From Lachnospiraceae bacterium (GTDB lineage Bacteria > Bacillota > Clostridia > Lachnospirales > Lachnospiraceae), in assembly GCA_029008875.1 (NCBI GenBank), contig JAQXJP010000009.1, positions 62,001 through 126,000 of the forward strand: 64,000 nt of DNA. Reading direction: 5' to 3'. Below the pieces are notes generated by a model. The model was not told where the DNA came from and did no database searches. It saw nothing but the letters and a program-made list of their open reading frames with translations. The position numbers and the translations under genes are program-made. Shown here in pieces: positions 1 to 64,000 of the stretch (the first letter of the stretch is position 1; each line of letters opens with the position of its first letter).

Positions 1-1
1 G

Positions 2-742
2 GGGCTGGCGAAATGCGGTCTGATTCCGGTGTTTGCCGTATATTCCTCCTTCTTGCAGAGAGCCTACGATGAGATTCTTCACGATGTGTGTATTCAGAAG
101 CTTCCGGTGGTCTTTGCCATCGACCGGGCAGGACTGGTGGGAAGCGATGGGGAGACCCATCAGGGGATTTTCGATATCTCCTATCTGTCCTCCATTCCCA
201 ATATGACCATCATGGCCCCCAAAAACAAATGGGAACTCTCCGACATGATGAAGTATGCGGTGGAATTTGGCGGGCCTATTGCAGTTCGCTATCCGAGAGG
301 AGAGGCCTACGACGGCCTGAAGGAGTATCGGGCACCGATTGAGCTGGGAAAATCGGAACTGTTGCGGGAAGGGAAAGGGGTTGCTCTGATGGCCCTTGGC
401 AGCATGGTCCCCTGTGCCATGGAAGCGGCGGAAATCCTGAAGGAGAAGGGAATTGATGCCACGGTTGTCAATGCGCGCTTTGCAATGCCTTTTGACAGGC
501 AGATGATAGATCAATTTGCAGAGGATGGCTATGAACTTTTGGTTACTCTGGAGGAGAACGTGTCCTCCGGCGGATTCGGTGAGCATGTGGCATCCTATTT
601 GATCAAGACGGGAAAAGAGATGAGGCTGCTCAATATCTCCATCCCGGATATGTATGTGGAGCATGGCAGTGTGGAATGTCTGCTTCGTGAGCTGGGGATG
701 GATGCAAAATCCGTAGCCGATAGAATTTTGGAGGTACTATGA
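2..742 (+). CDS. dxs: 1-deoxy-D-xylulose-5-phosphate synthase, C-terminal part
   Basis: Partial gene entering from the left edge; the frame is open from base 2. DXS condenses pyruvate and glyceraldehyde-3-phosphate with thiamine diphosphate, the first step of the MEP isoprenoid pathway, in the cytosol. The visible part covers the pyrimidine-binding transketolase domain (VFAIDRAGLVGSDGETHQG, then the IMAPKNKWEL stretch) and the whole C-terminal transketolase domain ending DRILEVL. The first internal ATG lies in mid-domain, so it is not the true start. The stop overlaps the tlyA start by four bases (ATGA), which suggests translational coupling. dxs–tlyA–nadK–argR–recN is a common clostridial order. 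No defect is seen in the visible portion. Confidence 0.95.
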   Translation, partial: GLAKCGLIPVFAVYSSFLQRAYDEILHDVCIQKLPVVFAIDRAGLVGSDGETHQGIFDISYLSSIPNMTIMAPKNKWELSDMMKYAVEFGGPIAVRYPRGEAYDGLKEYRAPIELGKSELLREGKGVALMALGSMVPCAMEAAEILKEKGIDATVVNARFAMPFDRQMIDQFAEDGYELLVTLEENVSSGGFGEHVASYLIKTGKEMRLLNISIPDMYVEHGSVECLLRELGMDAKSVADRILEVL

Positions 743-1542
743 AAGAACGCCTGGATGTGTTGCTGGTGCAGCGTGGCTTAGCTCCTTCCCGTGAGAAGGC
801 CAAGACCATGATCATGGAAGGAAATGTGTTTGTAAATAATAATCGGGAAGATAAAGCGGGTTCCCTTTTTCCGGATGACTGCAATATTGAGATTCACGGC
901 AACACGCTGAAATATGTCAGCAGAGGTGGACTGAAGCTGGAGAAAGCCATGACTCATTTCGGAATCACGCTGGATGGCAAGGTGTGTATGGACATCGGCG
1001 CTTCCACCGGCGGATTCACCGATTGCATGCTGCAAAACGGTGCGAGGAAAGTCTATTCCGTGGATGTGGGATACGGACAGTTCGCCTGGGTGCTTCGCCA
1101 GGACCCGAGAGTGGTGTGCATGGAGAAGACCAACATCCGCTATGTGACTCCGGAGGATATCGACGATGTGTTGGATTTCGCTTCGGTGGATGTGTCCTTC
1201 ATCTCCCTCACGAAGGTACTGCCCGCTGCCCATGAACTGTTGCGGGACAATGGTCAGATGGTGTGTCTGATCAAACCCCAGTTTGAGGCAGGCCGGGAAA
1301 AGGTTGGAAAAAAAGGTGTCGTCCGGGACAGGGGAGTACACCTGGAAGTGGTTGATAAAATTATTGATTTCGCATTGAACAATGGCTTTTCGGTATTAAA
1401 TCTGGAGTATTCGCCCATCAAGGGACCGGAGGGCAACATTGAGTATCTGGTTTACATTGAAAAATCCCAGCAACCAAAGAAGGAGGAGTCCGTAAATGCG
1501 CAGGCTGTGGTGGATGCGGCGCATGGAGAACTGGACAAATAA
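739..1542 (+). CDS. tlyA: TlyA family rRNA (cytidine-2'-O)-methyltransferase
   Basis: The protein has 267 residues, the usual TlyA length. An N-terminal S4 RNA-binding domain (about residues 1–65, RLDVLLVQRGLAPSREKAK) is followed by an FtsJ-like Rossmann methyltransferase with the SAM motif DIGASTGGFTDCML near residue 80. Family members 2'-O-methylate cytidines in 16S and/or 23S rRNA and are also called hemolysin A-like. The start overlaps the dxs stop and nadK begins three bases after the stop, so all three are probably one transcript. The last ~20 residues are hydrophilic and look family-variable. Which rRNA nucleotide is modified cannot be read from the sequence. Confidence 0.93.
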   Translation: MKERLDVLLVQRGLAPSREKAKTMIMEGNVFVNNNREDKAGSLFPDDCNIEIHGNTLKYVSRGGLKLEKAMTHFGITLDGKVCMDIGASTGGFTDCMLQNGARKVYSVDVGYGQFAWVLRQDPRVVCMEKTNIRYVTPEDIDDVLDFASVDVSFISLTKVLPAAHELLRDNGQMVCLIKPQFEAGREKVGKKGVVRDRGVHLEVVDKIIDFALNNGFSVLNLEYSPIKGPEGNIEYLVYIEKSQQPKKEESVNAQAVVDAAHGELDK

Positions 1543-1545
1543 GGT

Positions 1546-2400
1546 ATGCGTAATTTTTTGCTGATTACAAATCCATACAAGGATATGGATCTTCGCCTGA
1601 CCAACGAGATTCTGGAGTACATCAGAGCCCGGGGAGGAAGCGCATCGTATCTTCTCAGCAATATTCGCCGCAAGGGCAGGGGGGATTTTGATGTGCAGGA
1701 GGTTCCGGAAGGAACGGAGTGCATCCTGGTCCTTGGTGGGGACGGAACATTAATTCGCGCCGCCACGGAGGCGGAATCCCTGCGGATTCCTCTGATCGGG
1801 GTGAATCTGGGAACTCTGGGTTATCTGTGTGAGCTGACGGAGGCGACGGTCTTTCCGGCTATCGACAGACTCATGAACGGGGAGTATGTGACGGAGGAGC
1901 GCATGCTTCTGACCGGATATCAGGGCAGTGACAAGAGCGATGCCAGGGTGGCGCTCAATGACATTGTCATCCACCGGGAGGGACCTCTCTCCATCCTGAG
2001 TCTGGTTGTATATGTTAACGGAAAATTGTTGAATACCTATCACGCTGACGGGGTGATTGTCGCCACACCCACAGGCTCCACCGGTTACAGCATGTCCGCA
2101 GGGGGCCCCATTGTGGATCCGAAGACAAGCCTGATTTTACTGACTCCTATCAATGCCCACAACCTGAATTCCAAGAGTATCGTGTTGGGGCCGGATGATG
2201 TGATTGAGATTGAAATCGGGAACCGGAGGGCGGAGGCGGACGAGTGTGCCAGCGTCAGCTTTGACGGGGACGAGGTGGCAAGGATTGCAGTGGGGGAGCG
2301 CTTTGTCATTTCCCGCTCCGACAATACGACACAGATATGCAAGTTGAATAATCGCAGCTTCTTGGAATTGCTGGGCAAGAAGATGCAGACATATAATTAG
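1546..2400 (+). CDS. nadK: NAD(+)/NADH kinase
   Basis: NAD kinase phosphorylates NAD to NADP in the cytosol. The 284-residue protein carries the signature GGDGT motif (LVLGGDGTLIRAA, about residues 64–76), the NE/D-type region VALNDIVIHR, and the conserved glycine-rich stretch ATPTGSTGYSMSAGGP that lines the substrate pocket. Length and motif order match the bacterial family. It sits three bases after tlyA and nine before argR, inside the conserved housekeeping block, with no sign of its own promoter. Confidence 0.95.
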   Translation: MRNFLLITNPYKDMDLRLTNEILEYIRARGGSASYLLSNIRRKGRGDFDVQEVPEGTECILVLGGDGTLIRAATEAESLRIPLIGVNLGTLGYLCELTEATVFPAIDRLMNGEYVTEERMLLTGYQGSDKSDARVALNDIVIHREGPLSILSLVVYVNGKLLNTYHADGVIVATPTGSTGYSMSAGGPIVDPKTSLILLTPINAHNLNSKSIVLGPDDVIEIEIGNRRAEADECASVSFDGDEVARIAVGERFVISRSDNTTQICKLNNRSFLELLGKKMQTYN

Positions 2401-2409
2401 GAGACGGAT

Positions 2410-2862
2410 ATGAAAACAAAGAGACAGGCAAAAATACTGGAACTGATTGAGAAAAATGACATCGAAACCCAGGAAGAATTATCTGCATTTTTGTTGATGG
2501 AGGGATACGAGGTGACACAGGCCACGGTATCCCGGGATATTCGAGAACTGAAATTGACCAAGATTGCAATGGATAACGGAAGACAGAAATATGCCATTTT
2601 GTCGGAGAGTGGCGAGCAGCTCTCCGAGAAATATGTGCGGGTCTTCCGGGATGGCTTTTTATCCATGGATAAGGCACAGAACATTCTGGTCATCCGCACG
2701 GTGTCAGGGATGGCAAGTGCAGTGTGTGCTGCGTTGGATGCCATGCGCATTCCCGGAATCGTGGGCTCCATCGCCGGTGACGATACCATCATGTGTGCGA
2801 TTCGCAGTGTGGAAGACACCCTGGCGGTTATGAAAAAATTGAAAAAAATCGTGGAATCATAG
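2410..2862 (+). CDS. argR: Arginine repressor ArgR/AhrC
   Basis: A 150-residue ArgR. The N-terminal winged helix (about residues 1–70) contains the recognition stretch QATVSRDIRELKLTKI. The C-terminal oligomerisation and arginine-binding domain carries the family signature around MASAVCAALDAMRIPGIVGS and the GDDT motif that contacts L-arginine. It represses arginine biosynthesis when arginine is abundant. A good ArgR-type palindrome is visible in this same window just upstream of argH (19362–19375), a likely target. Position between nadK and recN is typical of Clostridia. Confidence 0.95.
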   Translation: MKTKRQAKILELIEKNDIETQEELSAFLLMEGYEVTQATVSRDIRELKLTKIAMDNGRQKYAILSESGEQLSEKYVRVFRDGFLSMDKAQNILVIRTVSGMASAVCAALDAMRIPGIVGSIAGDDTIMCAIRSVEDTLAVMKKLKKIVES

Positions 2863-2907
2863 AGCGGATTTGCGTATGTGTGCTTTGAGAGAGTAGAAGG
2901 AGATAAA

Positions 2908-4581
2908 ATGTTACAAAATCTGCATGTGAAAAATCTGGCAATCATTGAGGAAGCCGATGTGGAGATGAAATCCGGGTTGAATATTCTCTCCGGAGAGACC
3001 GGTGCGGGTAAATCCATCATCATCGGCTCCATCAATCTGGCTCTGGGGGAGAAGGTGCCGAAGGAATTGCTGCGAGACAGCGAGGAACCGGCATTTGTGG
3101 AGTTGGAGTTCGAGGTTACGAATCCGCATATCATCGAGAGACTGAGAGAATTGGATGTGGAGCCGGAAGGCGGCATGGTGACCTTGAGTAGAAAGGTTAC
3201 CAATCAGCGCTCCGTGGGAAGAATCAACGGGGAGATGGTGGCTGCGTCCACCATGCGCGAGGTGGCAGCCCTGCTGATTGATATTCACGGTCAGCATGAG
3301 CATCAATCCCTGTTGCAGAAGCGAAAACATCTGGAACTGGTGGATGATTACGCCAAGACACTTCTCGGCGAGAGAAAGAAAGTTCTTGCAGCGGAGTATT
3401 TGGAGTATCGAAGAATGGTGGAGGAACTGCACAATTCCGCCATGGATGAGGACGCCCGGAAGAGAGAACAATCTCTTCTGGAATACGAGGTGCAGGAGAT
3501 TGAGGAGGCAAATCTCTCGGAGGGGGAGGATGAGGAACTGGAACAGGAGTTCCGCCGTTTCTCCAACGGGAAAAAGATTATGGAGGGTGTCAACCAGGCC
3601 TACGCGGCTTGCGGCGGTGAGATGGAGAGCGCTTCCGAACTGATCGGCCGTGCAGTCCGGGAACTGGGAAGTGTGTCCGCCTACGATCCCAAGGTGGGGG
3701 CGCTGGAGAACCAGCTGGCGGAGATTGACAATCTGCTTGGGGACTTTAACCACGAGATTTCCTCCTACATTTCCGAAGCGGATTTCGACGAGGAGCGCTT
3801 CTTCCACATGGAGAAGCGTCTGGATCTCATCAATCACCTGAAGTCCAAATACGGAAGGACCATCACGGAGATTCTGGAGGAATGTGCCAAAAAGAGAAGC
3901 CGAATGGAATGCCTGACGGATTACGATACATATATCGGAAATCTGCGGGCCTCCATACAAAATCAGGAGCGAAAGCTGGAACAATTGTGCACAGAGATTT
4001 CGGAGATCCGCAGACAGGCGGCAGGGAAACTCTGCGCGGCAATCCGGGATGCTTTGGTGGATTTAAACTTTTTGGATGTGCAGTTTACCATGGATTTTTC
4101 CAGACTTCCGGAATATACAGCAAACGGATTTGATGATGCGGAGTTTTTGATCTCCGTCAATCCCGGAGAACCTGTACTTCCCCTTGCGAGGGTGGCCTCC
4201 GGTGGAGAGCTGTCCAGAATCATGTTGGCCATCAAGACCGTGATGGCGGAGAGCGACGATATCGAGACCCTGATATTCGATGAGATCGACAGCGGAATCA
4301 GCGGGCGGACCGCGCAGATGGTTGCGGAGAAGATGAATCAATTAGGGCGGAATCATCAGATTATCTGCATCACGCACCTGCCGCAGATTGCAGCTATGGC
4401 GGATAACCATTTCCTGATTGAAAAGTCCGTGGTGGGACAATCCACCGTTTCCAATATCCGCTCCCTGTCCGATGAGGAGAGCGTAAAGGAGCTCGCCCGG
4501 ATGCTGGGCGGCGTCGAGATCACGGATACGGTTATGATGAATGCACGTGAGATGAAGGACATGGCTCAGAGGAAAAAGTAA
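2908..4581 (+). CDS. recN: DNA repair protein RecN
   Basis: RecN is an SMC-like ATPase acting in double-strand-break repair on the nucleoid. The ATG at 2908 is chosen because it follows AGAAGGAGATAAA and gives the family N-terminus MLQNLHVKNLAI; an upstream in-frame ATG at 2878 has no ribosome-binding site. Length is 557 residues. Walker A (SGETGAGKS) is at about 28–36, a long coiled-coil-forming centre follows, then the signature LARVASGGELSRIM and Walker B LIFDEIDSGISG near residue 465. This is the last gene of the tightly packed block begun by dxs; spoIVB follows after 61 bases. Confidence 0.95.
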   Translation: MLQNLHVKNLAIIEEADVEMKSGLNILSGETGAGKSIIIGSINLALGEKVPKELLRDSEEPAFVELEFEVTNPHIIERLRELDVEPEGGMVTLSRKVTNQRSVGRINGEMVAASTMREVAALLIDIHGQHEHQSLLQKRKHLELVDDYAKTLLGERKKVLAAEYLEYRRMVEELHNSAMDEDARKREQSLLEYEVQEIEEANLSEGEDEELEQEFRRFSNGKKIMEGVNQAYAACGGEMESASELIGRAVRELGSVSAYDPKVGALENQLAEIDNLLGDFNHEISSYISEADFDEERFFHMEKRLDLINHLKSKYGRTITEILEECAKKRSRMECLTDYDTYIGNLRASIQNQERKLEQLCTEISEIRRQAAGKLCAAIRDALVDLNFLDVQFTMDFSRLPEYTANGFDDAEFLISVNPGEPVLPLARVASGGELSRIMLAIKTVMAESDDIETLIFDEIDSGISGRTAQMVAEKMNQLGRNHQIICITHLPQIAAMADNHFLIEKSVVGQSTVSNIRSLSDEESVKELARMLGGVEITDTVMMNAREMKDMAQRKK

Positions 4582-4642
4582 TTGCATAAATAAAATACAA
4601 GATAATTTCGCATACTATGTATACCTTGGGAGGTATTGTGGT

Positions 4643-5827
4643 ATGCGTAATTTTTTTGCTGTTTTTGTAAGAAATGCATTGTGGGCGTATTTGGTAATCA
4701 TTATCTGTTTTGGATATGCCCTGATGTTGGAAGACGTTCCGACGCAGATTCACGTGACCCAAGAAGAAATAGATGATGGAACAGCGGCAGAGTATTTGGA
4801 TTCCTGCAAACTCCTCGGGGTGATTCCGGTCAAGGATGTGTCTTTGACTATTTGTTCCAGGGAAAAGATATATCCCTGCGGCAGAGTCGTGGGCATATAC
4901 GGACAGACCCGAGGAGTGCTTGTTCTATCCACCACATCCATCGAGGGGGAAGACGGAAAACTGGTGGCACCGGCAACCAACCTGATCCTTCCGGGGGACT
5001 ACATCTACGCGGTAAATGGGGAGCCCATTGAAACCAAGGAAGAACTGGTAAATTGGGTGAACAACTATTGCAAGTGGAATCGTGATAACGGGACAGCAGC
5101 TTCGGAAAAACCCAGCTTAAGACTTTCCGTCCACAGGCAGGAGGATGACATGGTAATCAATGTCCCCATTGCCAAGACCGCAAAGGGGGAATACAAATTG
5201 GGAATCTGGGTGAAGGATGATCTGGCCGGAATCGGAACCATCTCCTTCTATCGGGAGAACGGAGATTTTGGTGCTCTCGGACACGGAATCGGGGACGGGG
5301 AGACCGGGCAGATTCTGGGTATGTCCCAGGGAAAAATATATCGAACCGAGATTGTAGGCATCAAGAAAGGACAAAAAGGGGAGCCGGGGGAGATAGAAGG
5401 TGTTATCTACTACGGTTTGGACGACAAACTGGGCACCTTGAACAATAACGGACAGATTGGCTTGTTCGGAACACTGGATGCGGAGAACCTGGCGGAATTA
5501 CGCAGCGACCGGGAACCCATGGAGGTCGCATACAAGCAGGAGATTGAAATCGGAAAGGCACAGATTATGTCTGATGTATCCGGCGAACTGCAGTGCTACG
5601 AGGTGGAGATTACGGATGTGGATTTTCGCACAAGCAACAGCAATAAGGGAATTCATCTCACGGTGACCGACCAGAATCTGCTGGAGCTCACCGGGGGGAT
5701 TGTGCAGGGCATGAGCGGCTCCCCCATCATTCAAAACGGACGAATTGTGGGGGCCGTGACACATGTGCTGGTCAGCAATCCCGCCAAGGGGTATGGAATC
5801 TTTATCGAGAATATGTTGGAGTATTGA
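4643..5827 (+). CDS. spoIVB: SpoIVB serine peptidase (sporulation)
   Basis: SpoIVB is the S55 peptidase secreted by the forespore that triggers pro-sigma-K processing. The 394-residue protein has one N-terminal membrane anchor (about 11–29), a PDZ-like domain (about 90–180, with LPGDYIYAVNGEPIET) and the peptidase domain. The histidine motif ALGHGIGDG (His about 214) and the serine motif GMSGSPI (Ser about 360) match the catalytic dyad of the family. A GGGAGG ribosome-binding site stands 9 bases before the ATG. It marks the organism as an endospore former. Unlike the usual layout, spo0A is not next to it but 4.3 kb away, behind two ABC genes. Confidence 0.95.
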   Translation: MRNFFAVFVRNALWAYLVIIICFGYALMLEDVPTQIHVTQEEIDDGTAAEYLDSCKLLGVIPVKDVSLTICSREKIYPCGRVVGIYGQTRGVLVLSTTSIEGEDGKLVAPATNLILPGDYIYAVNGEPIETKEELVNWVNNYCKWNRDNGTAASEKPSLRLSVHRQEDDMVINVPIAKTAKGEYKLGIWVKDDLAGIGTISFYRENGDFGALGHGIGDGETGQILGMSQGKIYRTEIVGIKKGQKGEPGEIEGVIYYGLDDKLGTLNNNGQIGLFGTLDAENLAELRSDREPMEVAYKQEIEIGKAQIMSDVSGELQCYEVEITDVDFRTSNSNKGIHLTVTDQNLLELTGGIVQGMSGSPIIQNGRIVGAVTHVLVSNPAKGYGIFIENMLEY

Positions 5828-5999
5828 TGGTATGCTTATTGTGAATATGCACATATTTTGGTAAAATGAGCGACGGAGAGATAAAGTTTATGCTATTTTT
5901 AGAAAAACTTTAGAGAAGAGAAATGGTAATTCCGCCTTCTGAAGTTTACAATATCTCAGGGAAATTATGTAAGAAGCATGGACAAAAAGAGGATAGGAA

Positions 6000-8162
6000 A
6001 TGGGTAAGATTTTTAAAAATATGATTCCGTACTGGAAACAGGTGATTGTAATCATTCTGTTTTTAATTCTGCAGGTGAATTGCGATTTATCTCTTCCGCA
6101 GTACACCTCCAACATCATTGATGTGGGAATCACAAACCGGGGAATTGAACATATTCTGCCGGAGAAAATGACACAAAACGACTACGATACGGCGCAGTGG
6201 TTTATGACGGAGGAAGAAAAGGAGGAATGGGCTTCCTGCTATGGGCAGGAGGAGGAAGGAATTTTCTCCAGAGTCGCCCTGTCGGAGAAGAAATTGGACT
6301 CCCTGGATGAGCGCTTTCTTGTTCCCCTGGTGTTGAGCTATCAGGTGAACTCTGCCATGGAGCAGGCACAGAACGGGGAGAGCGGAGAATTTGCACAGAC
6401 GCAGGAGCTTGCCGCCTCCGGGGATCCCCTTGAGATGCGTCAGGCTCTCTCGGAGGTCATAGATTCCACGGGAACCAGCATGGTGCAATCCATGGGAGTT
6501 GCATTTGCGGCAAACTGTGACGAGAACGCGGGCGTGGATCTTGAATCCGTCCAGGTGAAGTACATGTGGAAAACGGGAGCCAAGATGCTGGGCGTGGCCC
6601 TGATTATGATGATTTGTGCAATCGTGGTCGGTTACATGGCATCCAAAGTGGGTGCGGCCATCGGCCGGGATTTGCGCAATAAGACGTTTCAGAATGTGGT
6701 AAGATACTCCAATGCGGAGATGGATCAGTTTTCCACCGCATCCCTGATTACCAGAAGCACCAACGATATTCAACAGGTGCAGATGGTGAGCACCATGTTT
6801 TTGCGCATGGTGATGATGGCGCCAATCATGGGTATCGGCGGAATCATCAAAGTGGCACAGACCGCCACGGGGATGGAGTGGATTATTGTTCTGGCGGTGG
6901 GCCTGTTGCTGACTTTGGTGGGAATACTGGTGGCGGTTTCCATGCCCAAATTTCAGAAAATGCAAAAACTTGTGGACCGGGTAAACCTGATTGCCAGGGA
7001 GATATTGACCGGACTTAGCGTCATTCGCGCCTTCGGAAGAGAAAAGCGGGAGGAGGAGCGCTTCGATGATGCCAATAAGGACCTGACGAAGACCATGCTC
7101 TTCACCAACCGCGCCATGACATTTATGATGCCGGGAATGTCCATGATTATGTATGGCATCACACTTCTCATTGTGTGGGTCGGAGCAAAACATATCGACA
7201 ACGGCACCATGCAGGTGGGAGCTATGACTGCGTTCATTACATACACCATGCTGATTGTCATGTCCTTTTTGATGCTTGCGGCAATGTCCATCATGTTGCC
7301 TCGGGCAGGTGTTGCGGCGGAGCGTATCGACGAGGTGATACGGACCAAGACCGGCATCGAGGAGGCAGAAAATCCGGTAAAGTTGGAGAAGCCTGAGGGC
7401 GTGGTGAGATTCGAGCATGTGGGGTTTATGTATCCCGGTGCGGAGGAAGAGGTGATTTCCGATATCGATTTCCAGGCAAAACCGGGCAAGACGACCGCCA
7501 TAATCGGAAGCACCGGTTGCGGAAAATCCACCCTTGTGAACCTGATTCCCAGGTTCTATGACGTGACAAGCGGTGCAATCACCATCGACGGGGTGAACAT
7601 CAAGGATATGTCTCTGTATGATTTAAGACAGATGGTGGGGTTTGTACCGCAAAAAGGGGTACTGTTCTCGGGAACCATCGCAAGCAATCTGCGGTTTGGC
7701 AATGCGGATGCCACCGACGAGGAGATTGCGGAGGCGGCGAGAATCGCCCAGGCCCAGGATTTTATTCTGGAGAAGGATCACGGGTATGACAGTCATATCG
7801 CCCAGGGCGGTTCCAATGTATCGGGAGGACAAAAGCAGCGTTTGGCAATTGCCCGCGCCATTGCCAAGAACCCGAAGATCTACGTGTTTGACGACAGTTT
7901 CTCCGCCCTTGACATGAAGACGGACGCAAAGCTTCGCAAGGATTTGGAGAGCGCCACCGGGGATGCGACGGTGATTGTGGTAGCGCAGCGCATCAGCACC
8001 ATTTTGCACGCAGATCAGATTCTGGTCTTGGACGAGGGCAAGATTGTGGGCCGTGGAACTCACGAGGAATTGCTCCGCAGCTGTGAGGTATATGAACAAA
8101 TCGCCAGGTCGCAATTATCCGCCAAGGAACTTGGGCTCGACGAAGAAAGGGAGGGCAGATAA
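6000..8162 (+). CDS. ABC exporter half-transporter with degenerate ATP site (subunit 1)
   Basis: A 720-residue fused membrane/ATPase half-transporter. TM1 (about 12–32) is followed by an unusually long, acidic extracytoplasmic insert (about 40–190) before TM2, then the remaining TM helices and a nucleotide-binding domain (about 465–705). Walker A is GSTGCGKST, the signature is NVSGGQKQR, but the residue after Walker B is Asp (VFDDSFSALD) instead of the catalytic Glu. In heterodimeric exporters such as TM287/288, BmrCD or LmrCD this marks the partner holding the degenerate site. The next gene starts at the base after its stop codon. Drug or lipid-like export is inferred from the family; the substrate is unknown. 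Confidence 0.9.
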   Translation: MGKIFKNMIPYWKQVIVIILFLILQVNCDLSLPQYTSNIIDVGITNRGIEHILPEKMTQNDYDTAQWFMTEEEKEEWASCYGQEEEGIFSRVALSEKKLDSLDERFLVPLVLSYQVNSAMEQAQNGESGEFAQTQELAASGDPLEMRQALSEVIDSTGTSMVQSMGVAFAANCDENAGVDLESVQVKYMWKTGAKMLGVALIMMICAIVVGYMASKVGAAIGRDLRNKTFQNVVRYSNAEMDQFSTASLITRSTNDIQQVQMVSTMFLRMVMMAPIMGIGGIIKVAQTATGMEWIIVLAVGLLLTLVGILVAVSMPKFQKMQKLVDRVNLIAREILTGLSVIRAFGREKREEERFDDANKDLTKTMLFTNRAMTFMMPGMSMIMYGITLLIVWVGAKHIDNGTMQVGAMTAFITYTMLIVMSFLMLAAMSIMLPRAGVAAERIDEVIRTKTGIEEAENPVKLEKPEGVVRFEHVGFMYPGAEEEVISDIDFQAKPGKTTAIIGSTGCGKSTLVNLIPRFYDVTSGAITIDGVNIKDMSLYDLRQMVGFVPQKGVLFSGTIASNLRFGNADATDEEIAEAARIAQAQDFILEKDHGYDSHIAQGGSNVSGGQKQRLAIARAIAKNPKIYVFDDSFSALDMKTDAKLRKDLESATGDATVIVVAQRISTILHADQILVLDEGKIVGRGTHEELLRSCEVYEQIARSQLSAKELGLDEEREGR

Positions 8163-9974
8163 ATGGCACCTAGAGGACATCATGGGAAACCTTCCGGGGA
8201 AAAAGCCCGGGATTTTAAGGGCTCCCTCGGAAAATTGATTCAGTATCTGGGAAAATATTGGATTGGAATTGTTTGTGTTATGATTTTTGCTGCGGTTGCC
8301 ACCCTCTTTTCCGTGGCGGGACCCAAGGTGATGGGAAAGGCTACCACCGCGCTGGCGGAAGGGCTTATGGCCAAAATTGCGGGGACAGGCGGAATTGATT
8401 TTTCCTATATCGCCAAGATATTGCTGTTCACCCTTGGACTGTATCTGATCAGCACCATCTTCAATTTTCTTCAGGGACTGATCATGACCAACATCACCCA
8501 GAAGACCTGTTATCGCTTGCGTGATGATATCAGCAAGAAGATTAACCGTATGCCCATGAAGTATTTTGAGAGCAGAACAAACGGGGAAGTGCTGTCAAGA
8601 ATCACCAACGATGTGGACACTCTGGGGCAGAGTTTAAACCAGAGTATCACACAGATTATTACGTCCATTGCGACCCTGATCGGAACACTTGTCATGATGC
8701 TGTCCATCTCGCCGCTGATGACGTTGATCTCCCTTGTGATTCTCCCAATTTCGGTGATTTTGATTTCTTTCGTCATTAAGCATTCCCAGAAGTATTTTCG
8801 CCAGCAGCAGGAATATCTGGGACACATCAACGGACAGGTGGAGGAGGTGTACGGAGGGCACCTGGTGGTGCAAGCCTTCAATAAGGAGGAGGAGACCATC
8901 GATAGCTTCTCCGAGACCAATGATACTCTTTACCAATCCGCGTGGAAATCACAGTTTTTGTCCGGATTGATGATGCCCATCATGCAGTTTGTCGGGAATC
9001 TCGGATACGCGGGAGTGGCGATCTCCGGTGGCATTCTGGCCATCCGAAATGTGATTACCATCGGTGATATACAGGCATTTATTCAGTATGTGAAAAACTT
9101 TACTCAGCCGATTCAGCAGATTGCCCAGGTGGCAAACCAGCTGCAGTCCATGGCGGCTGCCGCGGAGCGCGTATTTGAATTCCTGGGTGAAGAGGAGGAG
9201 GATGTGACAGTAGAAAACCCGGTGAAACCGGAGAAATTGCAGGGGGCGGTGGAATTCTCCCACGTGCATTTCGGATATCAGCCGGATCAGATTATCGTGA
9301 AGGATTTCTCCGCAAAGGTGAAGCCGGGGCAGAAGATTGCCATTGTAGGACCTACCGGAGCCGGCAAGACCACCATGGTGAAACTGCTCATGCGCTTCTA
9401 CGACGTCAACGATGGGGCAATTCTGGTGGACGGCCACGACGTGCGGGAATATAACCGACATGACTTGAGGGATGCCTTTGGAATGGTGCTTCAGGATACC
9501 TGGCTTTTCCAGGGAACTATCATGGAGAATATTCGTTACGGAAGGCTGGATGCCACGGATGAGGAGGTGATTGCCGCTGCAAAGGCAGCTCACGCTCACC
9601 ATTTTATCCAGACGCTTCCGGGAGGCTACCAGATGGAACTAAATGAGGATGCCAGCAACGTATCCCAGGGACAGAAGCAGCTGCTCACTATTGCGAGAGC
9701 GATTCTGGCGGACAATCCGATTTTGATCCTGGACGAGGCAACCTCATCCGTTGACACCAGAACCGAGGTGCGGATTCAGAAAGCGTTGGATAACCTGATG
9801 CGGGGAAGAACAAGCTTTATCATCGCCCATCGCCTGTCCACCATTCGGGATGCGGATTTGATTTTGGTGATGAAGGACGGCGACATCGTAGAGCAGGGTA
9901 GGCACGAGGAACTTTTGGCTGCAGATGGGTTCTATGCGGATTTGTATAATTCGCAGTTTGAGGAGGCTGTTTAA
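8163..9974 (+). CDS. ABC exporter half-transporter with catalytic Glu (subunit 2)
   Basis: A 603-residue ABC half-exporter partnering the preceding gene. After a basic leader it has six predicted TM helices and a nucleotide-binding domain from about residue 350. Walker A is GPTGAGKTT and Walker B ILILDEATSSVD has the catalytic Glu. The signature is the altered NVSQGQKQL rather than LSGGQ. The subunits are thus complementary: this one gives Walker A/B of the competent site and the upstream one gives the intact signature, the classic asymmetric heterodimer. Both genes lie between spoIVB and spo0A on the same strand. Confidence 0.92.
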   Translation: MAPRGHHGKPSGEKARDFKGSLGKLIQYLGKYWIGIVCVMIFAAVATLFSVAGPKVMGKATTALAEGLMAKIAGTGGIDFSYIAKILLFTLGLYLISTIFNFLQGLIMTNITQKTCYRLRDDISKKINRMPMKYFESRTNGEVLSRITNDVDTLGQSLNQSITQIITSIATLIGTLVMMLSISPLMTLISLVILPISVILISFVIKHSQKYFRQQQEYLGHINGQVEEVYGGHLVVQAFNKEEETIDSFSETNDTLYQSAWKSQFLSGLMMPIMQFVGNLGYAGVAISGGILAIRNVITIGDIQAFIQYVKNFTQPIQQIAQVANQLQSMAAAAERVFEFLGEEEEDVTVENPVKPEKLQGAVEFSHVHFGYQPDQIIVKDFSAKVKPGQKIAIVGPTGAGKTTMVKLLMRFYDVNDGAILVDGHDVREYNRHDLRDAFGMVLQDTWLFQGTIMENIRYGRLDATDEEVIAAAKAAHAHHFIQTLPGGYQMELNEDASNVSQGQKQLLTIARAILADNPILILDEATSSVDTRTEVRIQKALDNLMRGRTSFIIAHRLSTIRDADLILVMKDGDIVEQGRHEELLAADGFYADLYNSQFEEAV

Positions 9975-10083
9975 CAGGTTTTTCCGGCAGGTGTCGGTTT
10001 GAGGGCTTTGTCGACAGAATGTGACAAATTCGGATTTGGGCTTTTTCTTATATTTTGTTTGAAGAAGTTGATAGGAGGAATTT

Positions 10084-10875
10084 ATGGAAAAATTCAGATG
10101 TGCAATTGCAGATGATAACGAGCGTATGCTGCGCCTTTTAGACACGATTGTATCCGGCGATGATGAACTTGAAGTGGTAGGATTAGCACGCGATGGAGAA
10201 GCAGCTGTTCAACTGATTGAAGAAAAAGAGCCGGACGTGGTATTGCTTGACGTGGTGATGCCAAAACTGGACGGCCTTGGAGTGATTGAGAAAATCAACA
10301 AAGAATCAAATATGAGAAAACCACCTTCCTTTATCATGATTAGTGCCATCGGGCAGGAAAAGATTACGGATGATGCTTTTTCCTACGGCGCAGACTACTA
10401 CATCATGAAACCCTTCGACAATGATATGGTGATCAGCCGCATCAAGAAGCTGAGGGACAAAAAATATGCCACGGAGCCGCGCAAGATCAATGCTTATGAG
10501 AAATTGGAGCCGGTGACGGAGGAGCAGTTGGAGAGAGTGGTCACCGATATTATCCACGAGGTCGGCGTCCCGGCACACATCAAGGGATACCAGTATCTGC
10601 GGGAGGCGATTATTATGTCTGTGCAGGATATGGACATGCTCAACTCCATCACCAAGATGCTCTATCCCACCATCGCCAAAAAGTATGACACCACCTCCAG
10701 CCGCGTGGAGAGAGCGATTCGGCATGCCATCGAGGTGGCGTGGAGCCGCGGAAAAATGGATACGATTGACGAACTCTTCGGATATACCATATCCAACGGC
10801 AAGGGAAAACCCACTAATTCCGAGTTTATCGCTCTGATTACGGACCGTATCCGATTGCAAACCAAGATGAAATAG
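10084..10875 (+). CDS. spo0A: Sporulation transcription factor Spo0A
   Basis: The master regulator of sporulation entry, 263 residues. The receiver domain (about 1–120) has the acidic pocket at residues 10–11, phosphoacceptor Asp at about 56 in VVLLDVVMP, and the conserved KPFD lysine. The C-terminal effector domain carries the Spo0A-specific recognition helix region with [20 protein letters not shown]. The ribosome-binding site is GATAGGAGG. Length and motifs are intact. A short palindrome TGTCGACA at 10009–10016 in the leader is reminiscent of a 0A box but does not match well. Confidence 0.97.
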
Positions 10876-10948
10876 AACTTTCCTTTTGGCATTCATCGTA
10901 CTATAATATAGATATATATAGCATGGGGATGCTAGGAGGGTTTTTACT

Positions 10949-12418
10949 ATGAATAACATATTATTTGTATCGTCAGAGGCTGTGCCATACATTAAGACCG
11001 GTGGTTTAGCAGACGTAGTCGGTTCCTTGCCGCGATATATCGACAGCAAGGAATACGATGTTCGTGTGATTATCCCGAAGTATGTCTGTATGGACAGCTC
11101 TTTTTTGTCGGAACTGAAGTTTGTCTGCCACTTTTATGTGGACCTGAATTGGAGAAAACAGTACGCCGGAATCTTTGAGGCCAAGCACCGTGGGATTACC
11201 TATTACCTGGTGGACAACGAGTTCTATTTCAACGGGCCCAGCCCCTACAACAACATCTACGAGGATGTAGAGAAATTTGCGTTCTTCTGCAAAGCGGTTT
11301 TGCTGGCGCTTCCCTATTTGGATTTCTGCCCGGATGTGATTCACTGCAACGACTGGCAGACTGGACTTCTCCCGGTATTTTTACATACCAGCTTCGGAAG
11401 TGACAATTTCTATGCCAACATCAAAACAGTCTTCTCCATCCATAACATCAAATTCCAGGGACGCTGGAGAATTAAGGAGATTATGGATATCACCGGACTG
11501 CCGGCTCATATCTTCAATGCATCTGAGCTGGAAGCTTACGGGGAGGCAAACTACCTGAAGGGTGGTTGCGTGTATGCGGATATGATCACCACCGTGAGCC
11601 CGTCCTACGCCCACGACATCACCACCCCGGAGGGCGGAGAGGGTCTGGATGGGTTGATGTATGCAAGGCGTGACCGTCTGCACGGAATCCTGAATGGGCT
11701 GGATTACCGGGAGTACGATCCCTCATCGGATCCGTTTATTGCTCACCACTTCACTGTGAAGGATGTGGTCGGGAAGAAACTACAGAATAAACGGGAGCTT
11801 CAGAAGGCAAACGGAATGGGACAGGATGATGACGCTTTCCTCATTGGAATTGTGTCCAGAATGACGGACCAAAAGGGATTCGATTTGGTTGCGTACATCA
11901 TGGAGGAAATGCTCAGTACCATGAATGTGCAGTTCGCGGTTCTGGGAACCGGGGAGAGCCGCTATGAGAATATGTTCCACTATTTCCAGAATAAATATCC
12001 GGATAAGGTGCATGCCCATATCGGCTATTCGGAGGATCGCGCGCATCAGATCTACGCGTCCTGTGACGCATTTCTGATGCCGTCTCTGTTTGAACCCTGT
12101 GGACTCAGCCAGCTGATTGCCATGCGGTACGGAACCATCCCCATTGTCCGGGAGACCGGCGGTCTCAAGGACACGGTGATCCCGTACAACGAGTACGAGC
12201 ATACCGGAAGCGGTTTCTCGTTCCGAAATTACAACGCCCACGATATGTTGCATGTCATCCAGTATGCGAAGAGTATCTACGACGATGACCGGGACAGCTG
12301 GAATCAGATGATGCAACAGGATATGCAGTTAGATTTTTCATGGGAGGCATCCGCCCGGGAATACGAGAAGCTGTATGATTCTCTCATTGGGCTTAAAGGT
12401 GAGGACTCCGGAATGTGA
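10949..12418 (+). CDS. glgA: Glycogen synthase (ADP-glucose type)
   Basis: GT5-family starch/glycogen synthase, 489 residues, elongating alpha-1,4-glucan from ADP-glucose. The N-terminal signature KTGGLADVVGSLP (from residue 16) binds ADP-glucose. The C-terminal GT-B domain has GIVSRMTDQKGFD and the catalytic EPCGLSQL motif. A strong AGGAGG precedes the ATG. No other glg gene is in the window, so it may form a single-gene unit after spo0A. Its last 26 bases overlap the convergent DUF5688 gene tail-to-tail. Confidence 0.95.
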   Translation: MNNILFVSSEAVPYIKTGGLADVVGSLPRYIDSKEYDVRVIIPKYVCMDSSFLSELKFVCHFYVDLNWRKQYAGIFEAKHRGITYYLVDNEFYFNGPSPYNNIYEDVEKFAFFCKAVLLALPYLDFCPDVIHCNDWQTGLLPVFLHTSFGSDNFYANIKTVFSIHNIKFQGRWRIKEIMDITGLPAHIFNASELEAYGEANYLKGGCVYADMITTVSPSYAHDITTPEGGEGLDGLMYARRDRLHGILNGLDYREYDPSSDPFIAHHFTVKDVVGKKLQNKRELQKANGMGQDDDAFLIGIVSRMTDQKGFDLVAYIMEEMLSTMNVQFAVLGTGESRYENMFHYFQNKYPDKVHAHIGYSEDRAHQIYASCDAFLMPSLFEPCGLSQLIAMRYGTIPIVRETGGLKDTVIPYNEYEHTGSGFSFRNYNAHDMLHVIQYAKSIYDDDRDSWNQMMQQDMQLDFSWEASAREYEKLYDSLIGLKGEDSGM

Positions 12419-13292
12419 TTTGGCAGTCGTCCAGAGAATAGTAGTAGGCGTGATCTGCCAGAATCTCGTCATCTGCAACCTGGGTCTCGTTGACCGTTCG
12501 CACCATATCGTCGCAGATGGATAGGGTTTGCCTGGAATTTGCGGGGATTAACAACAGCTCGTGAATGCTGCTGGGGATGATAACCAGATCCGAATGGAGT
12601 TTCATCGCCAATTTGCGGATGAGGTCATCATACAGGAGTACGGCAGCTCCGTAATTGCGGTATTTGTTGGTCAGAATATACATGGTATTTTCGGGGAGCT
12701 CCTTCGGGCTGATACAGTCCGGATGGAGTTCCCTTATATATTTCTGCATATCGTCCAGCTGCCATGGAAACAGGCGGGGAGTGTTGTATTTTGCATGTTC
12801 CATCAGAGACGCGGTGTCCTGTCCCCACTGCTCCATGTGGTGATTGTAGACGAGAATGCTGGCCTGCTGGTTTTCGCTGGCCTCCAACTGACAATAGAAG
12901 ATGATTGCCAGGTCCAGAAACGGGACAAAAGGAACCTGTTTTAGCAGGTCGGCATTGCGCTCGTAGTTGACCAGACGGTAGACGATATTGTCCCTCACCT
13001 TCTCAAAGTCGGTGTAGCGTGTGACGTCAAAGGACTCCTCCGGGAGATGATGGTAGTAGACCTCCAGGATATCGTCATAGATATCCTCCAGGCTGACGCC
13101 TTCCAAAAAACGATGATAATAGGGGTTCAGGTAAATGGTGGGGGAAATGTTGAGATTCGGGCGCATCATAATCAGCCCGTCATAGCCGGTGCCATTGTTC
13201 TTGACAATGGGTTGGACCTGCAAGACAGTTCCGGCTTCCACGCGCAGCGCAATGTTCTCTCTGATGTTGGTGATAAATTCCTGATAATTCAT
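12393..13292 (-). CDS. DUF5688 family protein
   Basis: A 299-residue soluble protein with no signal peptide or membrane helix. The opening MNYQEFITNIRENI, the central GYDGLIMMRPNLNISPTIYL and the NMYILTNKYRNYGAAVLLYD stretch fit the DUF5688 family as I know it from Lachnospiraceae. The function is unknown. A ribosome-binding site (AGAAGGAGTCGT) precedes the ATG. It is transcribed toward glgA and overlaps its 3' end by 26 bases. Family assignment is from memory of sequence style and was not checked. Confidence 0.75.
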   Translation of the reverse strand: MNYQEFITNIRENIALRVEAGTVLQVQPIVKNNGTGYDGLIMMRPNLNISPTIYLNPYYHRFLEGVSLEDIYDDILEVYYHHLPEESFDVTRYTDFEKVRDNIVYRLVNYERNADLLKQVPFVPFLDLAIIFYCQLEASENQQASILVYNHHMEQWGQDTASLMEHAKYNTPRLFPWQLDDMQKYIRELHPDCISPKELPENTMYILTNKYRNYGAAVLLYDDLIRKLAMKLHSDLVIIPSSIHELLLIPANSRQTLSICDDMVRTVNETQVADDEILADHAYYYSLDDCQITFRSPHL

Positions 13293-13353
13293 ACGACTCC
13301 TTCTATCAGGAAACTACACGGGAAATCTTGCACGAATGTGCGGGGGAAAGAAA

Positions 13354-13385
13354 TCCGTGAAAACAATCTAGCATGTTTTCACGGA
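13354..13385. terminator. Hairpin upstream of the DUF5688 gene
   Basis: A perfect 12-bp inverted repeat (TCCGTGAAAACA / TGTTTTCACGGA) with an 8-base loop lies about 60 bases upstream of the DUF5688 start. It has no good T-run on either strand, so it may be a regulatory hairpin or an operator as easily as a terminator. Confidence 0.45.
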
Positions 13386-13454
13386 CACTGCAAATAGAAA
13401 ATGGAGTTCCGGAAAAAATTTATGAAAACGCCACAATTTCAGGGGGCAATAATT

Positions 13455-13488
13455 ATGGGATATGTATACCTGCGGCAACATATCCCAT
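13455..13488 (-). terminator. Hairpin downstream of potCD
   Basis: A perfect 11-bp inverted repeat (ATGGGATATGT / ACATATCCCAT) about 30 bases past the potCD stop. Only a weak T-rich stretch follows on the minus strand, so a rho-independent terminator is plausible but not certain. Confidence 0.5.
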
Positions 13489-13517
13489 TCATTTTACACA
13501 ATTTTACTGTATTTTAT

Positions 13518-15413
13518 CTAATTGGCCTTCAGCTCCGCCCAAAGATCATTGTATAGAGCGGTGGCATCGTCATCCAGAATGCGGTAAACCTCACAGCGGT
13601 TCAACACCTCTTTCGGGGGATTGATGGTCTCATTTTCCCGGGTTTCGGCGTCCATGTTTTCCATGACAGACATTACCGGGGAGGCATAATAGACGTATTC
13701 AAAATTCATCTCGGCCACATCCTCCCGATTCAGAAAATTCAAAAATTCATAGGCGGCATCCTCGTTCTGGCAGGTTTTGGGAATGAACCAAGAGTCCACC
13801 CAGAAGTTGGAGCCCTCCTCCGGGACGTAGTAGTCCAGATTTTCATTGATATCCATGGCGGCTGCGGCTTCGCCGGAATAGCAGAGGGCAAGGGCAAAAT
13901 TCTCCGCCGCCATCTCGTCGCAGGTCTCATCCACATAGTAGGCAGCCACATCCGGGCTCTGGGCAATCAATAAATCCAACGCCTCGCGAAGACGGGATTC
14001 CTCGGTTTCGTTGATGGAATAGCCCAGGGTAATCAGAGCCGGGGAGAAGGAATCCCGGACGGAATTCATCATGGTAAATTCTCCCGCGTATTTCCCATTC
14101 CACAGTACATCCCAGCTCTTTACATCCTCCTCGTCCACCAGCTTGGTGTTGTACAACAGGCCCAAGGTTCCGTAGAAGTAGGGCATGGAGTAGGTGTGGT
14201 CCGGGTCGAACACACACATGTCGATGATGGTCGGATCTATCCCGGAATAGGTGTCAATCTTGGAGAAATCGATGGCCAGAACCTCGTCCTCATCGATGAG
14301 TTTTTCCACAATATAATCCGAAGTGCAGATGAGATCGTAGGAGATTGCCCCGGTCTTATACTTGGTGTACATTTCCTCCGGATCCTCATACTCTTCGTAT
14401 TTTACCGTAATCCCCGTCTCCTCCTCAAACATGCGGAGGGCGTCCTCGTCAATATATTTTCCATAGTTCAACACGGTCAGTGTCTGCTCGCCCCTGGACA
14501 TGCTCGCGCTGGTGAAAAAGACACCGGCGCTTCCCAGAATCAGCACCGCAATGATGGTGACACTGGCGATTCTCTTGGCGATGTAAGCCCGGTGGATTCT
14601 CTTCTTTGCCTTGGGGCTTGCGGTCTGCTCCGGATTCACAGGGATGGCGACCGTTTTCTCCGGGTGGAGATTGGCAGCCACAAGAAGGAGCAGCACCGTG
14701 AAAAACAGAATGGTGGACAGTGCGTAAAGCTCCGGGCGGATCCCCTTGCGCAGCTCCGTGTAGAGCATGGTGGATAGGGTGTTTACACCGGCGCCCTTGG
14801 TGAAATAGGTGATGCTGAAATCATCCAAAGACATGGTGACCGCCATCAGAAAACCGGAGAACACACCGGAGCGGATTTCCGGCCAGGTGACCTTGAAAAA
14901 GGCATAGAGCGGGGTGGCGCCCAAATCCAATGCAGCCTCGTAGGTGTAGCGGTTGGTCTGCTTCAGCTTCGGAAGTACATTCAAGATCACATAGGGAATG
15001 TTGAATGTAATATGGGCAATTAAAACCGTCACAAAGCCCAGGTTCATAAATTTTACAAACAACAGCATCATGGAGATGCCGGTCACGATATCCGCGTTGA
15101 GGAGCGGAATGTTGGTGGCTCCCAAAAAGATTGTCTGGTTGCGGCGCTTCATGGCGCTGATACCCATGGCGGCAAGAGTTCCGATGAGAGTGGAAATTAC
15201 CGCCGCAAGGAGGGTAATCTGCAGTGTGGTCGCAAAGGCGTTCATGATTTTCTCATTGCGGAAGCAATTGATATACCACTGCAACGTGAAGCCTCCCCAA
15301 TTCACACGGGAGGTGGAATTGTTGAAGGATAACACAATCAGCACAAAAATCGGCAGATATAAAAACAAAAAAATCAGTGCCATATAGAGACGGGAGGTTA
15401 CTTTTTTTACCAT
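13518..15413 (-). CDS. potCD: Spermidine/putrescine ABC transporter, PotC–PotD fusion
   Basis: One 631-residue chain joins two subunits that are usually separate. Residues ~1–250 are a PotC-type permease with about six TM helices and the EAA-type loop (EAALDLGATPLYAFFKVTWPE). After a basic linker, a further TM helix (about 280–300) tethers a PotD-type solute-binding domain (about 310–631; TLTVLNYGKYIDEDALRMF, then YKTGAISYDLICTSDYIVEK) outside the membrane. This would keep the polyamine receptor fixed to the transporter. Its start overlaps the potB stop by seven bases. Polyamine specificity is inferred from family similarity. The fusion is known in other Firmicutes. Confidence 0.92.
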   Translation of the reverse strand: MVKKVTSRLYMALIFLFLYLPIFVLIVLSFNNSTSRVNWGGFTLQWYINCFRNEKIMNAFATTLQITLLAAVISTLIGTLAAMGISAMKRRNQTIFLGATNIPLLNADIVTGISMMLLFVKFMNLGFVTVLIAHITFNIPYVILNVLPKLKQTNRYTYEAALDLGATPLYAFFKVTWPEIRSGVFSGFLMAVTMSLDDFSITYFTKGAGVNTLSTMLYTELRKGIRPELYALSTILFFTVLLLLVAANLHPEKTVAIPVNPEQTASPKAKKRIHRAYIAKRIASVTIIAVLILGSAGVFFTSASMSRGEQTLTVLNYGKYIDEDALRMFEEETGITVKYEEYEDPEEMYTKYKTGAISYDLICTSDYIVEKLIDEDEVLAIDFSKIDTYSGIDPTIIDMCVFDPDHTYSMPYFYGTLGLLYNTKLVDEEDVKSWDVLWNGKYAGEFTMMNSVRDSFSPALITLGYSINETEESRLREALDLLIAQSPDVAAYYVDETCDEMAAENFALALCYSGEAAAAMDINENLDYYVPEEGSNFWVDSWFIPKTCQNEDAAYEFLNFLNREDVAEMNFEYVYYASPVMSVMENMDAETRENETINPPKEVLNRCEVYRILDDDATALYNDLWAELKAN

Positions 15414-16234
15414 AGGTGGGTTCCTCCTTCCTCATCCTTCGCAAACAGATTCATGAGTGCCATGGACAATAATACAAAAATCATCAGCACGATGGAGAGC
15501 CCGGATCCGGTGTGCCACTGGGAGCCGTGGACGAAATCCTGCTCGATGACATTTCCAATCAAAAGCACCTTGCCGCCGCCCAGAATCTGGGAGATGGCGA
15601 AGGAGGTAAGAGCCGGAACAAACACCATCACAACACCGCTGATGACGCCGGAGAGGGTAAGAGGAACAATAATCTTGAAAAAGATGGTAAGGTTGCCCGC
15701 TCCCAGATCTCTGGCCGCCTCGATCCAATCCTTGCGGATTCGGGTCATGGAATTGTAGATCGGAAGAAGCATGAAGGGCAGAAAATCGTATACCATTCCA
15801 AGCACAACCGCAGTTGGAGTGTTTACGATATTGATGCGGGAAAGCCCCAGGTTCACCAGGAAGGAGTTGATGACACCGTTTTTGGCCAACAATTGCTTCC
15901 AGGCCAAAAGACGGAGCATAAAGTTCATCCACATGGGGAGCATAAAAATAAACACCACCAGACTGTTGTTTTTGATCTGCATGCTGTTCAAAATCATGGC
16001 AAGAGGGTAGGACAACAGAAGGCAGATCAGAGTGCACAGTACCCCAAGCCAGAGGGACAGACCCAGTGCGGACAGATTGGCGTCGGTGGCAATCTGTGCC
16101 AGATTTTCAAGGGTAAACGCGCCGTCCGAATTGGTGAAGGCATAGTACACAATCATAAAAAGCGGCAGTATGATAAAGCCGATAATCCAGACCAGATACG
16201 GGCCAGCAAGCAATTGACGTTTGATTTTATTCAT
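15407..16234 (-). CDS. potB: Spermidine/putrescine ABC transporter permease PotB
   Basis: An inner-membrane permease of about 275 residues with six predicted TM helices and the EAA loop ([22 protein letters not shown]) that docks to the ATPase. I place the start at the ATG ending at 16234 (MNKIKRQL): it has GAGGAGG 12 bases upstream. An in-frame ATG seven codons earlier lies inside that ribosome-binding site. The chosen start overlaps the end of potA by eight bases, and the stop overlaps potCD, so the three genes are translationally coupled. Confidence 0.92.
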
Positions 16235-17300
16235 CGATTTCCGCTGCCTCCTCATCGGATGACTCCGGCTTGTGCATGATTTGAATGTTAAACGGAATTA
16301 CCTTGATTCCCACGTGGGAGCCCACCGGGACGAATTTGGTGGTGTGAACCAGCCACTCATAGCCGCCGGCCATCACATCCAACTCATAGTGAACACCCTT
16401 GAAGATGAGTGAGGTGACATCCCCCTCCAGAAATCCTTCCGATGGATCCACCAGCTCCACATCCTCCGGGCGAATGACCACATCCACCGGCTTGTTGTTG
16501 CCGAAGCCCTCATCCACACAGGGGATTTTCGCGCCCAGTATCTCTACCAGCCGATCCTCGATCATCACGCCGTCCAGAATATTGCTGTGGCCGATAAAGT
16601 CAGCTACGAACGCGTTTTCCGGCTCGTTGTAGATATCCTCCGGGGTGCCGATCTGCTGAATGTATCCCTGATTCATGACCACAATCTTGTCGGACATGGT
16701 AAGGGCCTCCTCCTGGTCATGGGTGACATAGATAAAGGTGATTCCAAGCTCCTCCTTCAGACGCATGAGCTCGTACTGCATGTTCTGGCGAAGCTTCAAA
16801 TCCAGAGCACCCAGAGGTTCGTCCAACAGAAGCACCTTGGGCTCGTTTACGATGGCCCGGGCGATGGCGATACGCTGCTGCTGACCGCCGGAGAGGGAGT
16901 CCACAGAGCGGTGTTCAAACCCTTCCAGATTCACCAGTTTGAGGGCGTAGCGCACCTTGTCCTCAATGTAAGATTTGCTCTTTTTACTGATCTTCAATCC
17001 GAATGCGATATTCTCGGCGATGGTCATATGGGGAAAAAGAGAATATTTTTGAAATACAGTGTTGAGTTTTCTCTCGTTAGCGGGTACATGGGTAATATCC
17101 TCACCGTCAAACATGATTTTTCCGGTGTCCGGGGTCTCAAATCCGCCCAGCATGCGCAGTGTGGTTGTCTTGCCGCAACCGGAGGGCCCCAGCAATGTGA
17201 CAAACTCATTCTCCTGTACGGTTAAGTTGAACTCGTCCAGAATCAAACTCCCGTCATAGGATTTGGAAATATCGATAAACTCGATTAAGTTTTTGCTCAT
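16227..17300 (-). CDS. potA: Spermidine/putrescine ABC transporter ATPase PotA
   Basis: A 357-residue ABC ATPase, first gene of the polyamine uptake operon potA–potB–potCD. Walker [10 protein letters not shown] is at about residue 38, the signature is [15 protein letters not shown], Walker B is [12 protein letters not shown], and the switch His lies in [14 protein letters not shown]. The C-terminal third is the TOBE/OB regulatory region ([15 protein letters not shown]). The 190 bases upstream, up to tRNA-Thr on the other strand, are AT-rich and must contain the divergent promoters; no regulator gene is adjacent. Confidence 0.94.
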
Positions 17301-17493
17301 TCGTTCTTCCTCTCTAGGAACATTTATCCCGTATAAACAGTATTTTCTACCTTAAGATAAAAGGTTATCAAATGGGGATAAAAAGTCAATGTTTTTTCTC
17401 TATATTTTTGAATAATTCGGCAAAAAGATTTTACTCTTGATTTTACCGGTTGGTTTTGCTATGATAATCATTGCTTGAAAATCATATGTATAT

Positions 17494-17566
17494 GCCGATA
17501 TGGCTCAGTAGGTAGAGCGACGCACTCGTAATGCGTAGGCCACCGGTTCGATCCCGGTTATCGGCT
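17494..17566 (+). tRNA. tRNA-Thr (anticodon CGT)
   Basis: A complete 73-base cloverleaf. The acceptor arms GCCGATA/TATCGGC pair perfectly, the D-arm is GCTCAGTAGGTAGAGC, the anticodon loop is CTCGTAA with CGT, and the T-arm is CCGGTTCGATCCCGG. The discriminator base is T and no CCA is encoded. Confidence 0.95.
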
Positions 17567-17575
17567 TTCCCAAAT

Positions 17576-17607
17576 GAGGGGCTGTGAACACAGCCTCTTT
17601 CTTTTTT
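17576..17607 (+). terminator. Rho-independent terminator after tRNA-Thr
   Basis: A GC-rich hairpin (GAGGGGCTGTG / CACAGCCTC, one bulge) is followed by a T-rich tract, ten bases after the tRNA end. Confidence 0.75.
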
Positions 17608-17688
17608 CCACGGAAAATAGGTTGTCCTTTGGAGGATAAATTGATATAATGCTTCATATGATTACAATGAATTAAGGTGGAAAAATCT

Positions 17689-18144
17689 ATGTCTAATAAA
17701 AAAAGCAAGAAAAATAGCACTCAGGCGGAAGCTGTGGAGACCGTAGTGACGGAAACCGCGGATGCAGAAACTGTGGAGAGCGAAGAGACAAAGAGCGCGG
17801 AAGAGAAAAAAGAAAAGGCAAATTCGAAAATCCTGGAGTGGATTAAGAATAACAAGGCTCTGGATGCGCTGATTCTTTTTGCAATCTTCGAGCTGGCCGT
17901 TATCCTGGTGGGCATTCTGGCCATGAAGGAGCCGGTGGTTCCGGTATGTCTTATCGTGATAGGAGCAGCCGGGATTGCGGCGCTGATGCACAATGTAGAG
18001 CTGTGGATTCACGGGGTGGTTGTGCTGGTGGAATTGATTTCCGGAATCTTAATCAGCAGAATCCCTCTCATGGTTCTGTGCATTGTGGTTTACATTGTGA
18101 CCATTGCGACGTTGAAGTATTATTATATGGAAAGGAATAAATAG
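17689..18144 (+). CDS. Small membrane protein with charged N-terminus, unknown function
   Basis: The start is the ATG at 17689, eight bases after AAGGTGG; a GTG at 17677 lies inside that ribosome-binding site. The ~151-residue protein begins with about 60 hydrophilic residues rich in Lys, Glu, Thr and Ser, then three to four TM helices (about 65–145) with almost no loops, and a basic tail YYYMERNK. No enzyme motif is seen and I do not recognise the family. It is followed one base later by the HD hydrolase gene, so the two are probably co-transcribed from downstream of the tRNA terminator. Confidence 0.8.
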   Translation: MSNKKSKKNSTQAEAVETVVTETADAETVESEETKSAEEKKEKANSKILEWIKNNKALDALILFAIFELAVILVGILAMKEPVVPVCLIVIGAAGIAALMHNVELWIHGVVVLVELISGILISRIPLMVLCIVVYIVTIATLKYYYMERNK

Positions 18145-18145
18145 A

Positions 18146-18670
18146 ATGGATAGTGACAGTTACAGTCAGATACAGTTAGATGATATAGCTCTCAGAATGA
18201 TGGAATTCGACGAGGGAGACCCCAAGCGAATCCAGCATTTCCTCAAGGTGCATTCTCTTGCCAGACTGATTGGTGTGGGTGAGGAACTGGATGACACCAC
18301 GCTGTTTATTCTGGAGGCTGCGGCGTACACCCACGATATCGGCATTCGACCGGCTATGGAGAAGTTCGGAAAGTGCGACGGGAAACTTCAGGAACAGGAG
18401 GGACCCATCTACGCACAGCACATGCTCTCGGAAGTGGGGATTGAGAATTACATGATAGAGCGAATCTGTTATCTGATTGGCCACCACCATACATATACCA
18501 ATGTGGAGGGGGCGGATTACCAGATTCTGATTGAGGCGGATTTTCTGGTGAATCTGTTCGAGGATGAGGCATCCATGCAGGAGAAGAGTTCCGTATACCG
18601 CAACATTTTCAAGACGGAGACGGGCAAGAAAATCTTTTGCAGTATGTTTGGATATTCGGAGGAAAAATGA
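18146..18670 (+). CDS. HD-domain phosphohydrolase
   Basis: A 174-residue single-domain HD protein. The metal ligands are visible as the His in FLKVHSLARL, the THD of AAAYTHDIGI, the HHH of LIGHHHTY, and the Asp of LIEADFLVNL. The family hydrolyses phosphomonoesters or nucleotides; the substrate cannot be told from sequence. The ATG overlaps the previous context tightly and the stop (TGA) overlaps the queH start (ATGA), so translation of queH is coupled to it. Confidence 0.88.
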   Translation: MDSDSYSQIQLDDIALRMMEFDEGDPKRIQHFLKVHSLARLIGVGEELDDTTLFILEAAAYTHDIGIRPAMEKFGKCDGKLQEQEGPIYAQHMLSEVGIENYMIERICYLIGHHHTYTNVEGADYQILIEADFLVNLFEDEASMQEKSSVYRNIFKTETGKKIFCSMFGYSEEK

Positions 18671-19311
18671 ATCAAATCAATTATCAGAAGGTAATGGAAG
18701 CTTTGATTGACGAATATTGTGGCGCGGGCAATGTCCCGCGTCTTTTGTTACACAGTTGCTGCGGCCCCTGCAGCTCCTACTGTCTGCAATGCTTGTCAGA
18801 GTATTTTGAGGTGACGGTGTTGTACTACAATCCCAACATCTATCCGCCGGAAGAGTATGAGCAGAGGGAGGCGGAGCAGGAGAGATTTGTTCGGGAATTC
18901 CCCACGAAACACCCCGTTCACTTCGTGGCGGGTCGATATGAGCCGGAGGAGTTTTATGCAGTGGCGAAGGGGATGGAGCAGCTTCCGGAGGGGGGAGAGC
19001 GGTGCTTTGCCTGCTATGAACTTCGGTTGCGGGAGGCGGCGGAATACGCGAAGAAGCACGGTTTTGATTTCTTCACCACCACCTTGTCCATCAGCCCCCT
19101 GAAAAATGCCGCCAAACTCAATGAGATAGGGGCAAAATTGGAGGGGGAATACGGTGTGCGCTACCTTTTCTCGGATTTCAAGAAAAAGGATGGGTACAAG
19201 AAATCCACCCAGTTGTCCGGGCAGTATGACATGTATCGGCAGTATTACTGCGGCTGCGTCTACTCCAAGAGACAGAGGGACGCGGAAATTGCGGCAAAAG
19301 GGGAGCGATGA
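18667..19311 (+). CDS. queH: Epoxyqueuosine reductase QueH
   Basis: A QueH (formerly DUF208) protein of 214 residues, which reduces epoxyqueuosine to queuosine in tRNA. The ATG at 18667 has GGAGGAAAA before it. The Cys-rich motif LLLHSCCGPCSSYCL near residue 25 and the later GGERCFACYELRLREAA and YYCGCVYS supply the conserved Cys residues that bind the iron–sulfur cluster and a second metal. Homologs of this class replace the unrelated QueG. No other queuosine gene is nearby. Confidence 0.93.
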   Translation: MNQINYQKVMEALIDEYCGAGNVPRLLLHSCCGPCSSYCLQCLSEYFEVTVLYYNPNIYPPEEYEQREAEQERFVREFPTKHPVHFVAGRYEPEEFYAVAKGMEQLPEGGERCFACYELRLREAAEYAKKHGFDFFTTTLSISPLKNAAKLNEIGAKLEGEYGVRYLFSDFKKKDGYKKSTQLSGQYDMYRQYYCGCVYSKRQRDAEIAAKGER

Positions 19312-19323
19312 TTGACTTTTTCG

Positions 19324-19352
19324 TTGACGATAAGTTTTCCAATGAATATAAT
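19324..19352 (+). promoter_or_regulatory. Sigma-A promoter of argH
   Basis: TTGACG at 19324–19329 and a consensus TATAAT at 19347–19352 are separated by exactly 17 bases, 44 bases upstream of the argH ATG. Confidence 0.8.
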
Positions 19353-19361
19353 GAATAAAGT

Positions 19362-19375
19362 TGCATAAATATGCA
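19362..19375 (+). promoter_or_regulatory. Predicted ArgR operator (ARG box)
   Basis: TGCATAAATATGCA is a perfect 6-bp inverted repeat with a 2-base centre, placed at about the expected transcription start of argH. A TGAATATAATGAATA stretch just before it gives a second, weaker half-site array overlapping the -10 box. This position would block transcription when ArgR (2410–2862) is arginine-loaded. Confidence 0.65.
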
Positions 19376-19395
19376 CAGAAAGGCAGGATAATACC

Positions 19396-20799
19396 ATGGC
19401 ACAGTTATGGGGAGGACGCTTCACCAAGGAAACGGACCGGTTGGTTTACAATTTTAATGCTTCCATCGGATTTGATCAGAAATTTTATGCCCAGGACATT
19501 GAGGGCAGTATCGCACATGTGCGCATGCTTGGCAAACAGGGAATTCTGACTACCGAGGAGATGGAGCAGATTGTGGCGTGTCTGGAACAGATCAAGCAGG
19601 ATGTGGACTCCGGAAAGCTGGAGATTACCGATGAATACGAGGACATTCACAGCTTTGTGGAGGCAAATCTGATTGAACGGCTGGGAGACACCGGGAAAAA
19701 ATTGCACACCGGCCGCAGCAGAAATGATCAGGTGGCGCTTGATATGCGTCTGTACACCAGACTGCAGGTGCTTGAGACCGACGAACTCCTCAAGGAACTG
19801 TTGACCACCATTTTGAAGATTATGAAGGAGAACACCGACACCATTATGCCGGGTTTCACCCATCTGCAGAAGGCACAGCCCATTACGCTGGCCCATCATA
19901 TGGGGGCATATTTTGAAATGTTCAAGCGGGATCGCTCCCGTCTGTATGATATTTTCGTGCGCATGAATTATTGTCCGCTGGGCTCCGGAGCCCTGGCGGG
20001 AACCACCTATCCGCTGGACAGGGAATATACCGCAGAGCTTTTGGGCTTTTTCGGCCCCACGCTAAACAGCATGGATGGGGTGTCCGACCGGGATTATCTG
20101 ATTGAGTTTTTGTCCGCTCTTTCCACCATCATGATGCATCTTTCCCGTTTTTCGGAGGAGATTATCATCTGGAATTCCAATGAGTATCAGTTTGTGGAGA
20201 TTGACGACGCATACAGCACCGGAAGCAGCATTATGCCCCAGAAGAAGAATCCGGATATCGCAGAGCTGGTCCGGGGCAAGACCGGGCGGGTATACGGCGC
20301 ACTGATGTCCCTGCTCACCACCATGAAGGGGATTCCGCTGGCCTACAACAAGGATATGCAGGAGGACAAGGAATTGTCCTTTGATGCCTTTGACACCGCA
20401 AAGGGCTGTATTGCGCTGTTCAACGGAATGCTTGCAACCATGCGTTTTAACAAGGACGTGATGCGAAAGAGCGCCAACAATGGATTTACCAATGCCACGG
20501 ACGCAGCGGATTATCTGGTAAACCACGGGATTCCCTTCAGGGATGCCCACGGAATTATCGGTCAGATTGTCCTGTACTGCATAGAGAAGAATATGGCCAT
20601 CGACGACATGAGTCTGGAGGAGCTGCAGAAATTCTCACCGGCATTTGAGCAGGATATCTTCGAGGCAATCTCCATGGAGACCTGCGTGGACAAGCGTCTT
20701 ACCATCGGAGCTCCCAGTCCGCAGGCCATGGAACAAGTCATCGCAATTCAGGAAGAGTACCTGGCCAAAAACTGGTGGGAGGAAGAAGAGGAGACTTAA
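19396..20799 (+). CDS. argH: Argininosuccinate lyase
   Basis: The last enzyme of arginine biosynthesis, splitting argininosuccinate into arginine and fumarate. The 467-residue protein is full length. It has the N-terminal [14 protein letters not shown], the HTGRSRNDQ motif, [13 protein letters not shown]-type region, and the superfamily signature [12 protein letters not shown] that holds the catalytic Ser loop. It stands alone, with its own promoter and an ArgR-type operator. No argG or other arginine gene is in the window. Confidence 0.96.
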
Positions 20800-20971
20800 G
20801 TTCCTCGGAGATTTTCTTTCATTGTGAATTATTTACAATAAAAAGCAAAATAAAAGGTTAATTTGATAAGGTTTGTGAATTGCTTTTTTCATCAATTTTC
20901 AGTAATATTTCTTATAACAAAGACACTTGTTCGTGACAGACGGACAAAAACGATTTAGAGGAGAAAAAAGA

Positions 20972-22063
20972 ATGAGTGAAAAGTTGAAGGTTGGTATCCT
21001 TGGCGGTACCGGAATGGTTGGACAGAGATTTATTTCTTTATTGGAGAATCACCCCTGGTTTGAGGTGACTACCATCGCAGCCAGCCCGAGAAGCGCCGGT
21101 AAGACATATGAGGAAGCGGTGGGAGATCGTTGGAAAATGGATACTCCGATGCCGGAGGCTGTCAAGAATATTGTGGTTATGAACGTCAATGAGGTTGAGA
21201 AGGTTGCAGCCCAGGTGGATTTTGTATTCTCAGCTGTAGACATGACCAAGGAAGAAATCAAGAAGATTGAGGAAGACTACGCGAAGACCGAGACTCCGGT
21301 TGTGTCCAACAACAGTGCACACCGCTGGACACCGGATGTCCCCATGGTTGTGCCGGAGATTAACCCGGAGCACATGGAGGTCATCAAGTATCAGAAGGAG
21401 CGCCTGGGCACCACCAGAGGTTTTGTTGCGGTTAAGCCGAACTGCTCCATCCAGTCCTACGCCCCGGTTCTCACCGCGTGGAAAGAGTTTGAGCCCTATG
21501 AGGTGGTTGTGACAACCTACCAGGCAATCTCCGGAGCGGGCAAGACCTTCAAGGAGTGGCCGGAGATGGTGGGAAATATCATCCCGTTCATCGGCGGAGA
21601 AGAAGAAAAGTCCGAGAAGGAGCCACTTCGCGTCTGGGGATATGTGGATGACGAGAAGAAGGAGATTGTTCCTGCAACTTCACCGGTGATCACCGCACAG
21701 TGTATCCGTGTTCCGGTATTGAACGGACATACCGCCGCCGTATTTGTGAAGTTTAAGAAGCAGCCCACCAAGCAGCAGCTCATTGACGCTTTATTGGCAT
21801 ACAAGGGCGCTCCTCAGGAACTGAATCTTCCCAGCGCGCCGAAGCAGTTCATCACCTACCATGAGGAGGAGAATCGCCCTCAGGTAACGCTGGATGTGAA
21901 TTACGAGAACGGAATGGGAATCAACGTGGGCCGTCTGAGAGAGGATACCGTGTATGATTGGAAGTTTGTGGGCCTTTCCCACAATACCGTCCGCGGTGCT
22001 GCAGGAGGTGCAGTTCTCTGCGCCGAGCTTTTGAAGGCCCAGGGATACATCACCAAGAAGTAA
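20972..22063 (+). CDS. asd: Aspartate-semialdehyde dehydrogenase
   Basis: Asd reduces aspartyl phosphate to aspartate semialdehyde, the branch point to lysine, diaminopimelate, threonine and methionine. The start at 20972 follows GAGGAGAAAAAAGA and opens the Rossmann motif GILGGTGMVGQRF. The protein has 363 residues, with the catalytic Cys in KPNCSIQ and the conserved SGAGKTF region. The sequence style (VVPEINPEHM, NGHTAAV) is that of the archaeal/fungal-type Asd lineage rather than the E. coli type. A terminator follows the stop. Confidence 0.94.
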   Translation: MSEKLKVGILGGTGMVGQRFISLLENHPWFEVTTIAASPRSAGKTYEEAVGDRWKMDTPMPEAVKNIVVMNVNEVEKVAAQVDFVFSAVDMTKEEIKKIEEDYAKTETPVVSNNSAHRWTPDVPMVVPEINPEHMEVIKYQKERLGTTRGFVAVKPNCSIQSYAPVLTAWKEFEPYEVVVTTYQAISGAGKTFKEWPEMVGNIIPFIGGEEEKSEKEPLRVWGYVDDEKKEIVPATSPVITAQCIRVPVLNGHTAAVFVKFKKQPTKQQLIDALLAYKGAPQELNLPSAPKQFITYHEEENRPQVTLDVNYENGMGINVGRLREDTVYDWKFVGLSHNTVRGAAGGAVLCAELLKAQGYITKK

Positions 22064-22101
22064 TCGGTGTAAAATTGAACAAAAACAGGTCGGATTTTTC
22101 T

Positions 22102-22127
22102 ATCCCGGGAGAGACATCTCCCGGGAT
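22102..22127 (+). terminator. Terminator after asd
   Basis: A perfect stem ATCCCGGGAGA / TCTCCCGGGAT with a short loop is followed by ATTTTAT. Confidence 0.85.
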
Positions 22128-22135
22128 ATTTTATA

Positions 22136-22164
22136 TTGTGTGAAAAATTAAAAAATGATATAAT
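22136..22164 (+). promoter_or_regulatory. Promoter of the RyR–ATPase–topB unit
   Basis: TTGTGT at 22136–22141 and TATAAT at 22159–22164 with 17-base spacing, starting nine bases after the asd terminator and 52 bases before the next ATG. Confidence 0.6.
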
Positions 22165-22215
22165 TGTCCTCGTATTCGGATTTTTATCCGGAAGAAAGAC
22201 GGAGAAGATTTTTAC

Positions 22216-23910
22216 ATGAAGACGAAGATGAAATATATTCTTGCAGCGCTGTGGGTTATGGGAGTTCTGGTCCTGGGAACCTTCGGCTATATGCAGGAGT
22301 TTGATGGATATTTTTGGAAAAGCTTATACTGTGCGCTGATGCTGTTTGTACTCAGTCCCGGCGTAGAAGTGCCGGAGATGAATGTGTATATTATCACGGC
22401 AGCCTTTATGGCCAGCCTGACTCTGGCGACTTTCCTGATTACGTTGGTACGCCTTATGAGAGAGCGCATGCACCTGCTACGTTGGATGTTCCAACCGGCG
22501 GACGAGAAGGTAGCAATCCACACCAACTGTGTGGAGGAACTGGTTCCCCTTCTCAAGGATATGGAGAAGCAGGGCAAGGAGTATATCATCAGCGATTTGC
22601 CGGGGAGCTTTTCCGGGAGTCGCCAGCTTCTCTATTTCTCGGAGTACGAGGAAATGTTTGAGTATATCACAAAGCACCGGGAGGAACTGTCTCCGGACAA
22701 GAACCGGGACCTGTATGTCTACTGTGAGGAGCGGGACAGGGATTCTTTTACCGCAAAGGGGCTTCACAATATCTGTCTGTCCCAGAATGCTGCCCGGATC
22801 TACTGGCAGGAGCATATGGTCACCCGCAAGGATGCTCAGATTGTCATGATCGGTTTCGGAAACTACGGGGAGGCGCTCCTGGAACAGGCGCTTTTGACCA
22901 ATGTGATCAGCACCTGCAGCGAGATTATGTACCACATCTTCCCCTTGGGGGAGGAAGAGGCCGGCAGGATGGATGACTTTTTGGCAATGCATCCCCAGTT
23001 ACTAAAGATTGTGACCGTAAACCGAAGGGAGGCCGGAAGGGACTCTCTCTGGGTACATAAAGAGAGTTTTTACAAAAACCGGGAGATATTGGAGCAGAGC
23101 CGGATTATTCTGGCAGCGGACAAGGATGAGACCAACATCGCCATCGTGGGCAATCTGCAGAAGCTTTTTGCACTTTCTGTGGAGGGAAGGGATTCCATCG
23201 ACATCCGTCTGGAGAGCGAATCCACCTTTGTTACCCTTTTGGCGGACTCCAAGAACTGCCCGGGAGCAATTCGTGCCAATTCCGCAAAGGAGCAGAATTC
23301 CCCCACTATTCAACTGTGGGGAAATAAGGAAAAGTGCATGACCTACGACATTATCTTCAGTGAGAAGCTGTTGCGCAATGCCAAGATTCGAGATGCCTAT
23401 TATCGCAGCGGAAGCGGTTTGAATCCGGAACTGTTGGAGCGATATCATCTGACACCGGAGCAGGTGGATGCTATGAGTGTATTTGAGATAGCGGATTCCA
23501 AGTGGTATCAGGAGATATGGAATTCCATGAGTCTCCATATGCAGGGGACGAACCTTGCCCTTGCGGACCATACCCACTACAAATTATGGCTGATGGATCC
23601 CTATGCCAATCTGAAAAATCGGGATATCGCAGAGGTGTGGGACAGACTTCCGGAGGAGCGCAAGGATGAACTGGGAGAGATTGAACATATCCGCTGGATG
23701 CGCTTCCACTACATGAACAACTGGAGTTACGGACCCGAGAAGGACTTTGATCATCGCACCCATCCCCTGTTGCTGCCCTATGATGAGATCAAGAAGCTGT
23801 ATCAGGATCCGGACGATGAGGAGAGGGATGCGGAATTGAAGAAAGCGTTGCAGGTTATTCTGGACAATGACCGTGATTCCTTCCGCAATCTGGGAGCTTA
23901 TCTGGATTAG
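22216..23910 (+). CDS. Channel-like 2TM / Rossmann / RyR-domain protein
   Basis: A 564-residue membrane protein. Two TM helices (about 7–24 and 57–79) flank a pore-helix-like stretch (FWKSLYCALMLFVLS, about 33–47) in the layout of a 2TM ion channel. The usual K+ filter TVGYG is absent. A Rossmann fold follows, with VMIGFGNYGEALLEQAL at about 210–226, as in TrkA-N/RCK nucleotide-binding domains. The C-terminal ~45 residues (from about 487: IEHIRWMRFHYMNNWSYGP, then THPLLLPYDE) match the ryanodine-receptor RyR repeat. I recall actinobacterial proteins of the same design. A nucleotide- or NAD-derived-ligand-gated conductance is inference. It heads an apparent operon with the next two genes. Confidence 0.75.
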   Translation: MKTKMKYILAALWVMGVLVLGTFGYMQEFDGYFWKSLYCALMLFVLSPGVEVPEMNVYIITAAFMASLTLATFLITLVRLMRERMHLLRWMFQPADEKVAIHTNCVEELVPLLKDMEKQGKEYIISDLPGSFSGSRQLLYFSEYEEMFEYITKHREELSPDKNRDLYVYCEERDRDSFTAKGLHNICLSQNAARIYWQEHMVTRKDAQIVMIGFGNYGEALLEQALLTNVISTCSEIMYHIFPLGEEEAGRMDDFLAMHPQLLKIVTVNRREAGRDSLWVHKESFYKNREILEQSRIILAADKDETNIAIVGNLQKLFALSVEGRDSIDIRLESESTFVTLLADSKNCPGAIRANSAKEQNSPTIQLWGNKEKCMTYDIIFSEKLLRNAKIRDAYYRSGSGLNPELLERYHLTPEQVDAMSVFEIADSKWYQEIWNSMSLHMQGTNLALADHTHYKLWLMDPYANLKNRDIAEVWDRLPEERKDELGEIEHIRWMRFHYMNNWSYGPEKDFDHRTHPLLLPYDEIKKLYQDPDDEERDAELKKALQVILDNDRDSFRNLGAYLD

Positions 23911-24006
23911 AGGGAATAAATCGCTGATTGGTCTGGAAACAAGCGTGTAAGAAAACAAATTATTCTTTATTAAAACAAGAATTAACTTATATAGAGGAAG
24001 AAGATT

Positions 24007-25368
24007 ATGAATGCAAAAGCAACAGATGTAAGAAAACTGGAAGAGTATTATCACAGGTCCGGCAACCAGCTGGTGGTGTTGTACGGGCAGAGGGAAAATC
24101 AGGCGAGATCATTGATTCGTGCCTTTTCGGAGGGGAAGAAGACTTTCTATTATCAGTGCCGCCAAGCTTCTGCGGAGCTTCAGAACAAGATGTTCGGACA
24201 GGAGATTGCAAGGCAGTTTGAGGCGAAATTGCAGAAATTTACATACGACGAATACTTTAACCGAATCAAGACCGGGGATCCATCCAAATTGCTGGTGGTG
24301 ATTGACGAGGCACAGTATGTACTGAAGAAGGATCCGGAATTCGTGAAAAGTCTGGTGAAGCTCCGCAACAAACGCCTGTACCCGGGACCGGTTATGGTGC
24401 TTCTGGTTTGTTCCTCTGTTGTATTTGCGGAGCAGGATCTGGATGGACTCTTCGTGGAGGACGCAAAATACATCGACGGGAGAGTGAAGCTGGAGAATCT
24501 GAACTTTTTGGATGTGGTCCGCTTTTTCCCGGAGTATTCCGTTGCGGACAGTATCAAGGTGTACGGCGTGGTGGGCGGAGTGCCGGACTATCTGGAACAC
24601 TGGGACAGAAAGGCGGATTTTAAGACCAATATCTGCCGTCTGGTACTGAATGAGAACGGATACCTCTACAACGCGGCGGAGCGCAAGATTTCATCGGAAT
24701 TGCGGGAGCTTTCCGTTTACAACACCATTCTGGCCACTATTGCCTCCGGAAGCAACAAGCTGAACGACCTGTTCCATGAGACCGGATATTCCAGGGCCAA
24801 GATCAGTGTGTACATGAAGAATCTTTCCCAGTTCAACATCATAGAGAAGCTGGTTTCCTTTGAGACCGGCGGATGGGAAAACGCCAAAAAAGGAGTGTAC
24901 CAGATTCAGGATACATTTGTTAATTTTTGGTTTAAGTTTGTATATCCACACCTTTCCGACTTATATTTGATGTCGGAGGAGGAGTTTTATGATACCTATA
25001 TCGCAGAGGAACTGGATGGGTATCTGCAGAGATACTTCCGCAATGTATGTATGGAGTATCTGATGATTCTCAATCAGATGAATCGCCTTCCAATCCAGAT
25101 TCACAAGATGGGAACCTGGGTGGGAAAGACCGGCAATATCGATATTATCGCCCAGAGTGCGGACAGACAGAACATTATCGGTTTCTGTAACTGGGATCAG
25201 CCCCAGATGACCATGGCAATGTGCGAGGATATGGCGACGGCCATGGAGAAAGCGAAAATTGCCTCCGAGCATTACTATCTGTTTTCCGCCACGGATTTTG
25301 AACCGGCCCTCAAAGCGTATGTGCAGAGAGATCCGAGCTTTATTCTGATTGATATGAAGGAACTGTAA
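24007..25368 (+). CDS. DUF234-type AAA ATPase with destroyed Walker A
   Basis: A 453-residue protein of the archaeal-type ATPase/DUF234 class (ATPase domain, winged helix, C-terminal nuclease-like domain). The P-loop position reads LVVLYGQRENQARSLI (about 22–37): the family form has GRRRxGKT/S, so the essential Gly-Lys-Thr/Ser is missing. Walker B LLVVIDEAQYVL (about 95–106) is kept. A helix-turn-helix region is at about 240–290, and the C-terminal part ends FILIDMKEL. ATP hydrolysis is therefore doubtful. It sits 96 bases after the RyR protein gene and ends directly against the topB ATG. Confidence 0.8.
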   Translation: MNAKATDVRKLEEYYHRSGNQLVVLYGQRENQARSLIRAFSEGKKTFYYQCRQASAELQNKMFGQEIARQFEAKLQKFTYDEYFNRIKTGDPSKLLVVIDEAQYVLKKDPEFVKSLVKLRNKRLYPGPVMVLLVCSSVVFAEQDLDGLFVEDAKYIDGRVKLENLNFLDVVRFFPEYSVADSIKVYGVVGGVPDYLEHWDRKADFKTNICRLVLNENGYLYNAAERKISSELRELSVYNTILATIASGSNKLNDLFHETGYSRAKISVYMKNLSQFNIIEKLVSFETGGWENAKKGVYQIQDTFVNFWFKFVYPHLSDLYLMSEEEFYDTYIAEELDGYLQRYFRNVCMEYLMILNQMNRLPIQIHKMGTWVGKTGNIDIIAQSADRQNIIGFCNWDQPQMTMAMCEDMATAMEKAKIASEHYYLFSATDFEPALKAYVQRDPSFILIDMKEL

Positions 25369-28300
25369 ATGGGAAAATCGTTAATCATCACAGAGAAACC
25401 GTCCGTTGCCCGGGAATTTGCCAATGTGTTGCATGTGAACGGCAGACAAAACGGATATATCGAGGATCAGAACTATGTTATCACCTGGTGCGTGGGTCAT
25501 CTGGTGGAGCTGGTCTATCCGGAATCCTATGACATCAAATACAAAAAGTGGCGACTGGAGGATCTCCCTTTTTTGCCCAAGGAATACAAGTATGACGTGA
25601 AGAAGGAGACCAAATCCCAGTATGATATCGTCCACGGCATGTTGCAGCGTGAGGATATCGACCGGGTCTACTGGGCAGGCGATGCCGGAAAAGAGGGACA
25701 GACCATCGAGGAGAATATCCGAAACTTTGGCGGAGTGCGCCGGGGAATGGAGGAGCTTCGGGTGTGGATTGACTCTCAGACGGAGGAGGAGATTCTGCGG
25801 GGAATCCGCGAGGCAAAACCCATGTCGGAATACGCCAATCTGGGGCTGTCCGGCATCATGCGCACCATCGAGGATTATGCCATGGGAATCAATTTTTCCC
25901 GTGTTATGTCCATAAAATACGGCAATTTGCTGAATGATGCGGCAGGTACCAAATCCTACACCGCCATCGCAGTGGGGCGTGTCATGACCTGCGTGCTTGG
26001 AATGGTGGTGATTCGGGAACGGGAGATTCGCAATTTCTCCGAGACCCCGTTTTATCGTATTATTGGGCGTTTTTCCCACGCCGGAATTGAGGCGGAATGG
26101 AAGGCGGTGGAGGGCTCCAAATTTTTTGAATCCCCGCTCTTGTATAAGGAAAACGGCTTTAAAAAGGAAGAGGATGCAAAGGCTCTGATGGATGAGCTGG
26201 CGGGAAAACCGGCAAAGGTGATCTCCATCGATAAGAGCACCACAAGGAAGAGGGCACCTCTGCTCTTTAACCTGGCGGAACTTCAGGCGGAATGCTCCAA
26301 GAAGTTTAAGATCAGCCCGGAGGAAACCCTGCAGATTGCCCAGGATTTGTATGAGAAAAAACTCACCACCTACCCGAGAACGGACGCCCGTGTATTAAGT
26401 AGCGCAATCGCCAAGGAAATCTCCAAAAATATCGGAAAACTCCGGAATTATGAGCCCACCCATGCCTTTGTGGAACACATCATGGAGCGGCGGCTCTATG
26501 AAAATATCGCAAAGACCCAGTACACGGATGACAGCAAGGTCACCGACCACTATGCCATCATCCCAACCGGACAATTGAGTGAGCTAAATTCTCTGAATTC
26601 CTTGCAAAAAGCGGTGTTTGAACTGATTGTGCGCCGGTTTTTAAGCATTTTTTACCCGGCGGCGGAATATGAAAATGTAAAGCTGGTTGTGGGTGTGGAG
26701 AAGGAACAGTTTTTCTCCTCCGCAAAGGTGCTGAAAAGTCAGGGCTATCTGGAGGTGGCCACACCGCCCAAGAAAAAGTCCTTCGAGGAGGAAAATGCAA
26801 GAATTCTCGGCGCAAATGCCGGGGGTGATGACAGCGATTCTTCGGATGGCTCCGGCGTTAACGGAGAAAACGGCGGAGAGGACGCGGTGATAGTCAATCC
26901 GAAGGTCCTCATGGAGCTTGTGGATACGCTGCACAGCGGGGATGAAATCTCCGTGGGCGGATACGAGATCAAGTACGGAAAAACCTCGCCGCCGAAGCGC
27001 TACACCTCCGGCTCCATGATTCTGGCCATGGAGAATGCCGGACAGCTCATCGAGGATGAGGAACTGCGGGAACAGATCAAGGGCTCCGGAATCGGAACCT
27101 CCGCTACCAGAGCCGGAATCATCGACAAGCTGGTGAAGAACGGATACATCAACCTCAATAAGAAGACCCAGATTCTCTCGCCGGAGCGGCTGGGGGAGAT
27201 GATTTATGAGGTGGTGAATATGACGGTGCCGGCACTTTTGAACCCCAAGATGACCGCATCCTGGGAGAAAGGACTGGAGGGCATCACCCAGGGGACGGTG
27301 GATTTCTGGGATTACCGCACCAAACTGGAGAATTACATCCGCACGGAAACCCTCAAGATGGTGGAACAAAATCTCCGGGCAACTTTGGCGGAGCGTATCA
27401 GCGGGTTTGCCGGCAAGGATGCCAGGGGCGCGGGGGCAAGGCGCAAAATCGGAATTGCCTGCCCGGTGTGCGGCGGAGAACTGGTGACCACACCTTTCGG
27501 ATACGGATGCTCCAATTATAAGAGCGATAAAACCGGGTGTAATTTTAATTTGGGTGAAATCTGTGGTGTCTCCCTGACGGAGGAACAGGTCAAGCAGCTG
27601 TTCACGGAGGGACACACGGATACCATCCGGGGCTTTAAGAGCAAAGCCGGCAAGAAATTTGATGCCTGCCTGGCTTTTTCCAAGGATGAGGATGGAAAGC
27701 CCTCCATCAACTTTGATTTTTCCAATGTGGAAGCCAAGGTGGTGGGGGATGTGAAGTGCCCGGCCTGCGGGGGCAACATGGTGGTGACCCCTTACGGGTA
27801 TGCCTGCGAGAACCGACCAAGGCGCAGTGCGCAGAATTCCGGCGCCAAGGCAGAAGCGACGGATTCCGGCATGCAGACGGGGGAAGGATCCGGTGCGCAG
27901 ACTGGAGAAGTGTCCGGCACGCAGACGCAGGAAGAATTCGGTGCGCAGTCAGGAGAAGTGCCCGGCACGCAGACGGAGGAAGGATCCGGTGCGCAGACAG
28001 GAGAAGTGTCCGGCACGCAGACGGAGGAAGGATCCGGGACGCAGTCAGGAGAAGTGTCCGGCACGCAAGAGGGAGCAGCATCGCAGGAGTGCTACTTCGC
28101 GGTGGGGGAAATTGCCAAGGTAAAGTTGACGCAGGCGCAGTTAAAGCAACTGCTTACCAACCATGCGACGGATATTATTCGAGGTTTTAAGAGCAAGGCC
28201 GGCAAGAAATTTGACGCCAAACTGAAGCTGGTTCAGGAAGAGGAACGGTGGAATGTGGTCTTTGACTTCGAGGATGTGACACCGGAGATTGTGAAGGATG

Positions 28301-29319
28301 TGGTGTGCCCCGTGTGCGGCGGAGAAATCCGCAAGACCTCATTCGGCTTCGGTTGCTCCAACTTCAAGGCGGGGCAGGAGGACAGCTGTGCTTTTTCCAT
28401 CGGAAAGATTGCGGGAAAGGCCCTGACTGTGGCAAATGTGACGCAGCTTCTCACGGAAGGACGCACGGAAACCATCCGAGGATTCAAGAGCAAGGCCGGC
28501 AAGAAATTTGATGCCAGGCTGGCATTGGACCGGGATGGGGATGGCAAATGCAAGGGAATCAAGTTCGATTTCGCGGACGTGGAAGCCAAGACTGTCAAGG
28601 ATGCGGTTTGCCCTATTTGCAAGGGAAAAATCGCAGTTACGCCCTACGGATACAGTTGTGTGAACAACAAGCGGGATGAGGAGAACAGCTGCAGCTTTTT
28701 CATTGGAAAAATTGCAGGGGTTATGTTGAAGGAGAGTCAGGTGCAGGAACTCTTGCTGCGCAAGAAGATCGGACCTATCAGCGGCTTTATCGCAAAGACG
28801 GGCATGATGTTTGACGCTTCCCTGAAACTGACCGAGGAAGGCCGGGTGGAATTTGATTTCCCGGAGAAACCAAAGCCGGTGGAGTCGGATGTGGAATGCC
28901 CGAAGTGCCACAAGAAAATGATGAAGGCGCAGTGGAACTACGAATGCGAATGCGGATTTAAAGTGTCCCACACCGTGGCCAAGGTGCCGCTGTCCGAGGA
29001 AGTCATCAAGGAGCTTCTGACCACGGGCAAGACGAGAAATAAGGTTCTTGGATTTACCAGCAAAGCGGGGAATGCGTTCGATGCCTGCTTGAAGTTCGAG
29101 GATGACAGGATCCAATTTGATTTTGACAATCCCGGGGAAAGCGCGGCCAGATTAGACGATTCTGTGACGGGAGAGGGGAAATCCTCGGCGGGAGCAGGAA
29201 CGTCCGCGATGAGGCGGGGGAAGTCCTCAGACGCAGGAGTCATAGACTTCGGTGCTATCGACGAAGCGCAGATGCAGGAGATACTGGGAGACAATCCTTC
29301 TTCGGAGAGCGAAGTGTAG
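25369..29319 (+). CDS. topB: DNA topoisomerase III with extended C-terminal repeats
   Basis: A type IA topoisomerase of 1316 residues, about twice the bare enzyme. The Toprim domain begins SLIITEKPSVAREFANVL, and the active-site Tyr lies in LTTYPRTDARVLSS. From about residue 695 there are five copies of a C-terminal module: a four-Cys zinc finger (CPVCGGE…GYGCSN…C) followed by a Toprim_Crpt-like repeat with FKSKAGKKFDA. Module 2 is split between its third and fourth Cys by a Gly/Thr/Gln-rich tandem repeat. The tail is low-complexity and acidic. The ATG directly follows the stop of the ATPase gene, with AAGGA nearby, so it is coupled to it. TopB decatenates single-strand-linked DNA. Confidence 0.93.
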   Translation: MGKSLIITEKPSVAREFANVLHVNGRQNGYIEDQNYVITWCVGHLVELVYPESYDIKYKKWRLEDLPFLPKEYKYDVKKETKSQYDIVHGMLQREDIDRVYWAGDAGKEGQTIEENIRNFGGVRRGMEELRVWIDSQTEEEILRGIREAKPMSEYANLGLSGIMRTIEDYAMGINFSRVMSIKYGNLLNDAAGTKSYTAIAVGRVMTCVLGMVVIREREIRNFSETPFYRIIGRFSHAGIEAEWKAVEGSKFFESPLLYKENGFKKEEDAKALMDELAGKPAKVISIDKSTTRKRAPLLFNLAELQAECSKKFKISPEETLQIAQDLYEKKLTTYPRTDARVLSSAIAKEISKNIGKLRNYEPTHAFVEHIMERRLYENIAKTQYTDDSKVTDHYAIIPTGQLSELNSLNSLQKAVFELIVRRFLSIFYPAAEYENVKLVVGVEKEQFFSSAKVLKSQGYLEVATPPKKKSFEEENARILGANAGGDDSDSSDGSGVNGENGGEDAVIVNPKVLMELVDTLHSGDEISVGGYEIKYGKTSPPKRYTSGSMILAMENAGQLIEDEELREQIKGSGIGTSATRAGIIDKLVKNGYINLNKKTQILSPERLGEMIYEVVNMTVPALLNPKMTASWEKGLEGITQGTVDFWDYRTKLENYIRTETLKMVEQNLRATLAERISGFAGKDARGAGARRKIGIACPVCGGELVTTPFGYGCSNYKSDKTGCNFNLGEICGVSLTEEQVKQLFTEGHTDTIRGFKSKAGKKFDACLAFSKDEDGKPSINFDFSNVEAKVVGDVKCPACGGNMVVTPYGYACENRPRRSAQNSGAKAEATDSGMQTGEGSGAQTGEVSGTQTQEEFGAQSGEVPGTQTEEGSGAQTGEVSGTQTEEGSGTQSGEVSGTQEGAASQECYFAVGEIAKVKLTQAQLKQLLTNHATDIIRGFKSKAGKKFDAKLKLVQEEERWNVVFDFEDVTPEIVKDVVCPVCGGEIRKTSFGFGCSNFKAGQEDSCAFSIGKIAGKALTVANVTQLLTEGRTETIRGFKSKAGKKFDARLALDRDGDGKCKGIKFDFADVEAKTVKDAVCPICKGKIAVTPYGYSCVNNKRDEENSCSFFIGKIAGVMLKESQVQELLLRKKIGPISGFIAKTGMMFDASLKLTEEGRVEFDFPEKPKPVESDVECPKCHKKMMKAQWNYECECGFKVSHTVAKVPLSEEVIKELLTTGKTRNKVLGFTSKAGNAFDACLKFEDDRIQFDFDNPGESAARLDDSVTGEGKSSAGAGTSAMRRGKSSDAGVIDFGAIDEAQMQEILGDNPSSESEV
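27885..28072 (+). repeat. In-frame 24-bp tandem repeat inside topB
   Basis: About eight 24-bp units encode octapeptides alternating between GAQTGEVS-like and GTQTEEGS-like forms. The array lies between the third and fourth Cys of zinc module 2. Near-identical 48-bp doublets suggest recent copy-number change. Confidence 0.85.
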
Positions 29320-29412
29320 GAAGGAAACGCCGGTGAGGTGTGAAGCCGGTGGAGAGTGAATCTGGCGGAGAGTATAGCTGAAAATTTTAGGCACGGAGGG
29401 CAAAAAAATAGG

Positions 29413-29640
29413 TTTTGCGCCCAAAGATGTGTCCCTAAATTGCAAAAGATGATAAAATTTGGGCGCAGAAGGTAAGAAAATGGCTTTTGCGCCCAAAGAT
29501 GTGTCCCTAAATTGCAGAAAATGACGAAATTTGGGCATAGAAGGTAAAAAAAGGGCTTTTGCGCCCAAAGATGTGTCCCCAAATCGTAAAATAAGCAAAA
29601 TTTGGGTTCAGAAAACAGAAAAAGATTTGTTTTGCCCAAT
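29413..29640. repeat. 72-bp tandem repeat, each unit a hairpin
   Basis: Units begin at 29413, 29485 and 29557 with TTTTGCGCCCAAAGATGTGT, exactly 72 bases apart, and a decayed fourth begins near 29629. In unit 1, TGCGCCCAAA pairs perfectly with TTTGGGCGCA about 30 bases later; in units 2 and 3 the 3' arm has drifted. The region fills most of the 366-base gap between topB and the next gene. The minus strand is open through all units (24 residues per unit), but no start or coding style supports a gene. Confidence 0.85.
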
Positions 29641-29685
29641 GGGATAAATATGCGAACCACTAGCTAAATGAAAAGAGGAGAAAAT

Positions 29686-30363
29686 ATGGAAACAGCAAGA
29701 ATTAAGAATTTATACACCCTGGAGGAAACTATCGCGGGGGAGTATCTGGCGCAGTTCACCTATCCATGGGAAGCGCTGAAAGGAATCAGCGATTTTATCC
29801 GGAAAATCGGTCCCACCTTGGATTCGGAAAAGTATGAGCAGCGAGGGGAGGACATCTGGGTGGCAAAAAGTGCAACGGTTTTTCCAAGTGCCTATCTGCA
29901 TGGACCGTTGATTATTGATGAGGAGGCGGAGATTCGCCATTGTGCTTTTATCCGTGGTTCCGCAATCGTTGGAAAAGGCTCCGTGGTGGGAAATTCCACG
30001 GAATTGAAGAATGTCATCATTTTTAATTCCGTTCAGGTTCCTCACTACAATTATGTGGGTGATTCCATTCTTGGATACAAATCCCACATGGGAGCAGGCT
30101 CCATCACCTCTAACGTAAAGTCCGACAAGGAACTTGTGGTGGTCAAGGACGTGTACGACACCAAGGAGGAAATTCCCACCGGGCTCAAAAAGTTCGGGGC
30201 AATGCTTGGGGATTATGTGGAAGTGGGGTGCAATTCGGTTCTCAATCCGGGGACAGTGGTGGGACCCCACAGCAATATTTATCCCACATCCTGCGTGCGC
30301 GGCGTGATTCCGGCGAATTCCATCTACAAGGATAAAGAGCACGTGGTTCGCAAGAACGTATAA
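29686..30363 (+). CDS. Left-handed beta-helix (hexapeptide) acyl/nucleotidyltransferase-like protein
   Basis: The ATG at 29686 follows AGAGGAGAAA; an earlier in-frame ATG at 29668 lies upstream of that site. The ~225-residue protein has an alpha-helical N-terminus and, from about residue 60, a run of hexapeptide turns (WVAKSATVFPSAYLHGPLII, then IVGKGSVVGNSTELKN and VLNPGTVVGPHSNIYP). This is the fold of the C-terminal half of GlmU and related sugar-nucleotide acyltransferases. There is no pyrophosphorylase domain. Substrate unknown. Its final codons are partly duplicated twice just after the stop. Confidence 0.8.
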   Translation: METARIKNLYTLEETIAGEYLAQFTYPWEALKGISDFIRKIGPTLDSEKYEQRGEDIWVAKSATVFPSAYLHGPLIIDEEAEIRHCAFIRGSAIVGKGSVVGNSTELKNVIIFNSVQVPHYNYVGDSILGYKSHMGAGSITSNVKSDKELVVVKDVYDTKEEIPTGLKKFGAMLGDYVEVGCNSVLNPGTVVGPHSNIYPTSCVRGVIPANSIYKDKEHVVRKNV

Positions 30364-30440
30364 GGATTGACAAGAAGCCGTTGTCCGCAAGAACGGATAA
30401 AGACTGACAAGGAGCATGTTGTCCGCAAGAACGGATAAAG
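30342..30440 (+). repeat. 37–38-bp direct repeats of the preceding gene's 3' end
   Basis: The last codons plus stop (CGCAAGAACGTATAA and neighbours) recur at about 30387 and 30425 with 37- and 38-base spacing and a few changes. The result is two extra pseudo-ends after the true stop. Confidence 0.75.
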
Positions 30441-30575
30441 GATTGATTTTAGCGCAAAAATTGTTGATTTTTCTACTTGATGATTGGGAAAAAATATGAG
30501 AGAATGACCACAGTATGTTAAACTTCTAACAAGAGTATTAACACATATAAGTTTTTAGACGAAAGGAGTCTTACA

Positions 30576-31268
30576 ATGATTTACACAAAGGAAGTTGAAA
30601 ACATGTGTCCTGTTGCTAAGGGCGCAAAGCATGAGCCAGCTCCTATCCCGGAAGAAGGAAAGTGGGTTCATTCCAAGAAAATTGAGGACATTTCAGGCTT
30701 TACACACGGTGTTGGCTGGTGTGCACCACAGCAGGGTGCCTGCAAGCTTTCCCTCAATGTAAAGGAAGGAATTATCGTGGAAGCTTTGGTTGAGACTATC
30801 GGATGTTCCGGTATGACTCATTCCGCAGCTATGGCAGCTGAGGTATTGCAGGGCAAGACAATTCTGGAAGCTTTAAATACAGACCTTGTATGTGACGCTA
30901 TCAATACCGCAATGAGAGAACTTTTCTTGCAGATTGTTTATGGCCGTACACAGAGCGCATTCTCCGATGACGGACTTGCAGTTGGTGCAGGACTGGAAGA
31001 CCTTGGAAAGGGACTTCGTTCTCAGGTTGGTACTATGTATGCAACCAAGGAGAAGGGTGTTCGTTACCTGGAGATGGCAGAAGGTTATGTAACCGGTATC
31101 GCACTGGATGAGAACAATGAGGTTATTGGTTACCAGTTCGTTTCTCTTGGAAAGATGACAGACTTCATCAAAAAGGGTGACGATCCGAATACCGCATGGG
31201 AGAAGGCAAAGGGCCAGTATGGTCGTGTCGCTGATGCGGTTAAGATTATCGACCCACGTGTAGAGTAA
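30576..31268 (+). CDS. NifU-like iron–sulfur cluster scaffold, GGGtGRT partner
   Basis: A 230-residue protein related to NifU/IscU scaffolds. Cys residues are in ENMCPVAKG (about 11), VGWCAPQQGACKL (about 50–58) and ETIGCSGMTHSAAMAAEVL (about 79), the last being the typical scaffold motif with a following helix. NCBI usually names this gene an iron–sulfur cluster assembly scaffold and finds it beside a GGGtGRT gene, as here (21 bases). AAAGGAG precedes the ATG by ten bases. Codon choice (GCA/GCT, GGT, GTT, AAG) is strikingly biased compared with neighbours, pointing to very high expression. The actual client is not known. Confidence 0.85.
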   Translation: MIYTKEVENMCPVAKGAKHEPAPIPEEGKWVHSKKIEDISGFTHGVGWCAPQQGACKLSLNVKEGIIVEALVETIGCSGMTHSAAMAAEVLQGKTILEALNTDLVCDAINTAMRELFLQIVYGRTQSAFSDDGLAVGAGLEDLGKGLRSQVGTMYATKEKGVRYLEMAEGYVTGIALDENNEVIGYQFVSLGKMTDFIKKGDDPNTAWEKAKGQYGRVADAVKIIDPRVE

Positions 31269-31289
31269 TTGAAAGGAGAAACAATCGAC

Positions 31290-32300
31290 ATGGCATTATT
31301 TGAATCATATGAGAGAAGAATTGACCAGATTAACGCTGTACTTAACAGCTATGGTATCAGCTCTATCGAAGAAGCTGAAAAAATCACAAAGGATGCTGGA
31401 CTTGACGTATATGATCAGGTTAAGAAAATCCAGCCAATCTGTTTTGAAAATGCTTGCTGGGCTTACACTGTAGGTGCAGCTATCGCAATCAAGAAGGGAT
31501 GCAGAAGAGCTGCTGATGCTGCTGCAGCAATCGGTGAGGGACTTCAGGCATTCTGTATTCCGGGTTCCGTTGCAGACCATCGTAAGGTAGGTCTTGGACA
31601 TGGTAACCTTGGAAAGATGTTGCTGGAGGAAGAGACTGAGTGCTTCTGCTTCTTGGCAGGACATGAGTCATTCGCAGCAGCTGAAGGTGCAATTGGTATC
31701 GCAGAGAAGGCTAACAAGGTTCGTCAGAAGCCGCTTCGCGTTATCTTGAACGGTCTTGGAAAAGACGCTGCTCAGATTATTTCCCGTATCAACGGATTTA
31801 CTTTCGTTGAGACCAAGTATGATTACAAGGAAGCAAAGCTTAACGTTGTATATGAGAAGGCATATTCTAACGGAGTTCGCGCTACCGTTAAGTGCTACGG
31901 TGCAGACGATGTTCAGGAAGGTGTTGCAATCATGCATCATGAGAACGTTGGTGTATCCATCACCGGTAACTCAACCAACCCTACTCGTTTCCAGCATCCG
32001 GTAGCAGGTACATACAAGAAGGAGTGCATCGAGCTTGGCAAGAAGTACTTCTCCGTAGCTTCCGGCGGTGGTACTGGACGTACCCTTCACCCGGACAACA
32101 TGGCTGCAGGACCGGCTTCTTACGGTATGACCGATACTCTCGGACGTATGCACTCTGATGCACAGTTCGCAGGATCTTCATCCGTACCTGCTCATGTAGA
32201 GATGATGGGACTTATCGGAATGGGTAACAACCCGATGGTAGGTGCTACCGTAGCAGTTGCAGTATCCGTAGAGGAAGCAGCAAGAGCTGGCAAGTTCTAA
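31290..32300 (+). CDS. GGGtGRT protein
   Basis: The start is the ATG at 31290, preceded by GAAAGGAGAAA; the product MALFESYERRIDQIN… has 336 residues. It contains the name-giving motif FSVASGGGTGRTLHPDNM at about 253–270, and conserved glycine-rich ends (GLIGMGNNPMVGATVAVAVS). The family is widespread in anaerobic Firmicutes, always with the NifU-like partner, and has no assigned function that I know of. Codon usage shares the partner's strong bias. A textbook terminator follows. Cys-containing segments (IQPICFENACWAY) could hold a cluster, but this is inference. Confidence 0.88.
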   Translation: MALFESYERRIDQINAVLNSYGISSIEEAEKITKDAGLDVYDQVKKIQPICFENACWAYTVGAAIAIKKGCRRAADAAAAIGEGLQAFCIPGSVADHRKVGLGHGNLGKMLLEEETECFCFLAGHESFAAAEGAIGIAEKANKVRQKPLRVILNGLGKDAAQIISRINGFTFVETKYDYKEAKLNVVYEKAYSNGVRATVKCYGADDVQEGVAIMHHENVGVSITGNSTNPTRFQHPVAGTYKKECIELGKKYFSVASGGGTGRTLHPDNMAAGPASYGMTDTLGRMHSDAQFAGSSSVPAHVEMMGLIGMGNNPMVGATVAVAVSVEEAARAGKF

Positions 32301-32406
32301 ATTGTAGTTTAAAATTGCAGATTAAAATTACTGTTCTGAATTTATTATTTTGAAATATTAATTTTGAAATATGTGTTTTGAATTTTACAATTCTGAATGG
32401 AAATCA

Positions 32407-32436
32407 GCACCCGAGGTTCGCCTCGGGTGCTTTTTT
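32407..32436 (+). terminator. Strong terminator after the GGGtGRT gene
   Basis: A perfect 10-bp stem GCACCCGAGG / CCTCGGGTGC with a TTCG tetraloop followed by six T. Confidence 0.97.
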
Positions 32437-32512
32437 GTTGGGTGCACCCAAAAAGTTGTCCAACTATATGGGCCTAATGCCTTTATTGTGCCTGCGTATA
32501 TGGGTACAGTAT

Positions 32513-32582
32513 AAATAAAAGTGTCTAAGTAAAAGTGTCTAAGTAAAAGGGTTTAAGGAATAGGGTTTAAGTAACAGGGTAT
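32513..32582. repeat. 14-bp tandem repeat, five units
   Basis: Five consecutive 14-base units of the form AAGTAAAAGTGTCT drift gradually to AAGTAACAGGGTAT. No ORF is associated. Confidence 0.8.
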
Positions 32583-32665
32583 CCCTAATATTAGGAGTTC
32601 AAAAATAAGGATCCTAATATATAAAATGTCCTTGACAAGGGGCACAGTTCGGGCTACTTGAGAAA

Positions 32666-32958
32666 TTACTAACGGAATTCGGTGATCTGGGGAAATCATT
32701 AGTAAAATCTGGGGAGTTTCCGGGAGATTACTAACGGAATCCGGAAATCCGGGATAATCATTAGTAAAACACGGGACTTCAACAGGGACTTTACTAATGG
32801 ATTTCCTGTCTGACCGGGGAAAAGTTAGTAAAATCCGCGACTTCGACCGAGGCTTTACTAATGGATTCCCTGTCTGACCGGGAAAAGTTAGTAAAATCCG
32901 GGACTTCGATCAGGGCTTTACTAATGAAACGATTGGTAGGAAAAGCAAGCGTTAGTAA
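32666..32958. repeat. Array of ten alternating TTACTAA/TTAGTAA heptamers (63-bp period)
   Basis: TTACTAA occurs at 32666, 32728, 32791, 32855 and 32918, and its reverse complement TTAGTAA at 32699, 32761, 32825, 32888 and 32952. Adjacent heptamers are 29–34 bases apart, about three helix turns, and always in opposite orientation. The spacers are also partly conserved (GGGACTTCGA…, GGATTCCCTGTCTGACCGGG) and form minor inverted repeats. There is no cas gene and the spacers are not unique, so it is not CRISPR. Confidence 0.85.
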
Positions 32959-33199
32959 AGCAACCATTTTGATACATATACCCCATTAAATTATGGCACT
33001 ATTTTATACAATTCAGAACGTTCCTCCCACAAAAGCTTCAAAGCTCACTGAAAAAAGCCACATAGTAAAGTTTCATTACACACCCTATTTTCATTTCTCG
33101 CCAAATTTTCATTACCCACTAAATAATTACCACGTAGTAAACTATTCGTTAGTATGTGGTTTACTTCTAAATTTCACATTCATTTTTCCCACAAGAAAA
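32959..33199. other. AT-rich intergenic stretch without a supported gene
   Basis: Between the heptamer array and the tRNA terminator. It has an open frame of 76 codons at 32993–33223, but this lacks a ribosome-binding site and coding character. A few TAGTAAA-like motifs echo the array. Confidence 0.6.
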
Positions 33200-33201
33200 A
33201 G

Positions 33202-33238
33202 CCGAGAAATGCTAGTATTTTAGCAATTCTCGGCTTAC
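33202..33238 (-). terminator. Terminator of the tRNA operon
   Basis: AAGCCGAGAAATGCTA pairs with TAGCAATTCTCGGCTT, and on the minus strand the stem is followed by TTTTTC. It lies just past tRNA-Lys in the direction of transcription. Confidence 0.85.
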
Positions 33239-33256
33239 TTCACAGATTTTGAAAAA

Positions 33257-33329
33257 TGAGACACGGGGGAGTCGAACCCCCGACAACTTGATTAAAAGTC
33301 AAGTGCTCTACCAACTGAGCTAGTATCCC
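33257..33329 (-). tRNA. tRNA-Lys (anticodon TTT)
   Basis: A 73-base cloverleaf: acceptor GGGATAC/GTGTCTC with two G·T pairs, anticodon loop CTTTTAA, T-arm CGGGGGTTCGACTCCCCCG, discriminator A. It is the last tRNA of a six-gene minus-strand cluster. Confidence 0.95.
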
Positions 33330-33389
33330 ATATTATCTTAAGCAATGCACCGGGTGCATATGCATAAGTTCTTAAATTTTCTTAAGAAG

Positions 33390-33461
33390 CAGGGCTAGTT
33401 GGATTCGAACCAACGAATGCAGGAATCAAAATCCTGTGCCTTACCGCTTGGCGATAGCCCT
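33390..33461 (-). tRNA. tRNA-Gln (anticodon TTG)
   Basis: A 72-base cloverleaf: acceptor AGGGCTA/TAGCCCT, anticodon stem CAGGA/TCCTG with loop TTTTGAT, T-arm TTGGTTCGAATCCAA, discriminator G. Confidence 0.95.
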
Positions 33462-33480
33462 ACAGTTGCTACCGCAACAG

Positions 33481-33555
33481 GGTGGATAGAGGGATTCGAA
33501 CCCTCGGCCTCCAGAGCCACAATCTGGCGCGCTAACCAACTGCGCTATACCCACC
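33481..33555 (-). tRNA. tRNA-His (anticodon GTG)
   Basis: Acceptor GTGGGTA/TATCCAC, anticodon stem CCAGA/TCTGG with loop TTGTGGC. A genomic G at position -1 faces discriminator C, the tRNA-His identity feature. Confidence 0.95.
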
Positions 33556-33612
33556 ATATAGTTTCTCACGCAAGAGCGCGTCCTATTCACATGTCGTTAT
33601 CAACAACGTGAA

Positions 33613-33686
<74 letters not shown>

Positions 33687-33690
33687 ATAA

Positions 33691-33761
33691 AGCGGGTGAT
33701 GGGAATCGAACCCACGTATCCAGCTTGGAAGGCTGGTGTTCTACCATTGAACTACACCCGC
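33691..33761 (-). tRNA. tRNA-Gly (anticodon TCC)
   Basis: A 71-base cloverleaf: acceptor GCGGGTG/CACCCGC, anticodon stem CCAGC/GCTGG with loop CTTCCAA, discriminator T. Only four bases separate it from tRNA-Arg. Confidence 0.95.
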
Positions 33762-33769
33762 ATACACAA

Positions 33770-33844
33770 TCGGGGTGACAGGATTCGAACCTGCGGCCTC
33801 CTGGTCCCAAACCAGGCGCTCTAGCCAAACTGAGCCACACCCCG
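33770..33844 (-). tRNA. tRNA-Pro (anticodon TGG)
   Basis: A 75-base cloverleaf: acceptor CGGGGTG/CACCCCG, anticodon stem CCTGG/CCAGG with loop TTTGGGA, discriminator A. It is the first tRNA of the cluster; the promoter should lie just above it, before the rdgB stop. Confidence 0.95.
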
Positions 33845-33931
33845 AAGCATCTATAATATTCCCGCCATCCCGTGACGCAAATAAGATTATATTATAGCGC
33901 CTAAACGTTGTCAACATGTTTTTTTATTTTT

Positions 33932-34540
33932 TTATATTTTGCCTTCCAGCATTTTTTTCATCGCCCGAAGCCCTTTTCCGCGGTGACTTATGGCATTTTT
34001 TTGCTCTCTGGATAAGGCTGCGGAGGAGCATCCGAATTCGTCCAGATAGAAAATCGGATCATAGCCAAATCCGTTCTCGCCGTCCGGTTCCCATCCGATG
34101 TATCCCTCCATGGTCTGTCGGGTCACCAGTTCCTCCCCGTTTGGAAGTACGGCGCCGATTGCACACACAAATCGCGCGGTGCGCTTCTCCTTCTCCACAC
34201 CCTCCATCCGGTCAAGAAGCGCCCGGTTTTTGATGGTGTAGGAAGTATCCTCCCCCATGTAGCGCGCAGAGTAGATTCCCGGTTCCTTGTTCAGGTAGTC
34301 GATCTCCAGTCCGGAATCGTCCGCCAGGACAATGGCATCCTTATGCTCCGCCGGCAGCGCTTCAGCCACGCTGTGTGCTTTAATCAGTGCATTTTCCTCA
34401 AATGTGGTTCCGTCCTCCACGATGTCTGTTTTCACCCCTGCATCCCGCATGGAGAGAATCTCCACATCCATATCCGCCATGATCTCGCGTATCTCACGCA
34501 TCTTGTCCTGATTTCCCGTTGCAAAAATGATTTTCTTCAT
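33932..34540 (-). CDS. rdgB: XTP/dITP diphosphatase (RdgB/HAM1)
   Basis: A house-cleaning enzyme that removes ITP, dITP and XTP from the nucleotide pool. It has 202 residues, starting KKIIFATGNQDKMREIREIM, with ADDSGLEIDYLNKEPGIYSA and the C-terminal GFGYDPIFYLDEFG and SHRGKGLRAMKKML motifs, all diagnostic. It is the last protein gene of a minus-strand run, 15 bases after the amidase gene. Confidence 0.96.
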   Translation of the reverse strand: MKKIIFATGNQDKMREIREIMADMDVEILSMRDAGVKTDIVEDGTTFEENALIKAHSVAEALPAEHKDAIVLADDSGLEIDYLNKEPGIYSARYMGEDTSYTIKNRALLDRMEGVEKEKRTARFVCAIGAVLPNGEELVTRQTMEGYIGWEPDGENGFGYDPIFYLDEFGCSSAALSREQKNAISHRGKGLRAMKKMLEGKI

Positions 34541-34555
34541 ATTGATATTCCTCTT

Positions 34556-35611
34556 TTAATATCCTTCCTCAAAAGCCTGTTGTATCGCCAGATAGATTCC
34601 CTCTGCAACAAGCTGTTGATATTCCTGTGTATTGAGTAATTCCAACTCCTCGCGGTTAGACATGAATCCTGCCTCAATCAATGCCACCGGCACCTCACTG
34701 TTGCGCACAATTCGAATCTGGTCACCCTTCAGCAATCCCATGTTGTTGCTTCCTGTTGTATCCACCACATTCTCCAGACATATCTGAGCCAGACGCTTGC
34801 TGGACAATTGGGCCGTGTCCGACTGACTGTACAGCACCTGGGTTCCTTGCTCATTGGTCAGAATTCCCCTGGAGGAAGCATTGTTGTGCACGCTGATAAA
34901 CAAATCCGCCTCCACACGGTTTGCCAGCGCCACTCTCTGATCCAGGGTTGGGTTTGTATCATTGATCCGCGTGTAATAGACACCGATATTCTCGTCCTCA
35001 TCCAACAATTTTTTCAATTCCAGCACAATCGCAAGATTGATATCCTTCTCCGAGATACCCAGCTTGGTGGCCCCAACCGCGCGCCCGCCGTGTCCTGCAT
35101 CCACCACAATCACTTTGTCAAAAATCTCGTGGGGATCCACAAAATCCAGATACAGGTATCCCTCCTCATACTCCTGTGACAATTCGAACACCCGGTCCAT
35201 CGTAAAAGAGATAACCCCCTTCGTCCCTTCCCGGTAATAACTGATGGCGGCGATATGGTCACAGCTTCCCCGCACGCTGTAATCCGCAAAATAGTCCTCA
35301 CTATCCACCGGAATCTTGATATAGATTGTCTGCGTCAGGTAATCGTTGCTGATTCTTAAGTCCTCCAGTTCAATCCCGGAGGGCAATTCTATCTTCAGTT
35401 GTGCTCCTACATTTTCCTCATCAAATACAATATCCTGCGGATTCTGCCCCTCGTACTTTGGCGACTCTTTCGTGTCCAACAGTTCAAAGTTTTCCTGGGC
35501 GGCCAAAACCGACTGCTCATGTATCTGTGGAAGAAAAAATGACAGACTGCAAAAAGCGATGCATATCATCGCAACAAATGCAGTCGTCCACTTCAACACC
35601 TGCTTATCCAT
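34556..35611 (-). CDS. N-acetylmuramoyl-L-alanine amidase (Amidase_3)
   Basis: A 351-residue secreted or membrane-anchored cell-wall hydrolase. One N-terminal hydrophobic segment (about 8–28) precedes an AMIN-like beta region (about 60–160) and the zinc amidase domain (about 165–350). The zinc ligands are in VVDAGHGG, the SEKDINLAI Glu and ISVHNNAS. The catalytic Glu is in VALIEAGFMSN. This is the AmiC/CwlD class that trims peptide stems from muramic acid. A CwlD-like spore-cortex role is possible, but the extra N-terminal domain argues for a general wall enzyme. Confidence 0.92.
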   Translation of the reverse strand: MDKQVLKWTTAFVAMICIAFCSLSFFLPQIHEQSVLAAQENFELLDTKESPKYEGQNPQDIVFDEENVGAQLKIELPSGIELEDLRISNDYLTQTIYIKIPVDSEDYFADYSVRGSCDHIAAISYYREGTKGVISFTMDRVFELSQEYEEGYLYLDFVDPHEIFDKVIVVDAGHGGRAVGATKLGISEKDINLAIVLELKKLLDEDENIGVYYTRINDTNPTLDQRVALANRVEADLFISVHNNASSRGILTNEQGTQVLYSQSDTAQLSSKRLAQICLENVVDTTGSNNMGLLKGDQIRIVRNSEVPVALIEAGFMSNREELELLNTQEYQQLVAEGIYLAIQQAFEEGY

Positions 35612-35613
35612 TG

Positions 35614-37323
35614 TTAACGCTCATTTACATATGCTTTGATACACAAATTACACTGCTGCTGTTCCTTTACATTGGAGAATTTCATACCGTTGAGGCTGAT
35701 ATATCCTTCCCCGTCCTCCAAATCCACCGTGGAGTATGCTTTTTCTCCCGTGTCGTACTCGATGGCCAGGGGGTGGGTGGCTCCCGGTGTGTTTAAATAT
35801 ATGACAATGGCAAATTTTTCTCCTCGTTGGATTGGGACGCTATTGTCGAAATCGATGGTGTAATACCCGGCTTGGGAGAGCGTCCCCTCCGCCACCTTGT
35901 TCATGCCGGAAAAAGAGGAGGTGCCTGTAAAATTATTGACCACATACACCTTGTATTCTGTCTTGGCACCGGTGGCATAAAATCCCGCCGCCGCAATCTT
36001 GCCATCCTGGCTTGCCTCAAATACATTGGCACCATAGATGAACTCCTTATCGTAGCCCATGCTGCCAACCCATCCGCACAGGTCGCTCTGGTACAGCCTG
36101 TCATAGTTGTCCGTATCTTCTACCCTCGTGTATACCACGTTGTGGGTTCCGATGTTGGTGTCATAGTAGGACACGTAAAACACTCCGTCCTCGCCAAAGT
36201 TGCTGCCCCAGCTGTTCTGGCAGATAAAGGCGCCGTCGCCCTCCAAATCTGCCACAAAATTATCCTTGGAATAATTGTCGTCCCATCCAATGATCACCAC
36301 ATCATGATTGGGCTTTTCTGTACCGATGTAACAGTAGGAATTGGTCTCACTGTTAAAATATTCGGACGAGGTCTGGGAACTGCGAAGGGTGCTGTACAGG
36401 GAAGTCTGTACCCCGCCGTATTTGAACACGGCAGTCTTGATAGCCTCGTAATCCTTACCGTCGATAATCCGCATCTCCTGCACATGCTTCACGGGCTTGA
36501 GGCTGGTATCCGTCCTGCCATCCCCGTAAGGGTCATCCACCTCGTAGACAGGCCCCTGCCACGCCGCAAAATACGCCATTCCCATGGTGTACTCGCCGCC
36601 GTCATACTGGTTCAGATTAAAAGAATTAGCCAGTGTCATGTGATCCACGGAGAACAGGTTCGCTTCCTCCGGAAGCAGTCTGGATTCCAGGGCACTGGAC
36701 GCCGCAAAAGCCCAGCAGGTTCCGTAGTTGCCCTGATTGCGTATAGCGGAGACACGGTCCTTCTCTCGCAGGTCGTAACGGGACGGGATGATGGAGGTGT
36801 TCTCCGAAGTGTCCGCCGCCGTCAGGGTGTTCTCCTCCACGCTGAAACTACAGGTATACCCCAACAAATTGGAGAGATCGTTCAAGCTCACATAGTACTC
36901 GTCGCCGATCTTGGTGAACGCCGACTGTATGGTCTTTTCCCCCTCCCCTGTCTCCGCCTTCAGCTCATGCAGTGAAAAATCCGCATAAGACTCACGCTTT
37001 TCCACCAGGAGCCGCCTCTGTCCGTACACATGGGCACTGCAGTTTAGCGCATCCCGGAGCATGGAGACCGGAACCATGATATTGCGGTTGCTATCCATAT
37101 AAAAGGTATTTTTTTCGTTTGTGTATTCCTTGTTGTCGATTACGACTTTTAGAAGCCTTCCGTTTGCATCCTCGGCAATGATTGGATACCAGACGGTATC
37201 CTCCAACTGCCCGCCGCGGAAGGATGCGATCTCCACGTTGTCCATGGCCATCACATGAAAACGGACAAACACAAAGGCCGCCGTCAAAATCGTAAGCGCA
37301 ATGTACTGTTTTGAATATTTCAT
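35614..37323 (-). CDS. Secreted C1-family (papain-like) cysteine peptidase
   Basis: A 569-residue exported protein with an N-terminal hydrophobic signal (about 7–26). Residues ~50–170 resemble the copper-amine-oxidase-like N-terminal domain found in many clostridial surface proteins (YMDSNRNIMVPVSMLRDAL). The peptidase domain then has the catalytic Cys in NQGNYGTCWAFAASS (Cys 203), the His in KPNHDVVIIGWDDNY and the Asn in ICQNSWGSNFGEDG. The C-terminal third is a beta-rich region of the lectin-like type. Five bases separate its start side from the methyltransferase gene and two its stop from the amidase start. It may act on the wall or on host protein. Confidence 0.9.
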   Translation of the reverse strand: MKYSKQYIALTILTAAFVFVRFHVMAMDNVEIASFRGGQLEDTVWYPIIAEDANGRLLKVVIDNKEYTNEKNTFYMDSNRNIMVPVSMLRDALNCSAHVYGQRRLLVEKRESYADFSLHELKAETGEGEKTIQSAFTKIGDEYYVSLNDLSNLLGYTCSFSVEENTLTAADTSENTSIIPSRYDLREKDRVSAIRNQGNYGTCWAFAASSALESRLLPEEANLFSVDHMTLANSFNLNQYDGGEYTMGMAYFAAWQGPVYEVDDPYGDGRTDTSLKPVKHVQEMRIIDGKDYEAIKTAVFKYGGVQTSLYSTLRSSQTSSEYFNSETNSYCYIGTEKPNHDVVIIGWDDNYSKDNFVADLEGDGAFICQNSWGSNFGEDGVFYVSYYDTNIGTHNVVYTRVEDTDNYDRLYQSDLCGWVGSMGYDKEFIYGANVFEASQDGKIAAAGFYATGAKTEYKVYVVNNFTGTSSFSGMNKVAEGTLSQAGYYTIDFDNSVPIQRGEKFAIVIYLNTPGATHPLAIEYDTGEKAYSTVDLEDGEGYISLNGMKFSNVKEQQQCNLCIKAYVNER

Positions 37324-37324
37324 T

Positions 37325-38470
37325 CTATGCCTTCTTTGGGGGTTTGGGCCCCATAAACTGATAAAAATAGGTCTTGATCATGCCATTGTAGATCTTGCGG
37401 TTCTTGTCGGCTTTCCTTCCCACATACCGCTCGGCATCCTCATAGCTGGTGATCATATACATGGACCAGGAATCCAGTCCCCGGAAGGCTTCTCCAATCT
37501 GTCCGTACAATTCCGGCAGATCCTTCTTGTCCTCCAGTCTCTCCCCATAGGGTGGGTTTGTAATAATAAAACCATATTTTTTCGGATGATGTAAGTCTGC
37601 CACCGCGCGCTGCTGGAAATGAATCATGGAATCCACCCCGGCACGCTTTGCGTTCTCTCTGGCTGCCTTCACCACTTCCCCGTCGATATCATAGCCCTGG
37701 ATGTCCACAGAGATATCTGTATTCACCATATCTTGCGCTTCCTGCACTGTGTCATACCACAGTTGACGTTCAATGAAATTTGTCCACTTTTCCGCCGTGA
37801 ATTCCCTGTTCATGCCCGGCGCAATGTTTGCCGCAATCATGGCCGCCTCGATGGGAAAGGTTCCGCTACCACAGAAGGGGTCCACCAGAATCCGGCTGCC
37901 GCTCCACGGGGTGAGCATAATCAGTGCCGCCGCCAAGGTTTCGGTGAGGGGTGCCTTGCTGGTCATCAGGCGATACCCCCTCTTGTGGAGAGATTCGCCG
38001 GAGGTGTCGAGGGTCACCATCACTTCGTCCTTCATGAGAAAAATCCTCACAGGGTAAGGCGCGCCGTCCTCCTCAAACCAATTCACATGGTAATGCTCCT
38101 TCAGCCGCTCCACCATGGCCTTTTTGGCAATGGATTGAATGTCCGACGGGCTGAACAGCTTGCTCTTGATGGAGGAAGCCTTTGTCACCCAGAACTTCCC
38201 GTCCTTGGGAATATACTCCTCCCAGGGGAGGGCCTTGATTCCCTCAAACAGTTCGTCGAAGGTCTCTGCGTGGAAGCGCCCCACCTGGAGCAGAATGCGC
38301 TCCGTGGTGCGCAAAAAAATATTGGCTCGGCAGATTGCCTCCGCATCCCCGCAGAAGGTGATGCGCCCGTCCTCCACCCGGGTCACCTCATATCCCAAAT
38401 CGTATATTTCTCTCTTTGTGACTGCCTCCAACCCAAAATGGCAGGGCGCCACCAGCTCAAATGTCTTCAT
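37325..38470 (-). CDS. THUMP-domain class I rRNA methyltransferase (RlmL-like)
   Basis: A 381-residue protein: THUMP RNA-binding domain (about 45–160) then a Rossmann methyltransferase. The motifs are the SAM pocket LVDPFCGSGTFPIEAAMIA and the catalytic IITNPPYGERL, which identify N2-guanine/N6-adenine-type methylases. It matches the N-terminal half of E. coli RlmL (23S rRNA G2445), without the RlmK half, as is usual in Firmicutes. It opens the minus-strand run ending in the tRNA cluster. Confidence 0.92.
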   Translation of the reverse strand: MKTFELVAPCHFGLEAVTKREIYDLGYEVTRVEDGRITFCGDAEAICRANIFLRTTERILLQVGRFHAETFDELFEGIKALPWEEYIPKDGKFWVTKASSIKSKLFSPSDIQSIAKKAMVERLKEHYHVNWFEEDGAPYPVRIFLMKDEVMVTLDTSGESLHKRGYRLMTSKAPLTETLAAALIMLTPWSGSRILVDPFCGSGTFPIEAAMIAANIAPGMNREFTAEKWTNFIERQLWYDTVQEAQDMVNTDISVDIQGYDIDGEVVKAARENAKRAGVDSMIHFQQRAVADLHHPKKYGFIITNPPYGERLEDKKDLPELYGQIGEAFRGLDSWSMYMITSYEDAERYVGRKADKNRKIYNGMIKTYFYQFMGPKPPKKA

Positions 38471-38586
38471 TATATTATCTGTTTCCTATTTCTGTCTCTC
38501 ATTGTCCCATGGAATTTTGGATAGAACAATCCACATACATTCTTACATATTCCGTTGGAATTTGAAATAGGTTTCTTGCACATTTT

Positions 38587-38922
38587 TCAAAAAAATCTCT
38601 CCATGGCGGCGAATCCTCCGTTGACGGTTGCCACCCGGTATCCCTCTCTTCCCAGGTTCCTCGCCATCTCCATACTGGCACTCCCGTGGCTGCAATACAG
38701 GATCACTCTCCGGCTCTTGGAAAAAGGCATCTCGCCGGTCAATCTCTTCTCCTCCAGCCACTCTGACGGATAGTTCACCGCCTCCGGCCAATGCCTATGC
38801 CGGTATTCCGCCGGTTCCCTTAAGTCCACCAGAATTGCCGGATCTCTCTCCCGCCTATATTTTTCCATTTCTCGCACCAGGTTCCTGGGTGATATCATAT
38901 TTATTTTCATACAAATCATCAC
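38587..38922 (-). CDS. Rhodanese-like domain protein
   Basis: A single rhodanese domain of about 111 residues. It has the DLREPAEYRHRHWPEAVNYP entry and the active-site loop VILYCSHGSASMEMAR with the catalytic Cys. Such proteins carry persulfide sulfur. No clear ribosome-binding site marks the start; one of the Met residues at positions 1, 2 or 5 is likely. It is the last gene before the sequence turns AT-rich, and it faces no obvious sulfur-pathway neighbour. Confidence 0.82.
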   Translation of the reverse strand: MMICMKINMISPRNLVREMEKYRRERDPAILVDLREPAEYRHRHWPEAVNYPSEWLEEKRLTGEMPFSKSRRVILYCSHGSASMEMARNLGREGYRVATVNGGFAAMERFF

Positions 38923-39170
38923 TGTTCTTTACACTTATTTTTCAGTATATGCAATATGGTGAAAAAAGGGTGCTAACCGGACAGCGAGTTTCCTCTCTTT
39001 GTCGTTTTTTCAGTACTTTGTGATGGCCAAAAAAAAATCAGTTTTTTGTTATTTTATATTTTTTTTCTTATTTTCGTATTGATTTTTAAAAATTCCTACT
39101 ATATAATTCAGTTTGAAAAGAGAACATCTTTTCAATGTTATACCTCTTATTAATTATTTATACTCCCCTC

Positions 39171-39203
39171 AAAAGAGCCAGTCATGCGACTGGCTCTTTT
39201 ATT
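39171..39203. terminator. Bidirectional terminator hairpin
   Basis: AAAAGAGCCAGTC and GACTGGCTCTTTT form a perfect 13-bp stem with T- and A-rich flanks. It lies in the AT-rich 430-base gap 38923–39356, which otherwise holds no supported gene. Confidence 0.85.
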
Positions 39204-39273
39204 ACCCGTTACCTAATCCATTTTTCCAAACCTATCTTCATTGAGCATTCCTTTCCCGCACTTCTGGCCAAAA

Positions 39274-39305
39274 AAAAGAGACCAATACCTCACTGGCCTC
39301 TTTCT
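39274..39305. terminator. Terminator hairpin, likely for 39357–40533
   Basis: AAAGAGACCA and TGGCCTCTTT pair with one mismatch around a 9-base loop. The poly-A run on the left gives a T-tract on the minus strand. Confidence 0.7.
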
Positions 39306-39356
39306 TACATATAATCACACGTCAGCAGCTGACAGTTCTGCACTTGGGCAGTACAA

Positions 39357-39566
39357 TCACTCCATCTTTTTCTTCTTTGACCTAAACAGTAAAACAATTC
39401 CTAATACAAGAAGAGCTAGTGTCCCACATTCGCCTACAACAACTCTCCGAACTACAAGATGTCCGCCTTCATTGATAACACTTACTGCAGCACTTGTCGA
39501 AACGAGAAATAATACTGTACCAATTGTCGTAAAAATCACACCCAAAATCTTTAATAGTATCTTCAT
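39357..39566 (-). CDS. Small two-helix membrane protein, unknown
   Basis: 69 residues: TM helix at about 4–25, a short polar loop (NEGGHLVVRRVVVGE), a second TM helix at about 48–62 and a basic tail RSKKKKME. The start follows GGAAT-rich sequence. It probably shares a transcript with the DUF4352-like gene 34 bases upstream. The family is not recognised. Confidence 0.65.
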   Translation of the reverse strand: MKILLKILGVIFTTIGTVLFLVSTSAAVSVINEGGHLVVRRVVVGECGTLALLVLGIVLLFRSKKKKME

Positions 39567-39600
39567 ATTCCTTTCTCCCTACACTATATACTCTCATTAA

Positions 39601-40533
39601 TTAACTAGCATGACTATAATCATATGCCTCAACAATATCATAAAATCCATATAAGCATTCTAACCCCTCTTCCATTGTATTTGATGAAGGGGTTATTTCC
39701 ATTCCATATTCTGAAAACGAAACAGTGACATCTTTCGGGAAAGTTACGCCCTCTTCCATAGCATAGTAAGTTCCATCTGGTTTCTTAACCAATTTTCCTA
39801 CAAACGTTCCTGTCACATTTGCTCCATCTTCATACATTGTAATAGTCAGATATGTTCTGCCTTCTGATGAACAATCAACCTCAGCATCACACCATCCACC
39901 TTCGTCATTTCCATTTCTTAAATGAAATGTTCCATATATAAGTTCACGCACTGCATTTGCATCGTTCTCCACATCTCTTATCACGATAACAGCATCTCCT
40001 AATTCCGCTTCAATCTGATTTGAAGTTCCATAATTATAGCATTCAATATAGAACTTTCCGCTTGTCTTCCTTCCTGGAGAAATAGTTGCTTGCTGTATTG
40101 CATCAGAAAAATTAGTCCATGTGTATTCTTGGTTAATAATCTCATTATCTTGATAGAAAGTCATTTCGCCTGGCGAAATTGTAATATCTTCCGTTCCTAC
40201 ATTCTCTACCGTAACATCTACATACAAATATACAAAATTTTCTGACATAGATGTGAGATTTTCAGCTATACCTGTATCATTAATTGTAATAAGCGCTCCA
40301 TTCGTAAATTCGATTACATCTCCAGCATAGTACTTTCCCTCTTGTCGCCCATCTTTTGATACTACATCTTCAGAATCATTCACAGTATTCTCATTAATTA
40401 CTTGGCTTGTTTTCTCCGTGCCTTTTGATGCATTTGAATTGGTATTGGATGGTTCATCCCCCCCACATGATCCAATAATGGCTCCTAATACAACTAGTCC
40501 GGCAAAGCCACCAATTATTGCTCCTTTTTTCAT
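39601..40533 (-). CDS. DUF4352-type lipoprotein
   Basis: A 310-residue predicted lipoprotein: basic start MKKGAIIGG, hydrophobic segment and a lipobox-like IIGSC (Cys about 23), then a Ser/Thr/Asn linker. Residues ~75–190 are beta-rich with VYLYVDVTVENVGTEDITIS, typical of DUF4352/telokin-like immunoglobulin folds. A second beta-rich domain (about 205–300) follows. The role is unknown. AGGAGG precedes the ATG, but only 24 bases upstream an IS begins, so the native promoter has been replaced. Confidence 0.75.
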   Translation of the reverse strand: MKKGAIIGGFAGLVVLGAIIGSCGGDEPSNTNSNASKGTEKTSQVINENTVNDSEDVVSKDGRQEGKYYAGDVIEFTNGALITINDTGIAENLTSMSENFVYLYVDVTVENVGTEDITISPGEMTFYQDNEIINQEYTWTNFSDAIQQATISPGRKTSGKFYIECYNYGTSNQIEAELGDAVIVIRDVENDANAVRELIYGTFHLRNGNDEGGWCDAEVDCSSEGRTYLTITMYEDGANVTGTFVGKLVKKPDGTYYAMEEGVTFPKDVTVSFSEYGMEITPSSNTMEEGLECLYGFYDIVEAYDYSHAS

Positions 40534-40634
40534 AGAATTTCCTCCTCACTTCTTTTGGTAGTGTCAAGTTGACTACCTTTTTTATTTTTATAAACCTTTT
40601 ATTTTCAAGGTTTTCTCACATTTTTGTACAAAAA

Positions 40635-40712
40635 AGGTGATTACCCCCTAAAAAACCAGTATAATTGAATCTACCACAAAACAATTATCCGTATAGAGAA
40701 AGGTAATCACCT
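40635..40712 (+). promoter_or_regulatory. Inverted repeat masking the transposase start
   Basis: AGGTGATTACC (40635–40645) is the exact complement of GGTAATCACCT (40702–40712), which ends at the ATG. In the RNA an 11-bp stem would hide the start codon region, so translation could be held down when transcripts begin outside. Confidence 0.6.
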
Positions 40713-42173
40713 ATGGACATTATAATGTATCTGATTCAATATATTCAATACCAACATAAACAAATCTGCTGGCTTTTAAATTTTATTTGTAGATATATAC
40801 CACTTCGTCAGTGGGCTTTCGACGATTCTCATTCACCTAAATATCAAAAGTTTAAAATCGATAAGCTTCCAAAAATCATTTCTCATAAACAGGAATGGAA
40901 TTGGTGTGACCTCATCAACTACTATGAGCAGCGATACCATAAGACAATAAAGCCTGTTTTCCGTCATGGCGAATGCAACATACCTGAAGACTATCGCTGT
41001 CTTTCTTGCGATGCACCATTCCAATACCTTTCATGGAACAACGGCAAGAAGAAAACACAGTTGATTTGTAAAGTCTGTCAGTCTCGTTTCAATCCTGCAT
41101 CTGACACAAGATTTTCCAAAACACATACTCTTCATTGTCCTCATTGCAATCATGCTCTTGTTCACAAAAAAGATCGTAAACACTTTGTTGTACACAAATG
41201 CGTAAATCCTGAATGTCCTTATTACTTACACAATCTCAAAAAGGTTGATAAAAATGATTTAGAATCTAACAAATATAAATACAAACTCCATTACATCTAT
41301 CGTGAATTTCAGATAGATTTCTTTCGCATGGATTTAAACAGCCTTCCTAAAAATGCATCATCTTTACGTTTCAAAAAACATGACAGCTATGTCATGTCTC
41401 TTTGTCTTACTTATAAAGTCAACCTTGGTCTTTCTCTCCGCAAGACAGCACAGGCATTAAAAGACATTCACGGAATCACTATTTCCCATCAACAGATAGC
41501 AAACTACTGTAAAACTGCTTCTGTCTGCATTAAACCATTCGTAGACAACTATGATTATGATACTGGAAAAGTATTCACCGCCGATGAAACATACATCAAA
41601 ATCCGTGGTATTAAAACTTATATCTGGTTCATAATGGATGCTGCCAAACGTTCCATCATTGGTTATCAGGTTTCCGATAATCGTGGTGTAGGTCCATGTA
41701 TTCTGGCAATGCGCATGGCCTTTAGAAAACTTACTGAATTACCAAAAAACTTTAAGTTTATTGCAGATGGATATAGTGCATATCCTCTTGCAGCTCAGCA
41801 ATTCGCAAATGAGTATGGCGATAAATTCAAGTTCGACATAACTCAAGTAATCGGCTTAACTAACGATGATGAAGTATCCAAAGAATATCGACCATACAAG
41901 CAGATGATTGAACGACTTAATCGCACATACAAAGCTTCTTACAGAAAAACTAATGGTTTTGACAACATTGATGGAGCGAACTACGATTTAGCTCTTTGGG
42001 TTGCTTACTACAACTTTCTACGTCCGCACCGACACAACAACTATAAAGTATTAAACGAAGTTGAAATGCTCTCACAAGCTGATACAATGCTCGGCAAATG
42101 GCAACTATTAATCTTTCTAGGCCAACAGACTATCCTAAATCTTCAAAATGCCGAAGGCAATAACTGTTCTTAG
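40713..42173 (+). CDS. IS6-like DDE transposase with N-terminal zinc ribbons
   Basis: 486 residues, intact. The N-terminal third has several CxxC pairs (CLSCDAPF, CKVCQSRF, CPHCNHAL, CVNPECPYY), forming two zinc ribbons. A helix-turn-helix follows (SLRKTAQALKDIHGITISHQ). The rve-like catalytic core carries the DDE triad in FTADETYIKI, IADGYSAY and MIERLNRTYK. The core resembles IS6-type transposases, but the zinc-ribbon front is longer than in classical members. The length fills most of the IS. Confidence 0.88.
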   Translation: MDIIMYLIQYIQYQHKQICWLLNFICRYIPLRQWAFDDSHSPKYQKFKIDKLPKIISHKQEWNWCDLINYYEQRYHKTIKPVFRHGECNIPEDYRCLSCDAPFQYLSWNNGKKKTQLICKVCQSRFNPASDTRFSKTHTLHCPHCNHALVHKKDRKHFVVHKCVNPECPYYLHNLKKVDKNDLESNKYKYKLHYIYREFQIDFFRMDLNSLPKNASSLRFKKHDSYVMSLCLTYKVNLGLSLRKTAQALKDIHGITISHQQIANYCKTASVCIKPFVDNYDYDTGKVFTADETYIKIRGIKTYIWFIMDAAKRSIIGYQVSDNRGVGPCILAMRMAFRKLTELPKNFKFIADGYSAYPLAAQQFANEYGDKFKFDITQVIGLTNDDEVSKEYRPYKQMIERLNRTYKASYRKTNGFDNIDGANYDLALWVAYYNFLRPHRHNNYKVLNEVEMLSQADTMLGKWQLLIFLGQQTILNLQNAEGNNCS

Positions 42174-42217
42174 ATTAAGAGCCAGAGGTAATAACCTAGC
42201 CACCGCATCGCGGCTTG

Positions 42218-42337
42218 CCCTTGATGGCACGAAAAAGAACTGCTACACTGCTGTATACGACGGAAAAACTGAACTGTTCTTGAGTTCTTCGCCGTCGGTT
42301 ATTAACCTACAGCAGTTCTTTTTCGTGCTGTCAAGGG
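42218..42337 (+). other. Long hairpin in the IS 3' region
   Basis: The 27-base arms 42218–42244 and 42311–42337 pair along their whole length, 25 Watson–Crick and 2 G·U. The 66-base loop has nested stems (CGACGG/CCGTCG and GAACT/AGTTC). A further small hairpin GTGGC…GCCAC follows. It lies between the transposase stop and the right TIR. It could be a structured RNA or a block to read-through. Confidence 0.75.
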
Positions 42338-42435
42338 TGGCGGACGTCTGCCACAACCTCTAATATCTACAATTTTCAAGGTTCATCTGAGCCTAATTTT
42401 TTAACTCAATTTTTTCATATCTTATTTGACACTAC

Positions 42436-42729
42436 CTATTCTACTAACGCATTGCAAATTTTTTCATAGCATTCTTTGGTATTACTGCTACTTTCCAATG
42501 CATGGTTCATATAATCGTGTAATTTCTGCATGCTTTCCAATACCAGTACACTGACAAGCTCCTCTTTATCCTTAAAATATACATATAAGGTCGCCTTGCT
42601 ATACCCTGCTTCCTTTGATATATCATTCATTGATGTATTTTCTATTCCCTTTTTCATAAACAGTTGCTCTGCAACCATTGCTATATTCTTTCTATGCACA
42701 CTTTGTGATTCTTTTTTTCTTCTTGCCAT
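42436..42729 (-). pseudogene. TetR-family regulator truncated by the IS
   Basis: The ATG at 42729 stands after GGAGG. The product ARRKKESQSVHRKNIAMVAE… has the TetR helix-turn-helix (MNDISKEAGYSKATLYVYF, about 30–50) and only ~97 residues of the usual ~190. The reading frame ends in a TAG that uses the last base of the IS right end, and the ligand-binding domain is gone. A palindromic operator lies directly upstream. It can probably still bind DNA weakly but not sense a ligand. Confidence 0.88.
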
Positions 42730-42738
42730 AACTAACAA

Positions 42739-42777
42739 ACCTCCTATAATTAAACCGGCGGTTTAATTATAGGAGGT
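42739..42777. promoter_or_regulatory. 39-bp palindromic TetR operator with two built-in RBSs
   Basis: A palindrome of 19 bp per arm around one central base, with core ATAATTAAACC/GGTTTAATTAT. Its outer bases ACCTCC/GGAGGT give a ribosome-binding site for tetR on the minus strand and one for a divergent gene on the plus strand. No divergent gene is present; the sequence runs straight into the 3' end of the neighbouring araC gene. Confidence 0.85.
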
Positions 42778-42840
42778 GGTATTCTAATTGTCAAGCAAAT
42801 TAATTTTTAATTTATTTACTCACAATAATAGAATATTCTA

Positions 42841-43629
42841 TCATTTTTGTAATTTATTTCTATACTCGCTTGGTGTCAATCTATATTTTTCTTTAAAAAC
42901 ACGATTAAAGGTTCTAAGACTTCCAAAACCACTGTCCATAGAGATTTCTGTCAGGGTATCATCTGTTGTTTCAATTCTCTGACAGGCATACCCCAGACGC
43001 GCCTCATTCACATATTGATTAAAACTGCTGTGAAATGTCTTTGAAAACAATCTGGATAATGAAAATTTGCTCACGCCAAGGTCATGTGCCATTCCATCAA
43101 GTGATATACTCTTATTAAAATTGGCAGAAATATATGATACGGTACGGTATATTATATCATCGCTGCCAATTTTGCTCTTTTCTACTAATTTCATCATCGG
43201 AATACATCTTGCTAGTATAATCTGCAAATAAGCTTGAACAACCCATATATCATTCTGCCCGGTATCTATTATGGATTCCACTGCTCTGTACACTTCATCC
43301 GGAATAACATCACTTTTTACAACAGGATATTGTGGAGCCTTATTCCTCAGTACATTTTCAAATCTACCCAAAATCATTTGTGGAGCATTAATAAAAACCG
43401 CCTCATTAACTTCTGATGAAAACACCTGATAATGATGTATAACATCTGGAAATACTACTCCTATATCACCTGTTTCCATGTGATATAGCTCCTGTCCTAC
43501 ACCAAGCTCTAAAGTTCCTTTCGTAACACATACAATCTCCATTGCATTATGCAGATGTGGAGGCTGGTGCCGTGGTTCCCGTTTTACCGCAATAATTTCT
43601 TCATTTGTGTTTTCATACGTTAAATGCAC
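42841..43629 (-). CDS. AraC-family regulator (cupin sensor)
   Basis: 262 residues from a GTG start. The N-terminal cupin (PPHLHNAMEIVCVTKGTLEL, METGDIGVVFPDVIHHY) is followed by two C-terminal AraC helix-turn-helix motifs (ISLDGMAHDLGVSKFSLSRL and LTEISMDSGFGSLRTFNRVF). It starts 25 bases after the stop of the sugar transporter gene and is probably co-transcribed. It may regulate the lactose module or the lost divergent gene; the sequence does not decide. Confidence 0.88.
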   Translation of the reverse strand: MHLTYENTNEEIIAVKREPRHQPPHLHNAMEIVCVTKGTLELGVGQELYHMETGDIGVVFPDVIHHYQVFSSEVNEAVFINAPQMILGRFENVLRNKAPQYPVVKSDVIPDEVYRAVESIIDTGQNDIWVVQAYLQIILARCIPMMKLVEKSKIGSDDIIYRTVSYISANFNKSISLDGMAHDLGVSKFSLSRLFSKTFHSSFNQYVNEARLGYACQRIETTDDTLTEISMDSGFGSLRTFNRVFKEKYRLTPSEYRNKLQK

Positions 43630-43654
43630 TCAGATCATCTCTCCCATATTATAA

Positions 43655-45019
43655 TCACTCAATTCCTTTTTCTCTTCTAAGCTTTTCATTTGCAGATTCT
43701 ACATTCATCTTTGAAAGAAGAATTGTAATAAGGATCTCAAATACAAATGGCAACCATAAATACATTACCTGAAGCATAGTAATTGCAGATGCCGGCTGAG
43801 TCACATTTGTACCTACATAACCACTGATTTCAAGCAGCCATCCTACAATAGCTGTTCCAATTCCACCACCAATTTTGATTCCAAGTGATGTGCATGAATA
43901 CATAGTTCCATCTACTCTCTTTCCCTGAGTCAGGTAAGTATACTCAGAGCACTCGGCAATTACTGCATTCATGTCTCCCTGCCAAGGTCCCTGTCCTAAT
44001 GCTGCAACTGCAGTAAACAGCATCATCAGTGGAACGCTTCCCATGTATCCTGCTACAATCACAAGTGCTCTTGCTATCGTAGCCAGAATATATCCACGTT
44101 TATTAAGCTTATACATTCCTTTCCACTTTCCAACAAGAGTTGGTGTGAAAATAAGTGCTATTATAAGAGGAATATTTACAGCCCATGCAAATACACCAAA
44201 CAGATTTTTATTCTTAAGAACCCATGTACAATAATAAATACCTGCACCAATCATAGCACTGTATAACTGCTGCAAAATATAAGTTCCACAAATCATCATA
44301 TAGTACTTATTCTTAACAAGTAGCTTAAATGCCTGAACAAGACCATACTTCTTTTCTTCATCGTTGTCTATTCCGGAGTTAAGCTCCTCTTCCGGAAGCT
44401 CCTTAACCGACAATCCTGAAATCGTATTTACTACAAGGCCTATCAAAGCATAAATAATAGCTACGAATCTCCATGCAGCAGCACCTCCACCGCATATATC
44501 AACAAATGCAACTGTTATAGACTGAATTATAAGACTTGTTGAAAAGGCAAAAATAAAACGGTAAGAGCCCATCTGTACACGCTCTTTGCTGTTCTTTGTT
44601 ACCAGCGAAGTAAGTGCAGAATATGCAATGTTATTTGCTGTATAAAATACACCATTCAATAATGTATATGCTATAAAGAACCATGCATACTGAGCAGTCC
44701 TGCCCCAGCTTGTAGGAATTGCAAAAACTGCTACAAGTGTCAAAGCGCAACCTATATAGCCATAAATCATCCATGGCCTTGCTTTTCCAAGCTTTGTATG
44801 TGTTTTATCAATAAGTGACCCAAAGAAAACATCTGTAAAACCATCAAATAATTTAGATGCTGCGATTAATGTTCCAACGATTCCTGATGCAAGTCCTATA
44901 GTATCTGTAAGATATACCATAACAAAGGATGTCAGGAATGCATATACTACATTTCCTGCAATATCACCGGAACCATAACCAATTTTGTTGTACCACTTTA
45001 AGTACGTCTTTTCTTCCAT
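43655..45019 (-). CDS. GPH-family sugar:cation symporter (lactose/galactoside type)
   Basis: A 454-residue membrane protein with about 12 TM helices in the glycoside–pentoside–hexuronide family. It has KIGYGSGDIAGNVVYAFLTSF at the N-terminus, the DGFTDVFFGSLIDKTHTKLGKARPW loop after TM2, and GQGPWQGDMNAVIAE in the second half. There is no C-terminal EIIA domain, unlike LacS of streptococci. The start has GGAGGTTTCTC. Its place beside lacLM and a shared operator motif point to lactose or another beta-galactoside as substrate. Confidence 0.9.
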   Translation of the reverse strand: MEEKTYLKWYNKIGYGSGDIAGNVVYAFLTSFVMVYLTDTIGLASGIVGTLIAASKLFDGFTDVFFGSLIDKTHTKLGKARPWMIYGYIGCALTLVAVFAIPTSWGRTAQYAWFFIAYTLLNGVFYTANNIAYSALTSLVTKNSKERVQMGSYRFIFAFSTSLIIQSITVAFVDICGGGAAAWRFVAIIYALIGLVVNTISGLSVKELPEEELNSGIDNDEEKKYGLVQAFKLLVKNKYYMMICGTYILQQLYSAMIGAGIYYCTWVLKNKNLFGVFAWAVNIPLIIALIFTPTLVGKWKGMYKLNKRGYILATIARALVIVAGYMGSVPLMMLFTAVAALGQGPWQGDMNAVIAECSEYTYLTQGKRVDGTMYSCTSLGIKIGGGIGTAIVGWLLEISGYVGTNVTQPASAITMLQVMYLWLPFVFEILITILLSKMNVESANEKLRREKGIE

Positions 45020-45116
45020 GAGAAACCTCCAATTAATTACTTTGTTTTATCTTTAACAGCTATACCAATTTTAAATACTTGTGCAATTTTTGTCTATAAA
45101 CATAATAGGCTGTAAT

Positions 45117-45133
45117 ATGCACAAAATGATACT
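45117..45133. promoter_or_regulatory. Shared operator motif upstream of the GPH transporter
   Basis: ATGCACAAAATGATACT, identical over 17 bases to the site upstream of lacL. A TTTTGTCTATAAA element 30 bases earlier also recurs upstream of the plus-strand araC gene. Confidence 0.6.
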
Positions 45134-45340
45134 TTTCAAACACTACAGTTTCACAGCTATTTGACTCAATTCCATTTGAAACGTAATCAATACACAATAT
45201 CATGCTCTCACTTACAACAAACTCGAAATTGTAGGCTGAGTTTTCAAGTATCTCATGTATGTAAGATGATTTATTTTATCTCTATGCTCGATAAGATTAT
45301 TTATCCTCTTATATGCCGGTAATGTATTATCATAAAGAAC

Positions 45341-45486
45341 GTTACTGTTCACACCTAACAGTGCGACCAGCAACGATTACAGCCCATTTAAAATGCCTCT
45401 ACGAGGCAGGGCTGTAATCACTCAATAATTAACACTATGGCGCATAGCTTGACAGCGCAGTGTCAAGCTTGCGTTTGAACAGTAAC
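45341..45486. mobile_element. MITE, 146 bp, with 11-bp TIRs and 8-bp target duplication
   Basis: The ends GTTACTGTTCA and TGAACAGTAAC are perfect inverted repeats. They are flanked by identical TAAAGAAC octamers (45333–45340 and 45487–45494). Inside are two further hairpins (GATTACAGCCC/GGGCTGTAATC and CTTGACA/TGTCAAG). There is no ORF. It lies between the divergent GPH and araC promoters, 80–90 bases before the araC start. Confidence 0.88.
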
Positions 45487-45536
45487 TAAAGAACACTCAA
45501 ATAAACATTTTGTCCATAAATGCAAATAGACAAAGC

Positions 45537-45553
45537 ATGCATAAAATGGTATA
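45537..45553. promoter_or_regulatory. Shared operator motif upstream of araC (+)
   Basis: ATGCATAAAATGGTATA, a two-mismatch copy of the lacL and GPH site in its first 15 bases, overlapping a TATAAT (45549–45554). This position fits autoregulation of the AraC-type gene that starts 20 bases further. Confidence 0.55.
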
Positions 45554-45572
45554 ATTTGAATGGAGGTGTATA

Positions 45573-46430
45573 ATGTATATTAACACGGGATATTTGAATC
45601 ATTCACATAAAGATTTTAAAGATAAAAGCCGCCCTTTGATTGTAGGAAGCTGTGGAACATATCGCCTGTCACAGCACCCTAAGATGCCTACATACAGGCC
45701 CAGAGGAAGACTGGATTACCAGATTATATACATATCATCCGGTCTTGTTCATTTTCACTTTGACAATCCTGAAAATGAGACAATCATTCCAGCCGGCCAT
45801 ATAGTGTTATTTCGTCCGAAAGAACTTCAAAAATATGAATTTTATGGTAAGGATAAGACACAGATATATTGGCTTCACTTTACCGGAAGCGACGTAAAAA
45901 ACACCTTAAGGAACTACGGATTTGCAGACGATAAAAGAGTCTTTAATGTTGGAACGTCTCTTGAATATGAACAGGTTTTCAAAAGGATTATTACAGAGCT
46001 TCAAACGTGTCAGAACAATTATGAGGAAATGCTCACACTTCTACTTCGCCACCTTTTCATTATATTTAATCGCAAAATAACAACTGAGCATGTAATCAGA
46101 AATGAATTTCTTGACAGCCAGATGGATAATGCCATTACGTATTTCAACACTAATTACAACTGCTCTATTAATGTGGAAGAATATGCCTCATCAATTGGTA
46201 TGAGCATAAGCTGGTTTATTCGAAGCTTTAAAAAATACACAGGTAATACACCAATACAATTTATCACATCACTCAGGATGACAAATGCTCAGGTGCTGCT
46301 TGAAACAACGTCCTACTCTATAAATGAGATTGCAGGCATAGTAGGATACAATAATCCACTATACTTCAGCCGGTTATTTCATAAACAAAAGGGATGTTCT
46401 CCTTCTGAATACAGAGCCAGAAATACATGA
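45573..46430 (+). CDS. AraC-family regulator of the lactose module
   Basis: 285 residues with GGAGGTGTATA before the ATG. The N-terminal AraC-binding/cupin domain (RPRGRLDYQIIYISSGLVHF, PAGHIVLFRPKELQKYEFYG) resembles MsmR/RafR-type sugar regulators. The C-terminal double helix-turn-helix has INVEEYASSIGMSISWFIRS and INEIAGIVGYNNPLYFSRLF. It is transcribed away from the transporter and toward lacM. It is the best candidate for the factor reading the three shared motifs and is likely an activator. Confidence 0.88.
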   Translation: MYINTGYLNHSHKDFKDKSRPLIVGSCGTYRLSQHPKMPTYRPRGRLDYQIIYISSGLVHFHFDNPENETIIPAGHIVLFRPKELQKYEFYGKDKTQIYWLHFTGSDVKNTLRNYGFADDKRVFNVGTSLEYEQVFKRIITELQTCQNNYEEMLTLLLRHLFIIFNRKITTEHVIRNEFLDSQMDNAITYFNTNYNCSINVEEYASSIGMSISWFIRSFKKYTGNTPIQFITSLRMTNAQVLLETTSYSINEIAGIVGYNNPLYFSRLFHKQKGCSPSEYRARNT

Positions 46431-46574
46431 TATAAAAAACAAAAGCAGGGGCAAATGCTCCTGCTTTATCTGGCTTAAGTCAAAAACCTAAACCACTTCT
46501 ACCAAAATCATATTGTTCCATCAGCAATATTATAATGCTAATTTTATCACTGTACTTTTCGTTTTAATTAATGA

Positions 46575-47522
46575 CTAACAGATTGTAAAAGAATAATCCT
46601 TATCAGTCTCCGCACTGATACGATAATCCTCTTCCACATCAGTTCCCCAGCTGTCGATACCTCCAACACCTCTTACTGCGCCATATATGCATAAAACAGT
46701 TCTTCTTGCCGGTGGCAGTTCTTCATGGTGAAGAGCGTTTTCAATCTCAGATGCGGTATAAGGCAGACAAGAAAATGCAAATTTTTCATCATTCTTTTCA
46801 ATGCGCAGTGTCTGTGATGAGCTATCTGCCCTGCTGTTATCAAGAGCCGTATGTCTTGTAATTTCAAGCCACTCTGTATCCATTCTCATACCACATTCCT
46901 GCGGAACAAGATATTGTGTAAGACTTAGATCATCGATCTCATAGATGCCTTCTTGTGCACCTGCTTTTCTGTCAGGATATGTTTCCCCGGAGAGTCCCTT
47001 ATATAAATATTTGTCAGCCAATGTTGGCATAATAAATCTCATTCCAAATACAGGGAATTCAGGGAGTCCCTGTACTCCATTATAATGTACATCCACGCGA
47101 ATCTTTCCGGACGCATCAACGCTATAGCTCACAAGAACAGTTGTCGCCGGAGTTGTTATGGTCTCGTATGTATATTTTACGATAATTTCATCAGCATAAA
47201 CATCACCGCCATAGCTGTTATTATCAGGCGCATATGGTTTTTGCTCCTTGCCATCCATGATCACCTGTATTCCCTTACAGTCAATAAACATATCTGCCGA
47301 AAGCCAGCTTCCGCTTTTAATATGAAACTTGCTTCCCCTGTCATTATCTGTCAACGCTCTCCAGAAAGTAGGCTTTGGGCAACGATACAGCCACTCATAC
47401 CCATTTTTAACGATAGATTCCAGTCCCCCCTGTGCATAAGAGAAAATATAATCAAAGCCTTCACCATGTACACCTAATGTATAGTCCCCATAGACCACTC
47501 TTAATTTATCTGTATAAGCCAT
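46575..47522 (-). CDS. lacM: Beta-galactosidase small subunit LacM
   Basis: 315 residues matching the C-terminal (Bgal_small) domain of LacZ-type enzymes: LRVVYGDYTLGVHGEGFDYI, PTFWRALTDNDRGSKFHI, and the C-terminal RTVLCIYGAVRGVGGIDSWG. It overlaps lacL by exactly 17 bases in another frame. The same arrangement and sizes are known for the lactobacillal and Leuconostoc LacLM heterodimer, so this is a natural two-subunit enzyme and not a broken lacZ. The small subunit completes the active site. Confidence 0.9.
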   Translation of the reverse strand: MAYTDKLRVVYGDYTLGVHGEGFDYIFSYAQGGLESIVKNGYEWLYRCPKPTFWRALTDNDRGSKFHIKSGSWLSADMFIDCKGIQVIMDGKEQKPYAPDNNSYGGDVYADEIIVKYTYETITTPATTVLVSYSVDASGKIRVDVHYNGVQGLPEFPVFGMRFIMPTLADKYLYKGLSGETYPDRKAGAQEGIYEIDDLSLTQYLVPQECGMRMDTEWLEITRHTALDNSRADSSSQTLRIEKNDEKFAFSCLPYTASEIENALHHEELPPARRTVLCIYGAVRGVGGIDSWGTDVEEDYRISAETDKDYSFTIC

Positions 47523-49407
47523 AGTAATACCTCACTTCCTGCACTGCCGGTTTTTCTTTCCTGTCAGCAAATACGATTCCATTTGCTGAGAATTCATAGT
47601 CTGCCGGTTTATCATCAAAATCTCCACCATAACGTAAAACATCTTTTCCTGTAACGGGATCTTTTACAATAATTGCCTGGTCAATAAAATCCCATATAAA
47701 TCCGCCATGATACATATCATATTTGTCAATCAGCTTCATATAAGAGCCAAGTCCACCCATTGAATTTCCCATATCATGCATGAATTCGCATAAAATATAC
47801 GGTTTTTTCGGACTGTTATTCAAGTATTCCTCTACATCCTCCGGTTTTGCATACATTCTGGTCTCAAAATCAGAAATAGTATCCTCATATGCCCTATTAT
47901 AATAAGAGCTTTCATAATGAACTAATCTTCCATCCTTCTTTTTGGCAAAATAAACGTTCATTGCCTCAATGTCATCTCCTGCATAGGATTCATTTCCTAA
48001 TGACCAGAAAAGGATGGATGTATGGTTTTTAAAAGTTTCAAAATTGTTTTTTGCACGCTCAAGCACTGCATCTCTCCACTGTGGAATAGATCCCGGTACA
48101 TTGCATGACGGTTCGATTGCCCCTAGCTTTTGGAATGAGCCATGGCTCTCCAGATTTGTTTCTGCCATCACATAAATACCTGCATCGTCGCACATATAGT
48201 ACCATGGTATCTGGTCAGGATAGTGACAGGTACGCACAGAATTAATATTGTTTCTTAATATACATGATATATCTGCCTTCATGTCTTCTATACCAATGCA
48301 TCTTCCGGTTCTTGCATTCCACTCATGACGGTTTACTCCCGTTATAACAAGACGTTTTCCATTTAAATATACTACTTTATCTATAATCTCTAGTCTTCTG
48401 AAACCGATATCATAAGGAATTACCTCGGCCAGTGAACCATCCTCTGCTTTAAGCTCAACATAAGCATGGTATAAATATGGATTATGATTATCCCACAGCC
48501 TGACACTTTCCAAGTCAACACAAATCGTGCCTTCCAAATGGTCGTTTTCTTTATTTAACTGTAATGACTTCTCAACTAATATATTTTCTTCTCTGTCTTT
48601 TAAAATAAAGCCTGCAATTACATTCTGACTGTAAGGAGCGGATACCTTCATGCAGACAGATACGCTTCCGCTTTCATTATCTTGATTTAACACAGGTTTG
48701 AACCATACATCCTCCAGATGAACATCCGGAATTGCCTTCAAAGTAACATTTCTGAAAATTCCAAAAAATCTGAAAAAGTCCTGGTCCTCTAAAAATGCCG
48801 CCGTGCTCATCTTATGTACCTGCACTGCCAGAACATTTCCCTTTTCCTTAATATATGGTGTCAGATCAAACTCTGAAGGTGTGAAGCTGTCCTCTGCATA
48901 ACCTATAAACTGACCATTAAGCCACAGATACATAGCTTCTTCTACACCTTCGAAGCATATATGGATTCTTTTTCCACACATGTTCTTATCCAAATCAAAG
49001 TATTTGATATAAGAGCCTACCGGATTGTACTGTGCTTCTGAGAACATTCCTTCTTCTGCTCCTGTTGCCTCCATACTATAGGCTCCTCTGTGATACTCTT
49101 TTCCTTCCCACGGATACATAGTATTGATGTAACGTATTTTATCATATCCAGCCAGTTCAATATGTCCGGGAACCATAATTTTATCGAATCCTGATGCATC
49201 AAATGTTTCCTTATAAAAATCAACAGGTCTTTCCATCACATTCTTACTATAAGCAAACTCCCATTGACCATTTAATGACTGTAATAATGGATTTTTTTCT
49301 TTTTTCATGTCTGAATAATCCAAATAATAGCAATGATCACTATGTGGTTCCAATTGATTTACCTTAAACACTTCCGGATTATCAAGCCATTTCATATCAG
49401 CGTTCAT
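47506..49407 (-). CDS. lacL: Beta-galactosidase large subunit LacL (GH2)
   Basis: 633 residues from the ATG at 49407, which follows GTGAGGAAAAAT; an earlier TTG/ATG in frame has no such site. It has the GH2 sugar-binding jelly roll (KKEKNPLLQSLNGQWEFAYS), the Ig-like domain and the TIM barrel with VITGVNRHEWNARTG, the acid/base Glu in ILFWSLGNESYAGDD and the nucleophile Glu in KPYILCEFMHDMGNSMG. It ends at VQEVRYYYGLYR, before LacZ domain 4, as LacL proteins do. It hydrolyses lactose together with LacM. Confidence 0.93.
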   Translation of the reverse strand: MNADMKWLDNPEVFKVNQLEPHSDHCYYLDYSDMKKEKNPLLQSLNGQWEFAYSKNVMERPVDFYKETFDASGFDKIMVPGHIELAGYDKIRYINTMYPWEGKEYHRGAYSMEATGAEEGMFSEAQYNPVGSYIKYFDLDKNMCGKRIHICFEGVEEAMYLWLNGQFIGYAEDSFTPSEFDLTPYIKEKGNVLAVQVHKMSTAAFLEDQDFFRFFGIFRNVTLKAIPDVHLEDVWFKPVLNQDNESGSVSVCMKVSAPYSQNVIAGFILKDREENILVEKSLQLNKENDHLEGTICVDLESVRLWDNHNPYLYHAYVELKAEDGSLAEVIPYDIGFRRLEIIDKVVYLNGKRLVITGVNRHEWNARTGRCIGIEDMKADISCILRNNINSVRTCHYPDQIPWYYMCDDAGIYVMAETNLESHGSFQKLGAIEPSCNVPGSIPQWRDAVLERAKNNFETFKNHTSILFWSLGNESYAGDDIEAMNVYFAKKKDGRLVHYESSYYNRAYEDTISDFETRMYAKPEDVEEYLNNSPKKPYILCEFMHDMGNSMGGLGSYMKLIDKYDMYHGGFIWDFIDQAIIVKDPVTGKDVLRYGGDFDDKPADYEFSANGIVFADRKEKPAVQEVRYYYGLYR

Positions 49408-49522
49408 ATTTTTCCTCACTTTCCTATTATTAATATATAAAACCAAGAACAAACAACTGCTTTGTTATATCTAAGATATAACAAAACCCTTGCGAAGAGC
49501 AATGTCATAAATAATACCATTC

Positions 49523-49539
49523 ATGCACAAAATGATACT
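49523..49539. promoter_or_regulatory. Shared operator motif upstream of lacL
   Basis: ATGCACAAAATGATACT, identical to 45117–45133, 116 bases upstream of the lacL ATG. A TGTCATAAAT element is 15 bases before it. Confidence 0.6.
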
Positions 49540-49722
49540 GTTATAATTCCAGTATTATATGATTAAAGGGTCAAAAGGTATCATTGATGCTTGCATGCGA
49601 TTCAATGTATACCTTAAGACCCTTATTTCATATTATAGTGTTTTTAACAGTAACAAATTATTCTATTTTTCTTATTTAAGAAGTCTGTTTTAATAGCGTT
49701 GACAAAGGTGTGAAATGAAACG

Positions 49723-49971
49723 CTACATTGAATGCTGCGCAAAAGTCACCTCGAAAATCGTTCCCCCAGTCTTGCCTGATTTAATACAAATACTGCCATC
49801 ATGTACTCTAACGATTTCATTGACAAGAGCAAGTCCGAGTCCTACGCCACCCAACTCCCGGCTTCTGGATTTATCCACACGAAAGAATGGCTCGAACACT
49901 CTCTCCCTAAGCTCCTTTGGTATTCCGCTTCCCGTATCTTCTACAGACAGATAAACATTGTTGAAATACAA
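49723..49971 (-). pseudogene. Sensor histidine kinase, C-terminal ATPase fragment
   Basis: Only 82 residues: the N-, G1- and G2-box region of a HATPase domain (VEDTGSGIPKELRERVFEPF, then GVGLGLALVNEIV) to the natural C-terminus. The dimerisation, sensor and membrane parts are missing, and no response regulator is adjacent. The break at about 49965 abuts a differently oriented redox gene, so a deletion joined two unrelated loci. Confidence 0.85.
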
Positions 49972-50101
49972 AAAAACATATCAAATCATTCTGCTTATCC
50001 TTGGTATATCCATGATAAGCTATGGAGCCGCCAGAGGTGAAGCGGCTACAGTGCTTAGTAAAGCAATAAAACTATGTCTGGAGTGTGTCGGAATTGGATA
50101 A
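49961..50101 (+). CDS. CD1871A-family CXXC small membrane protein
   Basis: A 46-residue frame with a TM helix (YQIILLILGISMISYGAARG) and the C-terminal CLECVGIG motif. It matches the tiny CD1871A-type CXXC proteins that precede 4Fe-4S membrane proteins in clostridia. The only possible start is TTG at 49961 without a ribosome-binding site, right at the deletion junction. Translation is therefore uncertain. It overlaps the next frame by 17 bases. Confidence 0.65.
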   Translation: MKYKKTYQIILLILGISMISYGAARGEAATVLSKAIKLCLECVGIG

Positions 50102-50636
50102 GGAAAAGAAATTATCCACAGCCAAACTAAAGCCTCTTAGGTACCTAAAATATGTCATTCTTATTGTTTTCGTTATACTTCTTCCGATGCTTGTAACGAA
50201 CTCTATAGGAATGGGAGACCCGTTCTTCTGCAAATACATCTGTCCTCAGGGTGTTTTGGAGGGGGCTATACCATTATCTATTGGAAATGCCGCTATCCGT
50301 TCGGCGCTGGGAAAGCTTTTTTCTTTCAAATGCATTATTTTAATTACAGTGATTGTGCTAAGTATTTTATTTTACAGGCCCTTCTGTAAATGGATTTGTC
50401 CGCTTGGAGCAATCTACTCATTATTTAATAAGGTCAGCCTTCTCAAAATCAGCGTTGATAGCAGCAAATGTGTCGGATGCGGTCAATGCTCAAAGGCATG
50501 TAAGATGGATGTGGATGTATGTAACACACCAAATCATCCTGAATGCATACGCTGCGGTGCCTGCATAAAAGCCTGTCCGAATGACGCCGTCTGCTACCGG
50601 TTTATGGGAAAATCATGTCAAAAAAATGACGGCTGA
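50085..50636 (+). pseudogene. NapH-like 4Fe-4S membrane protein, N-terminus lost
   Basis: 183 residues open from a GTG; the frame is closed by a stop at 50067. It retains PLRYLKYVILIVFVILLPML (TM), FFCKYICPQGVLEG, a second TM, FCKWICPLGAIYSL, and two ferredoxin clusters CVGCGQCSKACKMDV and CIRCGACIKACPNDAV. Full members have roughly 100 more N-terminal residues with further TM helices and CxxC motifs. The remaining part looks undamaged, so this is a truncation, probably caused by the same deletion that clipped the kinase. Confidence 0.8.
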
Positions 50637-50699
50637 TAACTATTTAACATTTTACTATTATTTTTAAATTTACTACCATTTTTAAAGGAGAAATTACTC

Positions 50700-51363
50700 A
50701 TGAAAAACAAATTATCATTTATTTCTATTTTTACACTCTGCATAGCATTATCACTTACAGCATGCGGTGGAAAGCAATCTTCCAACACAGATTCTAAGAA
50801 CACTCAGACCGAAGCCGGCACAAAAGCATCCGGCAAATCAGATTCCAGACTTGATGATTTATATCAGCAGGAAAATCAGCTTTTTGCAGATCACGCTGAT
50901 GTGTGGAACAAGGCATTTGGCATGATGAACAAAAGTGACGCCGATCCAAACGGAAATTATGCTGATTATCTTGCCGGTACCGTAGAATCAAACAAGGATT
51001 CATTCACAGACGATGAGCTTAAAACACTTAATGAGGATATTGAAACCATACGAAAAATAGAGGAACAGATAGCAGAGCTTGAAAACAAAAATACATCATC
51101 AGACGATAACAAGAAGGACAGCTCTAAAGCCTCATCTGTATTCAGTGATTTTTCCGGTGAGGAGTTTGATGGCAATAAGGTGGATGACAGCCTGTTTTCC
51201 GGTAATGCAGTAACAGTCGTCAATTCCAACAACTATCCTCGTTGACGGAAATGGTAACATTGTAGGCGAACCAATGCTCGGCGGAATTGATAACAAGGAC
51301 AACTATGATGCCCTTATGAAGCAGATTCAATCTGTAATTGATGCAGACAGCAGAAATAAATAG
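50700..51363 (+). pseudogene. TlpA-like thioredoxin lipoprotein with internal deletion
   Basis: The N-terminal signal with lipobox SLTACGG is followed by a charged linker and the start of a redoxin domain (FDGNKVDDSLFSGNAVTVVN). At that point the frame breaks (stop at 51245). The redoxin C-terminus continues in another frame from about 51237 (TILVDGNGNIVGEPMLGGID… to TAG at 51363). The ~60–80 residues with the CxxC active site are missing. The gene set CD1871A–4Fe-4S–TlpA would move electrons to extracytoplasmic thiols in an intact strain. Confidence 0.85.
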
Positions 51364-51473
51364 ATGGAATTATCGCAGTCATCCTTCAAATAGCTCTGGC
51401 GTATATAATTTTGTGTGGATTCGTTCTTCACTATCGCAATGATTCCAGAAAAATGAATGAACAAATCAAGTAA
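51364..51473 (+). pseudogene. C-terminal fragment of an unidentified membrane protein
   Basis: An open stretch of 35 residues with a TM helix (IIAVILQIALAYIILCGFVL) and a polar tail ending MNEQIK before a stop. It has no start codon or ribosome-binding site. It is likely the end of a gene whose body was deleted. Confidence 0.4.
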
Positions 51474-51533
51474 TTATAGACTTGTTCATACTGCGTGTCT
51501 GTAGAGTGATACTCTGCAATGTTGAAGTAACGA

Positions 51534-51579
51534 GGGCAAATCAAACCGATTTACACCGAATTTGATTTGCCCTGTTTTT
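51534..51579 (+). terminator. Rho-independent terminator
   Basis: GGGCAAATCAAA and TTTGATTTGCCC form a perfect 12-bp stem, followed by TGTTTTTG. Confidence 0.88.
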
Positions 51580-51616
51580 GAATTTCATCTCATAATAGTT
51601 TTACAAGTTCTCTATC

Positions 51617-51841
51617 TCACCGACAAGCATTTTCATCTATAAGTACAATACCCGTAATCTGTTCTCTACTTCCTAATTCCGGATTAAGCATACATACACG
51701 ATATGCTAGATCCATAACCATCCACAATACAGACTGATACCCGGCACTCAGCTTTGAAATCGGCATCTCAGTCTTATCATCCTTGTAAACCAACTCCGTA
51801 AACTGTGGCGAATAGGAAATTAAAGGAGTCTTAGAATCCAT
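51617..51841 (-). pseudogene. AAA ATPase fragment (signature and Walker B only)
   Basis: 74 residues containing the ABC-type signature region ISKLSAGYQSVLWMVMDLAYR and the start of Walker B, GIVLIDE, after which it turns into NACR and a stop. It resembles the central part of OLD/RloC-like AAA proteins of defence loci. Both ends are missing. A few other short open scraps lie just above it (about 51842–51900). Confidence 0.65.
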
Positions 51842-51910
51842 GTCATGATTACATCTACAAGATAATCCTGCTCTTTCTCAATCAACTGCCTGTAAAATTA
51901 ATAATTTATC

Positions 51911-52585
51911 TTAAGCTATTTCTTTTTTCATTGCCTTGTAGCCAATTAATACGGTCCACACATATGCACAGGTTTTTGGAATCATCAGCATGCCGATCAT
52001 CGGAATTACATCAGCCAGCAGTACAACCGGAATATAGAATGCAAAGCTCAGGACGATTGTCAGCCACATCCAACGGAAAGAATTATCACTATTTTCTTTT
52101 GCACTTTTATAGAATAAAACAATGATAATTAATCCCATCAGTGCAAACGGAATATTTCGGTAGATTCCCCATGAAAGCGGAGCATCTGCACTGATCCAGG
52201 CATTCTGAGGCATCATACACAGAATGATTCTTAATCCTGCAAGACCATAAACAGCTGCTGTAGCTGCTTTGTAGCCTTTAATCTGATAACGCTCACGCCA
52301 TATATGATAGAGTACGACATAAAAAATAGTCATAGTGATAGAGGTAATCCACTTGCCTGACCCAAGCTGTACGGTATAGTTCTCAAGACCTGTTGTACAA
52401 AGCGCTGTTGCACGAGGAATCAGATGGAATGCATCTCCACTTCCTAAAATAACTGCCATAATTCCAAACATGGTAAACTGACGATTTCCTTTGCTTTTGC
52501 GAATCATTAAAATTCCGATTGTGATTACCGAAAACAAATATACGGTATCAAATAAAGTTTCTACAATTGCCTGCATAATAAACAT
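51911..52585 (-). CDS. Seven-helix membrane protein of unknown function
   Basis: 224 residues, nearly all in about seven TM helices, with short basic loops (RKSKGNRQ, WRERYQIKGYK) and the tail KAMKKEIA. No catalytic motif is recognised. It lies 142 bases downstream of a TetR gene on the same strand, and the gap contains the same palindrome found at the tetR promoter. It is thus the likely regulated gene. An efflux or stress role is only a guess from that context. Confidence 0.75.
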   Translation of the reverse strand: MFIMQAIVETLFDTVYLFSVITIGILMIRKSKGNRQFTMFGIMAVILGSGDAFHLIPRATALCTTGLENYTVQLGSGKWITSITMTIFYVVLYHIWRERYQIKGYKAATAAVYGLAGLRIILCMMPQNAWISADAPLSWGIYRNIPFALMGLIIIVLFYKSAKENSDNSFRWMWLTIVLSFAFYIPVVLLADVIPMIGMLMIPKTCAYVWTVLIGYKAMKKEIA

Positions 52586-52672
52586 CCTTTCTGAAATTTT
52601 GTATTGAACTATGTCTTACTGTTAAAACAGCTTTCACATAATTACAACCAGATACATCTTTAAATGCATAAG

Positions 52673-52685
52673 TGAACACTGTTCA
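52673..52685. promoter_or_regulatory. TetR operator before the seven-helix protein gene
   Basis: TGAACACTGTTCA, an inverted repeat TGAACA/TGTTCA sharing its arms. It is followed by TTTTAT exactly like the site near tetR. Confidence 0.65.
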
Positions 52686-52727
52686 TTTTATTTAAAAAAT
52701 TTCCCCACACTCACATGTGGGAGAATT

Positions 52728-53303
52728 TTAATATAATGTTTTATTAATCAACCTTAATATCGAAGACGGATTATAATCCTGACGAACCATTGATACTAAT
52801 ATTAAAGAAAATAATATATCTGCAAACTGTTTTTCCGTGAATTGTTCATCAAATACATCTGGACGAATCTTAGGATCATTCTTTAATATATCACACAATC
52901 CATTAAGAATATGCCCCCAGGTCTGCAGCATTTTCTTCTTTCCATCAGTTTTTTCATCCTTCATAAATCCAAGCGAATGTAGAGAAAAGAAGCCCGGAAA
53001 TTGCTCATTTCCATATTCGAGTCTTTTATAAATCCATGAGATACAGGCAGCAACATCTTTAAAGATCTGCTCATCTTCAGGGTTAAAAAAGATTTCACGC
53101 CAAATACTCTCAATTGTATCCCCAAGCAAATCTGACTTTGATTCATAGTAATTGTATATTGTCCCCGCCGAAACAGAACATCGGGATGCAACAGCACGTA
53201 TGCTTACAGCAGTCCATCCGTTTTCTTTGATTAGCTCTCTGCTTGCAGCTAATATGTCTTCTTTTGAAGTTGCAAGATGGTTCACGAATTCACTCCTTTT
53301 CAA
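52728..53303 (-). CDS. TetR-family transcriptional regulator
   Basis: 191 residues, intact. The N-terminal helix-turn-helix VSIRAVASRCSVSAGTIYNYY is at about 34–54, and a helical ligand-binding domain with conserved Trp and Leu follows. The start, MKRSEFVNHLATSKEDILAA, follows GGAGTGAATTC. Matching palindromes upstream of it and upstream of the next gene indicate autoregulation and control of the membrane protein. Confidence 0.88.
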   Translation of the reverse strand: MKRSEFVNHLATSKEDILAASRELIKENGWTAVSIRAVASRCSVSAGTIYNYYESKSDLLGDTIESIWREIFFNPEDEQIFKDVAACISWIYKRLEYGNEQFPGFFSLHSLGFMKDEKTDGKKKMLQTWGHILNGLCDILKNDPKIRPDVFDEQFTEKQFADILFSLILVSMVRQDYNPSSILRLINKTLY

Positions 53304-53330
53304 TATAGTGACATTAGTTATTTTGTTAAA

Positions 53331-53366
53331 TGAACATTGTTCATGTTGAAATATACACCGTTCATT
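53331..53366. promoter_or_regulatory. TetR operators at its own promoter
   Basis: TGAACATTGTTCA at 53331–53343, and a second half-type copy CCGTTCATTTTAT ending near 53370. They lie 28–60 bases above the tetR start. Confidence 0.65.
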
Positions 53367-53370
53367 TTAT

Positions 53371-53684
53371 TTTGTCAAAACCTTTTTAATACAATATCCA
53401 AACAAATAACAACCCATAGTTGCATTGCAAAACTCATGTTCAATAGTTTTTGTTGGATATTGTGGATAGAACAATTTACATATCAAATTATCTCCATACT
53501 CATACATTTCCGCGGTATTTCCTTTTGCTATCAATTTTCATATTTATAATCCACTTTCTGTGAAAGATGCCACTTCACGATGTATTATATGTAGAAGATT
53601 GAGTCGGAGATTTTATCCAGCCCATTCTTCTGCTATGCTACTTCTATTGTTTCGGACATTCCGCCCGCACTGTAAAGATATGTT
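53371..53684. other. AT-rich intergenic stretch without a supported gene
   Basis: Between the tetR operators and the next minus-strand gene. Open frames are short, interrupted and without ribosome-binding sites. It may contain decayed coding sequence, but none that I can name. Confidence 0.55.
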
Positions 53685-54359
53685 CTACTTTAGTACATAA
53701 TACACAGCTAAGTATGCTAATACTGTTCCTAAAAATGGAAATACTGTTCCTGGGAATCCTTTAAAGTTGTCTCTAATTGAAAGTTTCTTTATAACAACGG
53801 ACTGTATGATAATTCCCACAAAAATCATAAATGCACCAAATATGTATGCTTGAATAGATTCACTTAATGAATGGATTCCCGAAATCCACATAGCATAATA
53901 AAGATAATCCCCAAAACCACAGGTTGGAATCAGCACGTCATTCTTTTCTATTCCATATACAAACAGCCTTGCTGCTACACTTTTATTTGCTATAACCTTT
54001 GCATTTACTGTCCGCTTACCTATCCGGGTAAAGCTGACAATATCCATTACAGTAACTATTGCCGCAATAGAAATTGTACTTTCCAGTTCCAATTGCTTTC
54101 CAAACCAGCTTCCAAGAAACAAAACAGACCATATGCCGATAATTCCATTTATAAACAATCGCTCTCTTTTATATTTTATGAAGAACAAGCTGAACAAAAT
54201 ATATACAACACCAGCTATGCCAAGTGCAAACAGAACCACATCTGTAAAATAAATATTAATTATCACTGCACAAAAAACATATATAACTATATATAATATC
54301 TGCCAAAATATTGCCTTTTTTATGATGTCCTTATTCATAATCCTCACCAAACTATTCAT
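53685..54359 (-). CDS. GxGD-motif membrane protein, presenilin/SPP-like candidate
   Basis: 224 residues with about seven TM helices. Two intramembrane Asp positions stand out: MD at 105–106 in ISIAAIVTVMDIVSF and GFGD at 148–151 in IPTCGFGDYLYYAMW, 45 residues apart. A Pro-rich FPGTVFPFLGTVLAYL closes the last helix (202–217). Presenilin and signal-peptide-peptidase enzymes have YD, GxGD and PAL in this order, with SPP-like spacing of about 46. Here the Tyr is Met and the PAL motif is imperfect. An intramembrane aspartyl protease role is inference. It starts about 60 bases below the divergent-looking kinase gene end. Confidence 0.6.
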   Translation of the reverse strand: MNSLVRIMNKDIIKKAIFWQILYIVIYVFCAVIINIYFTDVVLFALGIAGVVYILFSLFFIKYKRERLFINGIIGIWSVLFLGSWFGKQLELESTISIAAIVTVMDIVSFTRIGKRTVNAKVIANKSVAARLFVYGIEKNDVLIPTCGFGDYLYYAMWISGIHSLSESIQAYIFGAFMIFVGIIIQSVVIKKLSIRDNFKGFPGTVFPFLGTVLAYLAVYYVLK

Positions 54360-54419
54360 ATCACAATATTCAAACTGAAAAATGTGCTATAAATTATACC
54401 AACAAAAACCATACTTGTA

Positions 54420-54956
54420 TCATGAATTCTCTTTCACATACTGCAAGAATTCCGGTGTCTTTGACCAGTATTTTACACCCCAGTTTTCAAAATTCCATTC
54501 TTCCATGTAATCGTTGCACTCGAAATCCACATAATATATTTCTTCGTTATGTACAACGAAATTCGTTGGAAAATAATCAATATTTGTATTGGCAGCATAT
54601 AACAGCGCACACATTCTATGCAATTGCTCGATATAGTCAGTTTTCATCTTGTCTTCTAAAATCAACTGATAAATCGTGTCGCCGTCAATAAACTCCTTCA
54701 AAATGCGTTCATTTTTCACATCTGCTTCAAGCATGGCAGGCATCTTTATTCCGATTTCTTTCAATTTATTGTAATCCCTGATTTCTGCCTCAAGCTTATT
54801 TCCGAACTGATAATAATTACAAGGTTCATGATGTATCTGCTTCAAAACATACCTATTATTTTCAGACTCTGCCAAATAAGAATATCCACCTTTACCCTTT
54901 CCCAGCAGTTTAATTATTGTATAGCTTTTCCCGTTTACGCTCATTTCTTTATCCAT
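54420..54956 (-). CDS. Small protein-kinase-like protein
   Basis: 178 residues. A glycine-rich loop LLGKGKGGYSYLA (about 17–29), an ATP-binding Lys in YVLKQI, a helix Glu in AEIRDYNKL, a catalytic-loop-like NIDYFPTNFVV, and a metal-binding YYVDFECN (DFG position) follow in kinase order. The length is that of a minimal Rio/APH-like fold lacking much of the C-lobe. Substrate unknown. It is followed downstream by the GxGD protein gene, 60 bases away, on the same strand. Confidence 0.7.
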   Translation of the reverse strand: MDKEMSVNGKSYTIIKLLGKGKGGYSYLAESENNRYVLKQIHHEPCNYYQFGNKLEAEIRDYNKLKEIGIKMPAMLEADVKNERILKEFIDGDTIYQLILEDKMKTDYIEQLHRMCALLYAANTNIDYFPTNFVVHNEEIYYVDFECNDYMEEWNFENWGVKYWSKTPEFLQYVKENS

Positions 54957-55164
54957 ATGCTTTCTCCTTTGCTCTACACAACATTTATTACTATTTTTTA
55001 ATATTATGGTTCAATATTACAATATAATTATTGTTTTCGCAAAGGTTAAACGTGTAACCCACCACAAAATTTTCATTCGCTTTTTGTGATATTTCCACAT
55101 ATTTCAGATTACAACACAAGTTGCTTCATCAGCCCATTTTCCCATATGTGGTTTAACAAATAAT

Positions 55165-55365
55165 TTAACTATTCACAACTGATGAAAATTCAAATCCCTG
55201 ATACATTTTTGCAAACAATGGCATCAGCAAAGAAAATATTAAACCTGTAATAATGAGCCCTGTCGCAACACATTTCCAAGCCAAATTTTTATTCTCTATT
55301 TTAGGACTTTGTTGGCTTTTTTTCTCCTTTTCACCAGCGGCCGTGTCAAATTTTACTACCCCACA
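55165..55365 (-). pseudogene. Fragment of a zinc-ribbon/TM protein
   Basis: An open stretch reading CNCGVVKFDTAAGEKEKK, then a TM helix (CVATGLIITGLIFSLLMPLF) and a stop. It resembles small proteins with an N-terminal CxxC ribbon and one or two TM helices. The 5' end is missing: a stop closes the frame where the TfoX-like gene ends. Confidence 0.45.
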
Positions 55366-55366
55366 A

Positions 55367-55705
55367 TTACAGAGTATTCAAAGATTTCTTTTTATTATTT
55401 GATTTATGAACCGGCAATTCGTCATACATTGCATTAAAAAGTCCAGCCATGTATTCTTTACTGTCAACGTCTTCTACTAACAACATCTCTTTTGCCCCTT
55501 CATACGGTAATTCATAAGTCGCAGTTGCCATATAAGAAACTGCAGATTTTGTGGGTTTCACAAGTAACCTGTCATCATATATACCTCCGACAATCCTGTC
55601 ACGATAATATATGATATATTCTCCCATCATTGCACGATAACTAATTTCTTCTAAATCAGATAACTGCTCTAATATAAATTGTAAATATTCTTTGCTAGAA
55701 GCCAT
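55367..55705 (-). CDS. TfoX/Sxy N-terminal-domain protein
   Basis: 112 residues of a TfoX_N-type protein: the opening KEYLQFILEQLSDLEEISYR, the MMGEYIIYYRDRIVGGIYDD motif and KPTKSAVSYM are characteristic. The E. coli relative activates competence genes, but stand-alone short forms in Firmicutes have no proven role. The start has AAAGGACAAAGAC upstream. It appears intact. Confidence 0.85.
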   Translation of the reverse strand: MASSKEYLQFILEQLSDLEEISYRAMMGEYIIYYRDRIVGGIYDDRLLVKPTKSAVSYMATATYELPYEGAKEMLLVEDVDSKEYMAGLFNAMYDELPVHKSNNKKKSLNTL

Positions 55706-55738
55706 GTCTTTGTCCTTTCAAATACCTGTATTTTCCCA

Positions 55739-56121
55739 TTATACTGTAATCTCAATTTGATTATCCTCAACCGCAACAATACAGCTTTCGTAATATCCAT
55801 CACCCGTAGTCCTTGGTCCACTAATAATCTCATAACCATCCGCTTTTAATTCTGCTGTCAATGCATCTACTTTTTCTATACTTCCCACACTAAAAGCTAT
55901 ATGTGAATATCCAGTACGAACTATTTTTTTGGTAAATCAGCCATTTCCGGTATATTCATAATTTCAATACGTGCATCATCCTCAAATGTAAGAAAATAAG
56001 AACAAAAGCCTGTTTTCTGATTGTGATATCCATCATTTGATTTTGCTCCCAGATATTTCATAAAAAATTTTTTTGTATTTTCCAAATCATTTACATAAAG
56101 TGCAGCATGTTCAATTCTCAT
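55739..56121 (-). pseudogene. VOC (glyoxalase-like) protein with a one-base frameshift
   Basis: The first frame (56121–55921) reads RIEHAALYVNDLENTKKFF… to DLPKK and a stop. The rest ([20 protein letters not shown] … QIEITV to the TAA at 55739) follows in another frame. The switch is at a run of seven A; one more A would give a full ~127-residue protein. It may be a slippage site, a sequencing error or a true mutation. Confidence 0.85.
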
Positions 56122-56179
56122 GATTATTACCCCACTTCTGTATTGATAAGCCGATTAATAAGCTGTCTTTTCTCTTCTA

Positions 56180-56566
56180 CTATTTTACAGCTTTGTTCCA
56201 TTCCACTCCCGATTCATCTGTCCATGTTTCAGCTGAATAGCCGAAGTCAGCCGATCTCTGACAAGCAATATTTATAATCCAGGCTTTTTCTTCATCTGTG
56301 ATCTCGGCATTACGACCGCGTCCGGGAGCATCGAAGAGAGCATTTTCAATACCGCCATTTTTAAATTTGTTGAGGCAAAGCATAACGCTCTTTCTGTTCA
56401 TACCAACCTTATCGGCTATTTCATCAATTGATATGCCGTCGGCTCTTAACAGAATTATTCTGGCACGATTTACTGTTTGTGCCTGGATGGTGCGAGCCCT
56501 TGTCTGTAATTCGAGATATTCGCGGTCAGTAGTTGTAAGTTCAATGGATGATGCATTTCTTCCCAT
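56180..56566 (-). pseudogene. IS630-family transposase remnant
   Basis: 128 residues: the double helix-turn-helix N-terminus (RARIILLRADGISIDEIADK, NRKSVMLCLNKFKNGGIENAL) and DAPGRGRNAEITDEEK, after which the DDE catalytic domain is lost (ETWTDESGVEWNKAVK and stop). It occupies about 56130–56645 between a broken VOC gene and a broken methyltransferase. Confidence 0.85.
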
Positions 56567-56625
56567 GATATAGACCTCCAGTTCGTTCTGGAATAATTAT
56601 ATCATGTCGCGAAAAAATAGTTCAT

Positions 56626-56739
56626 TTATTTAAAAGATGTTATACTAGTAGTAGTTATAAATTCAATCTTTCCTGCATTATTTGTAGTCAAACGATTTTC
56701 TTCTTTGTAATTTTCATAACTCTCAACAACATAATTCAT
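56626..56739 (-). pseudogene. SAM-dependent methyltransferase, N-terminal fragment
   Basis: The ATG at 56739 after GGAGG begins 37 codons: NYVVESYENYKEENRLTTNN, then AGKIEFITTT, followed by unrelated residues and a stop. This is the usual first ~30 residues of a class I methyltransferase family in clostridia. The gene is cut at the edge of the IS630 remnant. A T-box-like leader lies upstream. Confidence 0.7.
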
Positions 56740-56782
56740 AATAAATGCCTCCATTTCTGTGTTTTATCTCAATTCTATGTAT

Positions 56783-56890
56783 AAAAAAGCTACCCTCCTT
56801 AAAAATATTTTAAGGACGATAGCTAATAGCTTAGTGTTACCACCTTAATTCATCTATATTTCACAATATAGACCTTATCAAGTAAGAAAA
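56783..56890 (-). promoter_or_regulatory. T-box-like leader (antiterminator and terminator)
   Basis: On the minus strand the T-box sequence AAGGTGGTAACAC (56835–56847) is followed by CGTCCTTAAAA / TTTTAAGGAGGG, a terminator stem extended by AGCTA/TAGCT and a T6 run. A stem TCTATATT…AATATAGA precedes it, in stem III position. This is the 3' half of a T-box riboswitch. Stem I with the specifier codon should lie toward the chemoreceptor gene end and appears shortened, so the amino acid cannot be read. Confidence 0.6.
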
Positions 56891-56919
56891 TCTCTTTCGA
56901 TACTCTGACTACTTTGTAA

Positions 56920-58626
56920 CTACATCTTAAAATTCTTCATATTCTGCTCAAAAATATCTGCTGTTACTCTAAGATTAACTGCGGACTCCTCCACTTTTTT
57001 AAATCTATCAGAAACATCATTGATTACTTTGCTGGTTTCCTGTGTATTTACCACATTACTATCAGCAATATCTGACAGGTCCGCTATCATTCCCATCATT
57101 TCTTTTCTTGCAGTTTCCAGATCCTGCGTTCTTTTCTCAATGTTTCTAATCTTTTCAATAGATTCATTTATTTCTTCCATTACCTCACTTACAGATTCCT
57201 CAGTACTTTTTATATATTCATTCTGCTTTCCAATCACAGATTTCATCTGTTCCATTGAATCTACCACATGTTCTGCGTCAACAATAAGTGTATTCACAAT
57301 CTTATCAATTCTGCTACTGGCTTCATTTGACTGTACTGCAAGCTTTTGAATCTCATCTGCTACTACAGCAAATCCTTTTCCGGCCTCTCCAGCTCTTGCA
57401 GCCTCAATACTTGCATTAAGAGAAAGTAAATTAGTCTCATCTGCAATTCCAGAAATAAATTCAGCAGCTTCACGAATAGTCTTTGCTGACTCATTAGTCT
57501 GCTCCGTCAACTCTGCAATAATATTAACAGAACTTCCAACCTCCTCACTAATTTTCTTAAGTTCATCAATTGCAAAAGTAGTCTTATCACTTACTATAAG
57601 CATCTTATCTGCATTTTTGTTTAATAAATCCGCTTCACTTCCAGTCTCTATTATTAGATTACCCATATGAGTAATATTGTCTGAGGCACTCTTTGTATCC
57701 TTAGCCTGTGAAATTGCGCTTGTCGTAATCGTATCTACAGATTGCATAACATAATCCATATTCTCAAAAGTCTGATGTGATGTCTGTTCCAAAGAATCAG
57801 ATGAACTTATTAACAAATTCGTACTCTCACTAATTCCACCTATTACGCTTCTCAAGTCTGTCTTCAGTGTATCTATTGCTCTAGACAAATCTCCAATTTC
57901 ATCTTTTCTCTGAAGATTTTTTTTATCAATTTGAACATTCAAATTTCCCATTGCAAGATACTCTAAACTCGTAATTTCGTATTTTAATACTCTTGATATT
58001 GTGTTTGAAATTAATCCCGCTCCAACTATACCAATAATGGCTATTACTAATACAATAACTGTCATATAGAAAACAATACTCAAAACACTATATAGTGTTT
58101 CATTTTTATTTATTCCGGCAAAAACCATTCCAACTGGTTCATTACTGTCATCCCCTTGAAAAACTGGTACATAGTAGCCAAAATACATTACTCCGTCAAC
58201 AGATACATTCTTGCTGAAGTACTCCTTACCATTTTGCAAAACCATCTCCTCAATTTTGCTTCCCGCAGGACTTCCCAAAATTCTTTCTCCGCTTTGATCC
58301 TTTATCGAAGTCATTATTCTTTTATTACCATAAAAAAAAGTGACATCCATTCCAGACTTTTCTTTTATTGTATCAAGCAATTTTTCAGAATTTGAAATGT
58401 TGTATCCACCCTTCCATACATCTCCATTTTCTGCTACAAGATAAGTGCCTGAATTCTGGTCATATGCCGCCAATGTAGCTGCTGCTGTACCTCTAAGAGA
58501 ATTCTCAACTTGATTAATAATTGAATTACGCAAAAAAGTGAGGGACATGAATACAATAATTATTCCCAAAACACTAATTGGCAATATTGAACATAATAAT
58601 AATTTCTTTCTAATTGTTAATCTCAT
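56920..58626 (-). CDS. Methyl-accepting chemotaxis protein with extracellular Cache domain
   Basis: 568 residues from the ATG at 58626, which has AAGGAGG before it; an in-frame GTG at 58647 overlaps that site. TM1 is at about 10–30 and a single Cache-type sensor at about 35–185 ([18 protein letters not shown], then [18 protein letters not shown]). TM2 is at about 190–212, then HAMP and a coiled-coil signalling domain with the conserved tip [20 protein letters not shown]. It starts 17 bases after the stop of a BMP-type lipoprotein gene, so the two form an operon. No che genes are in the window. Confidence 0.92.
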
Positions 58627-58643
58627 TCTGTCTTCCTCCTTTG

Positions 58644-59831
58644 TCACTCAACAACAACTACATTTTGATAATACCAATTTATTCCACCTGTAATTGTTGC
58701 ATCGTCAAGAGTTTGTCCTTCTTTGCCAATTATTTCTCCTGTATTTGTTTTTAATTCTCCATCAAAAACATTATAGGTTCCGCTCAGAATCAACTCTGTT
58801 GCCTCTGATACTTTATCCTGCGTTCCATCCTTGCAAAATGAAGCTAATTCCGTGAGTTCCACGAGACCTTCATTCATGCCTCCATAATAATTTTTGCCAT
58901 TCCAAGTTCCACTAATAATAGAATCAACTGCTGATGTATAATATGCACTCCAATTCCAAAGTACACTACATAAACATGCTTTCGGAACTTCTTTTTTCAT
59001 ATCAGAATTGTAACCAATTCCATAAACCCCATATTCCTGAGCCAATGTCATTGGGAAAGGTGTATCACAATGCTGTGCCATAACATCGCATCCCATATCT
59101 AGCAATTTCTTTGCTCCAGCCTCTTCCTTTTGAGGATCATACCAGCTGTTTGTTACTACCACATAAATCTTTGCATCGGGATTTACAGCTTCCACACCAA
59201 TTGCAAAAGCATCAATTCCTCCTGTAACCTCTGAATTGGAGCTATCCTGGGCTGCCACATAGCCTATTTTATTTGTCGTAGTGTTCATACCTGCAACTAT
59301 TCCACTTAAATATCTGGCTTGATATATTCGGCCGAAATAATTGTTAAAATTCTTTCCATTGGACATATAGCCAGTTCCATGAGAAAAATAAATATCCGGA
59401 TACTTCTCAGCCATCTCTGCAGTCGTTTCCATGTAGCCCCAACTCGTTGAAAAAATAACATTACAACCATCTGCCACAAACTCTTCTATCGCCTTTTGCG
59501 TAGCATCTTTATCCAAATCATCAACTATCTTCCGCTCAATTTGAGCATCTGAAAGTCCCAGATTACTTTGCATTCCCTGAATTCCTAAATCATGTGTATA
59601 CGAATATCCACTTCCTTCCCCTGGGTCAGAAATGTATAATACGCCTACTTTTATTTTTTCAACTGGAATTGCTTTTGATGGATCTCCTTGTGAAACTTCC
59701 CCACCTTCCTGAACAGATTTATATCCTTCATTTGTAACATAATCATCTGGCTCTGACAAACCGGTTCCACATCCAAATAAATTGCTACATAATAACATAC
59801 CTGCTACTATCATTAGTATTTTTTTCTTCAT
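58644..59831 (-). CDS. BMP-family solute-binding lipoprotein
   Basis: 395 residues with a lipoprotein signal (lipobox NLFGCG, Cys about 21). The mature part is a periplasmic-binding fold of the BMP/PnrA (Med) family: KVGVLYISDPGEGSGYSYTH, VIFSTSWGYMETTAEMAEKYPDI, FGRIYQARYLSGIVAG, and VVVTNSWYDPQKEEAGAKKL. Known relatives bind purine nucleosides. There is no ABC permease or ATPase nearby; instead a chemoreceptor gene follows directly. It may deliver ligand information rather than ligand. Confidence 0.9.
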   Translation of the reverse strand: MKKKILMIVAGMLLCSNLFGCGTGLSEPDDYVTNEGYKSVQEGGEVSQGDPSKAIPVEKIKVGVLYISDPGEGSGYSYTHDLGIQGMQSNLGLSDAQIERKIVDDLDKDATQKAIEEFVADGCNVIFSTSWGYMETTAEMAEKYPDIYFSHGTGYMSNGKNFNNYFGRIYQARYLSGIVAGMNTTTNKIGYVAAQDSSNSEVTGGIDAFAIGVEAVNPDAKIYVVVTNSWYDPQKEEAGAKKLLDMGCDVMAQHCDTPFPMTLAQEYGVYGIGYNSDMKKEVPKACLCSVLWNWSAYYTSAVDSIISGTWNGKNYYGGMNEGLVELTELASFCKDGTQDKVSEATELILSGTYNVFDGELKTNTGEIIGKEGQTLDDATITGGINWYYQNVVVVE

Positions 59832-59953
59832 GGACTGTCTCCTTTGTAGTATGATATTCTATTTCGTTGTACTGTTGGCTTTTTACCAGTCTAATATTAT
59901 TATATTTGCTTTTTCGCTCGCAGGCAAGAACCAAGTACTATTTTTAGAAAAAT

Positions 59954-60003
59954 AAAAGAAACCAGCGAATCAGTTTTTATGTTGATTCTCTGGTTTCTTT
60001 TTT
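59954..60003. terminator. Bidirectional terminator
   Basis: AAAGAAACCAGcGAATCA pairs with TGATTCtCTGGTTTCTTT around a short loop, with T-runs on both strands. It lies upstream of the BMP gene and after the toxin gene on the minus strand. The 324-base gap 59832–60155 holds nothing else supported. Confidence 0.85.
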
Positions 60004-60155
60004 ATGTAAGCCACTAGGTATTATTCAAACTCGATTTTGGCAACTATATATTATGTCTATCAAATTATATATTGCTATATTTTGTATTATTATTCTTAAT
60101 ATTCTATGCATTCTTTATCGTTTTGGCACTTTTTGCAAGCATTTTGCAAGCATTA

Positions 60156-60544
60156 TTACTTCGAATCACTCCTCAGATATTTCTCTATGTACTCCCGGCA
60201 CCCATCCTCTAAAATATGAAATGCACAGCTATTGTCGGTTAAAATCTGCTTACGGTTTGTTGTAACCATCTCATATATTTTATTAGCCTTCTTATGAATT
60301 CGCTCTGCATTGTTCATACAAAACTGATATTCTTTATTTAACAATAGTCTATATTTCTCATCCTCAACATCTTTGATCACCAATTTTTCAATACATTCAT
60401 CCCATTTACTTGCATAACAGCACCAAATGCAAACTTATTACGGTCTGTATACCGGATATTCGGTACTTTCGTAACTCCTCTTTTTTCCTTTTCGTATCTT
60501 TGGAGAAATTTATTATACTCCTCGTTTATGCGGTAAAAATCCAT
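60156..60544 (-). pseudogene. Type III toxin (ToxN/AbiQ-like) with internal deletion
   Basis: The ATG at 60544 after GGAGG opens DFYRINEEYNKFLQRYEKEK, then VPNIRYTDRNKFAFGAVMQV, matching the N-terminus of ToxN/AbiQ/CptN endoribonucleases. After ~50 residues the frame ends. From about 60410 the C-terminal part continues in another frame (ASKWDECIEKLV, YRLLLNKEYQFCMNNAERIH), typical of the toxin's last helices. About 40 central residues are missing. The toxin should be inactive. Confidence 0.8.
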
Positions 60545-60569
60545 TTATATCCTCCATAGTATAACAAAA

Positions 60570-60596
60570 CAGGGAGATAAGATGCTTATCTCCCTG
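60570..60596 (-). terminator. Attenuating terminator between antitoxin repeats and toxin
   Basis: CAGGGAGATAAG and CTTATCTCCCTG form a 12-bp stem with a 3-base loop, followed on the minus strand by TTTTGTT. Type III loci carry such a leaky terminator between antitoxin RNA and toxin gene. Confidence 0.85.
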
Positions 60597-60605
60597 AAAA
60601 TTAAC

Positions 60606-60713
60606 GATTCGCATTTTAAGCTACGAAGCACTTAAATTAAAGGTTCACATTCAAAGTAGTGAAGCACTTAAATTAAAGGTTTGCACTCAAAGTAGCAACG
60701 CACTTAAATCGAG
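60606..60713 (-). ncRNA. ToxI-like antitoxin RNA: three 36-nt tandem repeats
   Basis: Read on the minus strand the unit is AACCTTTAATTTAAGTGCTT followed by CACTACTTTGAATGTG. The core GCACTTAAAT (plus strand) recurs at 60628, 60664 and 60700, exactly 36 bases apart. A small GAGCAAA/TTTGCTC hairpin is at the 5' end (60711–60728). ToxI RNAs consist of such 34–45-nt pseudoknot-forming repeats upstream of the toxin. The array looks intact. Confidence 0.8.
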
Positions 60714-60734
60714 CAAATTTCTTTGCTCACTTAT

Positions 60735-60763
60735 ATTATATGCAGTTCTGTCGCAAAAATCAA
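60735..60763 (-). promoter_or_regulatory. Promoter of the antitoxin RNA
   Basis: On the minus strand TTGATT (60758–60763) and TATAAT (60735–60740) are spaced by 17 bases. The expected start is at about 60728, right at the hairpin before the repeats. Confidence 0.8.
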
Positions 60764-60803
60764 TAAAAATTTTAAATATGCGAATATGCGTTACTTTTTC
60801 TTC

Positions 60804-61119
60804 CTATTCAAGAGCTTTAGTAATTCTATAATATCTGCTCTCCAAAGCCTCTCTTCCTCCTTCCATTACATCACATATAGCATCTCTTATCTCAAAATCT
60901 TGTAAAGCACCTGAATGAGATGCATTTATTTCTCCACCTGCAAATTCCATATGAATCACTTGTTCTGAATTTGTATTCACAACAATATTGGGATTATGTG
61001 TTACCACAACAATTTGCTGACTTTGTTTCTTTTCATTAATTCCTTTTACAATAAAATCAGTAATATTTTTTGTGTCCAAGTCATCCTCAGGCTGATCAAT
61101 AATAATAATAGGTTCTTTT
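60804..61119 (-). pseudogene. AAA/SMC-like ATPase, C-terminal fragment
   Basis: The frame is open from about 61119 with PIIIIDQPEDDLDTKNITDF (Walker B and D-loop), IVVVTHNPNIVVNTNSEQVI (switch His) and a helical tail to the stop. This is the end of a RecF/SMC-type ATPase as in TrlF- or RloC-like defence proteins. The head with Walker A is gone. It lies 40 bases upstream of the ToxI promoter. Confidence 0.75.
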
Positions 61120-61177
61120 TATGTGTGAAAAGGCGTTAATACTATTTGTAAAACTAAATTATTCTTTCAGTTTCCTA

Positions 61178-61543
61178 TCATTGAATATACTTAGAAGCGA
61201 AACCATAAACAACATCAGGGTCAAAAGGTTTATAAATAATATCTACCGCACCAAGAGCAAAAGCTTGCTTTTCAAGCTCATTATCCGGTTCACCGGTAAC
61301 CATAATGACTGGTATATTATAATTGTCCGTTTGCATAAACGAAAGAACATCGAGTCCACTTTTCCCCGGCATATAAAAATCCAAAAAAACGAGAGCAATC
61401 CTATCTGTATATTTTTTGATGGTATCAATTGCCTCTTCCCCATCCGCCGCCTCTAAAACAGTATACTCTTTGCGGAAATAAAAGCTTAAAATATCGCGGT
61501 TAACTTCCATATCATCTACAATTAAAACTGCCGGTCTATCCAT
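61178..61543 (-). CDS. Single-domain response regulator (CheY-like)
   Basis: 121 residues of a bare receiver: acidic pair in VLIVDDMEVNRD (about 10–11), phosphoacceptor Asp in VFLDFYMPGKSG (about 55), Thr in PVIMVTGEPD, and Lys in IYKPFDPDVV. There is no output domain and no kinase nearby. It might serve the chemoreceptor pathway or a hybrid kinase elsewhere. The start has only weak ribosome-binding sequence (GGGGAATAAGGAAA). Confidence 0.85.
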   Translation of the reverse strand: MDRPAVLIVDDMEVNRDILSFYFRKEYTVLEAADGEEAIDTIKKYTDRIALVFLDFYMPGKSGLDVLSFMQTDNYNIPVIMVTGEPDNELEKQAFALGAVDIIYKPFDPDVVYGFASKYIQ

Positions 61544-61631
61544 TTTCCTTATTCCCCATAATTATAAATCATGTTACTAAAACCTTCATTCGCAAAATAC
61601 TATTGCAAACATAATTATTACTCCATAATAG

Positions 61632-61674
61632 AATTACCATTCTTTTGAATGCAGGCATTCTAAGAATGGTAATT
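61632..61674. terminator. Hairpin after rubrerythrin
   Basis: AATTACCATTCTT and AAGAATGGTAATT form a perfect 13-bp stem with a 17-base loop, 25 bases beyond the rubrerythrin stop. There is no strong T-run. Confidence 0.6.
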
Positions 61675-61698
61675 GGTCTAATCTGATTCAATAACGAA

Positions 61699-62238
61699 TT
61701 AATAGTTCTCTTGTCTTACTTCAAAGAACGCCTGTGGATGATTACAAACCGGGCAAACCTCCGGAGCTTCCAGTCCAACTACAACATGACCACAGTTTCT
61801 GCACTCCCACATCGTAACTCCACTCTTTTTAAACACTTCCATTGCTTCCACATTGTGAAGGAGAGCACGATATCTTTCCTCATGCATTTTCTCAATCGCT
61901 GCAACACCTCTAAACTGTGCTGCCAATTCCGGAAATCCTTCTTCATCTGCTTCTTTAGCCATTCTGTCATACATATCTGTCCACTCAGCATTCTCGCCTT
62001 GTGCAGCATGCAAAAGATTCTCAGGCGTATCACCCAACTCTCCGAGTGCTTTAAACCAAAGCTTGGCATGCTCCTTCTCATTCTCTGCTGTCTTTAAGAA
62101 CAATGCAGCGATCTGCTCATACCCTGCTTTTTTTGCAACCGAAGCAAAATATGTGTACTTATTTCTTGCCTGTGATTCACCTGCAAATGCTTCCCATAAA
62201 TTCTTTTCTGTCTTTGTTCCTGCATACTTGTTAGCCAT
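61699..62238 (-). CDS. rbr: Rubrerythrin
   Basis: 179 residues from the ATG at 62238, preceded by GGAGG; a longer in-frame extension has no ribosome-binding site. The N-terminal four-helix diiron domain shows the paired Glu motifs ([34 protein letters not shown]), and the C-terminal rubredoxin domain has CRNCGHV and [11 protein letters not shown]. It reduces hydrogen peroxide in anaerobes. It stands as a single gene and appears intact. Confidence 0.95.
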
Positions 62239-62382
62239 AAAAAACCTCCTGCTTTCTACTTTCTTATTTTTAAACTGTTCAGAGCTAAGACGATTCAACT
62301 TCTTAACCAGCTTGTATTCAAACAGGCTTTAGTGTGAATCCTATTTTGGTATCTGAATCGTTTACTTTCTATATACTATGTT

Positions 62383-63186
62383 TTACCAAGTGCGACTTGC
62401 CATCTGTCTAAACTGTGCAACGGTAGGTGTATGTGAATTAAGACCACCATCACAGGTAAGTACCTGTCCATTCATATACTCTGCCTCATCGCTTGCAAGG
62501 TAAACACAAAGATGACCGATATCCTCCGGATTACCATAGCGCTTGCCAAGAATGTTAGAAAGGAAAATATCCTTTAATGCATCCGGAATACGAGCCTCAT
62601 TCTGTGGTGTGACAATCAGTCCCGGCCGAACACAATTACAACGGATTCCACTTGGACCATACATACAAGCCACATATTCCGTCAGCTTATCAACTCCCGC
62701 TTTGGCACAGGCATAAGCAATTGTTCCCAGATCTCCAGCAACACTCGCCATAGAACCAATATTGATAATATTGCCACCTTTCTCATTCTTCATGAGGATT
62801 GGCAAAGCCTCCTTAATCATGTTGAAGGTTCCACCTAAATCGGTTGCTACCACGGCGTTAAACTCTTCTAAGCTAAGCTCGTCCACACGACCATCCTTCA
62901 TACCCATTCCTGCAGCATTATTAATTAACACATCGATGCGGCCAAACTTCTCTGCAACATCAGTAATCAAGCTGTGCATAGAATCTGTATTCGTCAAATC
63001 AAATGCGTGGAACCATGCTTTGCCGCCCTCTGCTGTGATTTCATCGACCACCTTCTGTCCACGCTCTACATTACGACCCGTAATGACAACTGTAGCTGCT
63101 TCCTTAGCACAAAGCTTCGCAATCCCAATTCCAATTCCACTTGTTGAGCCTGTTACAATGATAACCTTATCCTTTAAACGTTCCAT
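62383..63186 (-). CDS. Short-chain dehydrogenase/reductase
   Basis: 267 residues from the ATG at 63186 with AGGAGG upstream. It has the classical SDR features: cofactor motif VTGSTSGIGIGIAKL (about 10), NNAAG, the catalytic Ser in INIGSMASVAG, and YACAK. The C-terminus has CDGGLNSH. An Arg after the second beta strand (TGRNVERG) suggests NADP. It is similar to 3-oxoacyl-ACP reductases and to sugar or steroid dehydrogenases. The substrate is unknown and neighbours do not help. Confidence 0.88.
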   Translation of the reverse strand: MERLKDKVIIVTGSTSGIGIGIAKLCAKEAATVVITGRNVERGQKVVDEITAEGGKAWFHAFDLTNTDSMHSLITDVAEKFGRIDVLINNAAGMGMKDGRVDELSLEEFNAVVATDLGGTFNMIKEALPILMKNEKGGNIINIGSMASVAGDLGTIAYACAKAGVDKLTEYVACMYGPSGIRCNCVRPGLIVTPQNEARIPDALKDIFLSNILGKRYGNPEDIGHLCVYLASDEAEYMNGQVLTCDGGLNSHTPTVAQFRQMASRTW

Positions 63187-63404
63187 TATAAACCTCCTGA
63201 AATTATACTTACAAATCACCAAACAGTTACATAAAATAGGTTGTCCATCGCATTTTTAAGTATACAAATTATATTATAAAAATGAGACATCCCACTCTGA
63301 ATATTATAGCATTTCTCACAAAAAAATAAAGACAAATTACAAATTACACAACACTATTCACAACAAAGGTAACTTTTCAGAGACATTATTTTTAAAATCT
63401 TATT

Positions 63405-63475
63405 GCTATGAATGCTGCGGTTGAAGCTTCAAGAAGTGATGATGCAGGCAGAGGTTTTGCAGTGATTGCTGTATT
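63405..63475 (+). pseudogene. Chemoreceptor signalling-tip fragment
   Basis: About 23 codons reading AMNAAVEASRSDDAGRGFAV, the conserved hairpin tip of methyl-accepting chemotaxis proteins, with nothing of the rest. It is followed at once by a terminator hairpin. A deletion scar. Confidence 0.7.
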
Positions 63476-63522
63476 AAAAATCCCATAAGATATTATCCTT
63501 ATAATATCTTATGGGATTTTTG
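63476..63522. terminator. Perfect terminator hairpin
   Basis: AAAAATCCCATAAGATATTAT and its exact complement form a 21-bp stem around CCTT, with T5 on both sides. Confidence 0.9.
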
Positions 63523-63528
63523 CTACTA

Positions 63529-63774
63529 CTAATTTATCCACTGAATAAACGCAGTTTTATCCGAACTGTTATAACCCGCATTTCGATAGAAATTCAATGT
63601 ACTTTCCTCCTTCGAACCGGTAAGCAGCATCATCTTGTAGCAATGGTTCTGTTCAGCTATTTTCTTATTCGTGGTAGAATGACCTTGTAAGAAAACCTGA
63701 ATATATGGGGCATACCGTGAATTTCCGCACCAAGAAACTATCCTATAAGGATAAGAATTCTGTGCACAATTCAC
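63529..63774 (-). pseudogene. GNAT acetyltransferase, C-terminal fragment
   Basis: The last ~45 residues (IAEQNHCYKMMLLTGSKEES, then TLNFYRNAGYNSSDKTAF) are the C-terminal GNAT motif. The front of the frame is unrelated sequence that overlaps a recombinase fragment on the other strand. The acetyl-CoA-binding part is missing. Confidence 0.7.
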
Positions 63775-63880
63775 CGGAGGACTGGATTATTTTTGAAAAC
63801 ACACAGGAAGCAATTGTGGACGAAGAAACACGGATTACTGTTCAGAAAATCCGTGAAACCAAGCACCGTCCTAAGTTTTC
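63690..63880 (+). pseudogene. Serine recombinase fragment
   Basis: RKPEYMGHTVNFRTKKLSYK, then PEDWIIFENTQEAIVDEETR and VQKIRETKHRPK is the recombinase (zinc-ribbon-preceding) region of large serine recombinases from clostridial conjugative transposons. It breaks off after KHRPK. The catalytic N-terminus and the coiled coil are absent, so only a relic of an excised or deleted element remains. Confidence 0.75.
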
Positions 63881-64000
63881 CTGTTTCACCAGCAATAAGT
63901 TTCTTAATGTCTGCTTTAATTCCATTTTCTAGTGGCAACAGACCATACAAGTAAGAGACAGATAAAGAAAAAGACCTTACCAAAATTCCTTTCCAGTTTG

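Follow-up and report, generated by a model that had tools for sequence, protein, structure and literature searches.

A filterless 2TM-Rossmann-RyR membrane protein and a topB-linked ATPase with a degenerate P-loop: two separate findings at one Lachnospiraceae locus

In a Lachnospiraceae bacterium (contig JAQXJP010000009.1), a gene for a membrane protein that ends in an RyR domain precedes the gene of an ATPase with a degenerate P-loop, itself followed by topB. Among the loci examined, an RyR gene occupies the slot between asd and the ATPase gene in this genome only, and the ATPase and topB form an old pair; the locus therefore holds two separate findings. The explanation that we favor, and to which we give an even chance, takes the RyR protein for a nucleotide-gated protein of the membrane without a TIR partner in the window (the whole stretch of 64,000 nucleotides that was analysed), the ATPase for an inherited companion of TopB, and the two for things independent of each other. 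The row of genes on the + strand is argH (named by its sequence, without a family search), asd, the RyR gene, the ATPase gene and topB (Table 1).

Table 1. Features of the asd-topB region, in positions of the window.
Feature	Position	Strand	Basis
asd (aspartate-semialdehyde dehydrogenase type)	20972..22063	+	family profile match; upstream edge of conserved block
Terminator-like hairpin 3' of asd	22101..22128	+	hairpin search
2TM-Rossmann-RyR protein, filterless class, 564 aa	22216..23910	+	ORF, profiles, tree, profile-profile alignment
Membrane region, no TVGYGD	22237..22446	+	hydropathy; alignment to relatives' K+ filter region
GFGNYG, Rossmann domain, residues 213-218	22852..22869	+	sequence
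RyR domain, residues 483-537	23662..23826	+	PF02026; RyR structures including RyDEP 35TM
Putative ligand-pocket residues H491, W494, H516 (aligned with RyDEP H75, W78, H100)	23686..23763	+	alignment; residue roles from PMC13232231
topB-linked AAA-wHTH-DUF234 protein, degenerate P-loop, 453 aa	24007..25368	+	profiles, alignment, tree, predicted fold
Degenerate Walker A GQRENQARS, residues 27-35	24085..24111	+	ortholog alignment
Kept Walker B VVIDEAQ	24295..24315	+	ortholog alignment
Winged-helix region, residues 231-312, best-conserved part of ATPase	24697..24942	+	conservation
topB, DNA topoisomerase III, five Toprim_Crpt stretches	25369..29319	+	profile matches

The hydropathy profile of the RyR protein has its maxima over residues 8-26, 37-55 and 59-77. 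In a profile-profile alignment, the middle stretch matches the pore helix and TVGYGD selectivity filter of K+-channel relatives, the filter itself being absent from the window protein. The first-pass annotation had described a 2TM pore-like region without a K+ filter, a Rossmann domain with GFGNYG and, at the C-terminus, an RyR repeat, and all three descriptions hold. For the RyR repeat, PF02026 scores 25.9 bits in the protein scan and 28.7 bits at the same place in a six-frame scan of the whole genome (cut-off 27.4), and phmmer against solved structures retrieves RyR1, RyR2 and RyR3 together with RyR proteins of bacteria and phages (best E 2.2e-11). The 25.9 bits lie under the PF02026 cut-off and the 28.7 bits above it. 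Ion_trans_2 (PF07885) gives no match to the window protein up to E 1. The predicted structure of the protein alone reached a pLDDT of 37.9 and was discarded as unusable. Two origins or identities were also tried and rejected. That the protein is an already known defence protein finds no match up to E 1 in PADLOC-DB 2.0.0 or NCBIfam, and the relatives L161, L165 and L260 have no PADLOC-DB 2.0.0 match up to E 0.001. As to a plasmid or phage origin of the gene, tblastn returned no record from a phage and two from plasmids, whose matches (27.7 and 41.8% identity) are confined to the RyR end; one search of viral contigs gave no match and another gave nine pattern matches, none of which was confirmed.

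The nature of the ligand may be approached through phage RyDEP, an RyR-domain protein that, according to a 2026 preprint, binds and cleaves 2'/3'cADPR with H75, W78, H100 and D117 as ligand residues (PMC13232231). In an alignment with the protein of that phage gene, H491, W494 and H516 of the window protein face the first three of these; the partner of D117 is D538 in the pairwise alignment and D533 in the column of the family alignment. The H, W and H of the pocket are kept in 38, 38 and 37 of 39 homologs, respectively. Judged from these alignments, the RyDEP-type ligand residues (H, W, H, D) are kept in the window RyR domain.

Relatives of the RyR protein were collected at several depths. 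In a search of the family, 35 of 397 genomes, the window's own being one of them, had a match at E <= 1e-8. Neighborhoods were fetched for 37 loci, 33 from this search and four from the genus search; this set is without G397, one of the 34 other matched genomes, and a G001 fragment from the genus search, and G212 joined with the follow-up set described below. The tree was built on 38 proteins including that of the window, the second RyR paralog of L160 being left out. Eighteen of these carry the K+ filter TVGYGD (L140-L150, L152-L155, L158, L164 and L167) and 20 lack it, and one branch separates the two classes (100/100). Filter loss is a clade trait. The window protein is sister to L139 (98/95) and has the longest branch of the tree (1.74). 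The profiles of both classes align over 410 columns (hhalign probability 100), so that the window protein resembles the filter-class 2TM K+ channels with Rossmann and RyR domains over most of its length. However, the two filter-class members tested match Ion_trans_2 (41.9 and 52.8 bits), whereas the filterless proteins tested (window, L139, L161 and L260) do not. Within the genus the family is patchy, being present at any position in 6 of 60 genomes including the window's; in the five of 59 other genomes, the relatives lie elsewhere in the genome and share 22-39% identity. A profile search over the phylum (398 genomes, E <= 1e-25) gave one member outside the family, and a profile search within the family gave six further no-filter loci, three of them cut by contig ends; L266 ends at a contig edge before its RyR domain.

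The genomic neighbors of these genes, scanned with Pfam for genes of at least 100 aa within three places of the RyR gene, include TIR proteins in part of the loci. Around the first sample of no-filter loci, 97 neighbor proteins include 11 with TIR_2, one each in 11 of 19 loci (L151, L157, L160, L161, L165, L166, L168, L169, L170, L172 and L175). The 95 neighbors of filter loci include one TIR, at L167, located 2 bp downstream and matching ThsB_TIR; TIR linkage is therefore not unique to filter loss. Filter-class neighbors were ranked as the best 25 of 132 families by members and then by E-value, where TIR_2 (7.2e-13) would appear if present in two proteins; since it does not, this class has at most one TIR_2, namely that of L167. 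The phylum member outside the family has a TIR gene 67 bp away on the same strand. None of the six follow-up no-filter loci, three of which are cut by a contig end, has a TIR, as judged from the best 25 of 58 families and, for the remainder, by reading N-termini. When all are combined and the window's own locus is excluded, a TIR lies within three genes in 12 of 26 no-filter loci vs. 1 of 18 filter loci (Fisher p 0.006; first sample alone, 11/19 vs. 1/18, p 0.001), these p values being descriptive because the loci are partly close kin (L157, L161 and L168 form one tight clade) and because the link was noticed before counting. Ten of the 12 TIR genes are co-directional with the RyR gene, and six of those ten (L151, L157, L161, L165, L166 and L168) are immediate neighbors, 16-141 bp apart. 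In several cases the TIR proteins also bear TPR, LRR, MORN or AAA/STAND parts.

There is no TIR within three genes at the no-filter loci L139, L159, L162, L163, L171 and L173. Two more loci, not counted among the 12, come close: at L174 a TIR match under cut-off (23.2 vs. 28 bits) lies just beyond three genes, and at L156 the RyR gene adjoins a DUF4062 gene (44.7 bits), a domain described as a TIR-like NADase domain (PMC13174449). Neither a TIR nor a DUF4062 gene stands beside the window RyR gene; the window genome has five TIR_2 matches, all on other contigs, and no DUF4062 match. Because no TIR adjoins the window copy, we infer the role of this particular gene. It should also be noted that its sister L139, which has no TIR, adjoins a gene that weakly matches a Card1-like nuclease (17.6 bits against a cut-off of 26.4); with L139 lacking a TIR and the window protein on the longest branch, the argument for function by homology is weak.

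By analogy, the best reading of the RyR protein is that of a Thoeris-like membrane effector in which the RyR domain would serve as receptor for a TIR-made ADP-ribose signal. In TM-macro ThsA, encoded beside the TIR protein ThsB, nucleotide binding is reported to drive the formation of higher-order oligomers, in which the membrane part would be clustered (PMC11204291). The likeness to this system lies in a membrane segment, a likely ADPR-type sensor and the TIR genes near filterless relatives. In comparison with ThsA, the window protein has an RyR rather than a macro domain, an extra Rossmann domain, a TM region akin to 2TM K+ channels and no adjoining TIR. RyDEP, a cADPR glycosidase/sponge (PDB 35TM; PMC13232231), shares with the window protein the RyR (PF02026) domain and the matching H, W, H and D places. 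However, RyDEP is a free-standing phage protein that removes the signal, whereas the RyR domain of the window is fused in the host to Rossmann and membrane parts and, for this reason, would read the signal rather than remove it. It can thus be proposed that the window protein, related over its length to the 2TM K+-channel-Rossmann-RyR family and devoid of the filter, is nucleotide-gated. The H/W/H/D pocket of its C-terminal RyR domain would bind a nucleotide of the ADP-ribose type; this would shift the Rossmann/TM assembly, and the membrane part would then cluster or open and perturb the membrane. In roughly half of the filterless relatives, the neighboring TIR protein would supply the signal, the two forming a Thoeris-like abortive-infection pair, and the TIR-less window copy would have to respond to a TIR encoded in another part of the genome or to a different signal source. 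More generally, though with confidence a little short of even, it may be suggested that bacterial RyR domains are receptors and not only phage sponges. The pairs would then make up a modular immune family: TIR proteins with TPR, LRR, MORN or STAND parts would make the signal, a 2TM-Rossmann-RyR protein would be the effector, derived from or arising beside RyR-gated K+ channels, and the TIR-less window copy would act in trans.

Alternatively, the RyR family could serve housekeeping, with TIR genes recruited in one branch. The window protein would then be a nucleotide-gated membrane regulator of osmotic or ion homeostasis, a role that its K+-channel sister class may have too, and the TIR genes, recruited later in relatives, would be uninformative for it. 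This we hold to be somewhat unlikely. It agrees with the single TIR found within three genes in the filter-bearing class, where many neighbors are metabolic, with the 14 of 26 other no-filter loci that have no counted TIR and with the position of the window gene in a metabolic/topB block at a GC3 of 0.65, that of the neighbors being 0.62-0.66. On the other hand, the K+ filter is gone and the family is patchy in the genus.

The second finding concerns the ATPase. The protein matches DUF234 (PF03008) with 57.1 bits (cut-off 22.5) and reaches 30 bits for ATPase_2 (PF01637), under the cut-off of 33.2; the Walker A pattern GxxxxGK[ST] of the latter is replaced, in agreement with the earlier description of a DUF234-type ATPase that had lost Walker A and kept Walker B. 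Intact GKT in close relatives, named in the first-pass annotation as refuting its reading, is not observed: GKT or GKS was found in none of the 83 distinct orthologs, the window's included, and is present in more distant lineages. The loss, being common to the orthologs, goes beyond a local mutation, and an assembly error is rejected on the same ground. Among 134 homologs, 31 keep both K and S/T, 75 keep K only and 28 have lost K, through 10 changes on a quick tree of 116 of these rows (18 near copies left out). The 31 include L179, without the preceding G, and the 28 include L060, whose N-terminus is apparently damaged. Exact duplicates, proteins shorter than 400 aa and 11 homologs without a topB match (L204, L227, L228, L229, L235, L238, L245, L247, L249, L251 and L254) are excluded from this count; rows L012-L109 were kept regardless of topB, some lacking it since the contig or stretch ends, and L108 lacking it though its contig continues. 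The P-loop has therefore decayed repeatedly in the group of this ATPase.

What remains is best described by fold. The predicted model (residues 1-311) has an AAA plus winged-helix fold like the archaeal Walker-type ATPases PDB 2qen and 2fna and, more distantly, ORC/Cdc6; unlike these archaeal proteins, the window ATPase has lost its P-loop and is linked to topB. The model of PADLOC candidate PDC-S27 also matches it (E 1.8e-24) but, unlike an accessory defence gene, the ATPase is retained next to topB by most members of the genus. We take an E-x-K nuclease pattern to be expected in DUF234; at that place the window protein has hydrophobic-Cys-Asn. Since homologs unlinked to topB partly show C-K there, the loss of a nuclease pattern is suggestive only. 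As the winged helix is the best-conserved part, the ATPase probably persists as a DNA-binding partner of TopB. With its AAA and winged-helix folds kept and ATP-loop residues lost several times in its group, it would most likely be a DNA-binding platform that TopB contacts. Rather improbable, in our view, is that it is a slow or switch-like ATPase and not a pseudo-ATPase, with ATP still bound by the residues that are left (Walker B, and the Lys of most orthologs). The homologs with Lys and no Ser/Thr are consistent with such an activity, as is Walker B, of which Asp is retained in 72 and Glu in 75 of the 85 degenerate rows. However, the window protein has Ala for Lys and Arg for Ser/Thr, and its sister L012 has Leu and Gln.

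Synteny separates the two findings. Of 62 genomes in the genus, counting the window's own, 52 have an ortholog of the ATPase (E <= 6.2e-138), and the ATPase and topB are both matched in 95 of 110 loci, with a gap of 0-277 bp. This confirms the tight link between them suspected from the window, where the first base of topB directly follows the ATPase stop codon. The order asd-ATPase-topB is also found in further genera of the family; titles of the records that show it include Agathobacter, Roseburia, Eubacterium and other Lachnospiraceae. In the 84 loci with both, asd and the ATPase gene lie 3 to 6395 bp apart, and this interval holds elsewhere transporter-like and regulator-like genes (by eye). 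It contains a gene of about 573 aa in outgroup lineages, with a GGDEF-like motif seen by eye in L223, and a different membrane protein in L041, the contig of the nearest ortholog. An RyR match was found in none of the 98 other ATPase ortholog loci (L012-L109; 29 from the genome search and 69 from genome contigs, the two sets sharing some contigs) over the stretch examined, some stretches ending inside or before asd. The RyR and ATPase families also share no profile similarity (hhalign probability 0.1). The pairing of the RyR protein with the ATPase, put forward from the window alone, thus fails to recur, and the two genes look like an accidental pair.

The single occurrence in this slot and the long branch might suggest that the RyR gene is a recent, functionless passenger of the window genome. 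There is little probability in this, however, given an intact frame of 564 codons, a codon-position GC like that of its neighbors and conserved pocket residues. A promoter shared by the RyR gene and the ATPase gene, as first annotated, is not shown: 8 promoter-like sites were counted, shuffled sequences giving 4.3 (sd 2.1), and the top-scoring one (22211-22239) lies on the RyR start codon. No terminator-like hairpin was found between the two genes in the hairpin search of the locus, so that read-through is possible. That the RyR protein, the ATPase and TopB make up one ligand-gated device, as the first-pass annotation had proposed, is very improbable: the shared strand, the 96 bp from the RyR gene to the ATPase gene, the failure to find a terminator between them and the gapless junction to topB fit it, but a conserved unit is rejected by the 98 loci without an RyR match over the stretch examined and by a slot otherwise filled, as in L041.

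Among the full-text matches listed, no paper treats TM-RyR proteins as effectors of TIR signals, although earlier surveys may mention bacterial RyR fusions, and none treats a topB-linked ATPase in Lachnospiraceae. The link between cADPR and RyR in animal cells is debated. If the RyR domain is a receptor, TIR-made nucleotides would gain a further class of membrane effector, and RyR-type binding of cADPR-type signals would become testable on small bacterial proteins. Bacteria would then offer a counterpart of the animal cADPR-RyR link, with an RyR domain gating a membrane protein in response to a cADPR-like immune signal. In the topB-linked protein, for its part, loss of the ATP loop can be followed as a natural series within a gene under constraint and in fixed synteny, and this series gives access to the question of how an ORC-like AAA-winged-helix protein serves topoisomerase III in the absence of ATP.

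In the DUF234 domain of the ATPase linked to topB, the place where we presumably should find a nuclease E-x-K motif is predominantly occupied, in the topB-linked group, by a hydrophobic-Cys-Asn triplet. Many of the orthologs of this ATPase that bear an intact GKT have the same triplet. Within topB itself, a tandem repeat encodes a linker of GTQTEEGSGAQTGEV type in the protein, and two further tandem repeats are located downstream of the gene (see table).

In three genomes of the genus, the neighbours of the filterless RyR gene include, besides a TIR gene, a gene without Pfam match. Its copy in L174 shows weak similarity to the RyR protein of the window (E 9e-5). The gene adjoining the closest relative of the latter protein (L139) gives a weak match to Card1-like endonucleases (17.6 bits vs. 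a cut-off of 26.4). The genome from which the window derives also encodes a stand-alone RyR protein that matches PF02026 over its full length (116 bits). A TIR protein of 146 aa is encoded about 11 kb from it.

Coordinates of the features discussed
Feature	Location	Details
DUF234 hydrophobic-Cys-Asn	window 24007-25368	residues about 370-400 of encoded protein
Repeat within topB	window 27865-28075	48-bp unit, 4.4 copies, 88% matches
Repeat between topB and next gene	window 29382-29613	72-bp unit, 3.2 copies
Repeat at end of ORF 29668-30363	window 30338-30446	37-bp unit, 2.9 copies
Gene without Pfam match	L172 2098-4092; L174 11595-13583; L175 1876-3867	662-664 aa
Gene adjoining closest RyR relative	L139 7244-8482	
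Stand-alone RyR protein	L213 15560-15871, contig C42	103 aa
Filter-bearing RyR protein	L167 6949-11126	

The RyR protein of L167, a locus of the filter-bearing class, is of the K+-channel type and retains the selectivity filter, and a TIR/ThsB_TIR gene lies 2 bp downstream. This protein may be a RyR-gated K+ channel that serves as a TIR effector.
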